64,000 bases of DNA, from NCBI GenBank assembly GCA_021796215.1, contig JAJYOK010000003.1:124001-188000 (forward strand). The letters are read 5' to 3'. Made by a program: the position numbers and the translations under genes. Positions 1 to 64,000 of this stretch are shown here, piece by piece; the first letter of the stretch is position 1, and each line of letters starts with the position of its first letter. The notes under the pieces were generated by a model. That model saw only the letters and a list, made by a program, of their open reading frames with translations, was not told the origin of the DNA and searched no databases. This DNA comes from Bacteroidota bacterium (GTDB lineage: Bacteria; Bacteroidota; Ignavibacteria; UBA10030; UBA8401).

Positions 1-1
1 A

Positions 2-445
2 TTTTCCAGCCGCGTGCATGATATTGAGAGTGAATCCACCGGACTGATCCGCCTTTTTGTTGATTCGGTGGACAAGCTATTCACGAATTCGGGCTCCGCA
101 GATAAATTACATATCGGCGGGACACAAAGCTTACTGGCACAACCGGAATTTTTCGATACAGAAAATTTCCGCAGCATCATCGAGATTCTTGAAAACGAAG
201 ACATCATCGTTCACATTCTGGAAAAGAAAAAGCCGAAAGAGGGCAAAGTTTCGGTTTCCATCGGGCAGGAAAACGAAGACAAGAAATTACGCGATTATAC
301 TATTGTTTCGTCACAGTACGCGATCGGCGATACTGTCGGAACAATCTCCGTGTTCGGCCCGAAGCGGATGAATTATTCGAAAGTTATTCCGGTGGTTGAT
401 TATGTGGCGAAGACAATTTCTTCTCTCTTCGCAACGGGGAATTGA
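2..445 (+). CDS. hrcA: Heat-inducible transcription repressor HrcA, C-terminal part (gene enters from upstream)
   Basis: The reading frame is open from the first base, so only the C-terminal ~147 residues are seen; the GTG at 14 is internal. The visible part matches the GAF-like effector region of HrcA (segments LHIGGTQSLL, YAIGDTVGTISVFGP and the closing MNYSKVIPVVDYVA, the family's usual C-terminus). HrcA represses chaperone operons by binding CIRCE inverted repeats. Its winged-helix N-terminus and any CIRCE element lie outside the window. It is the first gene of hrcA-grpE-dnaJ, the standard order for this operon, which supports the call. A hairpin separates it from grpE. Confidence 0.93.
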   Translation, partial: FSSRVHDIESESTGLIRLFVDSVDKLFTNSGSADKLHIGGTQSLLAQPEFFDTENFRSIIEILENEDIIVHILEKKKPKEGKVSVSIGQENEDKKLRDYTIVSSQYAIGDTVGTISVFGPKRMNYSKVIPVVDYVAKTISSLFATGN

Positions 446-481
446 TCAAGACGAAGAGCACCAGATAGCGCAATGTGTTTT

Positions 482-509
482 TTGCGGCGAATAAGCGCCG
501 CAATTTTTT
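482..509 (+). terminator. Intrinsic terminator-like hairpin between hrcA and grpE
   Basis: A perfect 8-bp stem, TTGCGGCG (482-489) with CGCCGCAA (496-503), has a 6-nt loop and is followed at once by six T (504-509). This is the classical Rho-independent layout. It lies 37 bp after hrcA and 23 bp before the chosen grpE start, so it may partly uncouple repressor from chaperone expression. It also lies inside the longer grpE reading frame that would start at 475, which argues against that start. Confidence 0.7.
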
Positions 510-531
510 GTACATTTCAACGAAAGAATCA

Positions 532-1212
532 ATGTCTGATAAGGAAAATATAAACGGGCAGCCTGCCAACGAAACACCTGCTGACCAAACCCCGCAGGAT
601 GAGTCGTCTGCAAATTCTGCGCCGGCACCCCGGCAATCACAAGAGGAATTTCAGCCGAAGACTGATCAGTTTATTGCTGAATTGAATCAAAAGATCGTTG
701 AGTTAGAACAACAGGTTGCTTTACTGAAAGATCAACTTCTCCGCAAAGCGGCAGAATTTGAAAACTACAAGCGGCGCACCGAAAATGATTTTGCCGCGTT
801 CACCAAATTTGCAAGTGAAAATATCATCAGCCAGCTTCTGCCGGTGCTTGACGATTTCAACCGCTCGCTGAAAAGCGGAAAGTCGAAGATGGCGCCTCAG
901 GCGGCAGAAAAATCGGAAAACGACCCGCTCTATAAGGGCGTGGAGATGATCTACCAGAAATTTATGAAACTTCTCGAAGCGCAGGGATTAAAAACGATGG
1001 ACGTCGTGGGAAAAGAATTCGATGTGAATTTCCACGATGCTCTATTGCAAGTACCGCGCAGCGATGTTGCGCCGCATACTGTCGTCGAAGAGGTGGCGCC
1101 GGGGTACTTGTTGTTCGATAAAGTGATTCGCCATGCGAAAGTTATCGTCTCCGCCGACGGAGCCGGCACTGCACAGCCTCAACCGAAGGCGACAGAGGAA
1201 GTGAAAAAATAA
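532..1212 (+). CDS. grpE: Nucleotide exchange factor GrpE
   Basis: GrpE releases ADP from DnaK and so resets the DnaK-DnaJ chaperone cycle in the cytoplasm. The protein is 226 residues from ATG 532. It has an acidic, low-complexity N-terminus (~45 residues), a long coiled coil ([21 protein letters not shown]) and the signature [12 protein letters not shown], then the beta-rich head ending in the usual pattern [17 protein letters not shown]. An upstream in-frame ATG at 475 would add 19 residues encoded by the hrcA-grpE hairpin, so 532 is preferred. dnaJ follows after 2 bp. dnaK is not in this window. Confidence 0.95.
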
Positions 1213-1214
1213 TC

Positions 1215-2369
1215 ATGGCGACTAAACGAGATTATTACGAAGTGTTAGGGGTGTCACGCGGTGCAACGCAGGACGAAATAAAAAAAGCGTATCGCAAACT
1301 TGCTCTGCAGTTTCATCCCGACCACAATCCGAACAACAAAGAAGCGGAGGAAAAATTCAAGGAAGCCACTGAAGCGTACGAAGCGCTGGGCGATCCTGAA
1401 AAACGCCGCCGTTTTGACCAGTACGGTCATGAAGGAATGCGCAGTTCCGATTTCCACACATACACCGATATCAATGACATCTTTTCCAATTTCGGCGATA
1501 TCTTTGGCGGCTCTATTTTTGAAGATATGTTCTCCGGCGGTTCGCGGCAGCATCGGCGGCGCGAATCGGGAGAGCAAGGCTCGGATCTCAAAATTACATT
1601 AAAGCTCACACTGGAAGAGATCGCATCGGGCGCAGAGAAAAAAATCAAGATTAAAAAGTGGAAAGCCTGCCACGTGTGCAACGGTAGCGGTGCAAAAGCC
1701 GGTTCATCAAAGACAACATGCCCGCACTGCAACGGCACCGGCGAATTGAGACAGGTATCGCGCTCGGTGTTCGGGCAATTCGTCAACATCACGACGTGCC
1801 TGCATTGCGGCGGCACCGGACACATCATCAAAGAACAATGCCCAAACTGCCGCGGCGAAGGGCGTGAACAAGGCGAAACAACAATAAAAATTAACGTTCC
1901 TGCCGGCGTTTCAGAAGGAAATTATTTGACGCTCCGCGGGCAAGGCAACGCTGGGAGACGCGGCGGACCCGCAGGCGATGTCATTGTTGAATTTGAAGAG
2001 CTTCGCCATGAACATTTCGTTCGCAACGGCAACGACGTCATTTACAATGCATTAATCAGTTTTCCCGACGCGGTGTTAGGCGGTGAAATCGAAGTACCGA
2101 CATTAACAGGACGTGCACGCGTCAAAATCGATGCGGGAACAATGCCGGGCAAAATGCTGCGGATGAAAGAAAAGGGAATTCCTCATCTGAATGGATATGG
2201 ACACGGCGACCAGCTCATCCGGATTCAAGTGTGGGTTCCAACCAAATTGAATGCGCGTGAAAAGGAACTCCTTCGCGAGCTGGCTGGCAGCGAACACATT
2301 ATTCCTTCTGACGAGGATAAAGAAAAGAACAAATCATTCTTCGAAAAAATGAAGGGTGCTTTTTCATAA
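1215..2369 (+). CDS. dnaJ: Chaperone DnaJ (type I Hsp40)
   Basis: DnaJ stimulates DnaK's ATPase and delivers unfolded clients. All type I domains are present in 384 residues: J domain at residues 4-70 with the HPD motif near 34; a Gly/Phe linker ([17 protein letters not shown]); a zinc centre at about 152-212 with four CxxCxGxG repeats ([24 protein letters not shown], and CPNCRGEG, which has E for the usual S/T); and the C-terminal substrate domain. ATG 1215 lies 2 bp after the grpE stop, so the two are co-translated. The next gene begins 25 bp downstream, and an alternative start at 2356 would overlap dnaJ. Confidence 0.97.
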
Positions 2370-2394
2370 ACCGGTACTGTCTTCTGCTGCACCT

Positions 2395-2844
2395 ATGAAT
2401 ATTCTGAAACGATTTCAGGAATATGCCGCGTTCACCAAAAACGAACAGAAAATGTTTTTGTTGTTGTCGGTCGTGTTCCTCGCTGGTGCGGGCATAAAAT
2501 TGTACAAAACGTACGTCATTCCCCCTTCAGCGAAAGAATTCGACTATTCAGCATCTGACTCGGCATTTACGCAACGCTCAGCATTATTATCATCTGCCGG
2601 AACAATGAAAGCGGCAGAGAAACCGGCTCAAAACGAAAAGGCTCCCATACACATCGTCAATCTCAACATTGCCTCAAAGGAAGAGTTGGATAAACTTCCC
2701 GGCGTCGGTAAAGGAATTGCCGAACAGATCATCCGCTACCGCAACGAGCATGGAAAATTTACAAGCGTGGACGAATTGAAAAATGTTAAAGGGATCGGCG
2801 AGAGAAAATTCAAAACGCTCCAACAATTTGTGAGCATTCAATGA
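2395..2844 (+). CDS. ComEA-like helix-hairpin-helix protein with one membrane segment
   Basis: The 149-residue protein has an N-terminal hydrophobic segment (LLLSVVFLAGAGIKLY, about residues 19-34), a low-complexity linker and a C-terminal ComEA domain. The latter has two helix-hairpin-helix motifs, LPGVGKGIAEQII and VKGIGERKFKTL, after the typical lead VNLNIASKEELDKLPG. ComEA-type proteins bind double-stranded DNA outside the inner membrane during natural transformation. The next gene is PilM-like, which fits a competence or pilus context, although no other pilus gene is in view. An ATG at 2356 overlapping dnaJ is possible but adds nothing family-like. The stop overlaps the next start (ATGA). 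Confidence 0.85.
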   Translation: MNILKRFQEYAAFTKNEQKMFLLLSVVFLAGAGIKLYKTYVIPPSAKEFDYSASDSAFTQRSALLSSAGTMKAAEKPAQNEKAPIHIVNLNIASKEELDKLPGVGKGIAEQIIRYRNEHGKFTSVDELKNVKGIGERKFKTLQQFVSIQ

Positions 2845-3752
2845 AATCTGCAGAACGATATTTGGCTCTCATTCTCGAGCGCTCCAACGTGACCGCGGTG
2901 GAATTGATGCACAGCGCCAAAGGGTACGCGCTCACTGCGGCAGGTGCGTTCACTTCTTCATTGAACTTCGATGATCAGGAAGCATTTACAAAATCGGGCG
3001 CGATCCAACGTGAACGCACATTTGCACAGGAGCTTTCCGTATTTCTCCGGCGCATCACGTCCGGATCGAAAATGTTTTCTTTCGGACTAAACAGCCGCAT
3101 GGTGATGATGCAAACATTTCCGCTCGATACTGAGCTTGCACCGAATGAAACCGAACAGCATGCACAATGGGAATTGAGCCAGTATTTTCCCGACGCCGAT
3201 CCCGAATCATATTTCATTACCACACAGGTGCTATACAGCACCGAAGAATCTCACGCTGCGAATGCTGTGCTTGTTGCAGTTCGGAAACCGTTCGTCAATT
3301 TTCTTACTAACGTCTGCACACATCTCCACGCGATGCTGCACATCGTTGATGTTGATCATTTCGGCGCAGAGAATGCCCTGCTGCTCAACAATCCTGAGCT
3401 GCACGAGAAAAAAGTCGTTTTCGTCGGTGTAGATGAAGACAGTTTTGATGCAAGCGTTCTTATCAACGGCTCGCCGCACGACATCCGGACAATGGAACGC
3501 AATTCAGATATGGATGTTGCCGCGCTGATGGATTTCATCGGTGAAAACACACCTGACGCTATTTTTTTTCACGGAAGAATGGTCAACGAAACAATTCTTA
3601 CCTCGGTAGAACAAAAAAGCGGAATACCGGTAGAGACCGTTGATCCCTTCAAGCGTGTGATGCTTCCGCCGTCAATTAGGAATTTCGAAGAGATCTCGAA
3701 AAACAAGCAGCGCTATGCCGCAGCAATCGGCTTGGCATTACGAACGGAGTAA
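2841..3752 (+). CDS. PilM-like (actin-fold) protein, probable type IV pilus or competence assembly
   Basis: This 303-residue soluble protein resembles PilM/ComM-type actin-fold proteins. The N-terminus (LALILERSNVTAVELMHSAKGYAL) follows the PilM pattern of a beta-hairpin plus 'AVEL...GY', and the C-terminus (IPVETVDPFKRVMLPP...YAAAIGLALRTE) matches the 'PF..V...AAAIGLALR' ending of PilM. The middle is poorly conserved. PilM binds PilN at the cytoplasmic face of the inner membrane in type IV pilus machines. The usual partners pilN/O/Q do not follow; instead rsmD begins 4 bp later. The gene overlaps the ComEA-like gene by 4 bp, so the two are coupled. The fold is an inference from short motifs. 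Confidence 0.65.
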   Translation: MKSAERYLALILERSNVTAVELMHSAKGYALTAAGAFTSSLNFDDQEAFTKSGAIQRERTFAQELSVFLRRITSGSKMFSFGLNSRMVMMQTFPLDTELAPNETEQHAQWELSQYFPDADPESYFITTQVLYSTEESHAANAVLVAVRKPFVNFLTNVCTHLHAMLHIVDVDHFGAENALLLNNPELHEKKVVFVGVDEDSFDASVLINGSPHDIRTMERNSDMDVAALMDFIGENTPDAIFFHGRMVNETILTSVEQKSGIPVETVDPFKRVMLPPSIRNFEEISKNKQRYAAAIGLALRTE

Positions 3753-3755
3753 TCC

Positions 3756-4331
3756 ATGCGCGTCATTGCCGGAACATTCAAGGGAAGAGTTCTGCGCACG
3801 GTGAACGATCATTCCGTGCGGCCCGCCACAGGAAAAACGCGCGGCGCGATCTTCAATATTCTTCAGAACCGCATTGCATGGAACAATGCGCGCGTGCTCG
3901 ACCTTTTTGCAGGAAGCGGAAGCCTCGGCATTGAAGCGCTGAGCCGGGGCGCACAGTATGCCGTGTTTGTTGAAAATTCCCGGCGCGTTGCAGAATTTCT
4001 GAAACAAAACATTGAGCAACTGCATGTCAACGGCGCATATGCAGTTGAAATCACCGACGCAGAAATGTTTCTCAAAAGAATCGCGAAACCGTTCGATGTA
4101 GCCTTTGCCGACCCACCCTACGCGTGGGAACAATTATCGCAACTGCCCACGCTTGTCTTCGAGAGCGGCGCAGTCGTCAACGACGGTTATCTGATCATCG
4201 AGCATCCGGAAAGAATGAAATTTCAGCCGAGCCCGCTGTGGCGTATTACGCTGGTCCGCAAATACGGAAACACAGTACTGACATTTTTTCAATCATCTGA
4301 TACTGAAATCGCAAAGGACGCCGAGAAATGA
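3756..4331 (+). CDS. rsmD: 16S rRNA (guanine-966-N2)-methyltransferase RsmD
   Basis: RsmD methylates G966 (E. coli numbering) of 16S rRNA using S-adenosylmethionine. The 191-residue protein starts with MRVIAGTFKGR, then VRPATGKTRGAIFNIL, the SAM-binding loop VLDLFAGSGSLGIEALSRGA and the catalytic DPPY motif (FADPPYAW), all in the standard order for the family. It overlaps coaD by 4 bp (ATGA); rsmD-coaD adjacency is very common across bacteria and supports both calls. Confidence 0.95.
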   Translation: MRVIAGTFKGRVLRTVNDHSVRPATGKTRGAIFNILQNRIAWNNARVLDLFAGSGSLGIEALSRGAQYAVFVENSRRVAEFLKQNIEQLHVNGAYAVEITDAEMFLKRIAKPFDVAFADPPYAWEQLSQLPTLVFESGAVVNDGYLIIEHPERMKFQPSPLWRITLVRKYGNTVLTFFQSSDTEIAKDAEK

Positions 4332-4822
4332 AAATCGCAATCTACCCCGGCACGTTCGACCCGATCACGAACGGACACGTGGATATTCTTGAACGCGCAA
4401 TGCTGTTGTTTGACAAAGTGATTGTCACGGTGGCAAAGAATTCTTCAAAGACACCAATGTTCAACGTCGAAGAGCGCGTTGCTATGATTCAGGAAACAAT
4501 CCGCCACAACCGCTATAAAAATGTCACCGTTGAATCATTCGATGGACTGCTGGTAGATTACGCACAAAAAAAGAAAGCCGTCGCGCTCATTCGCGGATTA
4601 CGCGCCGTCTCCGATTTCGAATATGAATTCCAAATGGCACTGATGAACCGCAAGCAGGCAAATTCACTGGTTACCGTGTTCCTCATGCCGCATGAAAAAT
4701 ACACATATCTTAACTCCACCATTGTACGGGAAATTGCACAACATCATGGAAACGTCAAGGATTTTGTCCCGCCGGTGGTGCTTAAACATCTCAAAGCAAA
4801 AACATCACATCGTTTTACATAG
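4328..4822 (+). CDS. coaD: Phosphopantetheine adenylyltransferase
   Basis: CoaD transfers AMP from ATP to 4'-phosphopantetheine to give dephospho-CoA, the penultimate step of coenzyme A synthesis. The 164-residue protein has the usual family length, the nucleotidyltransferase motif YPGTFDPITNGHVDI at residues 5-19, the GLLVDYA and IRGLRAVSDFEYEFQMALMN segments, and the C-terminal STIVRE motif. The start overlaps the rsmD stop. The aminotransferase follows after 17 bp with an AGAAAGGA ribosome-binding site. Confidence 0.97.
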   Translation: MKIAIYPGTFDPITNGHVDILERAMLLFDKVIVTVAKNSSKTPMFNVEERVAMIQETIRHNRYKNVTVESFDGLLVDYAQKKKAVALIRGLRAVSDFEYEFQMALMNRKQANSLVTVFLMPHEKYTYLNSTIVREIAQHHGNVKDFVPPVVLKHLKAKTSHRFT

Positions 4823-4839
4823 AAAGGAACTATCACAAA

Positions 4840-6033
4840 ATGAAGCCTCTTTCGTCGAAAGTCGCAAAAGCAGAAGCGTCTCAGACGCTTGCACTTACTG
4901 CGCTCGCGAAACAACTTCGTGCAGAAGGAAAAGATGTTGTTTCATTAACTGCGGGCGAACCCGATTTCCCAACTCCCGCACATATCAAACGCGCGGCGGT
5001 GAACGCCATCGAAGCAAATTATACGAAGTACACAGTCAACGCCGGAATTCCGGAATTGCGGAAAGCGGTTGCCGCAAAGTTTCAGCACGATAACAATCTC
5101 ACGTTCGAACCGTCGCAGATTCTCGTCTCGAACGGCGCGAAGCATTCCATCTTCAACACGCTTGCAGCGATCTGCAATAAAGGAGATGAAGTCATCATCC
5201 CCGCGCCGTACTGGGTCAGCTATCCTGAAATGGTGAAGCTTGTTGATGCAAAGCCCATCATCATTAACACGACTGAAAAGAATGATTTCAAAATGACTCC
5301 TGCGCAGCTTCGGCGCGCAATCACAAAAAAAACAAAAGCGCTGATTCTTTGCTCGCCGTCAAATCCCACCGGCTCGGTCTATGCGCGTGAAGAAATTGAA
5401 GAACTTGCCCGCATTCTTCACAAAGCAGATGTCTATGTCATCGCCGACGAGATTTACGAGAAAGTGATTTACGATGGGATGGAGCATTTCAGCATCGGCT
5501 CGATTCCCGAAATGAAAGACCTTGCTATCACTGTCAACGGCGTGTCGAAAGCGTATTCAATGACCGGATGGCGCATCGGCTATCTCGGCGCTGCAAAAGA
5601 AATCACTTCCGCCGCAGAAAAGGTGCAAAGCCAGACGACATCGAACGCTTCGTCCATTTCGCAATACGCCGCACTTGCCGCGCTTACCGGACCGAACGAC
5701 GAAGTAACGGCAATGACAAAAGAATTTTGCAGACGGCGTGAATACATTTACAATGCCGTCACTTCCATCGAAGGTATCACCTGTGTAAAACCGAAAGGCG
5801 CGTTCTATCTTTTTCCAAATGTCAGCGCATATTTCGGGAAAAAATTCAACGGTGATACCATCAAATCCGCAGACGATTTTGCGAAGTTTCTTATCAAAGA
5901 AGAACAAGTCGTTACCGTTCCAGGAGACGGATTCGGCGCAAAAAATTGTATCCGCATGTCGTATGCCTGCTCGATGCAGGAACTTGAAAAAGCGGCAGAG
6001 CGTTTATGTCGAGGACTGAAGAAATTGAACTGA
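4840..6033 (+). CDS. Class I aminotransferase, aspartate aminotransferase type
   Basis: This PLP enzyme (397 residues, fold type I) probably exchanges amino groups between aspartate and 2-oxoglutarate. It has SLTAGEPDFPTP near the N-terminus, VSNGAKHSIFN, SPSNPTGSVY, DEIYEKVIYDG and the cofactor lysine in VSKAYSMTGWRIGY, and closes with RMSYACS. The AGEPDF and SNPTGS signatures are those of the thermostable-type (subgroup I-gamma) aspartate/prephenate aminotransferases, so prephenate could also be a substrate. AGAAAGGAAC precedes ATG 4840. It ends the tightly packed part of the operon. Confidence 0.88.
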   Translation: MKPLSSKVAKAEASQTLALTALAKQLRAEGKDVVSLTAGEPDFPTPAHIKRAAVNAIEANYTKYTVNAGIPELRKAVAAKFQHDNNLTFEPSQILVSNGAKHSIFNTLAAICNKGDEVIIPAPYWVSYPEMVKLVDAKPIIINTTEKNDFKMTPAQLRRAITKKTKALILCSPSNPTGSVYAREEIEELARILHKADVYVIADEIYEKVIYDGMEHFSIGSIPEMKDLAITVNGVSKAYSMTGWRIGYLGAAKEITSAAEKVQSQTTSNASSISQYAALAALTGPNDEVTAMTKEFCRRREYIYNAVTSIEGITCVKPKGAFYLFPNVSAYFGKKFNGDTIKSADDFAKFLIKEEQVVTVPGDGFGAKNCIRMSYACSMQELEKAAERLCRGLKKLN

Positions 6034-6058
6034 TAGTGCGCGACTCAATCCATGAGTA

Positions 6059-6121
6059 TTGGATTGTTGGATGAATGGAAAAAATCGAATGATTGGAATA
6101 ATCCATTTTTCCATTATTTTA
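6059..6121. repeat. TGGAT-octamer repeat array and AT-rich hairpin
   Basis: Three consecutive octamers start with TGGA(T): TGGATTGT, TGGATGAA and TGGAAAAA. AATGGAAAAA (6074-6083) is also complementary to TTTTTCCATT (6106-6115), giving a 10-bp stem followed by an AT-rich tail, which could terminate the upstream operon. A related octamer array lies at 34748-34817, so this appears to be a dispersed intergenic repeat. Confidence 0.5.
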
Positions 6122-6195
6122 TCTTCCAAAAATTGTGTAACGTTAATTACTTAGAGATGCCTGAAAAAATTGTGAAAAGGATGAGGTAAAGAGAT

Positions 6196-6576
6196 ATGCC
6201 GACGTATGAGTATCAATGCAAGAAGTGCAATTATCAATTCGAGGAATTACAATCCTTTGCTGAAAAGCCGCTGGTAGAATGCCCCAACTGCCACACGCCG
6301 AATCTTGTCCGCCTCATCGGCGGCGGCGGCGGAATGATCTTCAAAGGAAGCGGCTTTTATCAGACCGATTACAAGTCGAAGACCCCTTCGGGGAAAAGCA
6401 GCAGTTCGTCTTCATCCCGCCCGTCCAACGGCTCGAAAAAAATTGAAAATGGTGCCGGAAGCGGCAGCGAAAAATCCGGCGATGGCGCGAAAAGCGAAAG
6501 TGCCAAAGACAGCAAAGAGCCCGCAAAGAAAACACCGGAGAAAAAATCTGAGGGGACGAGTTCAAAGAAAAATTGA
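6196..6576 (+). CDS. FmdB-family zinc-ribbon protein with low-complexity tail
   Basis: The first ~65 residues are the FmdB/CxxC_CXXC_SSSS regulatory-type zinc ribbon: MPTYEYQC start, two CxxC pairs (CKKC, CPNC), the glycine run and the FKGSGFYQTDY motif typical of the family. After this comes a ~60-residue Ser/Lys/Glu-rich tail with no fold signal. The role is unknown; members are usually small proteins beside housekeeping genes and are often annotated as regulatory without direct evidence. It follows the aminotransferase in the same direction after 160 bp that contain a hairpin, so it may have its own transcript. Confidence 0.85.
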   Translation: MPTYEYQCKKCNYQFEELQSFAEKPLVECPNCHTPNLVRLIGGGGGMIFKGSGFYQTDYKSKTPSGKSSSSSSSRPSNGSKKIENGAGSGSEKSGDGAKSESAKDSKEPAKKTPEKKSEGTSSKKN

Positions 6577-6600
6577 AGCCTGGCAACAGATTGTAAAAAT

Positions 6601-6632
6601 CATCAGCCCGCGATTCCAATCGCAGGCTGATG
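6601..6632. terminator. Hairpin between convergent genes (possible bidirectional terminator)
   Basis: CATCAGCC at 6601-6608 pairs perfectly with GGCTGATG at 6625-6632, and the inner bases CGCGATT/AATCGCA extend the stem with one mismatch. It lies midway between the convergent fmdB and SDR genes. There is no clear T-tract on either side, so the terminator role is inferred from position. Confidence 0.5.
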
Positions 6633-6670
6633 TAATAATAGCTTCCTCCCCGCCACTTTCCTGTAATCAC

Positions 6671-7408
6671 TCACTGAGCAAGATATCCACCGTCAATTGC
6701 ATAATACGCGCCGGTGATGAACGACGCTTTCGCAGAACTCAGGAAAAGCACCAACTCGGCAACTTCTTCCGGCATTCCTAACCTGCCGACAGGATGAAGC
6801 GGAATCAAAAACTTCTCGTCAATGCCTTCGATCAACGGTGTCTTGATGAAAGCGGGACCAACCGCGTTAATGCGAATGTTCTGCGTGCCGTATTCCAGTG
6901 CGGCATTCTTTGTAAGTCCGACAATGCCGTGTTTCGCCGCCACATACGCCGGTGCGTTCCGAAACCCAACCTGTCCCAGAATCGAAGCCATGTTAACAAT
7001 TGCGCCGCCGCTTTTCAGCATCGCAGGAATCTGATATCGCATACCGTAGAAAACACCTGAAAGGTTCACGCCGATCACTTTGTCCCAACCGTCAACCGGA
7101 TATTCGCCGGTCGGAGCCGATGGTCCGCCGATGCCGGCGTTGTTACAAGAAACATGCAGCGCTCCGTATTTATCAACGGCTTGCCGTACGATCGTTTCAT
7201 TATCGGCAGGCTTTGAAGAATCCGCTTTCACAAACATCGCATCGCCGGAATTCTTTTTGATGATTGCCACAGTTTCATTTCCTCCGTCTTCATTGATATC
7301 TGCCACAACAACTTTCGCGCCTTCTGAGGCATAGAGTAAAGCGACCGACCGGCCAATTCCGGAGCTGCCTCCGGTCACGATAGCAACTTTGTTCTCTAAT
7401 AGTTTCAT
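6671..7408 (-). CDS. SDR-family NAD(P)-dependent oxidoreductase
   Basis: A classical short-chain dehydrogenase/reductase of 245 residues. It has the cofactor motif TGGSSGIG (residues 12-19), an acidic residue after the second strand (VVVADINED) that favours NAD(H), NNAG near residue 88, the active-site Ser in NMASILG and the catalytic YVAAK, followed by AVGPAFIKTPL. The substrate cannot be deduced. The start is supported by AAGGAG nine bases upstream. It is transcribed on its own, convergent with fmdB and downstream of the giant gene on the same strand but separated from it by 79 bp. Confidence 0.9.
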   Translation of the reverse strand: MKLLENKVAIVTGGSSGIGRSVALLYASEGAKVVVADINEDGGNETVAIIKKNSGDAMFVKADSSKPADNETIVRQAVDKYGALHVSCNNAGIGGPSAPTGEYPVDGWDKVIGVNLSGVFYGMRYQIPAMLKSGGAIVNMASILGQVGFRNAPAYVAAKHGIVGLTKNAALEYGTQNIRINAVGPAFIKTPLIEGIDEKFLIPLHPVGRLGMPEEVAELVLFLSSAKASFITGAYYAIDGGYLAQ

Positions 7409-7487
7409 GTTTTTTTCTCCTTACTCTTAAATCTCCATTCTTTTTCTGACGCAAATTTTAGTTTGAACATACGCTTTTTGCAATCAT

Positions 7488-10400
7488 TTATTTCATTAGG
7501 AGCATCTTTTTCAGTAGGTACCTACCGTTACATTCCAACCGGGCAAAATAAATCCCGCTCGCAAGTCTCGCTCCGTTAAAGAATGCCTGATGGTACATTC
7601 CTGCTTTCATCGCTTCATTATTTAGAAGTGTCGCGACTTCCCGTCCGAGCAGATCGAACACTTTCAATGTCGTCAATCCGTCTTCGGCAAGTGTAAATTC
7701 AATCGTCGTCATGGGATTGAACGGATTCGGATAGTTTTGAGAAAGCTGGAACTGCAGCGGCGCTGCACCGACTTCTAACTCAACCGAGTATGTGTAAATG
7801 AATTTTCCTTCTTTGTCAATCTGTTTCAAGCGGTAGGCGTACGTACCGGCATGAAGATTCTTGTCAAAAAATGAATATTCTTTAGGCGAATTGCTCATTC
7901 CTGCGCCTTCGACAAAACCGATACGGCTCCATTCCTTCGTTCCTTTCTCTGGAAGCAGGAACGCAGAAAGGGATTTCCGTTCGACATCAAACCCATAATT
8001 GTTCACTTCTGTGGCTGTTTTCCATTTCAATTCTGCATTCAGCCGCATGGATGCGGCAGTAAATGAAGTCAATTCCACCGGCAGCAATTGTTCCTCTTCC
8101 GTAACTGCAAACTGGCTGAAGGATGTAACACCGCTAAACCATACTTCTCCGGTTTCAGATTTTGCGCTGTCGGCAGCAGCAATTTCGGTCCACGCGCCGT
8201 CGCTGTTCGATTCTCTTCTGAAAAGCTTCACTCCACCGGGAAATATATCATCTCGCGAATCAAGAACAGAACAACCGAACGTAAATTTCATTTGCGTGGA
8301 GAATGTTCCGGCATTCCCAAACGCACTGAGAAGGCAGTACCCATTTCCAACGAGAGAAGAACTACCTTCAGGAAGCCGGTTCGGCAAAGCAGGGATTTTC
8401 GTGTACACAAGCGTTATCGGTTCGTCAAATTGTTCCGTGGTGATGAGCGTAAGATTGCTGCACCCCGCCGTCCCGCTTTGAAATGAAGAAACACTAGTGC
8501 TTGTCCCGCCGCCGAATGGCACCGTTGAAGCTTGCCATGCCGGCGAATTATTCAGCGTTCCCGCATATCCATGGATGGAATCTGTTGCCGTCGAGCCGCT
8601 TCCTTCATTGAATTGAAAATACGCAACAAGTCCCGGCTGAACGCCGCTTAACCGGCGATGCATATATTCTCTGATCTGTTCGGTTGACCGTTCTGCTTTC
8701 CAAATGCGAATTTCATCAATCATTCCGGTCGTGAATTCTGCGGTTCCTCCTAAACTGCCGAAGTACGTAACAACGTTCATGTTGGAAATCGGATTGTTAC
8801 TGCTGTTGCGCTGCGCAACAATGTTTCCGTCTAAATACGTCTTGAAACCATTTGTCGTGTTGCGTTTCCATGTAAGGGCAATATGATGCCAATTGCCGTC
8901 TTCAGCAGAAGCACCGACGGGCAATCCACTCGTTTGCGCTCCATCATTAGAGAGGATGTGAACTTTAGTGCCGGAATTGTTCCACCCGGCGACAATATAA
9001 TTCCCGCCGTTTTGCTGCCGTACTGCGGATTGGAGATTGCTTCCTTTGAACCAGTATTCAATTGTAAGCGAATCTCCGCTAAGATTCGTCAATGCATTCA
9101 CCGCAACAGTATTATTTGTACCGTTAAAGCTCAGTGTTGTCCCGGACTGAGGCGAATTTTCCGCATACGGAATTGTAAATGAATCCACTGCTGCAGACGG
9201 CGTACGATAATTCGATGCCGACCCGCCGCCGTTGTAACCAAACACAGCGGCATAATATGTTTCGCCTCCCTCAAGATTCGTGATGACAACAGAATCTGCC
9301 GAACCATTATAGACAACAAAATTTCCCGAGCCGATTTGCGCACCAGAGCCAAACGCCATGTTACCAGAATATGATGATCCATCCGCAGGATTTCCATCAA
9401 CGATATTTCCGGCTTTCATCACAACGAAATGACTGTCGGCATCTCCGCGTTTCCACGTGAGCGTCACTTTGTACGGATAGGCATGCGACGTGGCAAGGTT
9501 GGAATCCGGAGTTGCCGGCTCAGAAGAAATAGCAGATCCGGAGGCAGAAAAAGTATCCGGTGATGTGAAAGAATTATCGTAGAAAGTGAAGGTGGAATTC
9601 TTCGCGCCTGAGGAAACCGGCGAAAAAGTAGCGACAAAACGCGCGCTGTCCGAAGCATTCACGACTGCCGATACTGGTGAAATGATGAATTCGCTCCCTG
9701 AGCTTTTCACCGAATCAATTTGCAGCACTGCCGCTCCGCGGTTTCTCACGTACACCGTATCTGTGACTGAGGAGCCAGTGGCGACGTTGCTGAACGATAG
9801 GGATGACTTTGATGCGAAAAAGTTCGGCGCCGGCAGCGGAGCGGTTGACGAAACGTGCGGAGCAGAGTTCAAGATTGTGCCTGCTTTCCCGCCGCCTGTT
9901 GCGTCAATGAGCGTATTTCCGGACACTTCATCCATCCTCCAATAGCCGATGAGACCGGATTCATTGCCGGCAAGCGAGTTATTCATATCAGATTGAATTT
10001 CAGTTTGCGTGCGGGCAACGTTCCAGATTCTAAACTCATCTACCTTCATGTTTGTGTTCGGATCTCCGCCCCAGTTGCTCTTGCCGATGAAGTTCGTCGT
10101 CCGAGTCACACTGAGCGGAGCCCACAATGAGCCACTAGCCACGATTTCTCCGTTAACATAGATCGTTGCGCTGGTGCCGTTCAACACGCAGGCGAGGTGA
10201 TTCCATTTGTTGAGGGCCAGAACAGACGACGCCTGCACCATCTGGCTTGTCGTACCCTGAAACACATGAAGCGACACTTGGCCCGTAGTTCCGGTGCTGG
10301 CGGCGCAAAGGATATTGTTCGACCCCTGACCTGCTCCAAAGTCGAATATCCGGGTGTAGTTGGCAACTGCGCGAACGTAGACCCAGCTTTCAACCGTGAA

Positions 10401-13400
10401 GTTGCCGTTGAACCACACCGCATCAGCAATATCTACGTATTGGCTAGATCCGTTGAGATCAACCGCATTGCCCGATGTGCTCGCAGCAAGGAACGCTCCC
10501 GTCCCGCTCACATCTACCGTATCGGGAGTGCTGAGAGCGTTGTGAATGAAAACAACGCTTCCGCTTTGCGATCCACTCGCCGTTGGAAGAAATGAAACGT
10601 AGAACTTCGCCGAACTTGATGGAGCAATCGTCGCGCTTACCGGCATAACAGTAAACCGAGCGTTTGAAGACGTTACCGAAGAAATCATCAGCGTATCTGT
10701 TCCGGTGTTCGACACGGTGACGCTGTCCTGTTTTGTCAAACCGATTGCAGCATTTCCAAATGAAAGCGTGGAATTATTCACCGAAAAGATCGGCTGAATT
10801 CCTTTTCCCGAAACGAGAACAGTGTCCGGCGTCGTTTGTGCATTATGCGTGAGAATGATATCTGCATTTTTATTTCCTGTGGACGCCGGCGAAAAAGTGA
10901 GATACAGCTTCTTACTTCCAGCCGGTGCGATGCTCAGTGTTGAAGGAGAAAATGTAAATTCAGCTGAGGAAGAGATAATTCCTGTAACACGCAGTGTGTC
11001 ATTTCCTGAATTGGAAATCGTTACGCTGTCCTGCTTGCTCCCGCCAACCGGCAGGTTTCCAAAATTTTTCGACGACGAAGAAACGGCGTACTCCGAACCG
11101 ATTCCTGTCCCACCGGCAAAAACAGTGTCCGAACCTGCCGGAGTGTTATTAGAAAAAACTATTTTTGCATTGACAGCCGCAGTAGTCGTCGGTGTAAATG
11201 TTATCGTGAACTTTTGGCTGTCGCCTGCAGCGACCGTTGTTGTTATCGGGGTAACGACAAACTGTGTATTTGTTGCTGAAACGGCCGTGACCGACAAAGC
11301 AACTCCGCCGGAATTTTTTATGAACACGCTGTCTACTTTATTCGCTCCGAGATTGACATTTCCAAACGCAACCGAGTCCCTGTTTGCCAGAAAAGTTGCG
11401 GGCAGCGGTACGGTGTTTCTGAGCAGCGATATGGTGTTTGACGATGATGCTTGTCCAACTGCTGCGATGTCCGGCTTTCCGTCGCCGTCCAAATCCGCTG
11501 AACGACATGTCCAGGTATTCGCACCGATCGCGTAGTCTACTTTTGCAGCGAACGACGAGCTGTTTAATGTTCCTGACGTGAACGTGTTCTTCAAAACCGA
11601 CACCGCGGAAGCAGAGGAGTTGGTTGCAATATCCGGTTTGCCGTCGCCGCTGAAATCGGCAATGGTGACCGTTCGATATGATGAAGCGGAAAAATTCACG
11701 CCGGTGTTGAATGATATTGTTCCCGGACTGCTTGTATTCTGGAATACGGTCGCAACTGATGTCGCGCCGGTGACAAGATCCGGCTTCCCGTCTCCTGTCA
11801 GATCGCCGACGGCAAGTCCAAAAGGATAATCCGCTGTATAATTTTGTCGGCCTGAAAATGTTATGTTCCCCAAAGTACTCTTGTTCCTGAACACGGAGAA
11901 CTGAGATCCGTAGCAGTCCACGGCGACGTCTAACTTCCCATCTCCATCAAAGTCAATGAGGTGTGCTTCACGAGGGCCTGATACGGTAACCAGGGTGTTG
12001 ACCACAGTGATCGAAATACTTCCCGGAACACTGTTGTTCTTAAAGGCCCAGAAGCAATTGCCGGAATTGCTCGTTACGATCAGATCCGCCTTGCCATCGC
12101 CGTCCAGATCGCCGAGCGCGACTCCGTGTGCACCGATCGCGCCGTAGTCCAGTCGTGTGGCAAACGAAATGGAACCGCTTGTACTCGTATTTCGGAAGAT
12201 GTAGAACCACCCGGTATTTGCATTAGTTGCCACGACATCGAGTTTGCCGTCGCCGTCAATGTCGCCCACGGCAACATCCAAACCGCTCGTGGGACTGGTT
12301 GAAAAATTTGTCGGTGCTGCAAAAGAGAATGTCCCGGGCGAACTTGTATTTCTAATGACACTCATTCCGTTACTGCTTTCGTTGCCTGTCACTAAGTCGG
12401 GCTTACCATCTCCGTCAATATCCGCTATCGTTAGTCCGTAACCGTATGCTGTTGCCGGCGTCGTTACGTTGGCTGCAAATGAACCGGCTGTAATCTGATT
12501 GCTGGAGGTAAACTTCAGGACAAATCCATTTCTTGAATACGCGGTAAGGTTGTCCGTCGTTACGGTGATCGGCGCATAGGTTGCACCCGTCGGAACGGAT
12601 ACGGTAATAGTTGTATCGGTAGATGCCGTGACTGTTCCTTTCGTCGCACCGAAATAAACAATGTTGTTCGCGGCAGTCGAACTGAAGCCGCTGCCCGAAA
12701 TAACAACTGTCGTTCCTGCTGTCCCGCTTGCAGGACTGAATCCGGTAATTACCGGAACAATTGCTTTTGCCTGAACGGAAATTGTTGACGGCGATCCTGC
12801 CGCGTTGTGCGTCAATGAAATGGTTGCACTTTTTGTTCCGAGTGAAACCGGCGTTGCCGTGATGTAAAGTTTCGCGCTATCGCCGCTGAGGATCGTGAAT
12901 GTGACAGGCGTGAAGGTAAATTGCGTATCGCTGGAGGCAATGTTCGTTATGTTCAGCACACCATTGCCGGTATTACGAATGATCACGCTGTCCTGCCTGC
13001 TTTTAGAAAAATAAATATTTCCAAAATTCTTTGACGTCGCAGATGCCGCATAGACAGGCACACCAATGGGAGCTGTTGAAGGAGCCTGACGTGACAGCCC
13101 GTTGTAGAGTGTCCCGTCCAAATCATTGCCCGTCGCATCGTACGCTGTCGTTCCTGAAGATTCATCGAAACGCTGGTACGCAACAAGCCCTGTTTCATTT
13201 CCTGTCAGTGAACCATAACTGCTTTGAATTTGAGACTGCGTACGTGCAACATTCCATATCCGGACCTCATCAATATTGCCGTCGAATGGATTCAGCGTCT
13301 GGGAGGATGTATCCTGCCTTCCACCAATACGGATATTTGATGTGACAGGAGAATACGCCGTAACAGACTGCGTCTGTTTCAAATCTCCGTCAACGTACAT

Positions 13401-16400
13401 TTTCCGATTTGTTCCATCGAATGTCATCGCCACGTGATGCCATTTGTTATCCCCCCAGATGACCGTACCTTCCGCGCTTCCCTGCATCCCGAATTTCAAT
13501 CCCTGGCTTTCTCCGGAACCGCTGTTCGTCGTCAGAATATACCAGTTGTTTCCCGTATTTCTTCCTTTATCAATCACGCCGTTCCATTGCCATGTTTCAC
13601 CGATCTTCATCCAAAGCTCTACTGTAAAGTTTGCCGTCGTCAGCAATGCGTTCGGGGCGATGTCCACGAACTTGGAAGTCTTGTTGAACGTCAGACCGTT
13701 GCCCGCATTTGACGCAGCCTGAAAAACTTTGGTGGCTGTTGCACTGACATTTGACGGCGATCCTCCGGCAGAATGATAGAATGTAATATTCCCGTTTGAT
13801 GAACCGGAAGGCAGTGCGGCGTTGAATGCCACATAGAATTTCTGATTTCCTCCGGATGCAACCGTTGCCGACGCCGGAGTGATTGAATAATTGCTGTTCG
13901 GAGCTTTGACAGAATCAATCAGCAGTGAAATGCCGCCGGAATTTGAAACCGTAATGCTGTCGGTCTTTGCCGTTCCCACCTGAACCGAGCCAAACGCAAT
14001 GCTTGTCGGACTTGCAGAAAAGTTTGCCGTTGCACCAACGCCGCTTACCGTCACGGTGTTCGGACTGCCGAATGCATTATGAGCCAGCGTGATTGTTCCG
14101 TTTTCAGTTTGTAAAACAGTCGGAGCGAATGTGACAATGAACTTTCCACTGTCGTTCGATGTAATGGTTGCCGACGTTGGGGAAACAGTGTACTTGGCGT
14201 TGTCTGAAGTAACCGACGAAATGGAGAGGTTTGTTGCTCCAACATTTTTCACATAGAAGCTGTCCCTTTTCGTTTGCCCGGTCTGAACATTTCCAAAACT
14301 TAAAGAAGATGTGTAATTGTTTAAATACGGAGCCGGAAAACCAGCCGCTGATGCCTGCCATGCAGGAATATTACCTCCGCTTCCCAATGTAAGATTTCTT
14401 CCTGACAGGGAAATATCCTGCACGGTTGTACCCGCCCCCTCGTCCAAACGCCAGTAAGAAACAAGTCCGGTTTCGTTTCCATTCAATGAATTTGCCATGT
14501 CGGCACGAATTTCTTCTTGGGTTCGTGCAACGCTCCACACACGTACTTCGTCAATTGCACCGGTGAATCCGCGGTACCAAGGATCCGAACTTTCCGTACC
14601 AAGATAGAAAGGAAATGACACATTCCTGTTGTATGTTCCTGAGAGCGTTTGTTTCAATTCACCGTTGATATAAAATCTGGCAGTCGTACCGGAATACGTG
14701 ACGGCGAGATGATACCACGCACTTTGGGTTTTCCCGCTTGCATACAAAACCATTGCCGAGCCGCCTGTTCCGATATAGGCGGACCATCCGTAATTGTCCG
14801 GCCGTATTTTGACGCCGGAATAATTGTCACCAGAGCTGATGACATATCCACTATAGGAGTATTCCTGAACATCGCTTCGCGCCCAGACTTCGTATGTGAA
14901 CGATCCGGCAGGATTGAGAGCGCTCGAGTATGCTGTTGAAACAAAATCGCTGTTTACATCGCCGTTGAAAACAAGCATGTTCCCGGCAGATGAAGCTTTT
15001 GCAAAACTCGCCCCCGTTAAATGATTCACCGAAATCGTAGTGGGAGAACCGGCAGCGTTATGTGTCAACGTAATCGTTCCGCTTGAATCGCTTCCGACCT
15101 GAGGCGAGAATGTAACATATAATTTGGCATTTTCTCCGCTTACTATTGCCAACGCAGCGGGCGAGAAAGTAAGCTTCGGATTGTTGGAAGACGGCGTTAT
15201 GTTCAGCACCCCGCTGCCGGTATTGGAGACCGTTACACTGTCCGTTTTGCTGGAGCCGTTGGCAATATAGCCAAGCGAAACAGAAGAAGATGAAACGGAA
15301 TATGCCGGAGTTCCCACCGGCGCCGTACTCGATGTCCACGATGCACTGTTCATGAGCGCCGCGTTCTTTCCGTGCCCTGAACCGTCGCCGGTTGCGGTTC
15401 CTGTTCCTTCATCAAGCCGGTAATATCCTGCAAGACCGGTTTCATTCCCTGCCTGTGATTGATAGCTTGCCCGAATCTGTGCCTGCGTGCGTGCGACATT
15501 CCAGATACGCACTTCATCAATTTTCCCTTTGAACACTTGTGTGCCGACACTGACCGATCCGATATCCAGCTTTCCAACCGGCGTATTGGGAACAACACTC
15601 GCATTGGTGACCAACTGCTCGACACCGTCTAGGTACAATTTCCACGTTCCGCTCGCCCTCACCGCCGCAACATGATGCCAGCTGCCGGTCGGAAGCTGCG
15701 TACTTGAGGTGACGTATCCCTTCCCCCCGCACAAAATTGCCAGACTTCGAGGCGGAGTTGTCGCCGCATACAATATAATTCCATAACCACTGCTGCCTGA
15801 ATTTCCGTGGTACAATATTCCGGGACTTCCGCTTGCTTGGCCATCCCAATTTACCCACGCTTCCATCGTTGCATTGTCGGTGGCGGTGGTAACAATATCT
15901 GATTCGAGATATTGAGTAGTGCCGTTCAGCGCCACACAGTTTCCTGCATTTGCCTGCGCTGAAAAACTGCTTGTTGCACTGACGGAAACCGTATCTGTAA
16001 CGCTTGCTGCGTTGTGAGCGAAGACCAGCTTTGTCGTTCGTGTGCCGCTGCCGTCGAAATGATAAGTAATGACAAACCATTGATTCGATCCGGTGGAGAT
16101 TGTTGCGCTTGCGGGAGTTACCGAAAAATCCGTTGAGTTTGTGCTTGTAACGGAAGAAATTGTCAGCGTCTGTCCGCCGTTGTTGGAAACATAGATGCTG
16201 TCTTTTTTGTACATGCCCACCGGCACCGTTCCTATAGAGTAGCTGTAACTTGATGCAAGGAACTGCGGGGAGACAATCTTGCTATCCCACAAACCAATAT
16301 TGCTTGAGGAAGCGGTGATGATATCCGGCTTGCCGTCGAGATTTCCGTCCACCACTACATGGCCCCCAATGTTCCAGTACATGCTGCTGATCTGGTTGGC

Positions 16401-18701
16401 GTACTGGAGACGAGTACCCAGCGAGACTGAACCGCCGCTGCTCGTGTTCGGATATACATTCACATACGAATCACTTGTGGCGGATATTATGACATCAATT
16501 TTTCCATCTCCGGTAACATCAGCAGTGGTAATCTTCACCGAACCGTAGTAACCGTCGGCTGAATTGTAATCCTGTCTCGCTCCGAAAGTAATAGAACCGG
16601 CGCTGCTTGTATTTGGTAACACACTCATTTTTGAACTCGTCATACCGCATAAAAGCTCAGGCAGGCCATCATCATTCAAATCCGAAGCTATAACACTTCT
16701 GGGGTATACAGTAACCACGACATACGCTTGTGAAGCCGTGAAGCTTATTGAGGCAGGGACACTCGTACTGCGAAAAACGGAAACGATTTGATCGCTCATA
16801 GTCGAGCCCGATTGAGCAACGGCAATATCCGCATAGCCGTCGCCGTCCATGTCCGCAGCGGTGACTCCGTAAGGACTTGATGAGTTGGTGAAAGTGCTGA
16901 GCTGCGCGCTTGCGAAACTCACTGATCCGGGGGAGCTTGTATTTCTGAACGTGATCAGACGATTGCCATAGGTAGGTGCATCAAGGTAACCAGCAATAGC
17001 AATATCCTGCTTGCCATCCCCATCAATATCTCCTACCGCAGCATTAGTTGGGGAACTTGCAGCCGGTGAGAGAGTTGTCGTAGAAAATGAAAACGAGCCG
17101 ACAGTGCTGGTGTTGCGCAATATCGCTATAGTTGAACCCCCTCCTGTAACAATGTCTTCCACGCCGTCTCCATCAATATCAGCAACCGTAAGTCTTCCGG
17201 GCGTGAAGCTCAATCCGATGTCCACTCTGGTGTCATAACTGCTTGTCGTGAACGCTCCGCCGGCATGGATGTTTCGGAATATTCCGATAGAATTACTTCC
17301 GGCAATTACCAGATCCGGCTTACCGTCTCTATCCACATCCATCGAGATGATGTCGTTTCGTGTTCCGCTGGTCTGATCGATTTGCACGAATGAAGCCGGA
17401 TATGTATTGAAGGATGTCGCCGCCAACGTGTTGTTCGAGGTGAATGTCGGTACAAAAGAATATTTACTCTGCAAAACATGACCACCGGTCTCGACAGTCA
17501 ACAGTCCCGCACAGACTCCACGCGGCACTTTGACCGTAAGCTGCGTTGAAGTTGCCGTCTGAACCGCCGCAGACAGTCCGCCGATGTGAACAACATTGTT
17601 TGCAGGCGTTGTGCTGAAGTTCGTTCCTGTGATTGTTATCGTTGATCCGATGGCGCCCGTTCTGGGAGTGAACGACGTAAAACTCGGCACCGAAGTTAAA
17701 CCGGCAACTGCAAAATTCGACGGCGACCCGGAAGCATTGTGTGTGAACGTGATATTGCCGGTTTGAATCCCGGTAGCATTTGGAGTAAACGTCACAATAT
17801 ACTGCGCACTGTCGCCTGCAAAAATTGCTTTGGCGGTTGTCGATGAAATAGTAAACTTTGCGTTGTTGGATGAAACAGAATTCACGTCCAGAATTCCCAA
17901 GCCGGTATTTTTCACATAAAATGTGCTTGAGGGTGAACTGCCGATATTAACGGAACCAAAATTATGGTTTATCGGAGAGAGCGTAAAAGTCGGCTGACCG
18001 AGGGTTAGCGTAGAAGGATTCTCTACCGTGAGATCACCAGATGTGAAGGAGACGTAATTCCCAATCTTTGAATCATATATATAGGTTGATCCGTTCGTTG
18101 AGAAATCGAGAAAGCTGACCAGTCCGGCAGACCACGGATACACTATTCCCCCCAGTGAAGCTTGAATATCGCTTTGCGACTGCTCAGAATTAAACAACGC
18201 CAGTTCGTCAATGCTGCCGTTAAAATAGCTCGACACGACGCCGTTGCCGATTAGTACATTTCCGGATCCGGAATAATTTGCAGCCGCCGTTCCCGACTTG
18301 ATCAGCACTCCATCCATATAAATTTTTCTTGCTTTAGTCGCTGAGTTGTACGTCACGGCGTAATGATGCCATTTGGAGTCATACGTGATCGGGTCGGAAT
18401 CGAGGTCATCTCCATAAAAGGCAAATGTAAAAACTGAGCCAGATCGGAAACCGATGTGCAGCCCTTTATCTACTGCGTTAGTTCCTTGTCCGACGATGTA
18501 CCCGGCAGCATTTGCGGCACGTTTCACCCAGAATTGTACGGTAAAGGATGAGTTCGTCGCAAATGACTGAACCGCGGATAAACTATTAGCGATGCTGTGC
18601 GATCCATCGAAAGCAACAGATTTATTTTGCGCTGTGGAAATATCGAAACCAAAAACAATCCATACGCTTGCTATTATGATAGTTGTATAGATATTTTTCA
18701 T
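7488..18701 (-). CDS. Giant secreted mosaic protein (3737 residues) with LamG, ASH, IPT and FG-GAP propeller domains and a T9SS sorting tail
   Basis: Signal peptide at residues 1-24. Approximate domains in order: LamG-like 25-214; ASH (choice-of-anchor-D-like) 237-334; IPT/TIG 337-420; seven FG-GAP/VCBS repeats 434-804; ASH 810-914; LamG 917-1124; ASH 1130-1234; LamG 1237-1450; two ASH 1457-1657; LamG 1660-1867; ASH 1879-1980; IPT 1984-2067; seven FG-GAP repeats 2067-2427; three ASH 2433-2727; LamG 2744-2923; ASH 2960-3060; Fn3-like 3060-3174; LamG 3188-3380; then a T9SS type A sorting domain from YPNPFNP (~3662) to the end. FG-GAP repeats carry DxDGDGxxD calcium-loop motifs. No catalytic domain is visible, so it is best read as a cell-surface adhesin or carbohydrate/matrix-binding protein exported by T9SS. 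ATG 18701 is preceded by GGAGAAG. Confidence 0.9.
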   Translation of the reverse strand: MKNIYTTIIIASVWIVFGFDISTAQNKSVAFDGSHSIANSLSAVQSFATNSSFTVQFWVKRAANAAGYIVGQGTNAVDKGLHIGFRSGSVFTFAFYGDDLDSDPITYDSKWHHYAVTYNSATKARKIYMDGVLIKSGTAAANYSGSGNVLIGNGVVSSYFNGSIDELALFNSEQSQSDIQASLGGIVYPWSAGLVSFLDFSTNGSTYIYDSKIGNYVSFTSGDLTVENPSTLTLGQPTFTLSPINHNFGSVNIGSSPSSTFYVKNTGLGILDVNSVSSNNAKFTISSTTAKAIFAGDSAQYIVTFTPNATGIQTGNITFTHNASGSPSNFAVAGLTSVPSFTSFTPRTGAIGSTITITGTNFSTTPANNVVHIGGLSAAVQTATSTQLTVKVPRGVCAGLLTVETGGHVLQSKYSFVPTFTSNNTLAATSFNTYPASFVQIDQTSGTRNDIISMDVDRDGKPDLVIAGSNSIGIFRNIHAGGAFTTSSYDTRVDIGLSFTPGRLTVADIDGDGVEDIVTGGGSTIAILRNTSTVGSFSFSTTTLSPAASSPTNAAVGDIDGDGKQDIAIAGYLDAPTYGNRLITFRNTSSPGSVSFASAQLSTFTNSSSPYGVTAADMDGDGYADIAVAQSGSTMSDQIVSVFRSTSVPASISFTASQAYVVVTVYPRSVIASDLNDDGLPELLCGMTSSKMSVLPNTSSAGSITFGARQDYNSADGYYGSVKITTADVTGDGKIDVIISATSDSYVNVYPNTSSGGSVSLGTRLQYANQISSMYWNIGGHVVVDGNLDGKPDIITASSSNIGLWDSKIVSPQFLASSYSYSIGTVPVGMYKKDSIYVSNNGGQTLTISSVTSTNSTDFSVTPASATISTGSNQWFVITYHFDGSGTRTTKLVFAHNAASVTDTVSVSATSSFSAQANAGNCVALNGTTQYLESDIVTTATDNATMEAWVNWDGQASGSPGILYHGNSGSSGYGIILYAATTPPRSLAILCGGKGYVTSSTQLPTGSWHHVAAVRASGTWKLYLDGVEQLVTNASVVPNTPVGKLDIGSVSVGTQVFKGKIDEVRIWNVARTQAQIRASYQSQAGNETGLAGYYRLDEGTGTATGDGSGHGKNAALMNSASWTSSTAPVGTPAYSVSSSSVSLGYIANGSSKTDSVTVSNTGSGVLNITPSSNNPKLTFSPAALAIVSGENAKLYVTFSPQVGSDSSGTITLTHNAAGSPTTISVNHLTGASFAKASSAGNMLVFNGDVNSDFVSTAYSSALNPAGSFTYEVWARSDVQEYSYSGYVISSGDNYSGVKIRPDNYGWSAYIGTGGSAMVLYASGKTQSAWYHLAVTYSGTTARFYINGELKQTLSGTYNRNVSFPFYLGTESSDPWYRGFTGAIDEVRVWSVARTQEEIRADMANSLNGNETGLVSYWRLDEGAGTTVQDISLSGRNLTLGSGGNIPAWQASAAGFPAPYLNNYTSSLSFGNVQTGQTKRDSFYVKNVGATNLSISSVTSDNAKYTVSPTSATITSNDSGKFIVTFAPTVLQTENGTITLAHNAFGSPNTVTVSGVGATANFSASPTSIAFGSVQVGTAKTDSITVSNSGGISLLIDSVKAPNSNYSITPASATVASGGNQKFYVAFNAALPSGSSNGNITFYHSAGGSPSNVSATATKVFQAASNAGNGLTFNKTSKFVDIAPNALLTTANFTVELWMKIGETWQWNGVIDKGRNTGNNWYILTTNSGSGESQGLKFGMQGSAEGTVIWGDNKWHHVAMTFDGTNRKMYVDGDLKQTQSVTAYSPVTSNIRIGGRQDTSSQTLNPFDGNIDEVRIWNVARTQSQIQSSYGSLTGNETGLVAYQRFDESSGTTAYDATGNDLDGTLYNGLSRQAPSTAPIGVPVYAASATSKNFGNIYFSKSRQDSVIIRNTGNGVLNITNIASSDTQFTFTPVTFTILSGDSAKLYITATPVSLGTKSATISLTHNAAGSPSTISVQAKAIVPVITGFSPASGTAGTTVVISGSGFSSTAANNIVYFGATKGTVTASTDTTITVSVPTGATYAPITVTTDNLTAYSRNGFVLKFTSSNQITAGSFAANVTTPATAYGYGLTIADIDGDGKPDLVTGNESSNGMSVIRNTSSPGTFSFAAPTNFSTSPTSGLDVAVGDIDGDGKLDVVATNANTGWFYIFRNTSTSGSISFATRLDYGAIGAHGVALGDLDGDGKADLIVTSNSGNCFWAFKNNSVPGSISITVVNTLVTVSGPREAHLIDFDGDGKLDVAVDCYGSQFSVFRNKSTLGNITFSGRQNYTADYPFGLAVGDLTGDGKPDLVTGATSVATVFQNTSSPGTISFNTGVNFSASSYRTVTIADFSGDGKPDIATNSSASAVSVLKNTFTSGTLNSSSFAAKVDYAIGANTWTCRSADLDGDGKPDIAAVGQASSSNTISLLRNTVPLPATFLANRDSVAFGNVNLGANKVDSVFIKNSGGVALSVTAVSATNTQFVVTPITTTVAAGDSQKFTITFTPTTTAAVNAKIVFSNNTPAGSDTVFAGGTGIGSEYAVSSSSKNFGNLPVGGSKQDSVTISNSGNDTLRVTGIISSSAEFTFSPSTLSIAPAGSKKLYLTFSPASTGNKNADIILTHNAQTTPDTVLVSGKGIQPIFSVNNSTLSFGNAAIGLTKQDSVTVSNTGTDTLMISSVTSSNARFTVMPVSATIAPSSSAKFYVSFLPTASGSQSGSVVFIHNALSTPDTVDVSGTGAFLAASTSGNAVDLNGSSQYVDIADAVWFNGNFTVESWVYVRAVANYTRIFDFGAGQGSNNILCAASTGTTGQVSLHVFQGTTSQMVQASSVLALNKWNHLACVLNGTSATIYVNGEIVASGSLWAPLSVTRTTNFIGKSNWGGDPNTNMKVDEFRIWNVARTQTEIQSDMNNSLAGNESGLIGYWRMDEVSGNTLIDATGGGKAGTILNSAPHVSSTAPLPAPNFFASKSSLSFSNVATGSSVTDTVYVRNRGAAVLQIDSVKSSGSEFIISPVSAVVNASDSARFVATFSPVSSGAKNSTFTFYDNSFTSPDTFSASGSAISSEPATPDSNLATSHAYPYKVTLTWKRGDADSHFVVMKAGNIVDGNPADGSSYSGNMAFGSGAQIGSGNFVVYNGSADSVVITNLEGGETYYAAVFGYNGGGSASNYRTPSAAVDSFTIPYAENSPQSGTTLSFNGTNNTVAVNALTNLSGDSLTIEYWFKGSNLQSAVRQQNGGNYIVAGWNNSGTKVHILSNDGAQTSGLPVGASAEDGNWHHIALTWKRNTTNGFKTYLDGNIVAQRNSSNNPISNMNVVTYFGSLGGTAEFTTGMIDEIRIWKAERSTEQIREYMHRRLSGVQPGLVAYFQFNEGSGSTATDSIHGYAGTLNNSPAWQASTVPFGGGTSTSVSSFQSGTAGCSNLTLITTEQFDEPITLVYTKIPALPNRLPEGSSSLVGNGYCLLSAFGNAGTFSTQMKFTFGCSVLDSRDDIFPGGVKLFRRESNSDGAWTEIAAADSAKSETGEVWFSGVTSFSQFAVTEEEQLLPVELTSFTAASMRLNAELKWKTATEVNNYGFDVERKSLSAFLLPEKGTKEWSRIGFVEGAGMSNSPKEYSFFDKNLHAGTYAYRLKQIDKEGKFIYTYSVELEVGAAPLQFQLSQNYPNPFNPMTTIEFTLAEDGLTTLKVFDLLGREVATLLNNEAMKAGMYHQAFFNGARLASGIYFARLECNGRYLLKKMLLMK

Positions 18702-19117
18702 AACTTCTCCGTGTCTTTACTATTCAAAACTCAGTGGCTGCCTTTTTCACGCATGTTGTCCATGGAATTTGAGAAGGTTATCGCCCCCGCAGTAATACAT
18801 TTTCCGCTTGTTCTGACGCAGAAGAAAATGAAAATAACTGTATAACATAAGCACGGCGGGTGTTGTGTTCGCTGGCTCATCTTGTATGTTGGACGAAAGA
18901 GAACATTTCTGTAATTATTAGGTCTCTTGCGGGAAAAGAGATAGGAACCGAAATTGGTGGGGTTCTTATCGGTGTGAAAAATTTACTCATTCAGTAAGAT
19001 AAAATCAAGCTTTGCCCTACAATTCTTTGACCTTGAGAGTCAAAAAACCTGCATTGTAGTTGTATTGTTTTCAAGGGAAAAGTATATTAACACATCTTCT
19101 CATCATGGAATATCGTC
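18702..19117. promoter_or_regulatory. 416-bp divergent intergenic region with a TTTGAC-N7-GTCAAA inverted repeat
   Basis: No gene is visible. The region must hold the promoters of the giant gene (leftward) and the decarboxylase (rightward), but no convincing -35/-10 pair was recognised. A perfect 6-bp inverted repeat, TTTGAC (19026-19031) and GTCAAA (19039-19044), sits 74 bp upstream of the decarboxylase start and could be a dimeric regulator site. This is inference from symmetry only. Confidence 0.35.
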
Positions 19118-20527
19118 ATGGACACAAACCAGCTTCTCGAACTTCTCTCATCATCACTGCACGAACAGAACGCGTGGAAAAATTCCTTCGGTGCATTTGA
19201 AACCGATGAAAGCCTTCAGCTTGAACCGGAAAAAGTCGGTGCCGTGTTCAACGAACTCAATGAGCGATTGAAGGACAATTATCCTTTTTTCCATCCCCGC
19301 TACGCCGGACAAATGCTGAAGCCGGCGCATCCTGCCGCGATGGCGGCGTATTTCATCGCCATGCAGATCAATCCGAATAACCACGCGCTCGATGGCGGTC
19401 CGGCGACAGCGAAAATGGAAATCGAAGCGGTCGAAGAGATTGCTTCAATGTTTGGTTACGGGCAGCATCCTCCGAAGGAGCCGCGCTTTGGCGGGATCGG
19501 ACATCTCACGAGCAGCGGCACCATCGCCAATCTTGAAGCGCTATTTGTGGCACGCTCGCTTCATCCCGGAAAAACAATTGCGTTCTCATCGCAAAGTCAT
19601 TACACGCACAAACGCATGTGTGATGTTCTCGGCACCGGCACAGTTGAAATTCCTGCGGATGCGTCCGGCAAAATTGATCTCAACGTTCTCGAAGATGCAT
19701 TAAAAAAAGGAACCATCGGAACGGTTGTTGCAACCATCGGCACAACACCGCTTGGCACTGTTGATCCGCTCGACAAAATTATTCCGATGTGCAAACGCTA
19801 CGGCACGCGCGTTCATGCCGATGCCGCGTACGGCGGATTTTTCACACTGCTGGCAAAACAGGAACATCCGATCATTGATCCGGAGCCGTTCCTTCATCTT
19901 TCGCAGTGCGACAGCATTGTTGTAGATCCGCACAAGCATGGCTTGCAGCCGTACGGATGCGGCTGCGTTCTCTTCCGCGATCCATCGGTCGGCAAATTCT
20001 ACAAACACGATTCGCCGTACACGTATTTTACTTCCCGCGATCTGCATCTCGGCGAGATCAGTCTTGAATGCTCGCGCGCCGGCGCCGCGGCGGCAGCATT
20101 GTGGACAACGCTGAAACTCTTTCCGCTTGAACCGAACGCGGGACTCGGCGCCGTGCTGGAAAAAACGCGCAAAGCGGCGCTTGAATTGAACAAGCTTTTA
20201 TCCGCAAGCCTTGTTTTGCAAAGTTTTGTTGAACCGGAGTTGGACATTGTCACATATTTTCCACATTCAACGCCGTTTTCCGCTTCAAACATTTCACAAC
20301 GCACAGAAAAAATATTCAACTTGGCAATGCATCATTCTTCCCATCCGCTCTATCTCGCGCTGCTGAAAGTTGCATCTTCGCATCTCAACGCACGCACTGC
20401 TGGTTTTATTGTAAACCAACCAACAACAACAATTCTTCGCAGTGTACTGATGAAGCCGGAACATTTGCGCTTTGTACCGACGATGTTCGAAGAACTTGAA
20501 ACATTTGCAGAAAACAGCAATAGATGA
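19118..20527 (+). CDS. Group II pyridoxal-phosphate-dependent amino acid decarboxylase
   Basis: This 469-residue protein of the glutamate/tyrosine/aromatic amino acid decarboxylase superfamily has HPRYAGQML near the N-terminus, TSSGTIANLEAL for the cofactor phosphate, HADAAYGG with the aspartate that binds the PLP nitrogen, and the Schiff-base lysine K273 in DPHKHGLQPYGCG. The family releases CO2 from amino acids such as glutamate, tyrosine or 2,4-diaminobutyrate; the substrate cannot be fixed from motifs. It ends in an ATGA overlap with a TonB-dependent receptor gene, an unusual pairing that suggests coordinated expression. Confidence 0.88.
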   Translation: MDTNQLLELLSSSLHEQNAWKNSFGAFETDESLQLEPEKVGAVFNELNERLKDNYPFFHPRYAGQMLKPAHPAAMAAYFIAMQINPNNHALDGGPATAKMEIEAVEEIASMFGYGQHPPKEPRFGGIGHLTSSGTIANLEALFVARSLHPGKTIAFSSQSHYTHKRMCDVLGTGTVEIPADASGKIDLNVLEDALKKGTIGTVVATIGTTPLGTVDPLDKIIPMCKRYGTRVHADAAYGGFFTLLAKQEHPIIDPEPFLHLSQCDSIVVDPHKHGLQPYGCGCVLFRDPSVGKFYKHDSPYTYFTSRDLHLGEISLECSRAGAAAAALWTTLKLFPLEPNAGLGAVLEKTRKAALELNKLLSASLVLQSFVEPELDIVTYFPHSTPFSASNISQRTEKIFNLAMHHSSHPLYLALLKVASSHLNARTAGFIVNQPTTTILRSVLMKPEHLRFVPTMFEELETFAENSNR

Positions 20528-22812
20528 TCACAGCCATACTACAACTTCTCATTCTTCCGTTTTTTTTCTCAACATCTTCGGCCCCAACGGGGTCTTCGAC
20601 CGGAACAATCACAGGAACGGTCGTTAACAGCATTACCAAAGAGCCGATTGCCGGAGCGTCAGTGCTTGTTGTCGGAACGACATTCGGCGCCGCAACGGAT
20701 ACATCGGGCGCGTTCGTCATTCCGAATGTCCTCGTCGGAACATATCAAGTGCAGGCAAGTACGGTTGGTTTTCAGCCGAATCTTCAATCGAACATTGTCG
20801 TCTCTTCCGGCATGCCCGCGATGATCACATTTGAAATGAACGAAGCCGCACTCAACGTCGGCGGCGTTACCGTCACTGCAGATTATTTTCAAAAGAACGC
20901 CGACGAACCGGTGAGTGTGCAAACATTAGGCTACGAAGAAATCCGCCGGCTCCCCGGCGGCTTGGAAGATGTTGCACGCGCTGTAGCAATCCTCCCCGGA
21001 GTTGCACAGGTGCAAACAGGGCGCAACGATCTTGTTGTACGCGGCGGTTCACCGTCTGAAAACCTTTTCGTCGTTGACAATATTCAATTGCCGAACATCA
21101 ACCATTTTGCAACTCAGGGTGCAAGCGGCGGGCCGCTCAGCTTTATTAATCTTGATTTTGTCGATGCGGTAACATTTTCAAGCGGCGGATTCGGCGTACG
21201 CTACGGCGACAAGCTTTCTTCCGTCCTTAAAATTAAAATGAGAGATGGACGCACCGATCATTTCGGCGGCAAGGCGACAATTTCCGCCTCGCAATTCGGA
21301 CTGAATCTTGAAGGGCCTGTAAATCACGACGGCTCATTTCTCTTTTCTGCACGGCGAAGCTACCTTGATTTTATTTTCAAAGCCGCCGGACTCAGCTTCG
21401 TTCCCGAATACTGGGACTTCACCGGGAAGGCAAACTATCATCTCAACAAGAATGACGAAATCACTTTTCTCGGCATCGGAGCTTTGGACGATGTAAAACT
21501 GTTCAACAATACGCCGCAGCAGCGTTACGACAATTCACACATTCTCCGCAGCAATCAAAACGAAGGCGTCGGCGGAATTTCGTGGCGGCATTTGCTTCCG
21601 AAGGGTTATGCAACGGCGACGATCTCTCAAACAATTTTCACTTACGATTATCGTCAGGACGACACGCTGACAAATCCAATCTTCACAGACAATTCAGTTG
21701 AACGGGAAACATCATTGCGTGGTGATGCTGTGCTGCAAGTGACTTCGTCGTCGGAATTATCATTCGGCGTTGAGGGAACGTTTGCTTCGTTTTCCAGCAG
21801 CATTTTTCTGAAAAAATTTTATACCAACTACAGTGATTCGCTTCAAGTAAACACCACGCTCGACACTACAGGGTTCAAAAGCGCAGGCTACGTTCAACTT
21901 ACACAATCGCTTTCTGAGCGTATGAAAATAACCGCAGGCGTGCGCGCGGATTATTTCAATCTTATCGCTCGCCCGTTTGCATTTTCGCCGCGGCTTTCGG
22001 CAACGTATATGCTTGATGCGGAAACGAACATCAATGCGAGTATCGGCAAATATTACCAATCGCCGGCGTACGTGTGGCTCGCCGCAAATCCGGCAAATCG
22101 CAACCTGCGATTCATTTCCGTAACTCAATACATTCTTGGAATTGACCGCTTGCTTCGCACCGATACAAAGATCAGCCTCGAAGGCTACATCAAAAATTAT
22201 TCCGACTATCCGGCAAGCCTGCGGCAAAAATTTCTCGTTCTCTCGAATGCCGGTTCCGGATTCGGCGGTTCGCAGGAATCATTTGCATCGTTCGGCATTG
22301 ACCCGCTTATCAGCGAAGGGACAGGCAAAGCGTACGGCGCAGAATTTTTCATGCAGAAGCAGCTTTCGGAAATTCCGTTCTATGGAATTATGAGCGTCAG
22401 TTGGAATCATGCGGAGTTCACGGCGTTGGATGGCATCAGCCGCCCGGGAAGCTTTGATCAGCGATGGATTATCAATCTTGGCGGCGGTTATGTTTTAAAC
22501 GAAGAATGGGAGTTCAGCGGGAAGTTTCGTTTTTTCACAGGCAGGCCTTACACGCCATACAATTCCGATGGAACACAAAACGCTGCACTCTACAACAGCG
22601 TCCGCACCGGTGCAAATCACAGCCTCGATTTGCGTATTGACCGCCGGTGGAATTTTTCAGGATGGACACTCATCACCTACGCCGACGTACAGAATGTGTA
22701 CAACCGCAAACCGCTCGATGTTCCGGTTTTCGATGAACGGACAAAGGAAGTAAAGCAGAACAGTAACTCCGTCGGCATTCTGCCTTCAATCGGCGTGAGT
22801 GCGATGTGGTAG
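20524..22812 (+). CDS. TonB-dependent receptor with N-terminal carboxypeptidase-regulatory-like domain
   Basis: Outer-membrane beta-barrel transporter or receptor, 762 residues. After a short signal peptide (about residues 1-22, AILQLLILPFFFSTSSA) comes a carboxypeptidase-regulatory-like domain (GTITGTVVNSITKEPIAGASV, about 25-110). A plug domain follows (RRLPGGLEDVARAVAILPGV, VVRGGSPSENLFVVDNI, FGVRYGDKLSSVLKIKMRD), then the barrel, ending in an aromatic residue (SAMW). The ligand is unknown. No SusD partner is present. The start codon overlaps the decarboxylase stop. The 199 bp downstream, before the convergent TSUP gene, show no feature. Confidence 0.9.
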   Translation: MITAILQLLILPFFFSTSSAPTGSSTGTITGTVVNSITKEPIAGASVLVVGTTFGAATDTSGAFVIPNVLVGTYQVQASTVGFQPNLQSNIVVSSGMPAMITFEMNEAALNVGGVTVTADYFQKNADEPVSVQTLGYEEIRRLPGGLEDVARAVAILPGVAQVQTGRNDLVVRGGSPSENLFVVDNIQLPNINHFATQGASGGPLSFINLDFVDAVTFSSGGFGVRYGDKLSSVLKIKMRDGRTDHFGGKATISASQFGLNLEGPVNHDGSFLFSARRSYLDFIFKAAGLSFVPEYWDFTGKANYHLNKNDEITFLGIGALDDVKLFNNTPQQRYDNSHILRSNQNEGVGGISWRHLLPKGYATATISQTIFTYDYRQDDTLTNPIFTDNSVERETSLRGDAVLQVTSSSELSFGVEGTFASFSSSIFLKKFYTNYSDSLQVNTTLDTTGFKSAGYVQLTQSLSERMKITAGVRADYFNLIARPFAFSPRLSATYMLDAETNINASIGKYYQSPAYVWLAANPANRNLRFISVTQYILGIDRLLRTDTKISLEGYIKNYSDYPASLRQKFLVLSNAGSGFGGSQESFASFGIDPLISEGTGKAYGAEFFMQKQLSEIPFYGIMSVSWNHAEFTALDGISRPGSFDQRWIINLGGGYVLNEEWEFSGKFRFFTGRPYTPYNSDGTQNAALYNSVRTGANHSLDLRIDRRWNFSGWTLITYADVQNVYNRKPLDVPVFDERTKEVKQNSNSVGILPSIGVSAMW

Positions 22813-23011
22813 TAACATCTAAATAAATTCTGGATGATGCTCAAGACCGGCAAGCTCATTTGTTAAAAGAAAAAGCAATTGCTGAAGGACAATCAAAATC
22901 CGCAAATAACAGTCTTGCTTGCTGCTCTGCCATATTCAAACGAAATGACTCACGCACAGGAGTTAGTAAGTGATGCCAATGCTATGCAATATTCTTGCAG
23001 TCTACGATCTG

Positions 23012-23776
23012 TTAATGTGAAAAGAATTGTGTGTAAAACAGCTTGCACACAGTCAAGAAAACGACGATGAGAAAAACCGGTTTGATGAATCGTACCCCTT
23101 TTCGTATCACTAACTTCGCGCCTAACCTTGAGCCGATGATCTGCCCCGCCGCCATCACAATTCCCGCGCTGAACCACACAACGCCACCGGCAACAAACAC
23201 AGCCAACGAAATAATATTGCTTGTGAAGTTCATCAGCTTTGTATAGCCGGTCGCCTTCTGCAAATTGAAACCGAGTGCAAGTACGAACGCTACCGCCCAA
23301 AACGAGCCAACGCCGGGACCAAAAAATCCGTCGTAGAATCCAAGCGCAATTCCGGCAATGGGATAAAATACTCTCGGTACCATCCGCGCACGTTCATCGC
23401 GCTCGCCAATCGCCGGCGTCGCTGCAACATAGACAAGAACTGCAACAAGAAGAAACGGGATCAATTTGCCAAGAAAGGCACTGTCAATGTTCTGCACCGC
23501 ATAGGCGCCTCCTGCTGCACCAATTGCAGTAAAAAAAATTCCACGCACCGCTTCGCGCCACTGTACAATGCGGTGACGGCTGTAATAATAGGTTGCCGTG
23601 AAGCTGCCGAATGTTCCCTGAAATTTGTTCGTCCCCAACGCGATCTGCGGCGGCATTCCTGCGCTGAGCATAATGGGAAGTGTGATAAGTCCGCCGCCGC
23701 CTGCAATTGAATCAACCAATCCGGCAGATAACCCGGTGAGAAATAAAATCGGATAGAGCCACTCGGAATGCAGCAT
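23012..23776 (-). CDS. TSUP (TauE/SafE) family membrane permease
   Basis: Inner-membrane protein of 254 residues with about eight hydrophobic segments. The N-terminal repeat carries the TSUP signature GLVDSIAGGGGLITLP followed by ALGTNKFQGTFGS, and the second half repeats it as GFYDGFFGPGVGSFW...ATGYTKLMNF. The family moves sulfite, sulfonates or other small organosulfur anions; the substrate here is unknown. The upstream EamA gene ends one base before this start, so both are probably on one transcript. Confidence 0.88.
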   Translation of the reverse strand: MLHSEWLYPILFLTGLSAGLVDSIAGGGGLITLPIMLSAGMPPQIALGTNKFQGTFGSFTATYYYSRHRIVQWREAVRGIFFTAIGAAGGAYAVQNIDSAFLGKLIPFLLVAVLVYVAATPAIGERDERARMVPRVFYPIAGIALGFYDGFFGPGVGSFWAVAFVLALGFNLQKATGYTKLMNFTSNIISLAVFVAGGVVWFSAGIVMAAGQIIGSRLGAKLVIRKGVRFIKPVFLIVVFLTVCKLFYTQFFSH

Positions 23777-23777
23777 C

Positions 23778-24668
23778 TCACCTCAAAAATAAAATTGCAA
23801 CTCCGGCAACTGCAACGAACGCGCCGGCGATTGCTTTCCACGAAAGTGATTCTCTATAGATATACCGCACCAACGGCAGCATCAAAATCGGAACAGTTGC
23901 CATGAGCGCCGCCGCAATGCCGACCTTCGTGTTGGCAACGGCAATCAGGCTGAACGTAATACCTAAATATGGACCGAGAACGGCGCCAAGAAGAGTGAAG
24001 CCGAATGTTTTTTTCTGCTGTGAAAATATTTTTACCGGATTGAAATATCTGTGCGTTAGAAAACCTAACGGCAGATAAACGATCATTGACGATGCAACTC
24101 TGACAAACGTCGCAACGAATCCGTTGATCGCTCCTTGATCGAACGCAAGCTTGGCAAAGATCAAGCCGACGCCCTGCCCTAATGCTCCGAGAAATCCGTA
24201 CACGAGCCCGGTTTTTGAGATCGTATATTTTGAAGAAGAAATTTCCGGGCGTTCAAGCACGACGAAAACAATTCCTGCAATCGTTACAATAATTCCTGCA
24301 ATTCCCCATGCAGGCAATATTTCGCCGAGAAAAAAATATGCAAGCACTGCGCTGATTGCCGGTGCGCTCGACATGATGAGCATGCTTAAGCGCGGCCCGA
24401 TTTCCTGATACGATTTGAACAAATACGTATCGCCGAATACCAAGCCGATGAATCCGCTGATGACAAGATAGAATACCTGCAACGAGGAAAGTGATACACT
24501 CACTCCGGCGGCAAGAATGGTCACAAACAAAAGAATTGTTGCAAGTATGAGGCGGGAAATATTGACTTGCACCGAACCGATCTTGTTTGTCGCCGTAGCA
24601 AAAGCGATAGAAGACCCCGACCAGCACACCGCAGTCAACAGCGCGCTTATTTCACCAAGAAAAGGCAT
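23778..24668 (-). CDS. EamA/DMT-family transporter
   Basis: A 296-residue inner-membrane protein with ten predicted hydrophobic segments in two EamA repeats. The first begins at ISALLTAVCWSGSSIAFA and the second at YGFLGALGQGVGLIFAKLAF, and the ending is typical (SWKAIAGAFVAVAGVAILFL). The drug/metabolite transporter superfamily exports amino acids, metabolites or drugs; the substrate is not deducible. It is the first gene of a two-gene unit with the TSUP permease. Confidence 0.9.
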   Translation of the reverse strand: MPFLGEISALLTAVCWSGSSIAFATATNKIGSVQVNISRLILATILLFVTILAAGVSVSLSSLQVFYLVISGFIGLVFGDTYLFKSYQEIGPRLSMLIMSSAPAISAVLAYFFLGEILPAWGIAGIIVTIAGIVFVVLERPEISSSKYTISKTGLVYGFLGALGQGVGLIFAKLAFDQGAINGFVATFVRVASSMIVYLPLGFLTHRYFNPVKIFSQQKKTFGFTLLGAVLGPYLGITFSLIAVANTKVGIAAALMATVPILMLPLVRYIYRESLSWKAIAGAFVAVAGVAILFLR

Positions 24669-24677
24669 AGAGAGAGA

Positions 24678-24734
24678 AGTCAGTAACCAGTAAACGGAAT
24701 CTTGTCCTTGAATACCGGGAACTGATTACTGACT
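24678..24734. repeat. Heptamer-based inverted repeat
   Basis: AGTCAGTAACCAGT (24678-24691) and ACTGATTACTGACT (24721-24734) are inverted copies with one mismatch around a 29-nt spacer. Each arm is built of 7-nt units (CAGTAAY, or ACTGATT/ACTGACT on the other arm). It fills the gap between the EamA and FKBP genes. The hairpin could end the FKBP transcript, but the heptamer periodicity points to a repeat family. Confidence 0.5.
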
Positions 24735-24740
24735 ACTGCA

Positions 24741-25475
24741 CTACTTCACTTTCAACAACTCGACATCGAAGATCAATGCCTCATTCGGTCCGATGTGCTG
24801 GCCTGCGCCGCGCTCACCGTACGCCAGTTCTGAAGGAATGAACAATTGCCATTTCGATCCCTCTTTCATCAGTTGCAGCGCTTCTATCCATCCCGGAATG
24901 ACACCGGAAACGGGAAATGTGATCGGCTCGCCGCGTTGGTACGAATCATCGAAAATGCTGCCGTCAATCAGCCTTCCCTGGTAATTCACGACAACTGTAT
25001 CGTTCTTCGTCGGCATTCGTCCGGTTCCTTCGCGGAGGATTTTATACTGCAAACCGTCTGGCAATGTCACGACACTGTCTTTCGTTTTGTTTGCGGCAAG
25101 AAAGTCCTCGCTTTCCTTTTTATTTTTCTCCGCAAGCTTCGCAAACTCTACCGACTGTTTCGCCATCATTTCCTTTTGAAACGCCGCCATCACTTCTTTC
25201 ATCTCGTCATCGGAAAGAAGATATTTCTTGCCTGCCAAGCCATCGTTGATTCCTTTCAACAGAAGATTGGCGTCAACATCAATACCTTGCTTTTTGAAAT
25301 TTTCACCGATGTTGGTTCCGATGGTGTAACTAATTTTGTCTTTTGGCGTTTTCAACTCCGTTTTAGCGGCTTTTGAAGCCGCCTTCTTTTGTGCGGACTT
25401 GCCCGCCGTACCTTGGGCGGAAAGAGAACTAAACGCAATCCCTATGCACACAACCACTGCAAAAAATAATTTCAT
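24741..25475 (-). CDS. FKBP-type peptidyl-prolyl isomerase, exported (FkpA/Mip-like)
   Basis: Exported folding catalyst of 244 residues: signal peptide to about residue 20 (ending SLSAQG), a helical FKBP N-terminal dimerisation domain at ~45-135 (YTIGTNIGENFKKQGIDVD...LLKGINDGL), and an FKBP catalytic domain from ~150 (VVVNYQGRLIDGSIFDDSYQ, then IPGWIEALQLMKEGSKW, then LAYGERGAG). It catalyses cis-trans isomerisation of peptidyl-prolyl bonds in the periplasm. The ATG at 25475 has AAGGAG eight to nine bases upstream. A TTG one codon earlier is less likely. Confidence 0.93.
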   Translation of the reverse strand: MKLFFAVVVCIGIAFSSLSAQGTAGKSAQKKAASKAAKTELKTPKDKISYTIGTNIGENFKKQGIDVDANLLLKGINDGLAGKKYLLSDDEMKEVMAAFQKEMMAKQSVEFAKLAEKNKKESEDFLAANKTKDSVVTLPDGLQYKILREGTGRMPTKNDTVVVNYQGRLIDGSIFDDSYQRGEPITFPVSGVIPGWIEALQLMKEGSKWQLFIPSELAYGERGAGQHIGPNEALIFDVELLKVK

Positions 25476-25609
25476 CAAAAAAACTCCTTTGGAAAAAAAT
25501 GATGTTATCCCCCACCCCGTAAAACGAGGTGAAGATGAATGGATTAAAGGTAAGGATTTTTTTCCTCAACAAAAAATGAAAAAAACACTTCCGCTAAACT
25601 GAGTAGCGG

Positions 25610-28000
25610 CTAAAACAAGGATGAACCTAATGTGATTGTGAAATTATCACACGTCCTATGCGTCAGCCGCCATGTGAAATCAAGCCGGAAGAGTCCAAGA
25701 ATCCTTCCGACTGCAAATCCGGCTTCTTGCAACACTCCATTCGTTGTGGATACCGGCGATAGTTGAATTCCCGTGCTTTCCCTTGAAAGGTCAGTCCATG
25801 CAGTTCCGCTGTAAACGATAAAGTCGGCGTTCTGGAGAAGTGGTAAATGAAGCAAGCGAAAGACAAGGCTTTGAAAATTGTATTCACATTGGAACGAGGC
25901 AAGGCGGTCTCCAGCAAATTCCTTGATGTGTATTGATTTGAATGCACCCTCCGGCGCAATGTCGCCTGTCTGTGATTCAAGATCGAAGAGTCTTTGCGGG
26001 GGGACTTTATCTATGGAAAATCCAAACCGCAATCTCAATTTTAACAGACCCGCACCAAGTCCGTGCTGGTGTCGCTGAACAATGACGGCACAGCGTGAAA
26101 AACTAAAGTCACTTTGAAATGATTTGCTATTTGTGTACTCTCCATTGAAATTGACGAACCATGCGTCAATGCTTTCGTCCGGTTCCTCCAGCATACCAAA
26201 CTCAATGTACTTTCTTGTATCGTACTCGAAGGAAAAGCCTGCACTTCGCAGATGCCCGTCTAAAATTGGTGGATTTGTTCGATACATGGCTGAAGAGCTG
26301 AACAAACTATGATCCGTATTTTTTCTGACGCTGGACTCCAACTCATCGAGGTACCGAATCTCAAAGAAGAAGCTTGACGGCGGTCTAAAACATGAGAACG
26401 CAGACCATCCTTCAGCGCGGTAGTAATCAACCGGGTCAGTTTCATCGAGAAGCGTGAGCCATGTTATCGCTCCTCTCGAAAAAACCGATTCGCCTTCTCT
26501 GAATTGAAGCCTGCGGTGAGCTTCAACTCCCAGAGACATCGTGTGGGAAGAAGAAAAATATTGCTCAAGGCTGACGGAATATTTCCACTGTTTGTCAGCA
26601 AAGCCATAGCCCATTGAGAATGAAGCTGGTGTCATTGAAAAGAGGTGGTCGAGCCTGAAACCGGCGCCCACGTACCCGCCTTCGACACGATCGAAGTGAA
26701 AGAAATCGGAAAAGCTTGTCAACGGAAGCTCGCGGAATGTTAAAGGCAGTTGTGCAAGATAAACGATGGAACGCACGGCAATGTTTGTGTTGGACATGAT
26801 ACTGTCGAGTCGTTGATATGCACTCGCTTCTTCAAGCGTCAACGGCAGAATGTCTGCGTTATTCCATGTTACAGAGTCGTACCTATCTGCGGCAGGCAGG
26901 GTGCTGACAAGGTATTTATCGAAAACCGAATCGCTGATGCCAGAATTAATTTTATAATCATGGAAAAGAGAATACTGCTGAAAGAACACCGGCGAGATCG
27001 GCAGAAACGGGAGTTTCACATCAAAATCCAGTTGAGATTCTATGGGAAGCCAGAATTTATCTTCGTACAGCGAGAACCGTTGGCGGAGTCGAATGTTTTC
27101 CATAGGAGACAAAATTAACGCGCTGTTGCCGTGTATATCAACACCCATAACAAGAAACGACTTGTCTGCAATGGAAATGGTTCCGTCGAACAGCGGGCGA
27201 AGCTCAGTTTTCGGTTTCATCCGCAGACGAAAGATTCTCACATGATCCATTGCAAGTGTGTCAAGTATTTCAAATGTGTAATAGTCAAGTGCATCGGGCG
27301 CGGTGGGCCCAACAATCGAAAGAGGCTCGAGCACGATTCGGTCGTCATTCAGATTTGGTATTCTGCCCGCCGTAAAAATGTTTTGGGCTGGAGAAACGTT
27401 TGCCGACTGTTTTCTGGCGGTGATGATCTCCTTGTACTTATCGGGGCCTTTCCAAAAACCGTCGGTCTGTGTTTCGAGAAGTCCTGCTATAATTGTATCT
27501 TTTCCATCATCTTTTGTTTTTATCGCGCGAAGCGTTGTTTTCGTGTAAGCCTTGAATTGATACGAGTGTAATTGAGAAAGCGCATTTTTCTTTCGCGCGA
27601 TTGCTTTTCTGATGATTTCATCTGCAGGATTAGCAAGATTTCCGTACACTACAAATTCCGGAAGCGGAAGTGTTGTCTGTCGGAGCGATATATCGCACTG
27701 AACACTTTTTCCTTGAATCTCTATTGTTACTGTATCTGACGTGTAGCCGATTTGACCGACGGTGAGGAGGTACGTTCCTGTCTGCAGCAGAAGGCGGTAA
27801 GCACCATCCGAGTTTGTTGTTGTTCCTCGTGATGTTCCAACGACACGGATGTTGACTGCAGGGAGAGGGGTGTGGGATTCAATATCTCTGACTATTCCGG
27901 TGACAACAACAACCTGTTCCTGTGCTGCCAATGTCAAATCGGACAAGAGAAAAATGAGGAAGAAAAGTAAAAAGGAAAAATAAGGCCGTTGGAAATTCAT
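25610..28000 (-). CDS. DUF5686 outer-membrane protein with carboxypeptidase-regulatory-like domain
   Basis: About 796 residues from ATG 28000; a TTG at 28042 would add 14 residues before the signal peptide. The signal peptide is rich in Phe/Leu and ends near AAQEQ. A carboxypeptidase-regulatory-like domain follows (VTGIVRDIESHTPLPAVNIRV...GTTTNSDGAYRL). It leads into the DUF5686 region (ADEIIRKAIARKKNALSQLHSYQFKAYTK), then a long probable beta-barrel rich in alternating polar/aromatic strands, ending ITLGSSLF. The family is common in Bacteroidetes and has no settled function; an outer-membrane location is expected. Confidence 0.85.
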   Translation of the reverse strand: MNFQRPYFSFLLFFLIFLLSDLTLAAQEQVVVVTGIVRDIESHTPLPAVNIRVVGTSRGTTTNSDGAYRLLLQTGTYLLTVGQIGYTSDTVTIEIQGKSVQCDISLRQTTLPLPEFVVYGNLANPADEIIRKAIARKKNALSQLHSYQFKAYTKTTLRAIKTKDDGKDTIIAGLLETQTDGFWKGPDKYKEIITARKQSANVSPAQNIFTAGRIPNLNDDRIVLEPLSIVGPTAPDALDYYTFEILDTLAMDHVRIFRLRMKPKTELRPLFDGTISIADKSFLVMGVDIHGNSALILSPMENIRLRQRFSLYEDKFWLPIESQLDFDVKLPFLPISPVFFQQYSLFHDYKINSGISDSVFDKYLVSTLPAADRYDSVTWNNADILPLTLEEASAYQRLDSIMSNTNIAVRSIVYLAQLPLTFRELPLTSFSDFFHFDRVEGGYVGAGFRLDHLFSMTPASFSMGYGFADKQWKYSVSLEQYFSSSHTMSLGVEAHRRLQFREGESVFSRGAITWLTLLDETDPVDYYRAEGWSAFSCFRPPSSFFFEIRYLDELESSVRKNTDHSLFSSSAMYRTNPPILDGHLRSAGFSFEYDTRKYIEFGMLEEPDESIDAWFVNFNGEYTNSKSFQSDFSFSRCAVIVQRHQHGLGAGLLKLRLRFGFSIDKVPPQRLFDLESQTGDIAPEGAFKSIHIKEFAGDRLASFQCEYNFQSLVFRLLHLPLLQNADFIVYSGTAWTDLSRESTGIQLSPVSTTNGVLQEAGFAVGRILGLFRLDFTWRLTHRTCDNFTITLGSSLF

Positions 28001-28097
28001 CAAAAGAATTTGAGCTGTGTGTAGGTGGTAACAGCGTTTCAAACAACGATTAATGTATAAAATAGCCCGGAGAACATCAATTGTATTCTGCCGTCTG

Positions 28098-29516
28098 CTA
28101 CTTCATCAGCATCAGTTTCGCTGTGCGCATTTGATTTCCGGATTGCAGAACACAGAAATAGACGCCGCTCGGATACGCCGCGGCGTTCCATGGAATATCA
28201 TACTGTCCCGCTTTCACATTTTGGGAAACCAGCGTCGCAATTTGCCTTCCAAGCAGATCGAACACCTTCAACGTCACGAACCCCGAAACCGGAATCTCGA
28301 ACCGTAATTGTGTCGCCGGGTTGAACGGATTCGGATAATTCGATAATGTAATATCCGATGGAATCACGCCGCTGAGCTGTGCCGCAACTTCCATCGGCAA
28401 ATACGCATTTTTCAATTGCTGAATATGATTGTATGCATCATCAATTCTGCTCTCCGCAATAACGCCTCTGTTCACCATCGCTTCCACAGTATCAATAATT
28501 TCTTCGCACAGCGAAGCGTGACTTATCTGATCAAAATTGAATATGTACAGAAGCATATCATTTCCGCCATTGATCGCGTGCTGCACGGTGGTGCTGAAAT
28601 CAAAATTCGCCGTGATCGCTTCCATGTTATACAAATCATCCGTGACAACCACGCCATTGTACCCAAGCGAATCGCGCAACAACCCTGTAATAGTATTGTA
28701 AGAAAGCGATGACGGATAAAGGCTGTCAATCTTCGCGTTAAAAAGATGTCCGACCATAACGAGATCAATTTTGTGTGCCGCAAGTAAAGTGCGGTACGGC
28801 ACGAGCTCGGAATCCGCCCACGTTGTTGTAATATCCGGCAGATTGAAATGTGAATCTGTTGCCGCGCTGCCGTGGCCGGGAAAATGTTTCAGCGTTGTGA
28901 TGATATGCTGCGCATGAAATTCATCAATAAATTGTTCGGCGTGAGCAGCAACAACGGATGGAATTGATGAGAAACTTCTGCCGTACGCGCCAATAGCAGG
29001 GCTTGACGGATTCACATCAACATCAACAACCGGTGCAAAGTTGACATTGATGCCGCATTCGCTCAGCCACGACGCCATGAGTGCGGCTTGAGCTGCCGTG
29101 GAATCAAGCGATTGAAATACACTGCCGAGTGTGTACGCCGTGTACGTTGATGCAAAACCGTTGCTTCGCTTGAGCCGTGCAACTTGTCCGCCTTCCTCAT
29201 CAATAGCAATCAACGGCGGCGTCATTGCCGCAGAACGAATTGACGCGGTCAATTGCTGAATCTGGAGCGGCGATGTGCAATTGCCTCCGAGAAAAATAAC
29301 TCCGCCGAGATTCCGCTCAGCAAGATCAACGCGAAGACTGTCATCCAGCGTTGTGCCGTTAAAACCGAGAATGATCATTTGACCGATTTTCTTGCGAAGC
29401 TGATCGTCCGCACGAGACGGCGCTGCAAATGAAATGACAAAAATTATAATGAGAAATATTTTTGTGAAAGCAAACAGTCGAATGCTGCGAAAAGAAAAGG
29501 AAGAAAAAAAGATCAT
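28098..29516 (-). CDS. Secreted glycoside hydrolase family 3 protein with T9SS sorting domain
   Basis: A 472-residue protein: signal peptide (ends AAPSRA, ~36), then a single GH3 N-terminal domain of the NagZ / beta-N-acetylglucosaminidase type. Visible motifs are IAIDEEGGQVARLKR, the KHFPGHGSAATDSH loop carrying the catalytic His-Asp pair of this subfamily, and VVTDDLYNMEAI with the nucleophile aspartate. The last ~85 residues are a T9SS sorting domain (LSNYPNPFNP...FDLLGRQIATL...AKLMLMK). NagZ in other bacteria is cytoplasmic and acts in peptidoglycan recycling; secretion here suggests it attacks external glycans or cell-wall fragments. A hairpin lies at 29536-29570 just upstream of the start. 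Confidence 0.9.
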   Translation of the reverse strand: MIFFSSFSFRSIRLFAFTKIFLIIIFVISFAAPSRADDQLRKKIGQMIILGFNGTTLDDSLRVDLAERNLGGVIFLGGNCTSPLQIQQLTASIRSAAMTPPLIAIDEEGGQVARLKRSNGFASTYTAYTLGSVFQSLDSTAAQAALMASWLSECGINVNFAPVVDVDVNPSSPAIGAYGRSFSSIPSVVAAHAEQFIDEFHAQHIITTLKHFPGHGSAATDSHFNLPDITTTWADSELVPYRTLLAAHKIDLVMVGHLFNAKIDSLYPSSLSYNTITGLLRDSLGYNGVVVTDDLYNMEAITANFDFSTTVQHAINGGNDMLLYIFNFDQISHASLCEEIIDTVEAMVNRGVIAESRIDDAYNHIQQLKNAYLPMEVAAQLSGVIPSDITLSNYPNPFNPATQLRFEIPVSGFVTLKVFDLLGRQIATLVSQNVKAGQYDIPWNAAAYPSGVYFCVLQSGNQMRTAKLMLMK

Positions 29517-29872
29517 GCAATGGTATCAATTGGGAAAGATGGCCCCCGACTCTGAGGTGGAGTCCATCTTCTAAGAAAAATTTGATGAGCTGTACGCAAT
29601 GAAGATACGCAATTTTGTCGTGGAATAAAACAGGAGAAAATAAATTAGCTATTCTCACAAAAAAGACTTATCTTGTAACAGTTGCAGATAGCAACACCCG
29701 CCTTCGGTAACTTTATTATCGGGAGCGGACATTTGAGACCCGCTCTCTGATGATTAAGAGTTACGGCAGCCTTTAGAATAGAGTATCTCCAGAAAAAACT
29801 CTCACTTCCCCGGCACGTTGTTGACCGACATCCAGCGCGTAGAGTCTCCCTATTTTTCTTAAAGGATGTTTC
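29517..29872. promoter_or_regulatory. 356-bp divergent intergenic region with two hairpins
   Basis: There is no gene. One hairpin, AAGATGG (29536-29542) with CCATCTT (29564-29570), would lie in the leader of the GH3 gene. A second pairs GAGCGG (29723-29728) with CCGCTC (29740-29745) and would lie in the long leader of the helicase gene, which also has AAAGGA before its start. Structured leaders are common for cold-inducible helicases, but no known motif was recognised. Confidence 0.35.
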
Positions 29873-31408
29873 ATGTCATTCTCCACACTTGGTCTTTCAG
29901 ACCAACTAATGCAGGCAGTTCATGCATCAGGTTATACCACGCCCACGGAAATTCAATCCCGGGCAATTCCCATTGCACTTAACGGCAAAGACCTTATTGG
30001 CCGCGCACAAACAGGAACGGGAAAAACGGCGGCATTCGTGCTGCCAATGCTTTATCATCTTTCATCAACGCCGCGCACAAACCGAACACGGGCGTTGATC
30101 CTGACACCGACGCGCGAGCTTGCGCAGCAGGTGGAAGATTCCATCACAGCGTTCGGCCGCTTTCTGCAGGTAACAAGCCTTTCAGTATACGGCGGCGTCA
30201 ATATGAACAATCAGATCAAACGACTCAGCCGCGGCGTAGATATTATTATTGCGACTCCGGGACGTTTGCTCGATCACTTACAAAGAAAAACGGCTGACCT
30301 TTCTGCCGTTGAGATTCTTGTTCTCGACGAAGCAGACCGTATGCTTGATATGGGATTCATTCATGACGTGCGCAAGATCATTTCAAAAATTCCGGTAAAC
30401 CGGCAAACAATGTTGTTTTCTGCGACAATTTCAGAAGAGATCAGAAAACTTGCCGCAACAATTCAGAAATCGCCGGAACTTATTGAAGTCGGCGAACGGC
30501 GATCGCCGGCGGAAGGCATCACGCAGCACTTCTATTCCATCCCGCAAAATAAAAAAATAAGCTTGCTGCTTCATCTTCTTGAAGCAAAATCGCTCGACAG
30601 CGTTCTTGTCTTCTCACGCACAAAGCACGGCGCCGACGCTATTGCGCGCAGGCTTGCACACAAAGGAATCTCCTCGGCTGCAATTCATTCCAACCGCTCA
30701 CAGGCACAACGCCAGCGCGCACTGGACGGATTCAAGCGGCACCATCACAAAGTGCTGGTTGCAACGGATATTGCTGCACGTGGAATTGATGTCGAAGGAA
30801 TTTCCCACGTCATCAACTTTGATGTTCCGGCGTATGCAGAAGATTACGTTCATCGCATCGGTCGAACGGGACGTGCAGATGCAACAGGCGATGCCATCAC
30901 TTTCGTTTCTCCCGCTGAACAGCTGAGCATGAAAAAAATCGAGCGATTTATTTCCAAGCGATTTGCACTGGAGCGTTTCCCCGGTTTCGATTATTCACAA
31001 GAACCTGCTGCAGGTTCCGTTGGCACTGAACGTTCCCACCGAAGCGAACACCGGAACGAGACACCCCATTCACACCGCCCGAACCGCTCTCATTCCCAAA
31101 ACGGAAATAGCGCCAGAGGCGACAATAATTTTCAACAGCGAACTGAACAAGAGGGAAGAAACAAATATCATAAGACGAAAAAAAAGGTTGCGATTCGCGT
31201 GAACCGTACCGGGCACGGCAATGAGCGCAGGGATTTTTCCAACGCTCTTGTCCGAAATGACCCATTTGGACAGAATTCCCCGAAGAAGAAAAAAATTCAC
31301 AGCCATCCACCGACGGATGCGCAGGGCAGCGATTGGGGATCGCTCGCTGACGACTCGAAAGATTTTGAGAAAGGTTTTCTCAAGAAGCTTTTCACGCGCG
31401 ATCGTTAA
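29873..31408 (+). CDS. DEAD-box ATP-dependent RNA helicase, RhlE-like
   Basis: The 511-residue protein has all helicase motifs in order: Q motif (TTPTEIQSRAIP), I AQTGTGKT, Ia PTRELAQQ, TPGRLLDH, II DEADRMLDMGF, III SAT, IV VLVFSRTKHGAD, V ATDIAARGID and VI HRIGRTGRA. The core resembles RhlE, which helps remodel RNA and ribosome precursors. The last ~135 residues are basic, rich in His/Arg/Asn, and probably bind RNA non-specifically. ATG 29873 follows AAAGGA. A strong terminator lies 29 bp after the stop, so the gene is monocistronic. Confidence 0.93.
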   Translation: MSFSTLGLSDQLMQAVHASGYTTPTEIQSRAIPIALNGKDLIGRAQTGTGKTAAFVLPMLYHLSSTPRTNRTRALILTPTRELAQQVEDSITAFGRFLQVTSLSVYGGVNMNNQIKRLSRGVDIIIATPGRLLDHLQRKTADLSAVEILVLDEADRMLDMGFIHDVRKIISKIPVNRQTMLFSATISEEIRKLAATIQKSPELIEVGERRSPAEGITQHFYSIPQNKKISLLLHLLEAKSLDSVLVFSRTKHGADAIARRLAHKGISSAAIHSNRSQAQRQRALDGFKRHHHKVLVATDIAARGIDVEGISHVINFDVPAYAEDYVHRIGRTGRADATGDAITFVSPAEQLSMKKIERFISKRFALERFPGFDYSQEPAAGSVGTERSHRSEHRNETPHSHRPNRSHSQNGNSARGDNNFQQRTEQEGRNKYHKTKKKVAIRVNRTGHGNERRDFSNALVRNDPFGQNSPKKKKIHSHPPTDAQGSDWGSLADDSKDFEKGFLKKLFTRDR

Positions 31409-31436
31409 TATAAACTTCACTTGCTGTATCAGTGTC

Positions 31437-31468
31437 AAAGTCCGCACATAGAATGGCGGACTTTTTTA
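31437..31468 (+). terminator. Rho-independent terminator of the helicase gene
   Basis: AAAGTCCGC (31437-31445) and GCGGACTTT (31456-31464) form a perfect 9-bp stem with a 10-nt loop, running into a T-rich tract to 31470. Confidence 0.88.
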
Positions 31469-31520
31469 TTGACTTTCGTACAGTGAATGAAGAAATTGTT
31501 GATGAGCGAGCAATTGTTTC

Positions 31521-33155
31521 ATGAAAAATTCAGACCAAAAATTTCAACATAGACGCCGCGGATTATTGTTTTTCCTTGCATTGTTTCTCTTGCTCCTTCG
31601 AGCATCCGGCAGCATCGAAGCCCAGGAGCATCCGAACAGTCCGGTTTTCAAAGATTACAAACCGCCAAGTCCGACAGCACTTATTAAGCCGTCAGATTTG
31701 GATTACGAACTGTGGGAAAATTTCATGCTCATCCGCAGCGCCAACTCCGGCGATGCGGCGTCGCAGCACGAACTTGGTTTGCGCTACTTTCTCGGGAAAG
31801 GATTTCCGCGCGATACAGTCCGCGCGGCGTACTGGATTCACAAATCTGCAGAACAAAAATTTCTCATTGCCGAATATAACTACGGCGTTTTTCTGAACAA
31901 CGGCTGGGGTGTTAAGTGGAATCCCTTCGAAGCGTTCAGTTATTTCGACACCGCCTCTCAGCGCGGATTGGCGGAGGCAGAATTCATGTACGGCATTTTT
32001 TTTACCGACAATCTCGCCGTTCCAAGGAATTTAGATACTGCGTATCACTGGGTGAAAAAATCTTCTATCGCAGGCTATGAGCCGGCAAAAGAAGTTCTTG
32101 CCCAGCTTGAGAAACGCGGCATTCATGAAAACAGCGACTCAACATCAGCCAATAACCTTGCTGCAGATTCCTCCGGAACTGCGGCGACTCCTTCAAAACA
32201 ACTGACTCAGCAAAAAGCCGCACCACAGGTTCTCGAGCCGGTGCTTCTCGATTTCAACAGTGACACTGCTTCGCATGTTGACGATCTCACTCTTCTTAAA
32301 GAAGCTCTGCGCGAAGGAAGCCCGGAGTTCAGAAATGCGCTCGGCATGGTAAATATTTTTGAAGACAGTTCGCAAATTGCAAATGGCGCCAAAGGCCACA
32401 CTGATTCTTCAATTCTCGCCGTCGTCCGGCGCGCCGCAGATGAAGGAAGTCCTGAAGCACAAACGGTGCTCGGCAGAATGTATGAGCGGGGAATTGGAGT
32501 GCGCAAAAATTCACTTCACGCGGCAATGGAATATATTAACGCGATCCGCCTCGATTCGCGCCGCGCTCCCGCGCTGTTATGGCGATTGATTCATACGAAA
32601 AATTTTATGGATGCGGTGACAGCAAAAACAGTGAAGAACGACCCGGAAGCAGAATATGTTCTTGCCGGGTTGACGGCAATCGGCTTCGATTATGACTTGA
32701 ACGGAACGCAGGCGTTCCAGCTTTTGCAAGCAGCGGCTGCGCAAAATTTCCTTCCGGCGATTGTGGAAACCGGCAACTGTTATTTTTCCGGACGGTGGGT
32801 AACGCAGGATAAGAAAAAAGCAATGGACATATGGAATTTTGCCGCTTCTCTCGGAAGCGAGGAAGCCCGTATCCGTTATGCCGCATCAAGCGTTGTTGCT
32901 TCTGTTGGTTCTGATGTTGACAGCCTGTCCATTGCATTTCTCGATTCGGCATCGCAGAAGGGATCAGTTCTCGCTGAAGTGGCGCTTGCATACTGTTACG
33001 AAACGGGAAGCGGTGTTGCTAAGGATACCGGAGAGGCAGTGAGATTATATCGCAGCGCCGCACAGCGCGGCAATCAATCTGCATACCGTGGCTTGCAAAG
33101 AATGTATGATGCGATCAGACCGAAGGGAAAAGAATTTCAGGTAGTAGAAGAGTAG
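31521..33155 (+). CDS. Exported Sel1-repeat (TPR-like) protein
   Basis: A 544-residue protein with a basic N-terminus and strong signal peptide (LLFFLALFLLLLRASG, cleavage near SIEAQ). At least six Sel1-like repeats follow in two blocks, e.g. ELGLRYFLGKGFPRDTVRAA, VLGRMYERGIGVRKNSLHAA and ALAYCYETGSGVAKDTGEAV. They are separated by a low-complexity Ser/Asn/Gln linker around residues 205-240. Sel1 repeats are superhelical scaffolds for protein contacts; the partner is unknown. It lies between the helicase terminator and a convergent SGNH hydrolase gene. A small 6-bp hairpin lies at 33158-33179 between the stops. Confidence 0.85.
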   Translation: MKNSDQKFQHRRRGLLFFLALFLLLLRASGSIEAQEHPNSPVFKDYKPPSPTALIKPSDLDYELWENFMLIRSANSGDAASQHELGLRYFLGKGFPRDTVRAAYWIHKSAEQKFLIAEYNYGVFLNNGWGVKWNPFEAFSYFDTASQRGLAEAEFMYGIFFTDNLAVPRNLDTAYHWVKKSSIAGYEPAKEVLAQLEKRGIHENSDSTSANNLAADSSGTAATPSKQLTQQKAAPQVLEPVLLDFNSDTASHVDDLTLLKEALREGSPEFRNALGMVNIFEDSSQIANGAKGHTDSSILAVVRRAADEGSPEAQTVLGRMYERGIGVRKNSLHAAMEYINAIRLDSRRAPALLWRLIHTKNFMDAVTAKTVKNDPEAEYVLAGLTAIGFDYDLNGTQAFQLLQAAAAQNFLPAIVETGNCYFSGRWVTQDKKKAMDIWNFAASLGSEEARIRYAASSVVASVGSDVDSLSIAFLDSASQKGSVLAEVALAYCYETGSGVAKDTGEAVRLYRSAAQRGNQSAYRGLQRMYDAIRPKGKEFQVVEE

Positions 33156-33180
33156 CCGCAACCTTCATGGCACGGTTGCA

Positions 33181-33864
33181 TCACAGTCCGTATTTCTCCA
33201 GCGCCGGTTCTAATTCTCCCCGCCACAGTTCATACCCTTTCGCATTCAGATGCACGCCGTCAAGTGTTAATTCATCTTTCAGTGTATTGTGCTCAGAGAG
33301 AACGCGGTTCAGATCAATGAAGAGAACTTTCTCTTTGCGTGCGTACTCGATCAACATTCTGTCCAATTTTTCCACTTCTATGTTTTTTTCTGCTGCCTTT
33401 TTCCACTTCGGCGAAACATAAAGCGTTGACTGAATAACAGGAATAATGTTGTGTGCGCGGAGCGAGTCTAAAATGTCGGTATAATTTTCGAAAATCTTTT
33501 CTACAGGAATATTCTCGTAAATATCGTTAATGCCTCCCATGATGAAACACAGCTTCGGATGCACATTGTACACATATTCCAGCCGATGCAAAAATCCCTG
33601 CGTCAAATCGCCGCCGATACCGCGGTTAACAATATTCGTCCGCCCCATCAACTCGTTCCAGTTTACGCCGAAGGTGATGGAATTTCCCAACATCACCACA
33701 TCCGCTTTTTCTGTTTTGTAGATAGAATACAGATCTGTTTGAATTGTGTAATTCCGGTTTCGCAGATACAGTGTGTCAGAAACAGATTGTGCAAACAAAG
33801 CACCGGCACACATACATGCCGCGAAAATTATGAAAGAAATGCGCTTCACGTGAAATGGAAACAC
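33181..33864 (-). CDS. Exported SGNH/GDSL-family esterase
   Basis: The 227-residue protein has a signal peptide (to ~26, CAGALFAQS) and the SGNH blocks: block I with the nucleophile serine as MLGNSITFG, block II glycine in RGIGGDLT, block III GGINDI with the oxyanion asparagine, and block V DGVHLN with the catalytic Asp-His. The layout matches GDSL-like lipases/acylhydrolases or sialate/carbohydrate acetylesterases, so deacetylation of external glycans is plausible. Its ATG lies one base after the stop of the dienelactone hydrolase gene, so the two genes form one transcript. Confidence 0.88.
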   Translation of the reverse strand: MFPFHVKRISFIIFAACMCAGALFAQSVSDTLYLRNRNYTIQTDLYSIYKTEKADVVMLGNSITFGVNWNELMGRTNIVNRGIGGDLTQGFLHRLEYVYNVHPKLCFIMGGINDIYENIPVEKIFENYTDILDSLRAHNIIPVIQSTLYVSPKWKKAAEKNIEVEKLDRMLIEYARKEKVLFIDLNRVLSEHNTLKDELTLDGVHLNAKGYELWRGELEPALEKYGL

Positions 33865-33865
33865 T

Positions 33866-34726
33866 TTATACTCCTAAATGTTTTTTGAGAAAAGCTAGCG
33901 CGCGGGCATTCGCATCGGCAGCGGCTTCTTTGTCGTATTTCGGATTGCTCGGATTGGCGAACGCATGAACCGCATTGTAGCTTTTCACTTCAAGATGTTT
34001 TCCGGCCGCTTTCATATTTTGTTGAAACGCATCAACAACTGCCGGCGTGATGTTTTTGTCCTGCAGTGCAAACAGTCCGAGCACATCGGCATGGAGCGTT
34101 TTTAATTTTTCTATGTTTTTCTCCGGCATGCCATAAAACATGACACAGCCGATCGCCTGCTTTCCCGCCATCAGCGACGCCTGCAGAGACCATCCCCCGC
34201 CGAAGCACCAGCCGATAGTGGCAATCTTCGCTTTCGGACCCACATGCCTGATCGCTCCTTCAATGATCGCGCGAATCCGCTCTTCGCTTGTCGTCATCAT
34301 AATTTTTCCTGCTTCATTCGGATCAGTCGCGACTTTCCCATCATATAAATCGAGCGCATAAACATTGACGTTCCCCAATTCCTTCTGCAGCTCTTCCGCC
34401 TTTTGTTTGATGTAATCGTTCAGCCCCCACCATTCCTGAAAAACAAGCAAGACTTTGTTCGTCTTCTTCGGTGAGCGGACGAAATACGCCTGTCCGTCTT
34501 TTCCGTCGCTGGTTGTGAAGGAAATCATTTTCCCGTTTTCCAGTTTACCGGTAAAAGGGGCAGGCGCTTCATGCAATGACACAAACATTGCATTCCCGCC
34601 AAGCGCCGCAAATTCTGCTGTTGCCGATGTGGTTGAACAGCAGGAAATCGTTTCCTGCGCATTGCAAACGCTGGTTGAAAATCCCATTAGGACAAACGCG
34701 AACAATAAAGCAATTGCCGTTTTCAT
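33866..34726 (-). CDS. Exported dienelactone-hydrolase-family protein
   Basis: An alpha/beta hydrolase of 286 residues with an N-terminal signal peptide (SVCNAQE). The dienelactone hydrolase core starts with VLLVFQEWWGLNDYI and has the cysteine nucleophile in IGWCFGGGWS (about residue 172), the acid in FALQDKNI and the catalytic histidine in NAVHAFANP. A Ser/Thr/Ala-rich stretch of ~60 residues separates signal and core. The family hydrolyses dienelactone in aromatic breakdown, but most exported homologues have unknown ester substrates. It is the first gene of a pair with the SGNH esterase. Confidence 0.87.
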   Translation of the reverse strand: MKTAIALLFAFVLMGFSTSVCNAQETISCCSTTSATAEFAALGGNAMFVSLHEAPAPFTGKLENGKMISFTTSDGKDGQAYFVRSPKKTNKVLLVFQEWWGLNDYIKQKAEELQKELGNVNVYALDLYDGKVATDPNEAGKIMMTTSEERIRAIIEGAIRHVGPKAKIATIGWCFGGGWSLQASLMAGKQAIGCVMFYGMPEKNIEKLKTLHADVLGLFALQDKNITPAVVDAFQQNMKAAGKHLEVKSYNAVHAFANPSNPKYDKEAAADANARALAFLKKHLGV

Positions 34727-34747
34727 ACTAGATCCTCCTCGAAAAAA

Positions 34748-34817
34748 TGGATCAATGGAATGGTGGATTAGTGGATTCTTAAAACCATTAATCCTTTATC
34801 CAGTCATCCACCGATCC
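34748..34817. repeat. TGGAT-octamer repeat array with inverted half
   Basis: Four octamers follow one another (TGGATCAA, TGGAATGG, TGGATTAG, TGGATTCT). The right half carries the same unit inverted (ATCCA-type words at 34796-34817), so the array can fold on itself. It belongs to the same family as 6059-6121 and lies between the M13 peptidase and the dienelactone hydrolase. Confidence 0.5.
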
Positions 34818-34830
34818 GTTTTTTATATTC

Positions 34831-36912
34831 TTACCAAATCTTCACTCTCAAACTGTCCGGTCGCCACATCGCATCTCCTTTCTTCACACCGAACGCACTG
34901 TAAAATTCCGGCATGTTCGACAACGGACCGATGACGCGGAATTTTGCCGGCGAATGCTCGTTGCTCTTCACCTGTGTTGCAACCGCTTCTGGCCGCTCAT
35001 TCACCATCCACGCGAGCGCGTAACCAAGGAAGAACCGCTGGCTCGGCGTTAAGCCGGCAATGATTTCGTTGTTCCTGTACTGCGATGTTTTCTTGAACGC
35101 TTCATAGCCCATAATAATTCCGCCGAGGTCGGCAATATTCTCGCCTTCCGTCAGCGCGCCGTTAATGTGCAGACTGTCAACCGCAACATAATTATCAAAC
35201 TGCTGCACAATCTTTTTCGTCCTTTCAAAAAACTTTGCGCTGTCCTCCGGCGTCCACCAATTATCAAGATTGCCTTCTGCATTGTATTTGCTTCCCTGGT
35301 CATCGAATCCATGTGTGATTTCATGCCCGAATGTCGAGCCGCCGATGATCGAATAAAGCAGTGCATCGTCCGCCATCTTCCTTTCATACCCGGGAACGAT
35401 AATGTTGCAGCCGGGAACGACAATTTCATTGTTCGAAGGATTGTAATACGCATTATACGTCTGCGGTTCCATATCCCATTCTGTCCGGTCAACCGGTTTT
35501 CCGAATTTCGAGATCATATAATTGAAATACCACCGGTTCGCATTCATCACGTTGTGAAGATACGACGTCCGGTCAACTTCCAGCGTGCTCAGGTCCTTCC
35601 ATTTATCAGGATAACCGACTTTCATAATGACCGCATCGAGTTTTTTCAGTGCCTTTTCTTTTGTCGCTTCGCTCATCCAGTCGAGCGCTTTTATCCGTTC
35701 CGCATATTCTTTCTTAATTGCATTGCCGATTTCGAGCAATTTTTCTTTTGTTCCTTTTGGCAAATATTCTTCAACATAAACCTGCCCGATGAGATCGCCG
35801 AGCGACCAATTGGTTTGCTCAACAACGCGTTTCCATCGCGGCTTCGGTTCTTCAATTCCGCGAAGCGTTGCAGAATAAAAACTGAACGATGTCATAAAAG
35901 TTTTATCATCCATGTACCGGGCAAGTCCGTTGAGAAGATGAAACTTGAGATAATTTTTCCAATCGCTGAGCGGAAATGTTGTGAAGTCGCTGTCGAGTGA
36001 AGAAAGAAATTCCGGCTGACCGATAATGACGGAATCCACATCATGCAGGCCGACGCCGTTCATAAAAACATTCCAGTCAATCTCCGGCGTTGACGAATTT
36101 AATTCTGCAAAAGAAATTTTGTTGTAATTCTTTACCGGGTCACGCGTGTCTTCCCGCTTGCGCGATGCTTTCGCAAGTGCCGTTTCCAAATTCATCAGAT
36201 TGTCCGCCGACTTCACCGCATCGGCACTGTCATCTCCCATAATTTCAAACATGTTCACGGCATATTGAACAAACTTCCCGCGGAGCATTACAGCGCGTTC
36301 GTCGGTATCAAAATAATATCTGCGGTCGGGCAAGCTCAATCCGCCTTGCGCAATAAAAACTGCATTCTTGCTGCTGATCTTATCATCCTGTCCGACACCG
36401 AATCTGAACAGCGGCGCGCCGGCAACGGTATGAACGTACGCCGCGGCTTTCATAATACCTTTCATGTCGGTAATGCCGTCAATCATTTCGAGGTCGCTTT
36501 TCAATCCGGAAATGCCATTGCGGTTGAGCGAAACGCTGTCCATGCCGGAGAAAAAGAAATTGCCGATCTTCTGTTTATTGAAAACCTCGCCGCTCTTTGG
36601 CGGGTTGCTTCCCGCCGGGGTATTTGAAATCGCTGCCGAGGATTCACAAATATTTCGCACCTGTGCGTTGATTGTATCCTGAATGATTTGCCAGATTCCG
36701 TTGCTCTGCTCGCTCGTCGGAATCGGATGTTCCTTGAACCATTTGCCGTTAGCGAAAAGAAAAAAATCATCGCCGGGATTGACCGTTGAATCAATGTGTG
36801 AAGCAAGTGCATCGGTTTGGCTTTTTGTTTCTTCTTTGGGTTGAGTGAACGAGCAGAGAAGAACGAATGCTCCGATAGCAGGAAGTAAAAAGAAAGGGAT
36901 ATGTTTTTTCAT
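34831..36912 (-). CDS. M13-family zinc metallopeptidase (neprilysin/PepO-like)
   Basis: A 693-residue peptidase from ATG 36912; GAAGGA lies 10-15 bases upstream, and a frame extension to 36975 is unlikely. The N-terminal hydrophobic segment holds a Cys (FVLLCSF) that may be lipidated, although the lipobox is imperfect. The M13 N-terminal helical domain begins PGDDFFLFANGKW. The catalytic domain has the zinc motif HEITH (about residue 527) in GSTFGHEITHGFDDQG, ENIADLGG carrying the third ligand, and an ending near KKGDAMWRPDSLRVKIW. The family degrades peptides in the periplasm or at the cell surface. Confidence 0.93.
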   Translation of the reverse strand: MKKHIPFFLLPAIGAFVLLCSFTQPKEETKSQTDALASHIDSTVNPGDDFFLFANGKWFKEHPIPTSEQSNGIWQIIQDTINAQVRNICESSAAISNTPAGSNPPKSGEVFNKQKIGNFFFSGMDSVSLNRNGISGLKSDLEMIDGITDMKGIMKAAAYVHTVAGAPLFRFGVGQDDKISSKNAVFIAQGGLSLPDRRYYFDTDERAVMLRGKFVQYAVNMFEIMGDDSADAVKSADNLMNLETALAKASRKREDTRDPVKNYNKISFAELNSSTPEIDWNVFMNGVGLHDVDSVIIGQPEFLSSLDSDFTTFPLSDWKNYLKFHLLNGLARYMDDKTFMTSFSFYSATLRGIEEPKPRWKRVVEQTNWSLGDLIGQVYVEEYLPKGTKEKLLEIGNAIKKEYAERIKALDWMSEATKEKALKKLDAVIMKVGYPDKWKDLSTLEVDRTSYLHNVMNANRWYFNYMISKFGKPVDRTEWDMEPQTYNAYYNPSNNEIVVPGCNIIVPGYERKMADDALLYSIIGGSTFGHEITHGFDDQGSKYNAEGNLDNWWTPEDSAKFFERTKKIVQQFDNYVAVDSLHINGALTEGENIADLGGIIMGYEAFKKTSQYRNNEIIAGLTPSQRFFLGYALAWMVNERPEAVATQVKSNEHSPAKFRVIGPLSNMPEFYSAFGVKKGDAMWRPDSLRVKIW

Positions 36913-37006
36913 GGCTGAAGTGTCCTTCAAAATATTAGCTGATATTAGATATAAAAAGACTGCCGTCATTCCCAAACGCTTTTGCCGGGAATGCCGCTAC
37001 CTTTGC

Positions 37007-37849
37007 TCATTTCTTTTCCTTCAATAAGAAATTCTTTATAATTTCATTCGCGAGCGGCGCCCGCGTCAGAAGAAGTCCATGGCTCGCCCCGGGCACAATG
37101 CACAGCTCGGAGTGTGGAAGCGCGTGAAACAAGCTCAGCGTGTGTGTGGCGATGATAATGTCGTGATCGCCCGCCATCACCAGAGTCGGCGCCGTGATAG
37201 AGTGCAACTGCTCAAGCGTGATGTGCGGATGAAGAAGATCCAATCTGTTCAGCTTGTCAAAAATAAGTCCGGCTCTTTCCGGGAAGTGTGAGTGCACAAT
37301 AATATCGTGTTGCGTTGCTGAATCAAGTTTTGCAAACGAAGAATTTCTCATCTCCTCAATCATCTTTGCAGGCAGTGCAGTGGAATCGGGAACGTAATTC
37401 GCACCGACCGTTATTAGCTTGGCAACTTTTTCAGGATACTTCAGCGCCAGTTCAAGTCCGATAATGCCGCCGTCGCTCCACCCGAGAACATACGCGCTGT
37501 CGATGTTCAGCGAATCAAGCAGTTGATCTACATCCGAAGCCATCAGCGAAAACGACAACTCCTGATCCGAGTCCGTTGACAAGCCTTGTGCTCTGCTGTC
37601 AACCGCAATCACTTTGAAATATTTCGCAAACTCCGCAATCTGAAAACGGAGATCGTTGATCCACCCTCCGTTGCCGTGCATTAACAACAGCGGATGGCCG
37701 TTTCCATACACTTCATAATACAAGCGGATATCATTGACGTGAACATAATGCCCGGCTTCAGGATTTGCGCCGTAAACAATTGGCTGTTGTGCCACTGCGG
37801 CGGAGGCAGTTAACAACGTTAAGCAGAAAATAAAAGCTAATTTGGGCAT
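37007..37849 (-). CDS. Exported alpha/beta-fold hydrolase
   Basis: The 280-residue protein has a signal peptide (LLTASAAVAQQ, ~20). The alpha/beta hydrolase core carries the oxyanion segment LLLMHGNGG, the nucleophile elbow GWSDGG (about residue 124), the acid in VMAGDHDII and the histidine in PGASHGLLL. The sequence type is that of proline iminopeptidase/3-oxoadipate enol-lactonase-like hydrolases, but the substrate cannot be named. It lies upstream of the M13 peptidase on the same strand with a 94-bp gap, so co-transcription is possible. Confidence 0.85.
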   Translation of the reverse strand: MPKLAFIFCLTLLTASAAVAQQPIVYGANPEAGHYVHVNDIRLYYEVYGNGHPLLLMHGNGGWINDLRFQIAEFAKYFKVIAVDSRAQGLSTDSDQELSFSLMASDVDQLLDSLNIDSAYVLGWSDGGIIGLELALKYPEKVAKLITVGANYVPDSTALPAKMIEEMRNSSFAKLDSATQHDIIVHSHFPERAGLIFDKLNRLDLLHPHITLEQLHSITAPTLVMAGDHDIIIATHTLSLFHALPHSELCIVPGASHGLLLTRAPLANEIIKNFLLKEKK

Positions 37850-38161
37850 TGGATAGTTCCTCTTAGTAGCAAGTCCTTAAAGGGTTTGGCATGCCATGAC
37901 CTTTCTGATATGACTGGCATCTGTGGTTGTTAAATTCGGAAGCGCGCTTTTTTCTCAAATATGGAACATCGCGCCATCGGCGACACTGAACCGCCTTTGG
38001 CGGAACGTCTGCGGTTTTCTCTTCCCTCCCCTCGCATTTGATCTTTTGGCGGGGGTGAGGTCATATTTTCGCAAAAAAAGTTTAGCATCGCTCACTCGCT
38101 CAAAAAACATTTTTTGCTTTCTGCCTGCGCGGCCTGCATGATATCTTTTCCTCTAGACTTT
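37850..38161. other. Intergenic stretch before the MITE-like element, no gene seen
   Basis: These 312 bp contain no plausible coding frame or RNA gene. The G+C-rich half (37970-38060) holds small palindromic words (e.g. CCGCCTTTGGCGG at about 37991) of the kind found in dispersed intergenic repeats. Confidence 0.4.
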
Positions 38162-38335
38162 TTAATTACTCATGTTACGCAGGGGAAAAATCCGCCTAAA
38201 AAAGTAAGTTCGTCATGCCCGAACACTTTAATCGGGCATCCATAACTGGATTCCTCCCGGCTTTGTCGGGACGGGAATGACGTTATTCTGATTTTGATTT
38301 TCAAAACAGTCATTTTGCGTAACGTGAGTTATTAA
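38162..38335. mobile_element. 174-bp MITE-like element with 20-bp terminal inverted repeats
   Basis: The ends, 38162-38181 and 38316-38335, are inverted copies matching at 18 of 20 positions (core ACTCAYGTTACGCA). TTAA at both outer ends could be the target duplication. The interior has no reading frame but holds palindromes, such as ATGCCCGA (38215-38222) with TCGGGCAT, and a CCCG...CGGG hairpin. Terminal inverted repeats on a short non-coding body are the definition of a MITE. The transposase that would move it is not in the window. Confidence 0.65.
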
Positions 38336-38377
38336 AGAAGATAGGCATCTGAATAAAAGAGTTCATATCGGTAATTT

Positions 38378-38821
38378 TTAATTGACAAATGTGAAAAGAT
38401 TACTGTATATAGTTACAAGATGATTTGGATCAATAAAATATTCTGTCCAAATTCTACAGGTACTACTGCCAAAGACTAATAAAGTGTCATGATAAGTCTC
38501 ATTAACTTGCAGTTGATAAGAGCCCAAAGAATCTTCTGTCATGTTAACCGGCGGGAAAACATCAATTGTATACCAGGTGGTATCGAATTTTTCTTCTACA
38601 ATAAATACAATTTTGTTTTTCGCGTAATGTAATACAACAGGTGACCCCGCTTCATTCTTTAAGGTGACAAGTATTTTTACTCCACTATTGCTACGTTTGT
38701 ATTCAACAGAATCAGTCTTTAGTGAGACGGTTCCATCTGCGGTAGTGATCGGATTTGAGTGTTTGGAACATCCTCCCAAGAGTAAAAGTACAACAAAGGA
38801 TATTTTCATTATTCTTCGCAT
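38378..38821 (-). CDS. Cassette-encoded lipoprotein of unknown function
   Basis: A 147-residue protein from ATG 38821, or 143 from ATG 38809 (GAAGA upstream). It has a lipoprotein signal with lipobox LLGGC, and the mature part is a probable beta-sandwich (VKILVTLKNEAGSPVVLHYAKN, then a conserved-looking ending IYSNLFTFVN). It may be an intracellular-proteinase-inhibitor-like (BsuPI) fold by general look, but this is weak. It is the last gene of the cassette array. Its own attC is missing because the region after the stop is replaced by the MITE-like element. Confidence 0.7.
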   Translation of the reverse strand: MRRIMKISFVVLLLLGGCSKHSNPITTADGTVSLKTDSVEYKRSNSGVKILVTLKNEAGSPVVLHYAKNKIVFIVEEKFDTTWYTIDVFPPVNMTEDSLGSYQLQVNETYHDTLLVFGSSTCRIWTEYFIDPNHLVTIYSNLFTFVN

Positions 38822-38830
38822 AAATAAACC

Positions 38831-38993
38831 GCCTTACGGACTGGAACTAAGTTGCGTGGCAACGTTCCAGCGCGCTGATTAAAAGTTTAAATTAAAAATT
38901 CTCTCTCGTAACACATGTTGTAAGTTAATTTCTCCACACTTGCAAACTCAGAGTGTCGGCGGTTTGCACGTCAGCTTGAGCGACTGGTTAGGC
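38831..38993 (-). other. attC recombination site A
   Basis: 163 bp. On the minus strand it opens with GCCTAAC (38993-38987) and TCAAGCTGACG, and closes with a variant core GTAAGGC (38837-38831; normal GTTRRRY). The 25-base block 38969-38993 is identical to the corresponding blocks of sites B and C. The central part differs between sites, as expected for attC. The altered core base may make this site poorly active. Confidence 0.75.
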
Positions 38994-39009
38994 GGCATCG
39001 TTTGTCGAT

Positions 39010-39447
39010 TCAAAGAATAAAAGGAATGACACGTTTCGTTCGTGCCGAATACTCCATGTATTCAGGATATTTCTCCGCTACTAAGCGCTCCTCAGCCATT
39101 ATGCGAATGGATAAACCTATAGCCACGACAACACCAAGGAAGCAACTGAGGAGTGAAAAATGCGATATAACACCGACTAAAACAAAGTAGAGGATTGCAG
39201 CATAAATTGGGTGACGGAGAAATTTATAGGGCCCCGCGGTCATCAGTCCACCTTCGGTTGGAATTGCATTGGCGTGAAAACTCCTTCGACCGAATGTTAA
39301 ACGTGCCCAAAGCATAAGCAATGCAGAGAGAGCTTGAATGGTAATTCCCACCAGTTCAGTCGCAAAGAGTGACTCGCTGAACACTAATGACACCATCGCA
39401 ATTGTAGCAAATGCCAATCCAGCTAGTGACGAATTTTTTAAGTCCAA
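39010..39447 (-). CDS. Cassette-encoded isoprenylcysteine-methyltransferase-family membrane protein
   Basis: A 145-residue membrane protein with about four hydrophobic segments and the ICMT/PEMT-like signature GPYKFLRHPIYAA...ILYF followed by EERLVAEKYPEYMEYSARTKRVIPFI, which forms the SAM-binding and active region. Bacterial relatives methylate unknown lipophilic or thiol substrates at the membrane. The start appears to be TTG at 39447 with AAAAGG upstream, about 40 nt from the preceding core site. It is a complete cassette gene followed by attC site A. Confidence 0.8.
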   Translation of the reverse strand: MDLKNSSLAGLAFATIAMVSLVFSESLFATELVGITIQALSALLMLWARLTFGRRSFHANAIPTEGGLMTAGPYKFLRHPIYAAILYFVLVGVISHFSLLSCFLGVVVAIGLSIRIMAEERLVAEKYPEYMEYSARTKRVIPFIL

Positions 39448-39478
39448 GGTGATGCCTTTTAATTGTTAAAGAAATGCC

Positions 39479-39675
39479 ACCTAACGGACTGGAGCTAAGC
39501 TGCGTGCGGTAGAATGTTTCAGCATCGTATGCAACGCGCGATAACTCCAATGTTGATTAATTCATGTCTGTAAAATTTGCTGTCTAAACTTGTAAACTCA
39601 ACTGAACTTATGGCTCGTGTGATGGATGAGTTTCGCATTACGCCCTTTCACGTCAGCTTGAGCGACTGGTTAGGC
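39479..39675 (-). other. attC recombination site B
   Basis: 197 bp. The minus strand reads GCCTAAC (39675-39669) at the left end and the core GTTAGGT (39485-39479) at the right end. The inner arms TCAAGCTG and CAGCTTAG pair with one extrahelical position. The long, unique centre makes it larger than the typical 60-bp attC and closer to the long sites of chromosomal integrons. Confidence 0.8.
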
Positions 39676-39688
39676 GGCGTACCTTTAT

Positions 39689-40117
39689 TTATACTTTTGG
39701 TTTTATATATATTTTTTTGTAGTGATGAATTAATAATATTAAACTAAGAAGTACTGCTATAATGCCCATGCTTAAACAACCGTTACTGAACACTAAAAAT
39801 GAATGATTCACATCTTCTTTGAAAAGATTCTGTGCTAAACCGTACTTGTAATTAGAATTGAAGGCATACGCCATAAATAGTGACGATAAACCAGTAACTA
39901 GAAAGTAATAGCCACTTATGCTTTTCCACATCTCTTTATTCCAGATAAATATTCCTAAAACGAGTAAAGCTATTGCAATACCAGACAGAAGGAATAAAAT
40001 AAACAATGCCGATAAAGGAGAAGTGACAATGAGTCCTGACAACATAAATCCTACTATCATCAATACTAATGCGATGAGTTGAAGGAGAATACTTAATATA
40101 ATTTTAAAATATTTCAC
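39689..40117 (-). CDS. Cassette-encoded small membrane protein of unknown function
   Basis: A 142-residue protein with four strongly hydrophobic segments (about residues 5-27, 32-55, 65-85 and 110-132) and a basic C-terminus (HHYKKIYIKPKV). No family was recognised. The coding sequence is clearly more AT-rich than the genes outside the array, in keeping with a foreign origin. The start is GTG at 40117, only 19 nt after the core site, so little room is left for a promoter. Confidence 0.7.
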   Translation of the reverse strand: MKYFKIILSILLQLIALVLMIVGFMLSGLIVTSPLSALFILFLLSGIAIALLVLGIFIWNKEMWKSISGYYFLVTGLSSLFMAYAFNSNYKYGLAQNLFKEDVNHSFLVFSNGCLSMGIIAVLLSLILLIHHYKKIYIKPKV

Positions 40118-40130
40118 AATATTTCCCGCC

Positions 40131-40293
40131 GCCTAACGGACCGGAGCTAAGCTGCGGCGTGACCACTTTCAATTAACGTACTATCCGAACCACGGTCTCG
40201 CATTGGCGGCGCGTGGCTACTACTAACTCATTTTCTTGCGCGCTGCGAGTTTCCACCTCAGCTTCAGCCGTCAGCTTGAGCGACTGGTTAGGC
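40131..40293 (-). other. attC recombination site C
   Basis: 163 bp. Minus-strand ends are GCCTAAC (40293-40287) and GTTAGGC (40137-40131), a perfect R''/R' pair. The left arm shares the 25-base block with sites A and B, and the right arm has the CGGASYGGAGCTAAGCTGCG-type block read on the plus strand. The stop of the lipoprotein gene lies 12 nt before it, as usual for cassettes. Confidence 0.82.
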
Positions 40294-40304
40294 CGGTTGC
40301 CGAT

Positions 40305-40787
40305 TTAGTAGATTACAGGATGCTTTATTGAGTTACCACCCCAAACGACAAACAAGGAATCTCCAGGTGTCATTTGAAAAATTGGAGCGACGCGTACGGC
40401 TTTGTGTCCTACACAACCGAAACAACCATAGAAAGGATCTTTGTTTGCCAGGACAAAATCAATCGACCAGCGCCAGTCGCCTCTAATATCCAACGACACT
40501 GAACCCGAACTCAAATAGCCACCAGTTGAGTCCGCCACTGTAATTTGAACTTGGAGTGTGCCTGAGCTAGGTGTGACAAACGATTGACTGTAGTTTGGCG
40601 CATCGGGGGTTCCGAATTCTCCGCCAGTTATTCTTCTAGTCCATCCCGGAGCGAACATTTCAACAGTGAGAGATCGTCGCAAAACTTGTGTGTTTCCCTG
40701 AATACTCAGTCTGACTTGCGACGAGTCACCACTGTCTGAGCAGCCCAGAACAAAAAGAAAAAGAAGACTGATGATTGTATGTTTCAT
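40305..40787 (-). CDS. Cassette-encoded lipoprotein of unknown function
   Basis: A 160-residue protein from ATG 40787 (AAGG upstream); a TTG at 40808 would extend it without sense. The lipoprotein signal ends in LFVLGC. The mature part looks all-beta, with a TLQVQITVADSTGGYLSSGSVSLD segment and a CFGC pair near the C-terminus (YGCFGCVGHKAVRV) that could be a disulfide. No family was recognised. It is the first visible cassette of the array; a 14-bp inverted repeat including the core sites (40287-40300 and 40805-40818) flanks it. Confidence 0.7.
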   Translation of the reverse strand: MKHTIISLLFLFVLGCSDSGDSSQVRLSIQGNTQVLRRSLTVEMFAPGWTRRITGGEFGTPDAPNYSQSFVTPSSGTLQVQITVADSTGGYLSSGSVSLDIRGDWRWSIDFVLANKDPFYGCFGCVGHKAVRVAPIFQMTPGDSLFVVWGGNSIKHPVIY

Positions 40788-40811
40788 CTTATTGCTAGCC
40801 TTCTGCAACCG

Positions 40812-40818
40812 GCCTAAC
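40812..40818 (-). other. Lone integron core site at the upstream end of the array
   Basis: The minus strand reads GTTAGGC, preceded by GCAGCATAATTAATA, which resembles an attC right arm. No matching left arm was found in the next 200 bp. It may be the remnant of a further attC or a degenerate attI. Confidence 0.5.
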
Positions 40819-40838
40819 TATTAATTATGCTGCCACAA

Positions 40839-40958
40839 TTGCGGGCTAACATTCCGGTGGCAGGAATGTTATATTTCGTCAAAAACTTCATTTCTAATCT
40901 GTTTTCCATAGTTCTTGCGGGCTATCACGCCGGAGATGTTGGAATGTTATCCCGCAAG
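40839..40958. repeat. Nested palindromic element upstream of the cassette array
   Basis: Outer arms TTGCGGGCTAACATTCC (40839-40855) and GGAATGTTATCCCGCAA (40941-40957) match at 16 of 17 positions. Two alternative hairpins also form: AACATTCC (40848-40855) with GGAATGTT (40863-40870), and CTTGCGGG (40914-40921) with CCCGCAAG (40951-40958). A transcript or single strand could switch between one long and two short hairpins. There is no reading frame. Confidence 0.6.
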
Positions 40959-41228
40959 TTTCTTGCTCTTATCACAGCCGAACACCATCGGCTCGTCTCG
41001 CCCCCGCTTCGGCGGAGCGGGCTCACCAAACAATGGCACAATATCTCTTTTCTTTCCCATAAAATCAAACCCATTTTCTAAAGATAATCACGCAAAACTT
41101 CTCCCAAACCTTGAACCCCGTTCGAATAAGTGCGCAGCACTAAGTTTAATTGCACAAGAAGCACAACAACACCGGTCGGCACACCGGAATGGCTGGAATT
41201 GAGCATTTTTTATGAAATCCTCTTTTTT
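40959..41228. other. Non-coding stretch between palindromic element and 21-nt repeat
   Basis: There is no convincing gene. It contains a small G+C-rich palindrome (CCCGCT...AGCGGG, about 41004-41022) and otherwise unremarkable sequence. Confidence 0.4.
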
Positions 41229-41490
41229 CGCATGGAATCGCATTTTTCAATTTCAAAAACCCGATTTTCAAATTGAAAAACGCGTTTTGAAAATTGAAAA
41301 TCGCATTAAAAGTTTTCTTTTTCGCGGTTTGAGAAACTTTTATCGCACTAACAAATTTCTTTTTCGCGTTCCGGGAAATTCTTATCGCAGTTTGAAAAAC
41401 TGAAACCGCATTTTGAGTTTTTCTCTATGCCATAAAAGATTCTCCGACCGCGATTTCAATTTCTTGTACCGCATCCGGAGAAACCGAACA
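41229..41490. repeat. Degenerate 21-nt periodic repeat (about eleven units)
   Basis: A CG(C) word recurs at 41239, 41262, 41281, 41302, 41323, 41344, 41365, 41386, 41407, 41449 and 41470. That is eleven exact 21-nt steps over 231 bp, with one unit shifted by 2 nt and one (41428) changed to TGC. Between the anchors lie phased A and T runs; the consensus is about CGCRTTTTGARAAATTCTTWT. The spacing equals two helical turns, so the DNA may be curved. In one frame it reads as an Arg-anchored heptad (RxxxxFx), but a stop at 41401 interrupts it. Confidence 0.75.
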
Positions 41491-41526
41491 TACGGTGTAA
41501 AAAATTGCTGCGGCGATTCCGTAAAC

Positions 41527-41557
41527 AAAAAAGGCGCTCCGGAAAAACCGAAGCGCC
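41527..41557 (-). terminator. Rho-independent terminator of the respiratory operon
   Basis: On the minus strand GGCGCTTCGG (41557-41548), loop TTTTT, then CCGGAGCGCC (41542-41533) form a 10-bp stem with one G-U pair, followed by TTTTTT (41532-41527). It lies about 100 bp after the last cytochrome gene and no other gene end is nearby. Confidence 0.88.
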
Positions 41558-41654
41558 ATGACACCAATGGCGTTCAAATGCCCGTTCTGTCTGAATGATA
41601 GTTTTAAGGCGAGATGTCAGACCGCTCCAAAGCGCCGTCAGACATTGTTCTGCT

Positions 41655-42101
41655 TCACTTCGCAAAGCTCCGGACGTACGCGGCAAGATATTCAATTCTC
41701 TGCTTGTCTAATCTGCCGCCCCATGGCGGCATCAGCGGCGATTTGTTGATCGCGCTCCCGCCGTACGTAATCGCCTGAATGATCTGCTGGTCGGAAAGCG
41801 CATTCATGTAGCGCGCGTCAGAAAAATCCTGCGGTTTCGGATTGAGATTGTATGCATTGAACCCGTCCCCTTTTCCCGCGTCGCCGTGGCAGACGTCGCA
41901 GTATTTTGTGTACAGAAATTGTCCTTCCCGTTCTTCGTACGTCAGCTCGTGCACAGGCGCAGCAAGCGTTTGAGAAGCAGAATCAACGGCGCTTGTACTG
42001 TCGCTCTTCGCCGGCTGCTTGTGAGTATTGTTTGTATACTTCGAGCATTGAAGGAAAAGAAAAGAAAGAACAAGTGCTGTAAGTACTGTGAATGTTTTCA
42101 T
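41655..42101 (-). CDS. Monohaem cytochrome c lipoprotein
   Basis: A 148-residue protein with a lipoprotein-like signal (SFLFLQC, Cys ~19), a Ser/Thr-rich linker and one cytochrome c domain: CDVCH in YTKYCDVCHGDAGKGDG, with the distal Met in SPLMPPWGG. It has class I (cytochrome c6/cbb3-type) character and is probably anchored at the periplasmic face to carry electrons from the Rieske/b complex onward. It is the last gene of the operon: its start lies 10 bp after the octahaem gene stop, and the terminator follows. Confidence 0.9.
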   Translation of the reverse strand: MKTFTVLTALVLSFLFLQCSKYTNNTHKQPAKSDSTSAVDSASQTLAAPVHELTYEEREGQFLYTKYCDVCHGDAGKGDGFNAYNLNPKPQDFSDARYMNALSDQQIIQAITYGGSAINKSPLMPPWGGRLDKQRIEYLAAYVRSFAK

Positions 42102-42111
42102 ACGCGTGCTT

Positions 42112-44055
42112 TCACTTGAGAGACATCAGGTACGCCGTCAGCGCTTCTGCGTCTTCGTCCGTCAGTTTATAATCCGGCTGTATCGAATTCGGCCTGTACG
42201 CCTCCGGGTCCTTCAGCCAGTGGAAAATCCATCCTTGCGTCAATCGTGTTCCAAGCTTGTCGAGCGGCGGTCCCACATATCCGCCTTTCCCGCCCACCTG
42301 ATGACAGCTCTGGCATCCGTATTTTTCAAAGAACAATCCTTTGCCGTTCGCAATCGCGGCGGGAGTGATCTTCACGTCGTGCGCAATGCTGTCAACAACG
42401 AATACCTTCTCCATGTATCCGGTAATCGTCTTGATCTCTGCGTCCGAGAGAAAGAAGTTCGGCATTCGCTCGGTCAGGATCGGGCGGAGCGAGTACGGAA
42501 CTTTGAAATATCCTTCGATCCATTTTTCCTGCGCTTCGCTTGCTTCCATCGAAAGATCGGTGGCAACCAGCCGCCCGTTTCCGTTCATCACGTGGCAGCT
42601 CATGCACGAAAGGCTCTTCACAAGCTTTCCGAAATCTCCTTGCGGCATGAATGTGCTTTTCGGTTTCGGGTGCACAATGTACGCCGCCGGAATTTTCTCA
42701 TCGGTATTGCCGAGCAGTGCAACAGTTACGGCGCGCGCCTGTTCGTCGGTGAATCCGAAGTCGGGCATCTTCATCGCCGGTGTGAACACCCTCGGCGTGA
42801 GCAATTTCGTTTTGAGGTAGGAAGGCAGGTTTTGATCAATGGTGGTGCTGCCGAAATCAATTTCATAGACTTTCTTGCTTCCGACATAGGTCAGCTCGGG
42901 ACCCATCTCTTCCGCTTTCGGCACAGCGGAAAGCTGATGACATCCCGCGCAATTATATTTCTTATAGGTTGCCAGTCCTTTTTCGTACGCCGCCGGGTCC
43001 GGCGTGTACGGAGGCGGCTGCGGCGCATCGTAATCCACGAACTGGTCTTCCATATAAGCCACAACATCGGCAAGATCGTTCTTTGTGAATCGGAATCGCG
43101 GCATCTCGACATCGGGCGACAATTGTTTCGGATGCGCGATATAATTGTACAGCCATGCCTCGTTCACTTTGCTCGCCACCTTGCCGAGATCGTTTGCAAC
43201 GTAACCGCCTCTGCCGTTGATCATGTGACAGCTAATGCAGCGCGCTTCGCTGAATTTAGTCGAACCGAGAGCGATCATTTTCGCCTTTGCATCACTTGAT
43301 GCCGATGTTAATTGAGCGGGAAGTTTTTCCATAACCGCTGTGGGCGGAGGCGTTGTGAACGTCATCAGAAAATCGGCAAGATTGTTTGCCTCGTCATCGG
43401 AGAGAAGAAAATTCGGCATCCGGGTTTGCGGGAAATATGCTTTCGGATTTTTCAGCCAATTCACCAGCCACGTCCGGTTCACCTTCGACCCGATGCCGTC
43501 AAGACGCGGAACCCACTGCTTGTCGTAGCCGTCAATCTTATGACAGCCGACACAGTTGGAGTGTTCGATCAGCGCGCGCCCTTCATTGAGGATTGGAGCT
43601 TCCGGTACATTTTGTTCCTTGTGGCACTTTGCGCACGATGCCTCCATAAAATCTCTCGGGAAAATCGGGCTCTCCCAGAATTTCACTTTGCCGATGGATT
43701 CTTTGTATTCCGTTGCCGCACCTTGTCCGTCATGGCAGACCGTGCATCCGAATTCATCAATGTCGTGATAAATATTCGGATGAGTGGTGAACGGCTCCTT
43801 CGCATTTTTCAATGCCGGCTCGCTGATGCCGAGATGACATGTTTCACAGCGGTCCACACGGTCAAATTTCTGCACCCACTGCTGCTTGATGCCGATCGGC
43901 ACCGGCTTCACGCGCTGCGGAAGTGTTTCAATGAGAGCATTATACTGATGCTGATATGATCTCCATTCGCTGAAATAATCTTTGAGCGGCGACACGGCGA
44001 GAACGATAAGAAGTGCGACGCTTGCTAAAGCAAAATATTTTCTGAGGTTATTCAT
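42112..44055 (-). CDS. Octahaem cytochrome c, membrane-anchored
   Basis: A 647-residue protein with an N-terminal membrane anchor (FALASVALLIVLAVSPL, ~8-24). Eight CxxCH haem sites start at about residues 70, 104, 141, 168, 273, 369, 484 and 581. The first three lie close together, like a multihaem module; the other five sit in separate cytochrome-c-like domains with repeated 'MPNFxLSDxE..' and 'xGGYVxxDLxxxxS' patterns, implying duplication. It lies directly after the cytochrome b genes, so it is probably the c-type electron acceptor of that complex in the periplasm. The fivefold repeat of monohaem domains is unusual. Confidence 0.9.
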   Translation of the reverse strand: MNNLRKYFALASVALLIVLAVSPLKDYFSEWRSYQHQYNALIETLPQRVKPVPIGIKQQWVQKFDRVDRCETCHLGISEPALKNAKEPFTTHPNIYHDIDEFGCTVCHDGQGAATEYKESIGKVKFWESPIFPRDFMEASCAKCHKEQNVPEAPILNEGRALIEHSNCVGCHKIDGYDKQWVPRLDGIGSKVNRTWLVNWLKNPKAYFPQTRMPNFLLSDDEANNLADFLMTFTTPPPTAVMEKLPAQLTSASSDAKAKMIALGSTKFSEARCISCHMINGRGGYVANDLGKVASKVNEAWLYNYIAHPKQLSPDVEMPRFRFTKNDLADVVAYMEDQFVDYDAPQPPPYTPDPAAYEKGLATYKKYNCAGCHQLSAVPKAEEMGPELTYVGSKKVYEIDFGSTTIDQNLPSYLKTKLLTPRVFTPAMKMPDFGFTDEQARAVTVALLGNTDEKIPAAYIVHPKPKSTFMPQGDFGKLVKSLSCMSCHVMNGNGRLVATDLSMEASEAQEKWIEGYFKVPYSLRPILTERMPNFFLSDAEIKTITGYMEKVFVVDSIAHDVKITPAAIANGKGLFFEKYGCQSCHQVGGKGGYVGPPLDKLGTRLTQGWIFHWLKDPEAYRPNSIQPDYKLTDEDAEALTAYLMSLK

Positions 44056-44064
44056 GGTGTGCTC

Positions 44065-44769
44065 TTAATAGATTTCGTTCCAGGGCCATGTCCAGCTCCA
44101 CTCCGGTCCGCGGAAAAGTATGCCGATGGTTGTCAGCACGACCACAATCACAATGAACCACGTCATGATCCACCACGAAAGCGGGCGCGATCCTAACCAT
44201 CCGACAATGCCGGTTTCCTTATTTAGAAAATACGGGACGACCATTAATGCCGTCACGATCAGCGTTGGAATCAGCATTGCGTACACATCAAACCACAAAA
44301 GAATGATGGAAACAATGCCGACAACAGTAAAAAGAACGCTCAGCGTTTGCTTGCGGTGTTCTTTCCACAAGCCTTCCTGTTTCAGGTTGATGGGAAAATA
44401 GGGAATGACGATCAATGCAATCACAACAAGCGTCGGAAGAATGACGCCAGCAACGATTGGAGGAAAATAGTGAAGCAGTTCCTGTAAACCGAGAAAATAC
44501 CATGGCGCTTTTGCCGGATTCGGTGTGTGCTGCGGATTAGCGATCCATTCCAGCGGTGCGTTGAATGTCAACGAAATGAGCGCAAGCACGATGACCATCA
44601 CTTCGAACGCAATGATCTCGCGGATGACCAGATTCGGAACGGTCATCACCATCTCTTCCTCTTCCTTCTTCACCCGCGCGGCTGTTCTCGGCTTGATGAA
44701 CGCAACCCGCTTCGGCACCTTTTTCGGATTCGAGGATTCTTCTGAACGAAAATCTTTCTCTGCTGTCAT
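44065..44769 (-). CDS. Cytochrome b C-terminal (subunit IV-like) protein
   Basis: A 234-residue membrane protein. A ~45-residue basic/acidic cytoplasmic extension is followed by helices and the quinol-site region typical of subunit IV / PetD: NPAKAPWYFLGLQELLHYFPP (the family's PxxxPEWYF loop appears as KAPWYF). Further helices end at WWIMTWFIVIVVVL. With the separate cytochrome b protein upstream it forms the split b6/IV arrangement of menaquinol- or plastoquinol-oxidising complexes. It may carry one or two extra helices at the C-terminus relative to the usual three. Confidence 0.88.
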   Translation of the reverse strand: MTAEKDFRSEESSNPKKVPKRVAFIKPRTAARVKKEEEEMVMTVPNLVIREIIAFEVMVIVLALISLTFNAPLEWIANPQHTPNPAKAPWYFLGLQELLHYFPPIVAGVILPTLVVIALIVIPYFPINLKQEGLWKEHRKQTLSVLFTVVGIVSIILLWFDVYAMLIPTLIVTALMVVPYFLNKETGIVGWLGSRPLSWWIMTWFIVIVVVLTTIGILFRGPEWSWTWPWNEIY

Positions 44770-44815
44770 ATCAAAACTCTTTTAGTTTGTTGTTCCATGG
44801 TGATGATGGCGCGCA

Positions 44816-45526
44816 TTACACGCCGCCGTCTTTCCGCACCCGCCAGAAATGAATCGCCATCAGAACCACGGCGGCAACCGGGATGATGAAACAATGCAGC
44901 ACATAAAACCGGACAAGCGCATTCTCGCCGACCATGGTTCCGCCCAGCAGGAGATACGAAATGGTATCTCCGAATCCGAACGGCACGGCTCGTACCATGT
45001 TCGTGCCGACCGAAATTCCCCAAAATGATAACTGATCCCACGGAAGCAAATATCCGGTGTAGCTCAGCAAAATTGTTGTCACAAGAAGAAAGACGCCGAT
45101 CACCCAGTTGAATTCTTTCGGCGGGCGGTACGAACCGGTGTAAAACACGCGCATCATGTGAAGAAAAACAATCGCCACCATTGCATGCGCCGCCCAGCGG
45201 TGCATGTTGCGGAGAAACCTTCCGTTCGAAACGACAAACTGCAAATCTTTCATGTCCCAATATGCCTGCGCCACTGACGGACGGTAATAAAGCATCAGCA
45301 AACCGCCGGTGAACACAAGAACAATAAAGAGTCCGAGCGATAATCCGCCGAGTCCCCACGTGTACGTGAATTTCACCGACCGCTTCCGGACTTTTGTCGG
45401 ATGGACATGAAGGAAGAAATTGTAGAAGACCGCTTCCGCGCGCGTACGGTTGGAGAGAGGAAGTCCGTGGCGGAATATAGACCGCCACACTTGCGTGCGA
45501 AAGAGTTTTTCAAAAGCTTTTTTCAT
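44816..45526 (-). CDS. Cytochrome b6-like subunit (haem b, quinol oxidation)
   Basis: The 236-residue integral membrane protein corresponds to the N-terminal four helices of cytochrome b. Haem ligands are visible as HRWAAH...FLH (13 residues between the two histidines) and HCFIIP...AIH (14 between). The 14-residue second spacing is that of b6-type rather than mitochondrial-type cytochrome b. The quinone-site segment [13 protein letters not shown] is present. It transfers electrons from (mena)quinol through two b haems across the inner membrane. It is preceded by GGAG seven to ten bases before the ATG and follows the Rieske gene by 34 bp. Confidence 0.92.
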
Positions 45527-45560
45527 CGGTGATCTCCGTGTGGTTCACTATCAATGCCCG

Positions 45561-46064
45561 TTATACTTTCAGGACAACATCGCTGCCGACAATGGTGGAT
45601 TTATCTACAACCAGCTGTCCGTGATCGTCCAGCGACATGGCAAATCTTTGCAGCGGGCGGGGCGCAGGACCGGCGATTTTTTGTCCGTCAATGTTGAACT
45701 TGCTTCCGTGACACGGGCAGGCAATAATATCTTGTTCCGATTTCCAATTCGTGATGCAGCCGAGATGCGTGCACACCGCTGAAAGCGCGTAGAAATATCC
45801 TTCCTTTGCTCTGATGATGTACACTTTTTGTTCTACATTTTTTGTCACGCTTCCCGGAGAATAATCTTCAGGCGGCCCCACTTTGAATTTCATCGGCGGT
45901 TCTTTCACCACATTCGGCGAAAGATATTCGGCGCTCAGCACAGCCGCTCCAAGCACTGTAACGCCAATTGCGCCTGCGCCGATGCTTTCTAAAAAATACC
46001 GGCGGGAAACGAGACTCTCTTTTTTATCGTCTTTCTGTTCTTTGTCTTTTTTTTCTTTGTCCAT
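45561..46064 (-). CDS. Rieske [2Fe-2S] protein
   Basis: A 167-residue protein with a charged N-terminus, then the twin-arginine-like segment SRRYFLESIGAGAIGVTVLG, which acts as signal and membrane anchor. The cluster ligands are in the two usual boxes, CTHLGC and CPCHGS (Cys-His pairs), with a PRPLQRF tail. It accepts one electron from quinol at the periplasmic side and passes it to cytochrome c. Its position immediately before cytochrome b and subunit IV is standard for bc/b6f operons. Confidence 0.94.
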   Translation of the reverse strand: MDKEKKDKEQKDDKKESLVSRRYFLESIGAGAIGVTVLGAAVLSAEYLSPNVVKEPPMKFKVGPPEDYSPGSVTKNVEQKVYIIRAKEGYFYALSAVCTHLGCITNWKSEQDIIACPCHGSKFNIDGQKIAGPAPRPLQRFAMSLDDHGQLVVDKSTIVGSDVVLKV

Positions 46065-46074
46065 ATATCACCTG

Positions 46075-47982
46075 TTATTCTATGCGCATTGTCCCTGCCT
46101 GTTCGGCAGGCAGGTCTGAAACGCTGTAGCTTTGCATTGTAATACATCCGACGGGGCAGCGCATCGCGCAAAGCCCGCACCGAATGCAGCGGTCTTCATC
46201 TTTAATCATCACAGAGCCGACGGTTTCTTCCGTTGCTCCGCCAATAACAATATCGTACCGATCTCGTAATTCGGCATGAAGCGATTCATCCGCCTCAACA
46301 CGGTCCGACACAACAAGATCAATGCACGACTCGGGACAAATATCAACGCAGCCGCCGCAGAGAATACATTCGCTGCCGGTCTCTTCGCCGGCTTCGTTGA
46401 AGATTGTATTTTCCCAGCAGTGCAGGCATCGTGACGCTTCCTGCTGCGCTTGTTCTTCGGTGTACCCAAGCTCAATCTGGGCAACGCCGATCCTGCGGTC
46501 AATTGGAAGAACCGGAATCGGAACACGCTGCCGTTTTTCATATCCCCATTCGCGTTTGAACTGTTTGGTGTTTGCGACAACGATCTCAACCTTGTGTTCA
46601 GAAAGAGAAACCGATACACTGTCTGCGTGCCTGCCGGATAAAAATGAATGTATAGATTGCGCGGCTTTCTTGCCGTTGGCAACCGCATCAATCGCATTGC
46701 GGGGACCGAACGAAACATCACCGCCGGAGAAAATTCCCGGCGCTGTTGTAGCAAGCGTTTCCGGATCTACTTTGATGGTGTTGCGCGGCGTCAGTTCTAT
46801 TCCATCGGCCGGCTTTACCCACGTAAGGTCGGATGTTTGCCCGATTGCCATGATGACCGTATCAGCTTCAATATTTTTCTCGGTGTTCTCCGCAAATTTC
46901 GGATTGAACCTTTTTTGCTCGTCGAAAACTGAAACGCAGTCAACCGTTTCGAAGCCGGTAACTTTTCCATTCTTTCCGATAATTCTGTGCGGGCCTTTTC
47001 GGGGATGAATCTGAATCCGCTCTTCGAGCGCTTCATCAATTTCATCTTTCGACGCGGGCATCTCGTTCCAGTCTTCTAGGCATACCATGTGAACTTCTTT
47101 CGCGCCGAAGCGAACGGCGGAACGTGCAACATCCAGCGCTTCTGCAACTTCTGTCACATGACCTACTTCGGTTTTTTCCTGACGTGCGGCGGTTCGCGCA
47201 ACGTCAATCGCAACATTCCCTCCTCCGACAACGACAACTTTGTTTCCCAATTCAACGCGGTAGCCGAGATTGACATTCAACAGAAAATCTACTGCACGAA
47301 AGACGCCGTCAAATTCAACGCCGTCAATACGAAGGTCGCGGCTCTTGTGTGCGCCGATTGCAATGAACACCGCTTCGTATCCCTGTTTCTTCAGATCGGC
47401 AATTGTGAAATCGCGTCCGACGGCAGAATTCAATTTCAATTCGACTCCGAGGCTCAGGATCGCATTGATTTCGAGACGGATTAATTCCCGCGGAAGGCGG
47501 TATTCCGGAATTCCGAGCCGCAGCATTCCGCCGGCAACGGATTGCGATTCGAACACCGTCACTTCATATCCGAGCAGAGCAAGATCGTGCGCACAGGAAA
47601 GTCCCGCCGGTCCGCCGCCGATGACCGCAACTTTCATCCCGTTCTTTTTAACCGAATTGCCGAACACTTCCTTCAGCTTTTCAAGATCGATCATGCTTTC
47701 AACACCGAAGCGTTCCGTGACAAAACGTTTCAGCGCACGGATAGCAATCGGCTGATCAAGCGCGCCGCGCCGGCAGGCTGTTTCGCACGGTGCAGCGCAC
47801 ACTCGTCCGCAAATTGAGGCGAACGGATTGGGGCGCCGCGCAACATGATATGCTTCCCGGTATTTTCCTTCCGCGATCAGCGCGACGTACCGTCCGGCTT
47901 CCGTATGAACCGGACATGCCGCCATACAGAAAAAATTTGCGTTGAGCCAGTCGAGGTCAACAAATTGCATCCGCTCGGTCAT
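46075..47982 (-). CDS. GltD-like FAD/NAD(P)-binding oxidoreductase with N- and C-terminal iron-sulfur domains
   Basis: A 635-residue protein from ATG 47982 (AGGAG ten bases upstream). The N-terminal Fer4_20-like helical domain has Cys motifs (FFCMAACPVH, CGRVCAAPCETAC). The FAD-binding domain has VIGGGPAGLSCAHDL, and the NAD(P)-binding domain has VVVGGGNVAIDVARTA, followed by GIFSGGDVSFGPRNAIDAVANG. At the C-terminus two [4Fe-4S] ferredoxin motifs are visible, CILCGGCVDICPESC and CIRCGLCAMRCPVGC. The core is the small-subunit (GltD/NfnB) type that moves electrons between NAD(P)H, flavin and iron-sulfur clusters. No gltB large subunit is present. Here it sits inside a Rieske/b operon, which suggests it couples NAD(P)H to the quinol complex. 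Confidence 0.9.
   Translation of the reverse strand: MTERMQFVDLDWLNANFFCMAACPVHTEAGRYVALIAEGKYREAYHVARRPNPFASICGRVCAAPCETACRRGALDQPIAIRALKRFVTERFGVESMIDLEKLKEVFGNSVKKNGMKVAVIGGGPAGLSCAHDLALLGYEVTVFESQSVAGGMLRLGIPEYRLPRELIRLEINAILSLGVELKLNSAVGRDFTIADLKKQGYEAVFIAIGAHKSRDLRIDGVEFDGVFRAVDFLLNVNLGYRVELGNKVVVVGGGNVAIDVARTAARQEKTEVGHVTEVAEALDVARSAVRFGAKEVHMVCLEDWNEMPASKDEIDEALEERIQIHPRKGPHRIIGKNGKVTGFETVDCVSVFDEQKRFNPKFAENTEKNIEADTVIMAIGQTSDLTWVKPADGIELTPRNTIKVDPETLATTAPGIFSGGDVSFGPRNAIDAVANGKKAAQSIHSFLSGRHADSVSVSLSEHKVEIVVANTKQFKREWGYEKRQRVPIPVLPIDRRIGVAQIELGYTEEQAQQEASRCLHCWENTIFNEAGEETGSECILCGGCVDICPESCIDLVVSDRVEADESLHAELRDRYDIVIGGATEETVGSVMIKDEDRCIRCGLCAMRCPVGCITMQSYSVSDLPAEQAGTMRIE
46094..46114. 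repeat. Short palindromic repeat inside the 3' end of the oxidoreductase gene
   Basis: CCTGCCTG (46094-46101) and CAGGCAGG (46107-46114) form a perfect 8-bp hairpin with loop TTCGG. It encodes residues in the final ~12 codons (PAEQAG), after the last ferredoxin motif, so it extends the protein without touching a domain. Confidence 0.55.
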
Positions 47983-47989
47983 AGAACTC

Positions 47990-48229
47990 TTACTCCTCAC
48001 TGCCTTTCTTCGCCACGCAACACCAACCGATCACCGCTACAGCCACGGCGATGATAGCCAATCCGAGCCATCCCATCGCCGTCATCGTCATTGACAAGTG
48101 CAACTGCTCCAGGTCTACTCCCGACGACTGAATACCTGTCAGGAACATCAGCAATCCCAGAATGCCACCCACAATTGACACACCCGCAAAGTTCTGCTTC
48201 GTAAATGCTATCACGGTTTCCTCCTGCAC
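47990..48229 (-). CDS. Small two-helix membrane protein in the respiratory operon
   Basis: A 79-residue protein with two hydrophobic helices (VSIVGGILGLLMFLTGI and WLGLAIIAVAVAVIGWCCV) joined by a short polar loop with LHLSM, and a charged C-terminus (KKGSEE). No family was recognised. It lies between the cupredoxin gene and the oxidoreductase gene, 7 bp before the latter's start, so it is translated with them and may be an assembly or anchoring subunit of the complex. The CC pair at the end of helix 2 and the lone His are the only candidate metal-binding residues. Confidence 0.75.
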   Translation of the reverse strand: MQEETVIAFTKQNFAGVSIVGGILGLLMFLTGIQSSGVDLEQLHLSMTMTAMGWLGLAIIAVAVAVIGWCCVAKKGSEE

Positions 48230-48280
48230 ACAGTGTGTACTGTTATTGGTTTCCGCGTTACATCGGGCTATGAATAACGA

Positions 48281-48880
48281 TTATCTCTTAATATCAAAAT
48301 TCATCGTCGCGTCGCCTTTTGCAGGTACTTCGACGGACACAGGTTCACCTTTTAGTTTTTCGTGCCAGATCTTCAAGGTGTACTTTCCGGCGGGAACATC
48401 TTTGATCTCGTAATTTCCTTCTTTGTCGGTCACGGCAAAGTACGGAGTTTCCACGACGACAACGTACGCTTCCATCTCCGGATGAACGTTGCATAAAATA
48501 ACTGCGGAACAGTTTGGTTGTGTGAACGTGTAGGTACGAATCTGTCCTTTGGGCCACGTTCCAAGGTTGAACTTACCTGCACATGCATCAGGAGAAAAAA
48601 CATTGTGCAGCACATCGTCGCTGTTAAGGAAGTCCACCGTCGTGCCGACAAGAACCGGAAGAACGTGCGGATGGAACATGAGATTCTGTTGATTGAACTC
48701 CGGATGTTTCTTCGGCGGTGTGAATTGCTTTGATGGAATTTTATCAATGTAAACAACGGCGTCTGCGCTGTTTTTTACTCCATGTGCTTTTACTTTCCCA
48801 ACAATGTTGCCTGCCAAAACCTGTTTGTGGCTTCCGAACAGAAGTAGTGCAAGCACAACAAAACCAATGAGCTTTTTCAT
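48281..48880 (-). CDS. Periplasmic cupredoxin-like copper protein
   Basis: A 199-residue protein with a signal peptide (VLAGN, ~24) and a plastocyanin-like domain. Type 1 copper ligands are visible as His in DDVLHNVF and the C-terminal Cys-His-Met set in ILCNVHPEMEAYV. Directly after the copper loop comes a carboxypeptidase-regulatory-like strand pattern (VTDKEGNYEIKDVPAGKYTL). It probably carries electrons in the periplasm between the operon's cytochromes. It lies 64 bp downstream of the barrel-cytochrome gene and 51 bp upstream of the small membrane protein gene. Confidence 0.87.
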   Translation of the reverse strand: MKKLIGFVVLALLLFGSHKQVLAGNIVGKVKAHGVKNSADAVVYIDKIPSKQFTPPKKHPEFNQQNLMFHPHVLPVLVGTTVDFLNSDDVLHNVFSPDACAGKFNLGTWPKGQIRTYTFTQPNCSAVILCNVHPEMEAYVVVVETPYFAVTDKEGNYEIKDVPAGKYTLKIWHEKLKGEPVSVEVPAKGDATMNFDIKR

Positions 48881-48944
48881 TCTATTTTCTCTTTCTTAAA
48901 TATTATTACTGATTAAAAAAAATGCACTCGTGCGAACATCGCTA

Positions 48945-50255
48945 TTACATGCCGACTGCCAGCATCAGTGCAACCTGATGAAACTGATACTTGGTATCTC
49001 CGCTCAATCCGTATTTTGCGAGACTTGTGCGGAGCGTAAATTTCACATTCGGCCGGACAAGTGCGACAATGCCCGGAACAATCTGCGTGTCGGTGTAGGA
49101 AGAAAGAGCACCGGTGTCGAAGTTCTGGCTATGCCACGATTCAAGCCTGACTCCCGGCAGCAGCCATGGAAACACCGTAACATCAAGCTCGCCAAACCAA
49201 ACAGTGGTATTTGCCGATTGACCGGGCGTCCCAACAAACGGCTGGTCATCACTGCGAATCCCAATTCCGCCGAAGAAATTGTAACGGCTGTAAAAAGCGT
49301 TGACATCGCCGCCAGTCATTGTAAAATGATCATATTGCGATGCGTCCGCAGAACCCAGCGCCGCCGAACCTCTGTAAACAAACGCTCCGAGAGTAAGCGA
49401 GTTATCAATGTACGGTTGAGGATTATTCGGCGCGGGCCCTCCTTGAATTACGCCGTCAAGCGGCAGTCCCCCGAATTTGTACGTCACATGTCCATAGAAA
49501 TCTTTATCAGAATGAACATTGCCGAATCCTTCCACAACACCGGCGCTGTAACCAAAACGTCCTCCCAGCATGCCATTTGCTTCAAGTCCTTTTTGCGTTT
49601 CTTCAATGCTCCACGCCATATCATCGCTAAACGGGCGGGTGGTGAGCCAATATCCTTCCATCCATGCGCGATGGGTGGAGAACGAAAACAGCGACGGTTC
49701 AAAAACTCCGACACGCGCATTCAGCGCGTACGAATCACCGACAAGATTACTGAAGATCAAAAATATTCGGTTCAGCTCAAGTCCATCTTGATTAAAAGCA
49801 GCTTGTCCCCAGAATGAAAGGTCATCGCCGAATGTGCCGGCAGCGACAGTTTCAATGCTGTTGCCGAGTCCACTGAAAGTAAATCGTTCAGCAGTTGTTG
49901 CATCGGCTGGATCGTATTTCGGATTGTAATCTACTTCACTGTTAAGGAAAATGGCAATTGGCGATGTTCCTGGAATGCTTCCCGGCCAGATCGCATCGGG
50001 GAACGCTCTTTTGTTTCCATCGGAGCCAAGCTCCACCGGGTCTTCTTTGATAAACTCAGGGTCTGCATGCCCGGGAAACTGGTATCCGTTCCTGCGAAAG
50101 GCTTCTCCGAACGCATTCAATTTCGGAAATCCATTATGGCACGTCGCACAACTTGTCCTGTATTTGCGCGCAAAGGCGGGAGTGCTGTAGCTGTTCGCCG
50201 CAAATATCAGCAGCATAAAAGCGGCAGTAAACAGGCCGAGAAAAATTCGCTTCAT
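48945..50255 (-). CDS. Monohaem cytochrome c / outer-membrane beta-barrel protein (porin-cytochrome type)
   Basis: A 436-residue protein: signal peptide (~1-25), then an N-terminal haem motif CATCH (residues 36-40) in ARKYRTSCATCHNGFPKLNAFGEAFRRNGY. The remaining ~370 residues alternate polar and aromatic residues with Gly/Asn/Asp turns, as in a 14-18-strand outer-membrane barrel, and end in a hydrophobic strand (VALMLAVGM). This single-haem-plus-barrel plan is like Cyc2-type iron oxidases and related FCB-group proteins; whether it moves electrons in or out is open. CAGGAGATAGT precedes the ATG. It is the first structural gene of the electron-transfer operon, 48 bp after the receiver gene. 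Confidence 0.85.
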   Translation of the reverse strand: MKRIFLGLFTAAFMLLIFAANSYSTPAFARKYRTSCATCHNGFPKLNAFGEAFRRNGYQFPGHADPEFIKEDPVELGSDGNKRAFPDAIWPGSIPGTSPIAIFLNSEVDYNPKYDPADATTAERFTFSGLGNSIETVAAGTFGDDLSFWGQAAFNQDGLELNRIFLIFSNLVGDSYALNARVGVFEPSLFSFSTHRAWMEGYWLTTRPFSDDMAWSIEETQKGLEANGMLGGRFGYSAGVVEGFGNVHSDKDFYGHVTYKFGGLPLDGVIQGGPAPNNPQPYIDNSLTLGAFVYRGSAALGSADASQYDHFTMTGGDVNAFYSRYNFFGGIGIRSDDQPFVGTPGQSANTTVWFGELDVTVFPWLLPGVRLESWHSQNFDTGALSSYTDTQIVPGIVALVRPNVKFTLRTSLAKYGLSGDTKYQFHQVALMLAVGM

Positions 50256-50303
50256 ACTATCTCCTGTAAAAAAATGATTGATTGAATAATTCGTTATTGT
50301 GCA

Positions 50304-50684
50304 TCAATTTTTTTGTGTGCTCTGAAGACATTCCCGCACAGCAGACCGAAGTTTATTCAAATCCAATGGCTTCAAAAAAAAGTAATCGGCTCCAAGTAAT
50401 CTAATCTCTGATTCGCTGATAAGACCGGGATATCCGGTGATAACGATAACACGCAAGCCGGGACTGAGCGCTCTTGCTTCTATAAAGAGAGTGACGCCTG
50501 AACGCCCTACAAGTTTGATATCGGTAATCAGAAGATCAACACGGCGCGTTCTCAAGAGCTTGAGCGCATCATCAATATTTGTTGCAGTTGCTAATATGCT
50601 TTGCTCTTTTTTGAAGAACTGCTCAAACGCCGCGATGATATTTGTATCATCATCTACGACCAATGTTACGGGTTGATTAGACAC
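50304..50684 (-). CDS. Single-domain response regulator (receiver only)
   Basis: A receiver domain of about 126 residues from GTG 50684 (GAGGAAAGA upstream); a TTG at 50723 would add 13 residues. It has the acidic pocket VVDDD, the phospho-acceptor Asp in LLITDIKL, the switch Thr in VIVITGYPG and Lys in FLKPLD. No output domain is present, so it may act through the neighbouring kinase/NtrC pair or by protein contact. It is transcribed just ahead of the barrel-cytochrome gene, and a candidate sigma-54 promoter and palindrome cluster lie upstream. Confidence 0.88.
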   Translation of the reverse strand: MSNQPVTLVVDDDTNIIAAFEQFFKKEQSILATATNIDDALKLLRTRRVDLLITDIKLVGRSGVTLFIEARALSPGLRVIVITGYPGLISESEIRLLGADYFFLKPLDLNKLRSAVRECLQSTQKN

Positions 50685-50715
50685 TCTCTTTCCTCGCGAA
50701 TCGCTACATGAAGGT

Positions 50716-50731
50716 TCAAACAATATGCCAG
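50716..50731 (-). promoter_or_regulatory. Candidate sigma-54 (-24/-12) promoter for the receiver gene and respiratory operon
   Basis: The minus strand reads CTGGCA (50731-50726), then T-ATTGT, then TTGA (50719-50716). This agrees with TGGCAC-N5-TTGC except at the last -24 base and the -12 C (A here), which is normally well conserved. It lies about 32 bp before the GTG start and 80-140 bp downstream of a palindrome cluster, the usual distance for an enhancer-bound NtrC-type activator. Confidence 0.4.
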
Positions 50732-50812
50732 AATGCTAAAACGAGTGATGCTTGCAAAAAACAGAGGAAAGAGGGAAAATTAAAGAAAGGGTACAGTTGT
50801 CTACGTCTGATT

Positions 50813-50853
50813 TGCCAATTGGGAATTGGCAGTGTGCCAAGCCGGCATTGGCA
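50813..50853. promoter_or_regulatory. Three overlapping palindromes (probable activator/enhancer sites)
   Basis: TGCCAATT-GGG-AATTGGCA (50813-50831), TTGGCA-GTG-TGCCAA (50826-50840) and TGCCAA-N7-TTGGCA (50835-50853) share half-sites. All are perfect inverted repeats. The cluster lies between the NtrC-type gene stop and the receiver gene, upstream of the candidate -24/-12 element, so binding by the adjacent NtrC-type regulator is the obvious hypothesis. Confidence 0.6.
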
Positions 50854-50857
50854 GTAA

Positions 50858-52291
50858 TTACTCTCTGTCAGCCGGTCTATGTCTGAAGTGCTCTGCGGAA
50901 ATTTTGAACTTTTTCATAAGGCGCTGAAAGTTCTGGCGGGTCATTTTCGATTCTCTCGCCGCGACAGTGACGTTGCCACGGTGTTTTTTAAGCTGTTCAA
51001 TTACAAATTGCTTTTCAAACATTTCTAAAATGTGATGACGCGATTCACCGAAAACTGAACTGACAATCGGCAAAACTTTTAAACCGGAAGCGTTCGCTGT
51101 CATTTTTTCCTGAAGGTTCTCGGGCTGGATCATCTCTCCTTTCGAAAAGATCACTGCGCGTTCAATGATATTCTCTAATTGACGAATATTGCCCGGATAA
51201 GAATAGCGCAGCAGCAATTGCATCGTTTCATCGGAGAATCCTTTGATCTGCTTTTTGATTCTCTCGGCATATTTTTTCAAAAAATAACCGGCGAGCAGGG
51301 GAATATCATCTTTCCTTTCGCGAAGCGGAGGAAGATGAATTGCGACAACATGCAAACGAAAGAACAGGTCCTCGCGGAATCTTTTCTTGCTCACCTCAGC
51401 TTCCAGATCAACATTAGTCGCAGCAACAAAACGCGCATCAATATGATACGACTCGTTTCCTCCCACACGCTCACATTCGCGTTCCTGCAGGACACGCAAA
51501 AGTTTTTGCTGTAATGAAGAAGGAAGCGTTCCGATCTCGTCCAGAAAAATTGTTCCGCGTCCGGCAATTTCAAATTTACCACGCTTCTTCTCGACTGCTC
51601 CGGTAAACGCACCCTTTTCATGGCCGAAAAGCTCAGATTCCAACAGGGCGTCGGGCAATGCTGTACAATTAATAGCAATGAACGGCTCAGACGCTGCGGG
51701 ACCGCTGTAATGAATTGCACGGGCAACAAGCTCTTTTCCCGTTCCGCTTTCCCCGGTAATAAGAACTGAAGTGTGGTTCGGCGTCATCGCAACGGAACCG
51801 ATAAGTTTGTAAATTTCCTGCATCGCCAGCGTGCTGCCAATGAGTTCATAGCGGTCAATGACATCCGCTTTGAAATGGGACTGCACTTCAGGAGTTGAAG
51901 CACTGTGTGCACGATCCGGCAGCGCCTTTTTAACTTCCTCTCTGATTTTTTCAACATCAAGCGGTTTTGTAAGATAATCGAATGCTCCGAATTGAATCGC
52001 CTTGATTGCCGTTTGCATTGTACCGTAACCGGTAATCATAATAACGGGCACCGTTGCATTGCGCGCTTTGATCTGCCGAAGAGTTTCCAATCCGCCGAGC
52101 CCCGGCATTGCAATATCCATAAAAATGACATCGGGTTTTTCGGAAACGACTTTGTCCAGTGCCTCCTCTCCGCTCTCTGCGGTAATGCAGCGGTATCCTT
52201 CCTGGCTGAACACCTGCCTAAACGCAAAAAGGATTTTCTCATCATCATCAACGACGAGAATTTTTCTTTTGTCTGAAATTTTACGAGTCAT
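50858..52291 (-). CDS. NtrC-family sigma-54-dependent response regulator
   Basis: A 477-residue regulator from ATG 52291; a longer frame to 52327 runs further into the kinase gene. Receiver domain at 8-125 with VVDDDE, phospho-Asp in VIFMDIAMPG, and T/K in MITGYG...LTKPLD. AAA+ domain with Walker A GESGTGKE (~180), the sigma-54-contacting GAFTGA loop (~227), Walker B GTIFLDEIG and the arginine region NIRQLENII. A C-terminal Fis-type helix-turn-helix (VTVAARESKMTRQNFQRLM) completes it. It overlaps the kinase gene by 11 bp, so it is surely its partner. Phosphorylated, it would activate sigma-54 promoters such as the candidate upstream of the respiratory operon. Confidence 0.94.
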   Translation of the reverse strand: MTRKISDKRKILVVDDDEKILFAFRQVFSQEGYRCITAESGEEALDKVVSEKPDVIFMDIAMPGLGGLETLRQIKARNATVPVIMITGYGTMQTAIKAIQFGAFDYLTKPLDVEKIREEVKKALPDRAHSASTPEVQSHFKADVIDRYELIGSTLAMQEIYKLIGSVAMTPNHTSVLITGESGTGKELVARAIHYSGPAASEPFIAINCTALPDALLESELFGHEKGAFTGAVEKKRGKFEIAGRGTIFLDEIGTLPSSLQQKLLRVLQERECERVGGNESYHIDARFVAATNVDLEAEVSKKRFREDLFFRLHVVAIHLPPLRERKDDIPLLAGYFLKKYAERIKKQIKGFSDETMQLLLRYSYPGNIRQLENIIERAVIFSKGEMIQPENLQEKMTANASGLKVLPIVSSVFGESRHHILEMFEKQFVIEQLKKHRGNVTVAARESKMTRQNFQRLMKKFKISAEHFRHRPADRE

Positions 52292-54728
52292 TGTGTAAGG
52301 GAAGATAAATTCTGAATGTCGTTCCATTTCCTTTGGTGCTGGCCACCGTTACCACACCGCCGTGCGCATTGACCGTTCTTTTCACCATTGGCAAGCCAAG
52401 CCCGGTGCCATTATTTTTCGTTGTATAAAACGGATCGAAAATACGGTGAAACTGATCTTCTTCTATGCCGCAGCCCGTGTCGCTGACTTCAACAAGCGCG
52501 CAGGCTGTTCCTTTTTCAAGAACTATTTCCGGGCGATGCTCTCCACGCTCTTCTCCTTCATTGCCGAACACTAGTTCTCGAAGAGTTTCAGCAAGGTTAA
52601 GTTTTTTAGTTATCACGGAAATTTTTCCGGAATGCTTTGTCGAAGAAGAAATGTTCATTGACTGGATAGCGTTCAAAAGGATATTGATGATCGCTTCTTT
52701 AATTTGGGACACGTCCAGCTTTTGAGTTCCCAAAGCGGCGTCAAGTTTTTTCGAAATCTCGATATGGCGTTCCTTCAAATGCGCCTTAATAAATTCAAGG
52801 CTGTCATTCACTACATCATTCAGTTTCGCAGTGCTTGTTTGTATGACCTTGGGGCGGGCAAAGTCGAGCAATTCGATAACAATCTCATCCATGTGGCGAA
52901 TCGAGTCAAGGGCGACATCAAGCGATTTTTTTTCTGTGCGGCTGACCCGCTTTGATTCTCTCAAAAGCTGCAAAATCATTTTAATTGAAGTCAGCGAATT
53001 GCGAAACTCATGCGCGATAATGGACGACATTTCGCCTGCGGCAGTAAGTTTCTCTGCATGCACAAGCTCCTGCTCAAATCTTTTTCGCTTTGTAACGTCC
53101 GTAATGATTTGAAGAACCGATGTAATTTCTCCGTTCTCTCTCATCGGAATTGCAACACGCTCGAGAAAACGCATAGACTGATTTTTTCCGACAACATCCT
53201 CGATACGGCTTTCTATTGTCCCTTTTTCCACCGCCTTTCTGCAAAGGCATTGCACGCAGGCGTCGCCGTTTTGGAACAGAACACCACAATCTTTTTCTTT
53301 TACTTCAGAAAGAGCAAAACCGGTCAATCCCTCAAAAGCCGCACTGACTGTTTGTATGCGAAAATCTTTATCAAGCAGAATAAAAGCGCTTGGTACGTTA
53401 TCAAGCAATGCCTGCAGCTTGGTCTTTTCTTCCACCAACTCGTGCGTGCGCTGCCGCACCATTTCCTCAAGTGTCTCCTGATGCCGCTGAATTTCTTTTT
53501 CATGGGATTCAAGAGCGGATGCCATAACGTTGAACTGGTCGGCAAGTTTTCCAATCTCATCACCGGTTTCGACGTATATCCGATGCGCATAACTGCCGTG
53601 AGCAATAACTTCGGCTCCCGCTTCAAGCTGACCGATGGGCCTGGTGAATTGTCTTGTAGCAACCAAACCTAATACTAATGCGCTTGCCAAAAAAAGAACG
53701 AGAAGCCCGATGAAGATGAATGCAAAAGATCTCACCCGGCTCATGATCACGCTTTCCGGTACACTTTCAATGACAAATATCTGCGCAGAAAATGCTGGTG
53801 CTATCGCTTCGTTTTCAAGCACAGCATTGCGCGGAAAAAGCGGAGCGTAGGAAATGATCTCGTTTGTTTCTTTCGTAAAGGTGCCTTCATGACCCGAAAG
53901 GATTGAATCAACGACTTGCGGCGGATAATCTCGCCGAAGGTTATCTTCTTCCCTTGATGCCAATAACCGGTTCCAGTCCGTCTTTTTCTCTGAATGATAT
54001 AAATAAAAGCCCTCAGCGGTCGCTAACATAATTTTTCTGCTTAGCTCGAACCGGCGTTTGCTTTCGATAACCCGAATGAATTCCTTTTCAAACACATCAG
54101 CAATAAGGATTCCCGCCAGCCTGTTTTTCCTCTCAAGCGGCATTGCAAAGCTCATGACAGAAATTCGCTCACCGTTTTTGCCCATCAATTCTGCCGGCGC
54201 AAAATTGATTTTTTTGAAGTGCTCATTCTTGACCAAAAGAAAATAGTACGCCTCACCGCTTTGTCGAAGTTCGGACGCGGGAACAACACGATACGCTTTT
54301 GCAGAATCATTCGGATTGATGCATTCAACACAGAGTTGTTCGTCTCCGGTTTGATCAATCAAACGCAGCTGATAATAAACGCCTTTGGTCTCTGCAAGCG
54401 CAAGAAGCTCTTTGCTGAGTTGTTGGATGTCTGCATCATACAAAGACGACGGCGCTGCCCCGTTTTGAATCCATCTCTCAAGAGACGTCGAGTTTCGTAT
54501 CAGCAGCATATCAGAAGAAATATCTTCGAAAAAGTTTGAAGTTTTTTCTCTAATCGCCTGAACATTTTCCGTCAACTCTTCGAGTGCGGCGTTTTTCATT
54601 GTCTGGATATTGGAAAGAATGCCATAGATGCCGATAAACATCATTGGCAAAATTGAGAGGCCGCTAAATGCAATGAGGAGCTTATTCCGAATTGAAAGGT
54701 AGGGGAATATTTTATTGAAATTGACCAT
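52281..54728 (-). CDS. Membrane sensor histidine kinase with extracytoplasmic sensor, HAMP and PAS domains
   Basis: About 815 residues from ATG 54728; a TTG at 54767 has no better support. TM1 near residues 11-35, a ~290-residue extracytoplasmic region of Cache type, TM2 ~333-357, HAMP ~363-410, PAS ~443-540 with a cysteine cluster (CGVLF...CVQCLC), phospho-acceptor in AHEFRNSL (H ~573), and an ATPase domain with NILLNAIQ, DTGCGI, FDPFYTTK and GTGLGL. It is an NtrB-class kinase (HEFRN), the natural partner of the overlapping NtrC-type gene. The stimulus could be a periplasmic ligand or, given the cysteines, redox state. Confidence 0.92.
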   Translation of the reverse strand: MVNFNKIFPYLSIRNKLLIAFSGLSILPMMFIGIYGILSNIQTMKNAALEELTENVQAIREKTSNFFEDISSDMLLIRNSTSLERWIQNGAAPSSLYDADIQQLSKELLALAETKGVYYQLRLIDQTGDEQLCVECINPNDSAKAYRVVPASELRQSGEAYYFLLVKNEHFKKINFAPAELMGKNGERISVMSFAMPLERKNRLAGILIADVFEKEFIRVIESKRRFELSRKIMLATAEGFYLYHSEKKTDWNRLLASREEDNLRRDYPPQVVDSILSGHEGTFTKETNEIISYAPLFPRNAVLENEAIAPAFSAQIFVIESVPESVIMSRVRSFAFIFIGLLVLFLASALVLGLVATRQFTRPIGQLEAGAEVIAHGSYAHRIYVETGDEIGKLADQFNVMASALESHEKEIQRHQETLEEMVRQRTHELVEEKTKLQALLDNVPSAFILLDKDFRIQTVSAAFEGLTGFALSEVKEKDCGVLFQNGDACVQCLCRKAVEKGTIESRIEDVVGKNQSMRFLERVAIPMRENGEITSVLQIITDVTKRKRFEQELVHAEKLTAAGEMSSIIAHEFRNSLTSIKMILQLLRESKRVSRTEKKSLDVALDSIRHMDEIVIELLDFARPKVIQTSTAKLNDVVNDSLEFIKAHLKERHIEISKKLDAALGTQKLDVSQIKEAIINILLNAIQSMNISSSTKHSGKISVITKKLNLAETLRELVFGNEGEERGEHRPEIVLEKGTACALVEVSDTGCGIEEDQFHRIFDPFYTTKNNGTGLGLPMVKRTVNAHGGVVTVASTKGNGTTFRIYLPLHNDS

Positions 54729-54925
54729 GCTCGGATTTAATGTACCTACCTCCCTGTTCACAGTCAATTTCTAACTAAAAAACGACAGAGCCCGTGAAAA
54801 TTCCACAAGGCTCCGCTAAAATGGAGTCGTTTCGTTTTACACGCACCCCTTTGATTCTGGAGAAGGAACCGCTTCGGAACATTTGTTATGCAAAGAAGCG
54901 AAAATGGAGCTTTTGCACTGCACTG

Positions 54926-56770
54926 TTAATGCACGTGGACATTTTCGACCATAACCGGTTCAAGTGCCGCGCCGGGAACAACGATATTCAAAAGTTGCTG
55001 TTCAAATTCCAATAATTCACGCCGCATAATTTCGCGGTACTGCTCTGTTTCTTCTTTCAATTTTGGAATGAGAGATTTATAATACTCGATTCCTTCAAGC
55101 AAGTTCGTCTTGAACGTGTTGAGATAGTGCTGCTCCTTTGTCGTCAACGTTTCAAGTTTTTCCTGTAATTCGTTCCGAAGATATTCTACATACAACCGCA
55201 ACTCCTGAATAAACATATTGGGACGATGTTCAGCAGAAAGCAGCTGCACCCGTCCGTAAATATGCCCCACCATTTCTTCCAGTGATACAATTTTTGAAAA
55301 GTATGCAAGATTCGGTCCGGGGCAGACAGCCGCAGCTCGTTTTTTCTGTCGTGCAAGAGCATTGCTGTTGATGAGAGCGGGAGCCGCGAGATCCTCGCAA
55401 AGGCAGGCTTTCTCGACAACTTTTTCAATTTTCGCCGATAATTCGCCAGGGGAAAGACCTGAGTTTTTCAGTTGTTCAATCTTTGCAGCCTGATATTCCT
55501 TTGATGCAGTGCAGATCGGAACTTCAGTGAATTCTGTGTTTGATATAAGAAATTTTTTCGTGCAAAGACTGCCCGGCGTTCCATTTTCAACGCGGAATTG
55601 TATTTGTTCTTCACTAGAAGTTCCCCTGAAATTGTTGAACGGTATGCCGAGCGGCGAAGCGTTGCTCAGATAGAAATCTTCCCGCCTGCCATGTGCAAGC
55701 ATTGTTCTTGTGTCATCATCAACATTGGTCGCATCGGGAACAAGTAAGAACGGTGAGCCCCAGCCTGTACCGTCAACGCAATAATGCTCACGGAGAAACC
55801 TATCTTCATTTGCCGTACCAATCCCTCCTTGCACTGTGATCTGAAACTGCAGTGCAGAACGCGGCACGGAAATCCCTTTCAGGTGCAGAGCTGTGTCGTA
55901 CAGGTCACACAACTCATCAAGAAGGATTTGTTTTTTCGATTTGAATTCTTCAAGGATAGGTCCCAGCAGATAACCATCGGTAGCAAAAACGTGGCCGCCG
56001 CAATTCAATCCCGATTCGATACGAAATTCCGAACACCAGATTCCTTTTTTCGCCAGCACCTTTCCCTGAATATATGCAGAGCGATAATCGCTCACTTTGA
56101 GAGTTACTTTTTTCCTGAAATTGCCTTCCGCATCAGGTAAAAATTCCGGACACTGCCCAATATAACTGAACAAACGCGGATTCAGTCCCGCGGAAAGAAT
56201 TACTGATGAATTCAACTCGCTTCGTGCAAAGCCGCGGAGCGAAGAAAGCGCATCCGAGAATTCCGGAGGGAGCGGCTCTTTGTTCTTTCCTGTGTTTGTT
56301 TTATCCACCTTGGTCATAATATTAACATTAATATCTCCTGCAATGACATTCGAGCGCAATTCATTTTGCAGAGAAAGTCTTTTTTCTGCATCGTCGGTCT
56401 GCATCATGCGGCGATAGAGAGCTTTCAGCGGTGATTGGTCGGCAAGCATTTCAAAATATTTTACAATGTCGGTTCCCTTTTCAAAAGCAGATGCCTTGAC
56501 CGCCGCAATTTGTTTCTCGACAATTCGCTGAACAAGGTTGAGATACTCGGTGATTCTCCTGGCGCGATGATCATTATCTCTTACAGTAATCGGAGAATAT
56601 TGTTCACCATAAAGAATGGAATAATGTTTCCGCATGTGTTCAATCAGAATATCATCAACGATAGAAATGACTGACGAAATTCCGAAACGCGAAACTCTTA
56701 TCGGAGTATCAATAGAAAATGCCAACCCCAAAACGGGAATATGAAACGTGTGTATCTTTCGGTTTTCCAT
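54926..56770 (-). CDS. Unrecognised conserved-looking 614-residue protein
   Basis: No family was recognised with confidence. The protein is soluble, with no signal peptide. A cysteine/glycine motif IESGLNCGGHVFATDGYLLGP lies near residue 250, followed by VQGGIGTANEDRFL and a DGTGWGSPFLLVPDATNVD segment. The C-terminal third has cysteine motifs (KACLCEDLAAPAL, AVCPGPNLAYFSK) and ends in a ~75-residue coiled coil. The glycine motifs suggest a phosphate- or flavin-binding TIM barrel, perhaps distantly like nitronate monooxygenases, but this is a guess. It is transcribed alone: 157 bp from the kinase gene downstream and 286 bp from the GIY-YIG gene upstream. Confidence 0.75.
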   Translation of the reverse strand: MENRKIHTFHIPVLGLAFSIDTPIRVSRFGISSVISIVDDILIEHMRKHYSILYGEQYSPITVRDNDHRARRITEYLNLVQRIVEKQIAAVKASAFEKGTDIVKYFEMLADQSPLKALYRRMMQTDDAEKRLSLQNELRSNVIAGDINVNIMTKVDKTNTGKNKEPLPPEFSDALSSLRGFARSELNSSVILSAGLNPRLFSYIGQCPEFLPDAEGNFRKKVTLKVSDYRSAYIQGKVLAKKGIWCSEFRIESGLNCGGHVFATDGYLLGPILEEFKSKKQILLDELCDLYDTALHLKGISVPRSALQFQITVQGGIGTANEDRFLREHYCVDGTGWGSPFLLVPDATNVDDDTRTMLAHGRREDFYLSNASPLGIPFNNFRGTSSEEQIQFRVENGTPGSLCTKKFLISNTEFTEVPICTASKEYQAAKIEQLKNSGLSPGELSAKIEKVVEKACLCEDLAAPALINSNALARQKKRAAAVCPGPNLAYFSKIVSLEEMVGHIYGRVQLLSAEHRPNMFIQELRLYVEYLRNELQEKLETLTTKEQHYLNTFKTNLLEGIEYYKSLIPKLKEETEQYREIMRRELLEFEQQLLNIVVPGAALEPVMVENVHVH

Positions 56771-56999
56771 TCTTCAAGCTTTCAAATCAACTATGTGTAT
56801 TTTCTCAATATAAGTGCCGGATTTAATGCCGCACTGCTGCTTATGTATGACTATGTGGAATGACTGCTATAACAAAAAACCCAAGCGGGCATAGAGTTGA
56901 CATTGAAACATGAAGAAAAAAACAACACCAATGCAAATCTGCGGAGGTGGAAAAACAAGAGAGATTTGTCGGGAAGAAACAATGACTTATGGGTTTTCG

Positions 57000-57053
57000 C
57001 TCCGCGAGTAGGGCTCGAACCTACATCCCGACTCTGTCGGGATAACAGCCGCA
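57000..57053 (-). pseudogene. Partial tRNA-Asn copy (anticodon arm to 3' end)
   Basis: On the minus strand it starts with TGCGGCTGTTA, as in the intact tRNA-Asn anticodon arm. The 3' side of the stem is then replaced by a TCCCGAC-AGA-GTCGGGA hairpin, followed by the same T-arm and acceptor 3' strand (GTAGGTTCGAGCCCTAC TCGCGGA G). It cannot fold as a full tRNA because the acceptor 5' strand and D arm are missing. It lies just after the stop of the GIY-YIG gene. Confidence 0.8.
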
Positions 57054-57056
57054 CTG

Positions 57057-57314
57057 TTATAACTCAATCTCGCCTCGTATTAATCGTTCAATCATTTTCG
57101 TGTTTTTCCATGATTTTATTTTTCGTTCTGCCTGTTGTGCGAGATGTTTACTTGAAAAGCTTTTCGTAAAAACTAATTTCCACGGGCGATACCGGGCAGT
57201 ATACCCTTTCTCCATCGTATTGTGAAAGTACAATCTTCGTCTGGGGTCGTTTGACGAACCCTTGTAATATGTTCCTGTCTGTTCTGATTGCAGTATGTAA
57301 AGAAAATATGACAC
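57057..57314 (-). CDS. Small GIY-YIG-family endonuclease beside tRNA-Asn
   Basis: An 85-residue protein starting with GTG at 57314. The GIY-YIG fold motifs are visible: FLYILQSEQTG-TYYKGSS (the YIG element appears as YKG), the catalytic arginine in DPRRRLYFH, and the ending QQAERKIKSWKNTKMIERLI typical of the short UvrC-like/YhbQ group, which ends near residue 85. The family cleaves DNA; some members are homing enzymes. Here it is bracketed by an intact tRNA-Asn 36 bp upstream and a partial second tRNA-Asn immediately downstream, an arrangement that suggests insertion into the tRNA gene. Confidence 0.85.
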   Translation of the reverse strand: MSYFLYILQSEQTGTYYKGSSNDPRRRLYFHNTMEKGYTARYRPWKLVFTKSFSSKHLAQQAERKIKSWKNTKMIERLIRGEIEL

Positions 57315-57350
57315 AAAACAAATAATCCCGATTATTGATCGGGACTCTTG

Positions 57351-57422
57351 CTCCGCGAGTAGGGCTCGAACCTACAACCCTGCGGTTAACAGCCGCATGC
57401 TCTACCATTGAGCTATCGCGGA
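57351..57422 (-). tRNA. tRNA-Asn (anticodon GTT)
   Basis: 72 nt on the minus strand: acceptor TCCGCGA / TCGCGGA with discriminator G; D arm GCTC-AATGGTA-GAGC; anticodon arm TGCGG-CTGTTAA-CCGCA giving anticodon GTT; T arm GTAGG-TTCGAGC-CCTAC. All four stems are perfectly paired. The 3' CCA is not encoded (CAA follows the discriminator). Confidence 0.97.
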
Positions 57423-57551
57423 ATGGTAAAAAAATACGACATTATTGTCGCATCAACTTCAATAAAGATATTGAAATAGCCCCCGAAAGTCAAGAAACTT
57501 TCTCTTATTATACAACAATTCCTTTCCCCAACAGTAAAAAACAGCACTTTC

Positions 57552-57580
57552 TTGACACCCCCCTGCTTTTTATTTATATT
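57552..57580 (+). promoter_or_regulatory. Sigma-70-type promoter of clpC
   Basis: TTGACA (57552-57557) and TATATT (57575-57580) are separated by exactly 17 bp, a near-consensus housekeeping promoter. The start would fall near 57587, giving a leader of about 110 nt before the ATG. It faces away from the tRNA-Asn gene. No CIRCE element was seen here. Confidence 0.75.
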
Positions 57581-57696
57581 GACTCCAGATTTTGCAGATG
57601 AAACCTCTCCCCTTATTCCAGTGTTCAAGAGTAGAAGGAAGAAGGTATTGTAAGTAAAAAGCGCAGCCAGTTTTCTATAGAAAAAAGGAACCACCA

Positions 57697-60204
57697 ATGG
57701 AAGGAAATTTTTCAAACCGCGTTCAGGATGTCATTCGATTGAGCCGTGAAGAAGCGCTTCGACTGGGCCATGATTACATCGGCACGGAACATTTGCTTCT
57801 CGGTATCATACGCGAAGGCGAAGGTATTGCTGTCAAGATCCTTCGGAATCTCGGCGTTGACTTGTACAAGCTAAAAAAAGCGATCGAAGACACTGTCCGC
57901 ACTTCCGGCGGTACATTGACCATCGGCAATATCCCGCTCACAAAGCAGGCGGAAAAAGTGCTGAAGATTACTTACCTCGAAGCGAAATTATACAAATCGG
58001 ATGTTATCGGTACCGAACATTTGCTTCTTTCTCTTCTTCGCGATGATGACAACATCGCGGCGCAGATCATGCACCAATTCAACGTGCATTACGACGCCGT
58101 ACGCAACGAGCTCGATAATATCATCAGCGGAAAACCATCCACACCGGCACAAGGACATGGCGCCGGCGGAGAGAAGAGGCAGGAAAAATCGAAGACTCCT
58201 GTTCTCGATAATTTCGGGCGCGATCTCACAAAACTTGCAGGTGAAGGAAAACTTGATCCGGTTGTCGGGCGTGAAAAAGAAATCGAGCGCGTAGCACAAG
58301 TATTAAGCCGCCGCAAAAAAAATAACCCTGTTCTCATCGGCGAGCCGGGCGTCGGCAAAACGGCAATTGCAGAAGGACTTGCGCTTCGCATTGTTCAGAA
58401 GAAGGTTTCGCGTGTGTTGCACGACAAACGCGTCGTAACCCTCGATCTCGCCGCACTTGTTGCCGGCACAAAATACCGCGGTCAGTTTGAAGAGCGCATG
58501 AAAGCTGTCATGAACGAATTGGAAAAAGCGAAAGATGTCATTCTCTTCATAGATGAACTCCATACTATCGTCGGCGCAGGCGGCGCATCCGGATCGCTCG
58601 ATGCATCGAATATGTTCAAGCCCGCGCTCTCACGCGGCGAACTGCAATGCATCGGCGCCACCACACTTGACGAATACCGCCAGTATATTGAAAAGGACGG
58701 CGCTCTCGACCGCCGTTTCCAGAAAATTATGGTTGACCCGACAACAGTCGAGGAAACAATCCAAATTTTGAAAAATATTAAACAGAAATACGAGGAACAC
58801 CACGGCGTTCGTTATTCAGAACAAGCGCTCGACTCCGCTGTGCGCCTGAGTGACCGCTACATCAGTGATAGAAATCTGCCGGACAAAGCCATTGATGTTC
58901 TTGACGAGGCGGGCGCGCGCGTCCATCTTGCCAACATTGTCGTGCCGAAAGAAATTCTTACGCTTGAAGAAGAGATTGAAAAGATCAAGCAGTCAAAAAA
59001 TCAGGTCGTGAAGAACCAAAATTTTGAAGAAGCGGCGCGGCTGCGCGATCTGGAAAAGAAATATCTGAGCGATCTCGAAATTGCAAAGCGCGAATGGGAG
59101 CTGAAAGCTCAGGACACCATTTATGAAGTGAGTGAAGAAAACGTTTCCGATGTCGTTGCAATGATGACCGGAATTCCCGTAAACAAGATCGCCGAGTCCG
59201 AATCGAATAAGCTATTGAAAATGGAAACTGTTCTCCGAAGCCAGATCATCGGACAAGACGAAGCAATCATTAAGCTGACAAAAGCAATCCGCCGCGCGCG
59301 TGCCGGATTAAAAGACCCGCGCCGTCCCATCGGCTCATTCATCTTTCTTGGACCAACAGGGGTTGGAAAAACCGAAATGGCGAAAGCGCTCGCACGCTAC
59401 CTTTTCGATTCCGAAGAAGCGTTAATCCGCATTGACATGAGCGAGTACATGGAAAAATTTTCCGTGTCGCGGCTCGTCGGAGCGCCTCCCGGCTACATCG
59501 GTTACGAAGAAGGCGGGCAGCTTACTGAAAAAGTACGGCGGAAACCCTATTCCGTTGTGCTGCTTGATGAGATTGAAAAAGCACATCCGGATGTTTTTAA
59601 TATTCTTCTGCAGGTGCTTGATGACGGCATGCTTACCGACAGCCTCGGCAGACGTGTTGACTTCAAAAATACCATTCTCATCATGACATCGAACATTGGT
59701 GCGCGTGATATTAAAATCGGCACTGGCGGTTTCGGCTTTGGTGATGCAACCGTACAGGATAATTACAAGACGATGAAGAATACTATTGAAGAGGCGCTCA
59801 AGCGCGTCTTCAATCCGGAATTTCTCAATCGAGTTGACGATACCCTCGTGTTCCATTCTCTTGAAAAATCTGACATTCTGAAAATCATTGATATTGCCAC
59901 GAAAGATCTATTCAAGCGCATGAACTCAATGAACATTACCGTCGAACTGAACAAGGCGGCAAAAGAATTCCTTGCAGAAAAAGGCTTCGACCCGAATTTT
60001 GGCGCGCGGCCGTTACGCCGGGCGTTGCAGAAATATATTGAAGACCCGATTGCCGAGGAAATTCTCAAAGGAAAGTTCAGTGAAGGAAGCAAGATCAGGG
60101 TAACGTTTAACAAGAAAACTGAAGAACTCAAATTTACCGACGCTAACAAAAACCGCCATAACGCTCCGCAGCACGAAGAGGAAAAACCTGCTGACGTTGC
60201 ATAA
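57697..60204 (+). CDS. clpC: ATP-dependent Clp protease ATP-binding subunit ClpC
   Basis: The 835-residue Hsp100 unfoldase feeds proteins to ClpP or refolds aggregates. Domains: double Clp_N repeat at ~1-145; AAA+ 1 with Walker A GEPGVGKT (~215) and Walker B ILFIDELH; a UVR-containing middle region (~425-470, [15 protein letters not shown]) that marks ClpC rather than ClpA or ClpB; AAA+ 2 with Walker A GPTGVGKT (~552) and Walker [12 protein letters not shown]; and a D2-small C-terminal domain with [17 protein letters not shown]. It is monocistronic, with its own promoter and terminator. The clpP gene is not in the window. Confidence 0.97.
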
Positions 60205-60230
60205 ACGGTAAAACAATTCATCGTAAAACA

Positions 60231-60263
60231 ACAATGCCCCGTGCTGAACGGGGCATTGTCTTT
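60231..60263 (+). terminator. Rho-independent terminator of clpC (may serve both strands)
   Basis: ACAATGCCCCGT (60231-60242) pairs perfectly with ACGGGGCATTGT (60248-60259) across a 5-nt loop, followed by CTTTT. On the other strand it faces the DoxX gene end and is followed by TTGTTTTA, so it can act in both directions. Confidence 0.88.
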
Positions 60264-60305
60264 TCGTCGCTTCGACTGATGGAAAGCTTGTAGTTGCTTT
60301 TCCTG

Positions 60306-60728
60306 CTAATCCCACATGCTGTGCGCTTTTGACACGCTGTATTTTCCGGCACCGGTGAAAAACAATGCAAGCGATGCCAAAAGAAAGAATGCTTCCAACT
60401 CAATTCCCCAGCCGCCGCCTGCTTGTTTCACCGCAAAAATATTTTGCCTCAGCACCAAGACAATTGCCATCACCATATCGAACGCAACCACTAACGCCGC
60501 AAACCGCACTCGAAACCCGAGTAGAATAACTATCGGCGCCGCAACCTCGGCGATGTACGTACCGTATGCAAGAACTCCCGGCAGCCCCAAAGCGCTAAGC
60601 GGGTCTTTTATCCATTCGACGCCGTGCACCATTTTGAAAAAACCGTGGAATAATATAAGCCCGCCGACCGCAAGACGAATCAGCAGTTTCCCGATATCTT
60701 CAAATGTTGTACTGGAAAAAAATGACAT
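60306..60728 (-). CDS. DoxX-family membrane protein
   Basis: A 140-residue protein with four hydrophobic helices. It has the DoxX pattern: an N-terminal segment LLIRLAVGGLILFHGFFKMVHG, a central GTYIAEVAAPIVILLGF and a C-terminal LEAFFLLASLALFFTGAGKYSV. The family is widespread and mostly uncharacterised; some members associate with thiosulfate:quinone oxidoreductase or oxidative stress functions. The start has AAGGAGGAGAT just upstream, a very strong ribosome-binding site. It is convergent with clpC and probably transcribed alone. Confidence 0.92.
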   Translation of the reverse strand: MSFFSSTTFEDIGKLLIRLAVGGLILFHGFFKMVHGVEWIKDPLSALGLPGVLAYGTYIAEVAAPIVILLGFRVRFAALVVAFDMVMAIVLVLRQNIFAVKQAGGGWGIELEAFFLLASLALFFTGAGKYSVSKAHSMWD

Positions 60729-60801
60729 ATCTCCTCCTTTGTATGAATGATTGAAAACAAGAAGCGAACAACTGCACCAAAAAAACAGCTGTTTACTTTA
60801 T

Positions 60802-61629
60802 CTAATTGAGAATAATACTTTTCGAGTCAATCGCATATGCGGAAAAATATCCCAGCGAACCGTTGCTGAGATTGGTATTCGGATTTGCCGGCGAGGCGGA
60901 AATATTTCTATCATTTTCACCGACAATGTCTTTTAACGTGTTGAAATAATTGTACGTCGCTTCGTCAATTGAAAGAAGGTCTACTGTAAGAGTGTCTCCC
61001 GGATGGATAATATTAACATCATTCCGAAAACGGATTTCCTGAGTAATTGTATTACCGTTGAACAATTTGTCGGTATACAGATAGTACCTTCCATCAGCGA
61101 CTGAATCGGGCGGAAGAGAATTGATATGGAGAACTACGCGGTAATAATTTTTTGTTTCAGGTGGATCGGTAAAGGTAATATTAATTTCATAGACCTTGTT
61201 GCCGCCCGGTGCATGAAATGAGGTTGCACTCAATGAATCAATAAATACCTTGCGGGGGAGAAAAGAAACGCCGTTGTATGTTTTTCCTTCCGAAATCACG
61301 GTCAGTGAATATGTTCGCCCGGTTATTCCCCGCAGCGCTGATGTGATGTATGTTCCGGCTGCCGTCTCACGCAGCGTATCCGTGTTCCCTTCTTTGTCGG
61401 AAATGATTGCCGCAGCGCCTGAAACAGGGGGAAACTCCAACACCGGATCGAAATAATTTCCCGTCTTGCTGATCGTGACAGTGTACGGACCCGGCTGGTC
61501 TGTTACTTTTCCTTCAATGACAATCTGCGGGTTCGCTTTGTTGAGATCAACGGAAATTACATTCTGGCACGATTGAAAAGCAATCGCAAAACTAACAAGC
61601 AATGCTGCAGTGAAAATAGAATTTTTCAT
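60802..61629 (-). CDS. DUF4249 lipoprotein, partner of a TonB-dependent receptor
   Basis: A 275-residue protein with lipoprotein signal (AIAFQSCQNV, Cys ~21). The DUF4249 pattern follows: VIEGKVTDQPGPYTVTISKTGNYF near the start, then beta strands with ITGRTYSLTVISEGKTYNG, and an ending about IDSKSIILN. DUF4249 proteins are found in Bacteroidetes/FCB genomes right after a TonB receptor of this class, as here, and are thought to form a surface pair with it, but the substrate is unknown. Its start lies 4 bp after the receptor stop. Confidence 0.87.
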   Translation of the reverse strand: MKNSIFTAALLVSFAIAFQSCQNVISVDLNKANPQIVIEGKVTDQPGPYTVTISKTGNYFDPVLEFPPVSGAAAIISDKEGNTDTLRETAAGTYITSALRGITGRTYSLTVISEGKTYNGVSFLPRKVFIDSLSATSFHAPGGNKVYEINITFTDPPETKNYYRVVLHINSLPPDSVADGRYYLYTDKLFNGNTITQEIRFRNDVNIIHPGDTLTVDLLSIDEATYNYFNTLKDIVGENDRNISASPANPNTNLSNGSLGYFSAYAIDSKSIILN

Positions 61630-61633
61630 TTTC

Positions 61634-63961
61634 TTAAAACTTGAAATTGTACGTCACCGACGGAATGATCGGAAAAATTGTCACCTGAATTGCCTGTGTG
61701 CTTGGCGGAGTGGTGTCGGTTTTCTGAAAATAAATTAAGTACGGATTCATACGATCATACGCATTGTAAAGAGAAAAATTCAGATTCGAATTCCCGCTGA
61801 AATTATATGTCACAGAAAGATCGAGCCGGTGATACGCCGGCATTCTGTAGCCGTTGCGTTCGGTGTAGTACGGAATCGGTGCCCGCCCGTCAACAGAATA
61901 ATCGCCGCTCGGAAACGTTACAGCATTCCCCGTGTAGTACACCCACGTTGCCGAAAAGTTCCAGTGGGCGTTGTAATCGTACATCAGAACGACTGAAATA
62001 TCATGTGTACGATCTTGATTTGCCGGATACGGCTGACCATTATTTACACCGGGGAATTGCCTGTCTGTTCTTGACAACGTGTAGCTGATCCACCCCGTCA
62101 GTGCGCCGAATTTTTTCTTCACCAGGAATTCCGCACCGTAGCTCCATCCTCTTCCAAAAACCAATTGCGATTCCACATTCGGATTCAAACGCAAATCTGC
62201 ACCGTTTTTGTAATCAATGAGATGTTCCATGTTTTTATAGTAAACCTCAAGCGACGTTTCATAGCTGTTGTCGAAAAAATTTCTGAAGTAGCCGAGCGAA
62301 ACCTGATCGGCAAAAAGCGGCTGCACATTGTTGCTGCTCGGAATCCAAAGCGCGTTCGGATTTGTTGTCGTGGAATTTGAAAGCTGGTGAAGATACTGAA
62401 CAGTGCGTGTGTACGACGCTTTGATGGAGTTGGATTCATCGAGCAGATACGTCATCGCGAAACGGGGCTCGAGATTCATGTATGTTTTGATCGGGGTGCC
62501 GGAGCCGTACGATGCAGAATCAAGAACATCTCCCGCCGCATCGTACGAAAACGCTGTACCGGGTCCCAGCAGCGTGAACGTCGAAAACCGCACGCCGTAC
62601 TGAACACTGACAACGGGCAGCAGTTCGATCTCATGTGAAACATACGCGGCATTTTCAGCGGCATATTTTTGTGCAATCGTTGCCGCCGTGATAGCGCTCG
62701 CGCCGCTGGTCGTTATTTGTCCGGGATTGAACGTGTGATAAATAAGATCGAAGCCGAACTTCAGCGTGTTGCGCGGCTGGATGAAATAATCAAAATCGGT
62801 TTTGAAATTCAGATCGCGGATGCCGGATGTAAGCTCAAAATTGCTCGTGCCGACATTGCTGTAATTTGAATATTCATAATCGCTGAAAATGAACGAAGCG
62901 TTGGAAAACAGCCGACTTCCCCAAATATGATTCCAGCGAAGCGTTCCGGTAGAATTTCCCCAATTGAATCCTATAAAGTCCCCAAAACTGAAATTATCTT
63001 TGCCGAAATATCCTGAAAGAAAAATACGGTCGTCATTCCCTAACCGGTAATTGACTTTTCCGTTCATATCGTAAAAGTACAAACTGCTTCGGTTGATTGT
63101 CGTATCGCTCGACAGCTTCAAAAAAAGATCGGCATACGTTCGCCTGCCGGAAAGAAGGAACGAGCCTTCGTCCTTCACAATCGGTCCTTCTACCATCAAC
63201 CGCGACGCAAGAAGCCCGATGCCTCCCGACCCGTCAAAGAATTTTTCGTTTCCGTCATTCGTATGAATATCTAACACGGAAGAAAGCCGCCCGCCGTATT
63301 CCGCCGGAATGCCGCCCGTCATAATTTTGACGTCTTTGATCGCATCAGAATTGAACACCGACATGAAACCGAGGATGTGAGAAGGATTGTACACCGGCGC
63401 TTCATCGAGCAAAATAAGATTTTCATCCGCGCCGCCGCCGCGGGCAAAAAAACCAGTGTTGCCTTCGCCCGCGGCTTCGATGCCGGGAAGAAGCTGAATG
63501 GTTTTCAAAACATCTTTTTCGCCGAAGAGAACGGGAACAGATTGCAGCTCTTTCACATCTAACTTGTTCGTGCTGATTTCGGTTGAAGTGACATTGTTGT
63601 TTGAACGCTCAGCGGAAATGACAACTTCGCCGACGTTCACCGATTCTTCATGCAGAGCGAAATTGATCGTTTGGTCACGGTCGAGTACAATCGTATCTCT
63701 TTTCGTTTTGAAGCCAATGAATTGAATCCGCAATGTGTAGGTTCCCTGAGGAATGGTAAGAGAATAAAATCCGTAGGCGTTTGTGGTTGTGCCGACAGTT
63801 TTCAACTCTTCTACAAAAACACTTGCCCCGATGAGCGCTTCTCCCGTTTCCGAATTCCTAATTGTACCGCTGAATGAAAAAGTATTTTGTGCTGTCGCAT
63901 AAACCGGAAAAAAAACTGACAGTTCACACAGAACGATGAAAAGGAGAAGATTCAATTTCAT
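61634..63961 (-). CDS. TonB-dependent receptor with carboxypeptidase-regulatory-like domain, paired with DUF4249
   Basis: The 775-residue protein has a signal peptide (~23, VYATAQN), a carboxypeptidase-regulatory-like domain (FSGTIRNSETGEALIGASVFV...TNAYGFYSL) and a plug domain with ELQSVPVLFGEKDVLKTIQLLPG, FFARGGGADENLILLDEAPVYN and GGIPAEYGGRLSSVLDI. A 22-strand-type barrel ends in an aromatic residue (SVTYNFKF). It belongs to the group of receptors coupled to DUF4249 lipoproteins. The substrate is unknown. The gene lies 39 bp from the window edge, so any upstream partner is unseen. Confidence 0.92.
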   Translation of the reverse strand: MKLNLLLFIVLCELSVFFPVYATAQNTFSFSGTIRNSETGEALIGASVFVEELKTVGTTTNAYGFYSLTIPQGTYTLRIQFIGFKTKRDTIVLDRDQTINFALHEESVNVGEVVISAERSNNNVTSTEISTNKLDVKELQSVPVLFGEKDVLKTIQLLPGIEAAGEGNTGFFARGGGADENLILLDEAPVYNPSHILGFMSVFNSDAIKDVKIMTGGIPAEYGGRLSSVLDIHTNDGNEKFFDGSGGIGLLASRLMVEGPIVKDEGSFLLSGRRTYADLFLKLSSDTTINRSSLYFYDMNGKVNYRLGNDDRIFLSGYFGKDNFSFGDFIGFNWGNSTGTLRWNHIWGSRLFSNASFIFSDYEYSNYSNVGTSNFELTSGIRDLNFKTDFDYFIQPRNTLKFGFDLIYHTFNPGQITTSGASAITAATIAQKYAAENAAYVSHEIELLPVVSVQYGVRFSTFTLLGPGTAFSYDAAGDVLDSASYGSGTPIKTYMNLEPRFAMTYLLDESNSIKASYTRTVQYLHQLSNSTTTNPNALWIPSSNNVQPLFADQVSLGYFRNFFDNSYETSLEVYYKNMEHLIDYKNGADLRLNPNVESQLVFGRGWSYGAEFLVKKKFGALTGWISYTLSRTDRQFPGVNNGQPYPANQDRTHDISVVLMYDYNAHWNFSATWVYYTGNAVTFPSGDYSVDGRAPIPYYTERNGYRMPAYHRLDLSVTYNFSGNSNLNFSLYNAYDRMNPYLIYFQKTDTTPPSTQAIQVTIFPIIPSVTYNFKF

Positions 63962-64000
63962 ATAATCAATGAACGCTGCCGTACAGGCCTTCGTTCCCGT

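Follow-up and report, generated by a model that had tools for sequence, protein, structure and literature searches.

A gene for an 85-residue GIY-YIG nuclease lies between an intact tRNA-Asn gene and a displaced, palindrome-bearing 3′ copy of the same tRNA in the window, the whole 64,000-nucleotide stretch of Bacteroidota DNA analyzed here. The same layout recurs at dozens of tRNA genes, so the arrangement is not a product of chance. We consider it probable that the unit is a minimal, intron-less homing-type element, encoding a nuclease of the Slx1/UPF0213 branch, that enters tRNA genes near the anticodon and restores one half of the interrupted gene. In the mechanism that we propose, the enzyme would cut an element-free allele of its cognate tRNA gene at or near the anticodon arm, the break would be repaired from an element-bearing copy, and the two tRNA halves, of which the intact copy and the broken copy hold one each, would serve as homology arms. 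Because the element would bring its own 3′ half (type A, as in the window) or its own 5′ half (type B), the product would always hold one intact tRNA, and the displaced native half would persist in broken form, with one of its tRNA arms bearing a palindrome.

The window locus and its empty counterparts

On the minus strand, the order at the window locus is intact tRNA-Asn, a 35-bp gap with a terminator-like hairpin, the GIY-YIG gene, and the broken 3′ copy of tRNA-Asn. This is the order proposed by an earlier sequence-only reading, which had also noted the gap but had given its length as 36 bp. The intact tRNA-Asn(GTT) gene (57350–57422, minus strand) is the sole tRNA called by ARAGORN in the whole window, and a sigma-70-like promoter candidate (TTGACT-17-TATCTT; 57465–57493, minus strand; a consensus match only) lies upstream of it. 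In the interval between the tRNA and the nuclease gene, the hairpin AGTCCCGATCAATAATCGGGATT and its T-rich tail (57324–57346, minus strand) are followed directly by the GTG start of the nuclease gene; comparable hairpins precede the GIY-YIG gene in many 3′-type elements. The nuclease gene itself (57057–57314, minus strand) encodes 85 amino acids, as had been claimed, and contains a single GIY-YIG domain (Pfam PF01541, E = 4e-16) with UPF0213 and SLX1 as closest solved relatives. It is the only ORF of the element with a recognized domain, and no integrase or other gene was found inside the unit. The element, ~300–350 bp long, combines a single-domain GIY-YIG gene with a duplicate of part of the tRNA gene that it targets. 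Neighboring ORFs include one of 614 amino acids immediately downstream of the element (54926–56770, minus strand), which has no Pfam match, and a ClpC-like AAA ORF (57697–60204, plus strand) that is divergent from tRNA-Asn.

The broken copy (56999–57053, minus strand) starts 3 bases past the GIY-YIG stop codon and aligns with tRNA nucleotides 26–73 (E = 8e-10), bearing out the claim that it repeats 3′ parts of tRNA-Asn. Its sequence, TGCGGCTGTTA + TCCCGACAGAGTCGGGA + TGTAGGTTCGAGCCCTACTCGCGGAGC, consists of tRNA nucleotides 26–36, a palindrome, and then the remaining variable loop, T arm, and acceptor 3′ strand, all unaltered; the sole difference from tRNA-Asn is that ACCGCAGGGT, the anticodon-stem 3′ strand and its neighbor, is swapped for the palindrome TCCCGACAGAGTCGGGA (57026–57042, minus strand). 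A hairpin does stand in place of the anticodon stem, as the earlier reading had stated, but it is not peculiar to this locus: at L089, L196, and L208, the same place is occupied by a near-identical hairpin, and the tRNA-Asn lineage represented by these loci and the window carries one kind of hairpin in one place in both fragment types and in different genera.

We looked for tRNA-Asn across the GTDB family and found the identical gene without any GIY-YIG gene in two genomes of the same genus (G001 and G002), the site being occupied in the window's genome (G000). The G001 tRNA-Asn is 100% identical to that of the window, both flanks can be aligned, and the promoter-side sequence matches. Past the G001 tRNA, the sequence (GAAATAAACCGGTAAATTCATTGTTTTTTCCCGCCAAATCTCTCTCG) corresponds to that past the window fragment (GAAAACCCATAAGTCATTGTTTCTTCCCGACAAATCTCTCTTG); because the native 3′ flank adjoins the fragment and not the intact tRNA, the fragment is the displaced native 3′ end. 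This alignment of occupied and empty alleles shows insertion and displacement of the native half, and it suggests that the intact tRNA-Asn combines a native 5′ part with a 3′ part supplied by the element. The earlier proposal, that a minimal mobile unit entered the tRNA gene and made it whole again by supplying a 3′ part, is thus supported by a same-genus empty site with an identical tRNA, matching flanks, and a native 3′ flank that now lies past the fragment.

The window's genome also contains the mirror case. At tRNA-Leu(CAA), a 5′ fragment with a palindrome is followed by a GIY-YIG gene and then by the intact tRNA; a promoter-like segment lies ahead of the 5′ fragment, and a similar one lies directly ahead of the intact tRNA in G001 and G002, where the site is empty. 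This comparison is limited to the promoter side because gene order around tRNA-Leu(CAA) is rearranged. For both tRNA-Asn and tRNA-Leu, close relatives carry the empty and occupied alleles that would be expected of a homing element. At the occupied tRNA-Asn site, the broken copy is disrupted while the intact tRNA is identical to the empty allele, and a nuclease that recognized the tRNA sequence alone should therefore cut its own host. Self-protection is a real gap in the homing account, to which low expression behind the terminator or a requirement for a DNA structure are possible answers.

Recurrence, target matching, and probable entry site

The window's genome has 12 GIY-YIG matches. At least five of them are complete copies, each beside a tRNA gene of which a piece is duplicated (Asn, Ser-GGA, Pro-CGG, Pro-GGG, and Leu-CAA), and a frame-broken copy lies at Ser-TGA. 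Across 22 genomes of the family, the Pfam model identified 92 distinct single-domain copies, a set that includes fragments of broken genes and for which flanks were read; 39 of these copies (42%) have a tRNA gene no more than 250 bp away. A genome with about 45 tRNAs in 3.4 Mb would, by our estimate, give an adjacency of roughly 1%. A maximum-likelihood tree of the family set separates a clade of 44 from a sister clade of 38, with L021 apart. All 44 members of the first clade are at tRNA loci (41 were labeled tRNA-linked, and the other 3 proved on reading to have tRNA-Asn or tRNA-Ser fragments), compared to 0 of the 38 sister-clade copies in this set. At L021 (around 919–1137 of G002:C264), the GIY-YIG gene lies within an apparent tyrosine recombinase gene and has inverted sequences, TTCACCCCGTGAG and CTCACGGGGTGAA, at its borders.

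Of 247 genomes sampled from the phylum, 145 contain matches (E ≤ 1e-12) to a profile built from the tRNA clade. In a wider set, the phylum part of which was chosen by score against the tRNA clade and is not random, 88 of 164 copies with adequate flanks lie within 250 bp of a tRNA. The GIY-YIG gene and the tRNA are co-directional in all 88, a fixed orientation, and 73 of the 88 have a broken copy of the same tRNA across the gene, with 51 downstream 3′ fragments (type A) and 22 upstream 5′ fragments (type B). Named relatives from a single-protein contig scan belong to Ignavibacterium, Flavobacteriales, Saprospiraceae, and Zixiibacteriota, and most of them have a fragment of this kind. The search for further tRNAs with a GIY-YIG gene and a 3′ fragment, which the sequence-only reading had suggested, was productive, and its expectation that relatives would keep the gene beside a tRNA and retain the fragment held in the tRNA clade, where all copies are at tRNA loci and the fragment is almost always present. 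That reading needs widening in two respects: the mirror form that restores the 5′ part is also common, and the palindrome of the fragment is recurrent.

Some loci depart from the simple layout. L152 (G254:C1:120138–122150) has five near-identical GIY-YIG genes in tandem with a 450-bp period, and L153, L155, and L177 have two or three copies in tandem. At L017 and L005, parts of tRNA-Ser or tRNA-Pro are repeated in tandem with the anticodon arm exchanged, and no GIY-YIG gene separates the repeats; these loci could be solo remnants or an intermediate. With one query protein for each collection, we found no match to the window protein in 50,697 phage records and no relative of a family member in a plasmid collection, and we set aside a phage or plasmid origin.

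When isoacceptor labels were placed on a tree of 86 tRNA-linked proteins, 35 changes were required, compared to a mean of 64.2 for shuffled labels, and none of 200 shuffles gave a number as low. One group comprises nine Pro-GGG copies from 8 genomes and 2 families and holds both type A and type B; Pro-CGG copies (two families), Ser-GGA groups, and Leu groups likewise cross families. Close copies account for part of this clustering, although the groups nonetheless span families, and the isoacceptor claim rests on overall clustering because the alignment is short and many forks are weak. As judged from this clustering, our results show that each nuclease lineage is matched to one tRNA isoacceptor.

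Two alternatives bear on these counts. In the first, a small GIY-YIG repair gene landed by chance next to tRNA genes, which are especially prone to tandem duplication and to the capture of other genes; this accords with the general knowledge that tRNA genes are integration hot spots and that UPF0213-like genes are widespread. Such ordinary hitchhiking is strongly disfavored by the 42% adjacency in the family set, the clade with 44 of 44 members at tRNA loci, the co-direction of all 88 tRNA-near copies, and the isoacceptor-matched phylogeny; the unit also lacks an integrase or other gene, and we give this explanation hardly any credence. In the second, the protein would be an RNase toxin that cleaves its cognate tRNA near the anticodon, and the adjacent broken copy, with its substituted arm, would be a decoy RNA antidote. 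Both the matching of protein lineages to isoacceptors and the retention of tRNA-like parts with one substituted arm would suit such a pair. The broken copy is, however, often only 20–50 nt and can be either 5′ or 3′, displacement of the native half by the insertion accounts for it, the PADLOC anti-phage defense models gave no match, and characterized GIY-YIG domains are, to our knowledge, DNases. A toxin and antidote is thus, in our view, very improbable.

The ends of the fragments bear on where the element enters. All 22 type B fragments begin at the tRNA 5′ end, and 47 of 50 type A fragments reach the tRNA 3′ end. Relative to the first anticodon base, type B fragments end at a median of +1.5 nt (middle half, −2 to +8). 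Type A starts are mostly at or upstream of this base; they scatter widely, which counts against the homing account. For Ser-GCT, a clean 3′ fragment begins at nucleotide 36 (L149), and a 5′ fragment in another genome extends to nucleotide 35 (L131). In the related genome G006, the anticodon loop of tRNA-Asn is interrupted by a group I intron of 250 nt (L119/L121, G006:C77; Rfam E = 3e-24), and a tRNA read as Asp contains a weak group I match (E = 2e-6, below the gathering score; L095, 1177–1381 of G006:C234); these were the only matches of the group I intron model (Rfam RF00028), which had none at the window locus (L004). Because fragment ends, the Ser-GCT break points, and group I introns cluster there, the anticodon arm is most likely the entry site. 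Insertion near the anticodon, taken together with isoacceptor-matched lineages, provides indirect support for a putative cleavage of the host site. Two further arrangements were seen in G006: at L119/L121, a 5′ tRNA-Asn fragment with palindromes lies just upstream of the intron-bearing tRNA-Asn, and at L095, the apparent tRNA-Asp adjoins a GIY-YIG gene and 5′ tRNA fragments.

The nuclease and the palindromes

The window protein scored 59.5 bits against Pfam PF01541 (cut-off 22.6), which places it in the GIY-YIG superfamily, and 25 aligned members share the invariant GIY-YIG residues Y4, Y15, G17, R25, H29, and E61, the catalytic residues among them. No named NCBIfam family covers this protein, and no family other than GIY-YIG matched it; it is not a Y1 (TnpA_REP) transposase. 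In a PDB profile search, the E-values were 1.6e-14 for UPF0213 and 7e-8 for SLX1 but only 0.06 for I-TevI. The aligned domain, which stops short of the extreme C-terminus, has no conserved C-terminal Asn, and prokaryotic stand-alone Slx1-type domains have been placed apart from UvrC and the homing enzymes, which share a C-terminal Asn (Dunin-Horkawicz et al., PMC1564403). Its closest solved relatives and its stand-alone minimal domain assign the window protein to the Slx1/UPF0213 branch, a placement that counts against the homing account, as the known homing GIY-YIG enzymes are in the I-TevI/UvrC branch (PMC1564403). For related copy pairs where it could be computed, dN/dS was 0.08–0.22, showing that the protein is under purifying selection for function. 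On comparative evidence, the element appears to work like a gene-restoring homing element, and membership of its nuclease among the homing endonucleases is putative.

Perfect hairpins with arms of at least 6 were present in 53 of 73 broken copies compared to 23 of 73 intact tRNAs, and by our reading of the alignments most of the remaining broken copies have shorter double hairpins. The palindromes are mainly in arm loops: many type A copies have one in the T loop, with TTC before it and GA after it, at a distance of 18 nt from the 3′ end. In type B copies, the D loop carries one at its 3′ end, and in other cases a palindrome substitutes for the anticodon arm. In the Pro-GGG clade, the hairpin is in the D loop in type B and in the anticodon stem in type A. 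We do not read the hairpin as the cut site because its position within the tRNA varies inside a protein clade; the idea that it is an immunity mark at the cut site is weakened, as this position shifts with fragment type inside one clade. Elsewhere in the window, the palindrome CCTGCCTGTTCGGCAGGCAGG (46094–46114) is of the CCTGCC..GGCAGG type that broken copies of tRNA-Arg and tRNA-Leu carry in their D loops.

As to what the palindrome does, our leading guess is that it inactivates the broken copy and so reduces excision by recombination and misfolding of the tRNA; alternatively, it could protect against cutting, or it could be a mobile palindrome that inserts into hairpin loops. We folded 52 transcripts at equilibrium with and without the palindrome, a calculation that is unreliable for long RNAs, and the native acceptor stem shifted by more than 0.1 in the predicted direction in 5 and in the opposite direction in 0. 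Owing to competition from the distal copy, most values were close to zero whether or not the palindrome was present.

Palindromes also occur away from tRNA genes. A 22-nt double-hairpin repeat (e.g., TTCCAAAGGAATCCCTTTGGGA; CCNAAGGNATCCCTTYGGGA) is present at about 25 dispersed loci in the window's genome (including L212–L231), and several copies are enclosed by a larger terminator-like hairpin (AAGATGGACTCC..GGAGTCCATCTT) whose loop holds the repeat. Away from tRNAs, 6 of 20 copies lie inside a helix of at least 12 pairs compared to 3–4% of control positions, an excess that is clear, though small in number, and that depends on a cut-off picked after the data had been seen; under a looser criterion (at least 6), 6 of 20 compared to about 12% of controls was no clear excess. 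In the sister clade, direct repeats flank 13 of 33 copies compared to 4 of 200 control positions, with inverted repeats at 5 more. Sister-clade GIY-YIG genes lie among REP-like palindromic repeats (GTCATTCTGAG..GAAGAATC, CACTGAGCGGAGTCGAAGTG, and ATTCCCGC..GCGGGAAT) at L001, L002, and L006 (G000:C11:10399, C14:160092, and C15:68922) and in relatives.

These observations raise a palindrome-driven system as an alternative, in which the GIY-YIG protein would act on DNA hairpins (REP-like palindromes, cruciforms, or the single-stranded cloverleaf of a tRNA gene) and would spread palindromes into hairpin loops, with tRNA loci as one target class and the duplications as by-products of repair. The frequent location of the sister clade among repeats and its excess of flanking repeats, the palindromes in the D, anticodon, and T loops of broken tRNA copies, the dispersal of the 22-nt repeat and its helix counts, and the Slx1-type structure-specific nucleases among the closest solved relatives all point in this direction. 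Taken alone, however, such a system leaves unexplained the isoacceptor-matched clades, the uniform co-direction, and the closeness of fragment ends to the anticodon. In addition, five other genomes carrying tRNA-linked nucleases have few or no copies of the 22-nt repeat, and we judge a palindrome-driven system unlikely. A more ambitious reading would join both sets of observations: a phylum-wide family of Slx1-lineage GIY-YIG nucleases, turned isoacceptor-specific and selfish, each of which splits its tRNA gene and restores it from either side, with short palindromes in hairpin loops as an integral part of the cycle and a structure-guided nuclease that mobilizes both tRNA-linked units and units linked to REP-like palindromes. 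We advance this version only tentatively and think it rather doubtful.

Relation to known mobile elements

That the arrangement recurs at many tRNA genes across the phylum suggests minimal selfish elements of a widespread family, to which tRNA genes, by their conservation, could offer near-universal docking sites. If our interpretation is correct, an 85-codon enzyme that enters an essential tRNA gene and leaves it intact without an intron would be among the smallest mobile elements known, selfish behavior would extend to the Slx1 branch of GIY-YIG nucleases, otherwise viewed as repair enzymes, and clusters of broken tRNA copies that annotation ignores would be explained. The family is a source of many natural pairs of occupied and empty sites for homing assays, and its tRNA-specific subfamilies could supply new sequence-specific nucleases. 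We found no description of bacterial tRNA-linked GIY-YIG elements of this kind in the open-access literature, and one may exist elsewhere.

Several known systems share individual features with these elements. Genomic islands with tyrosine integrases, like type A elements, restore the tRNA 3′ end with a duplicated 3′ segment, whereas the elements described here have no integrase, a unit of ~300 bp, an insertion zone in the anticodon arm, and a mirror 5′ form. REP/RAYT systems likewise associate short palindromes with a nuclease gene, but the enzyme here is a GIY-YIG protein and not a Y1 transposase, and it is linked to tRNA genes. UPF0213/YhbQ proteins, prokaryotic stand-alone GIY-YIG proteins of the Slx1 lineage, belong to the same sequence family as the window protein, whose best PDB matches are to UPF0213 and SLX1; they are regarded as housekeeping or structure-specific nucleases, and we know of no tie to tRNA duplications. 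Among phage enzymes, SegB is linked to a phage tRNA region, and we know of no target-restoring duplication in Seg enzymes. The T-even phage Seg family consists of free-standing GIY-YIG homing endonucleases (PMC2988022, PMC13096335), small enzymes like the window protein but phage-borne, whereas the window protein is without a match in phage records.

The closest counterparts in logic are mobile ORFs of fungal mitochondria with a duplicated gene tail, found in Allomyces atp6, Rhizopus atp9, Mortierella cox2, and Glomus atp6, atp9, cox2, and nad3 (PMC3630166). As in the window element, an intron-less endonuclease ORF brings a replacement gene 3′ end and the native tail is moved downstream (PMC3630166); by sequence comparison, the window locus appears to have both hallmarks, a replacement tail that adjoins the ORF and a displaced native tail. 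The fungal ORFs differ in residing in mitochondrial protein genes, in being larger (LAGLIDADG in Glomus atp6), and in carrying foreign, diverged tails (PMC3630166), whereas the elements described here are in tRNA genes of bacterial chromosomes, encode an 85-amino-acid GIY-YIG protein, restore either the 5′ or the 3′ part, and have palindromes in the displaced copy. In site, the counterparts are group I introns in bacterial tRNA anticodon loops and their endonucleases, exemplified by a tRNA-fMet endonuclease (Bonocora and Shub, 2001, via PMC3984707) and I-Ssp6803I. They too involve endonuclease-linked invasion of a tRNA gene at the anticodon, and the relative G006 has such an intron, but the window element has no intron and keeps gene function by duplication and not by splicing, and I-Ssp6803I is a PD-(D/E)XK enzyme, a nuclease family unlike the GIY-YIG family of the window protein. 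By analogy, then, the proposed logic of the window element matches that of the tail-duplicating fungal mitochondrial ORFs, and its site matches that of the tRNA anticodon introns and their endonucleases.
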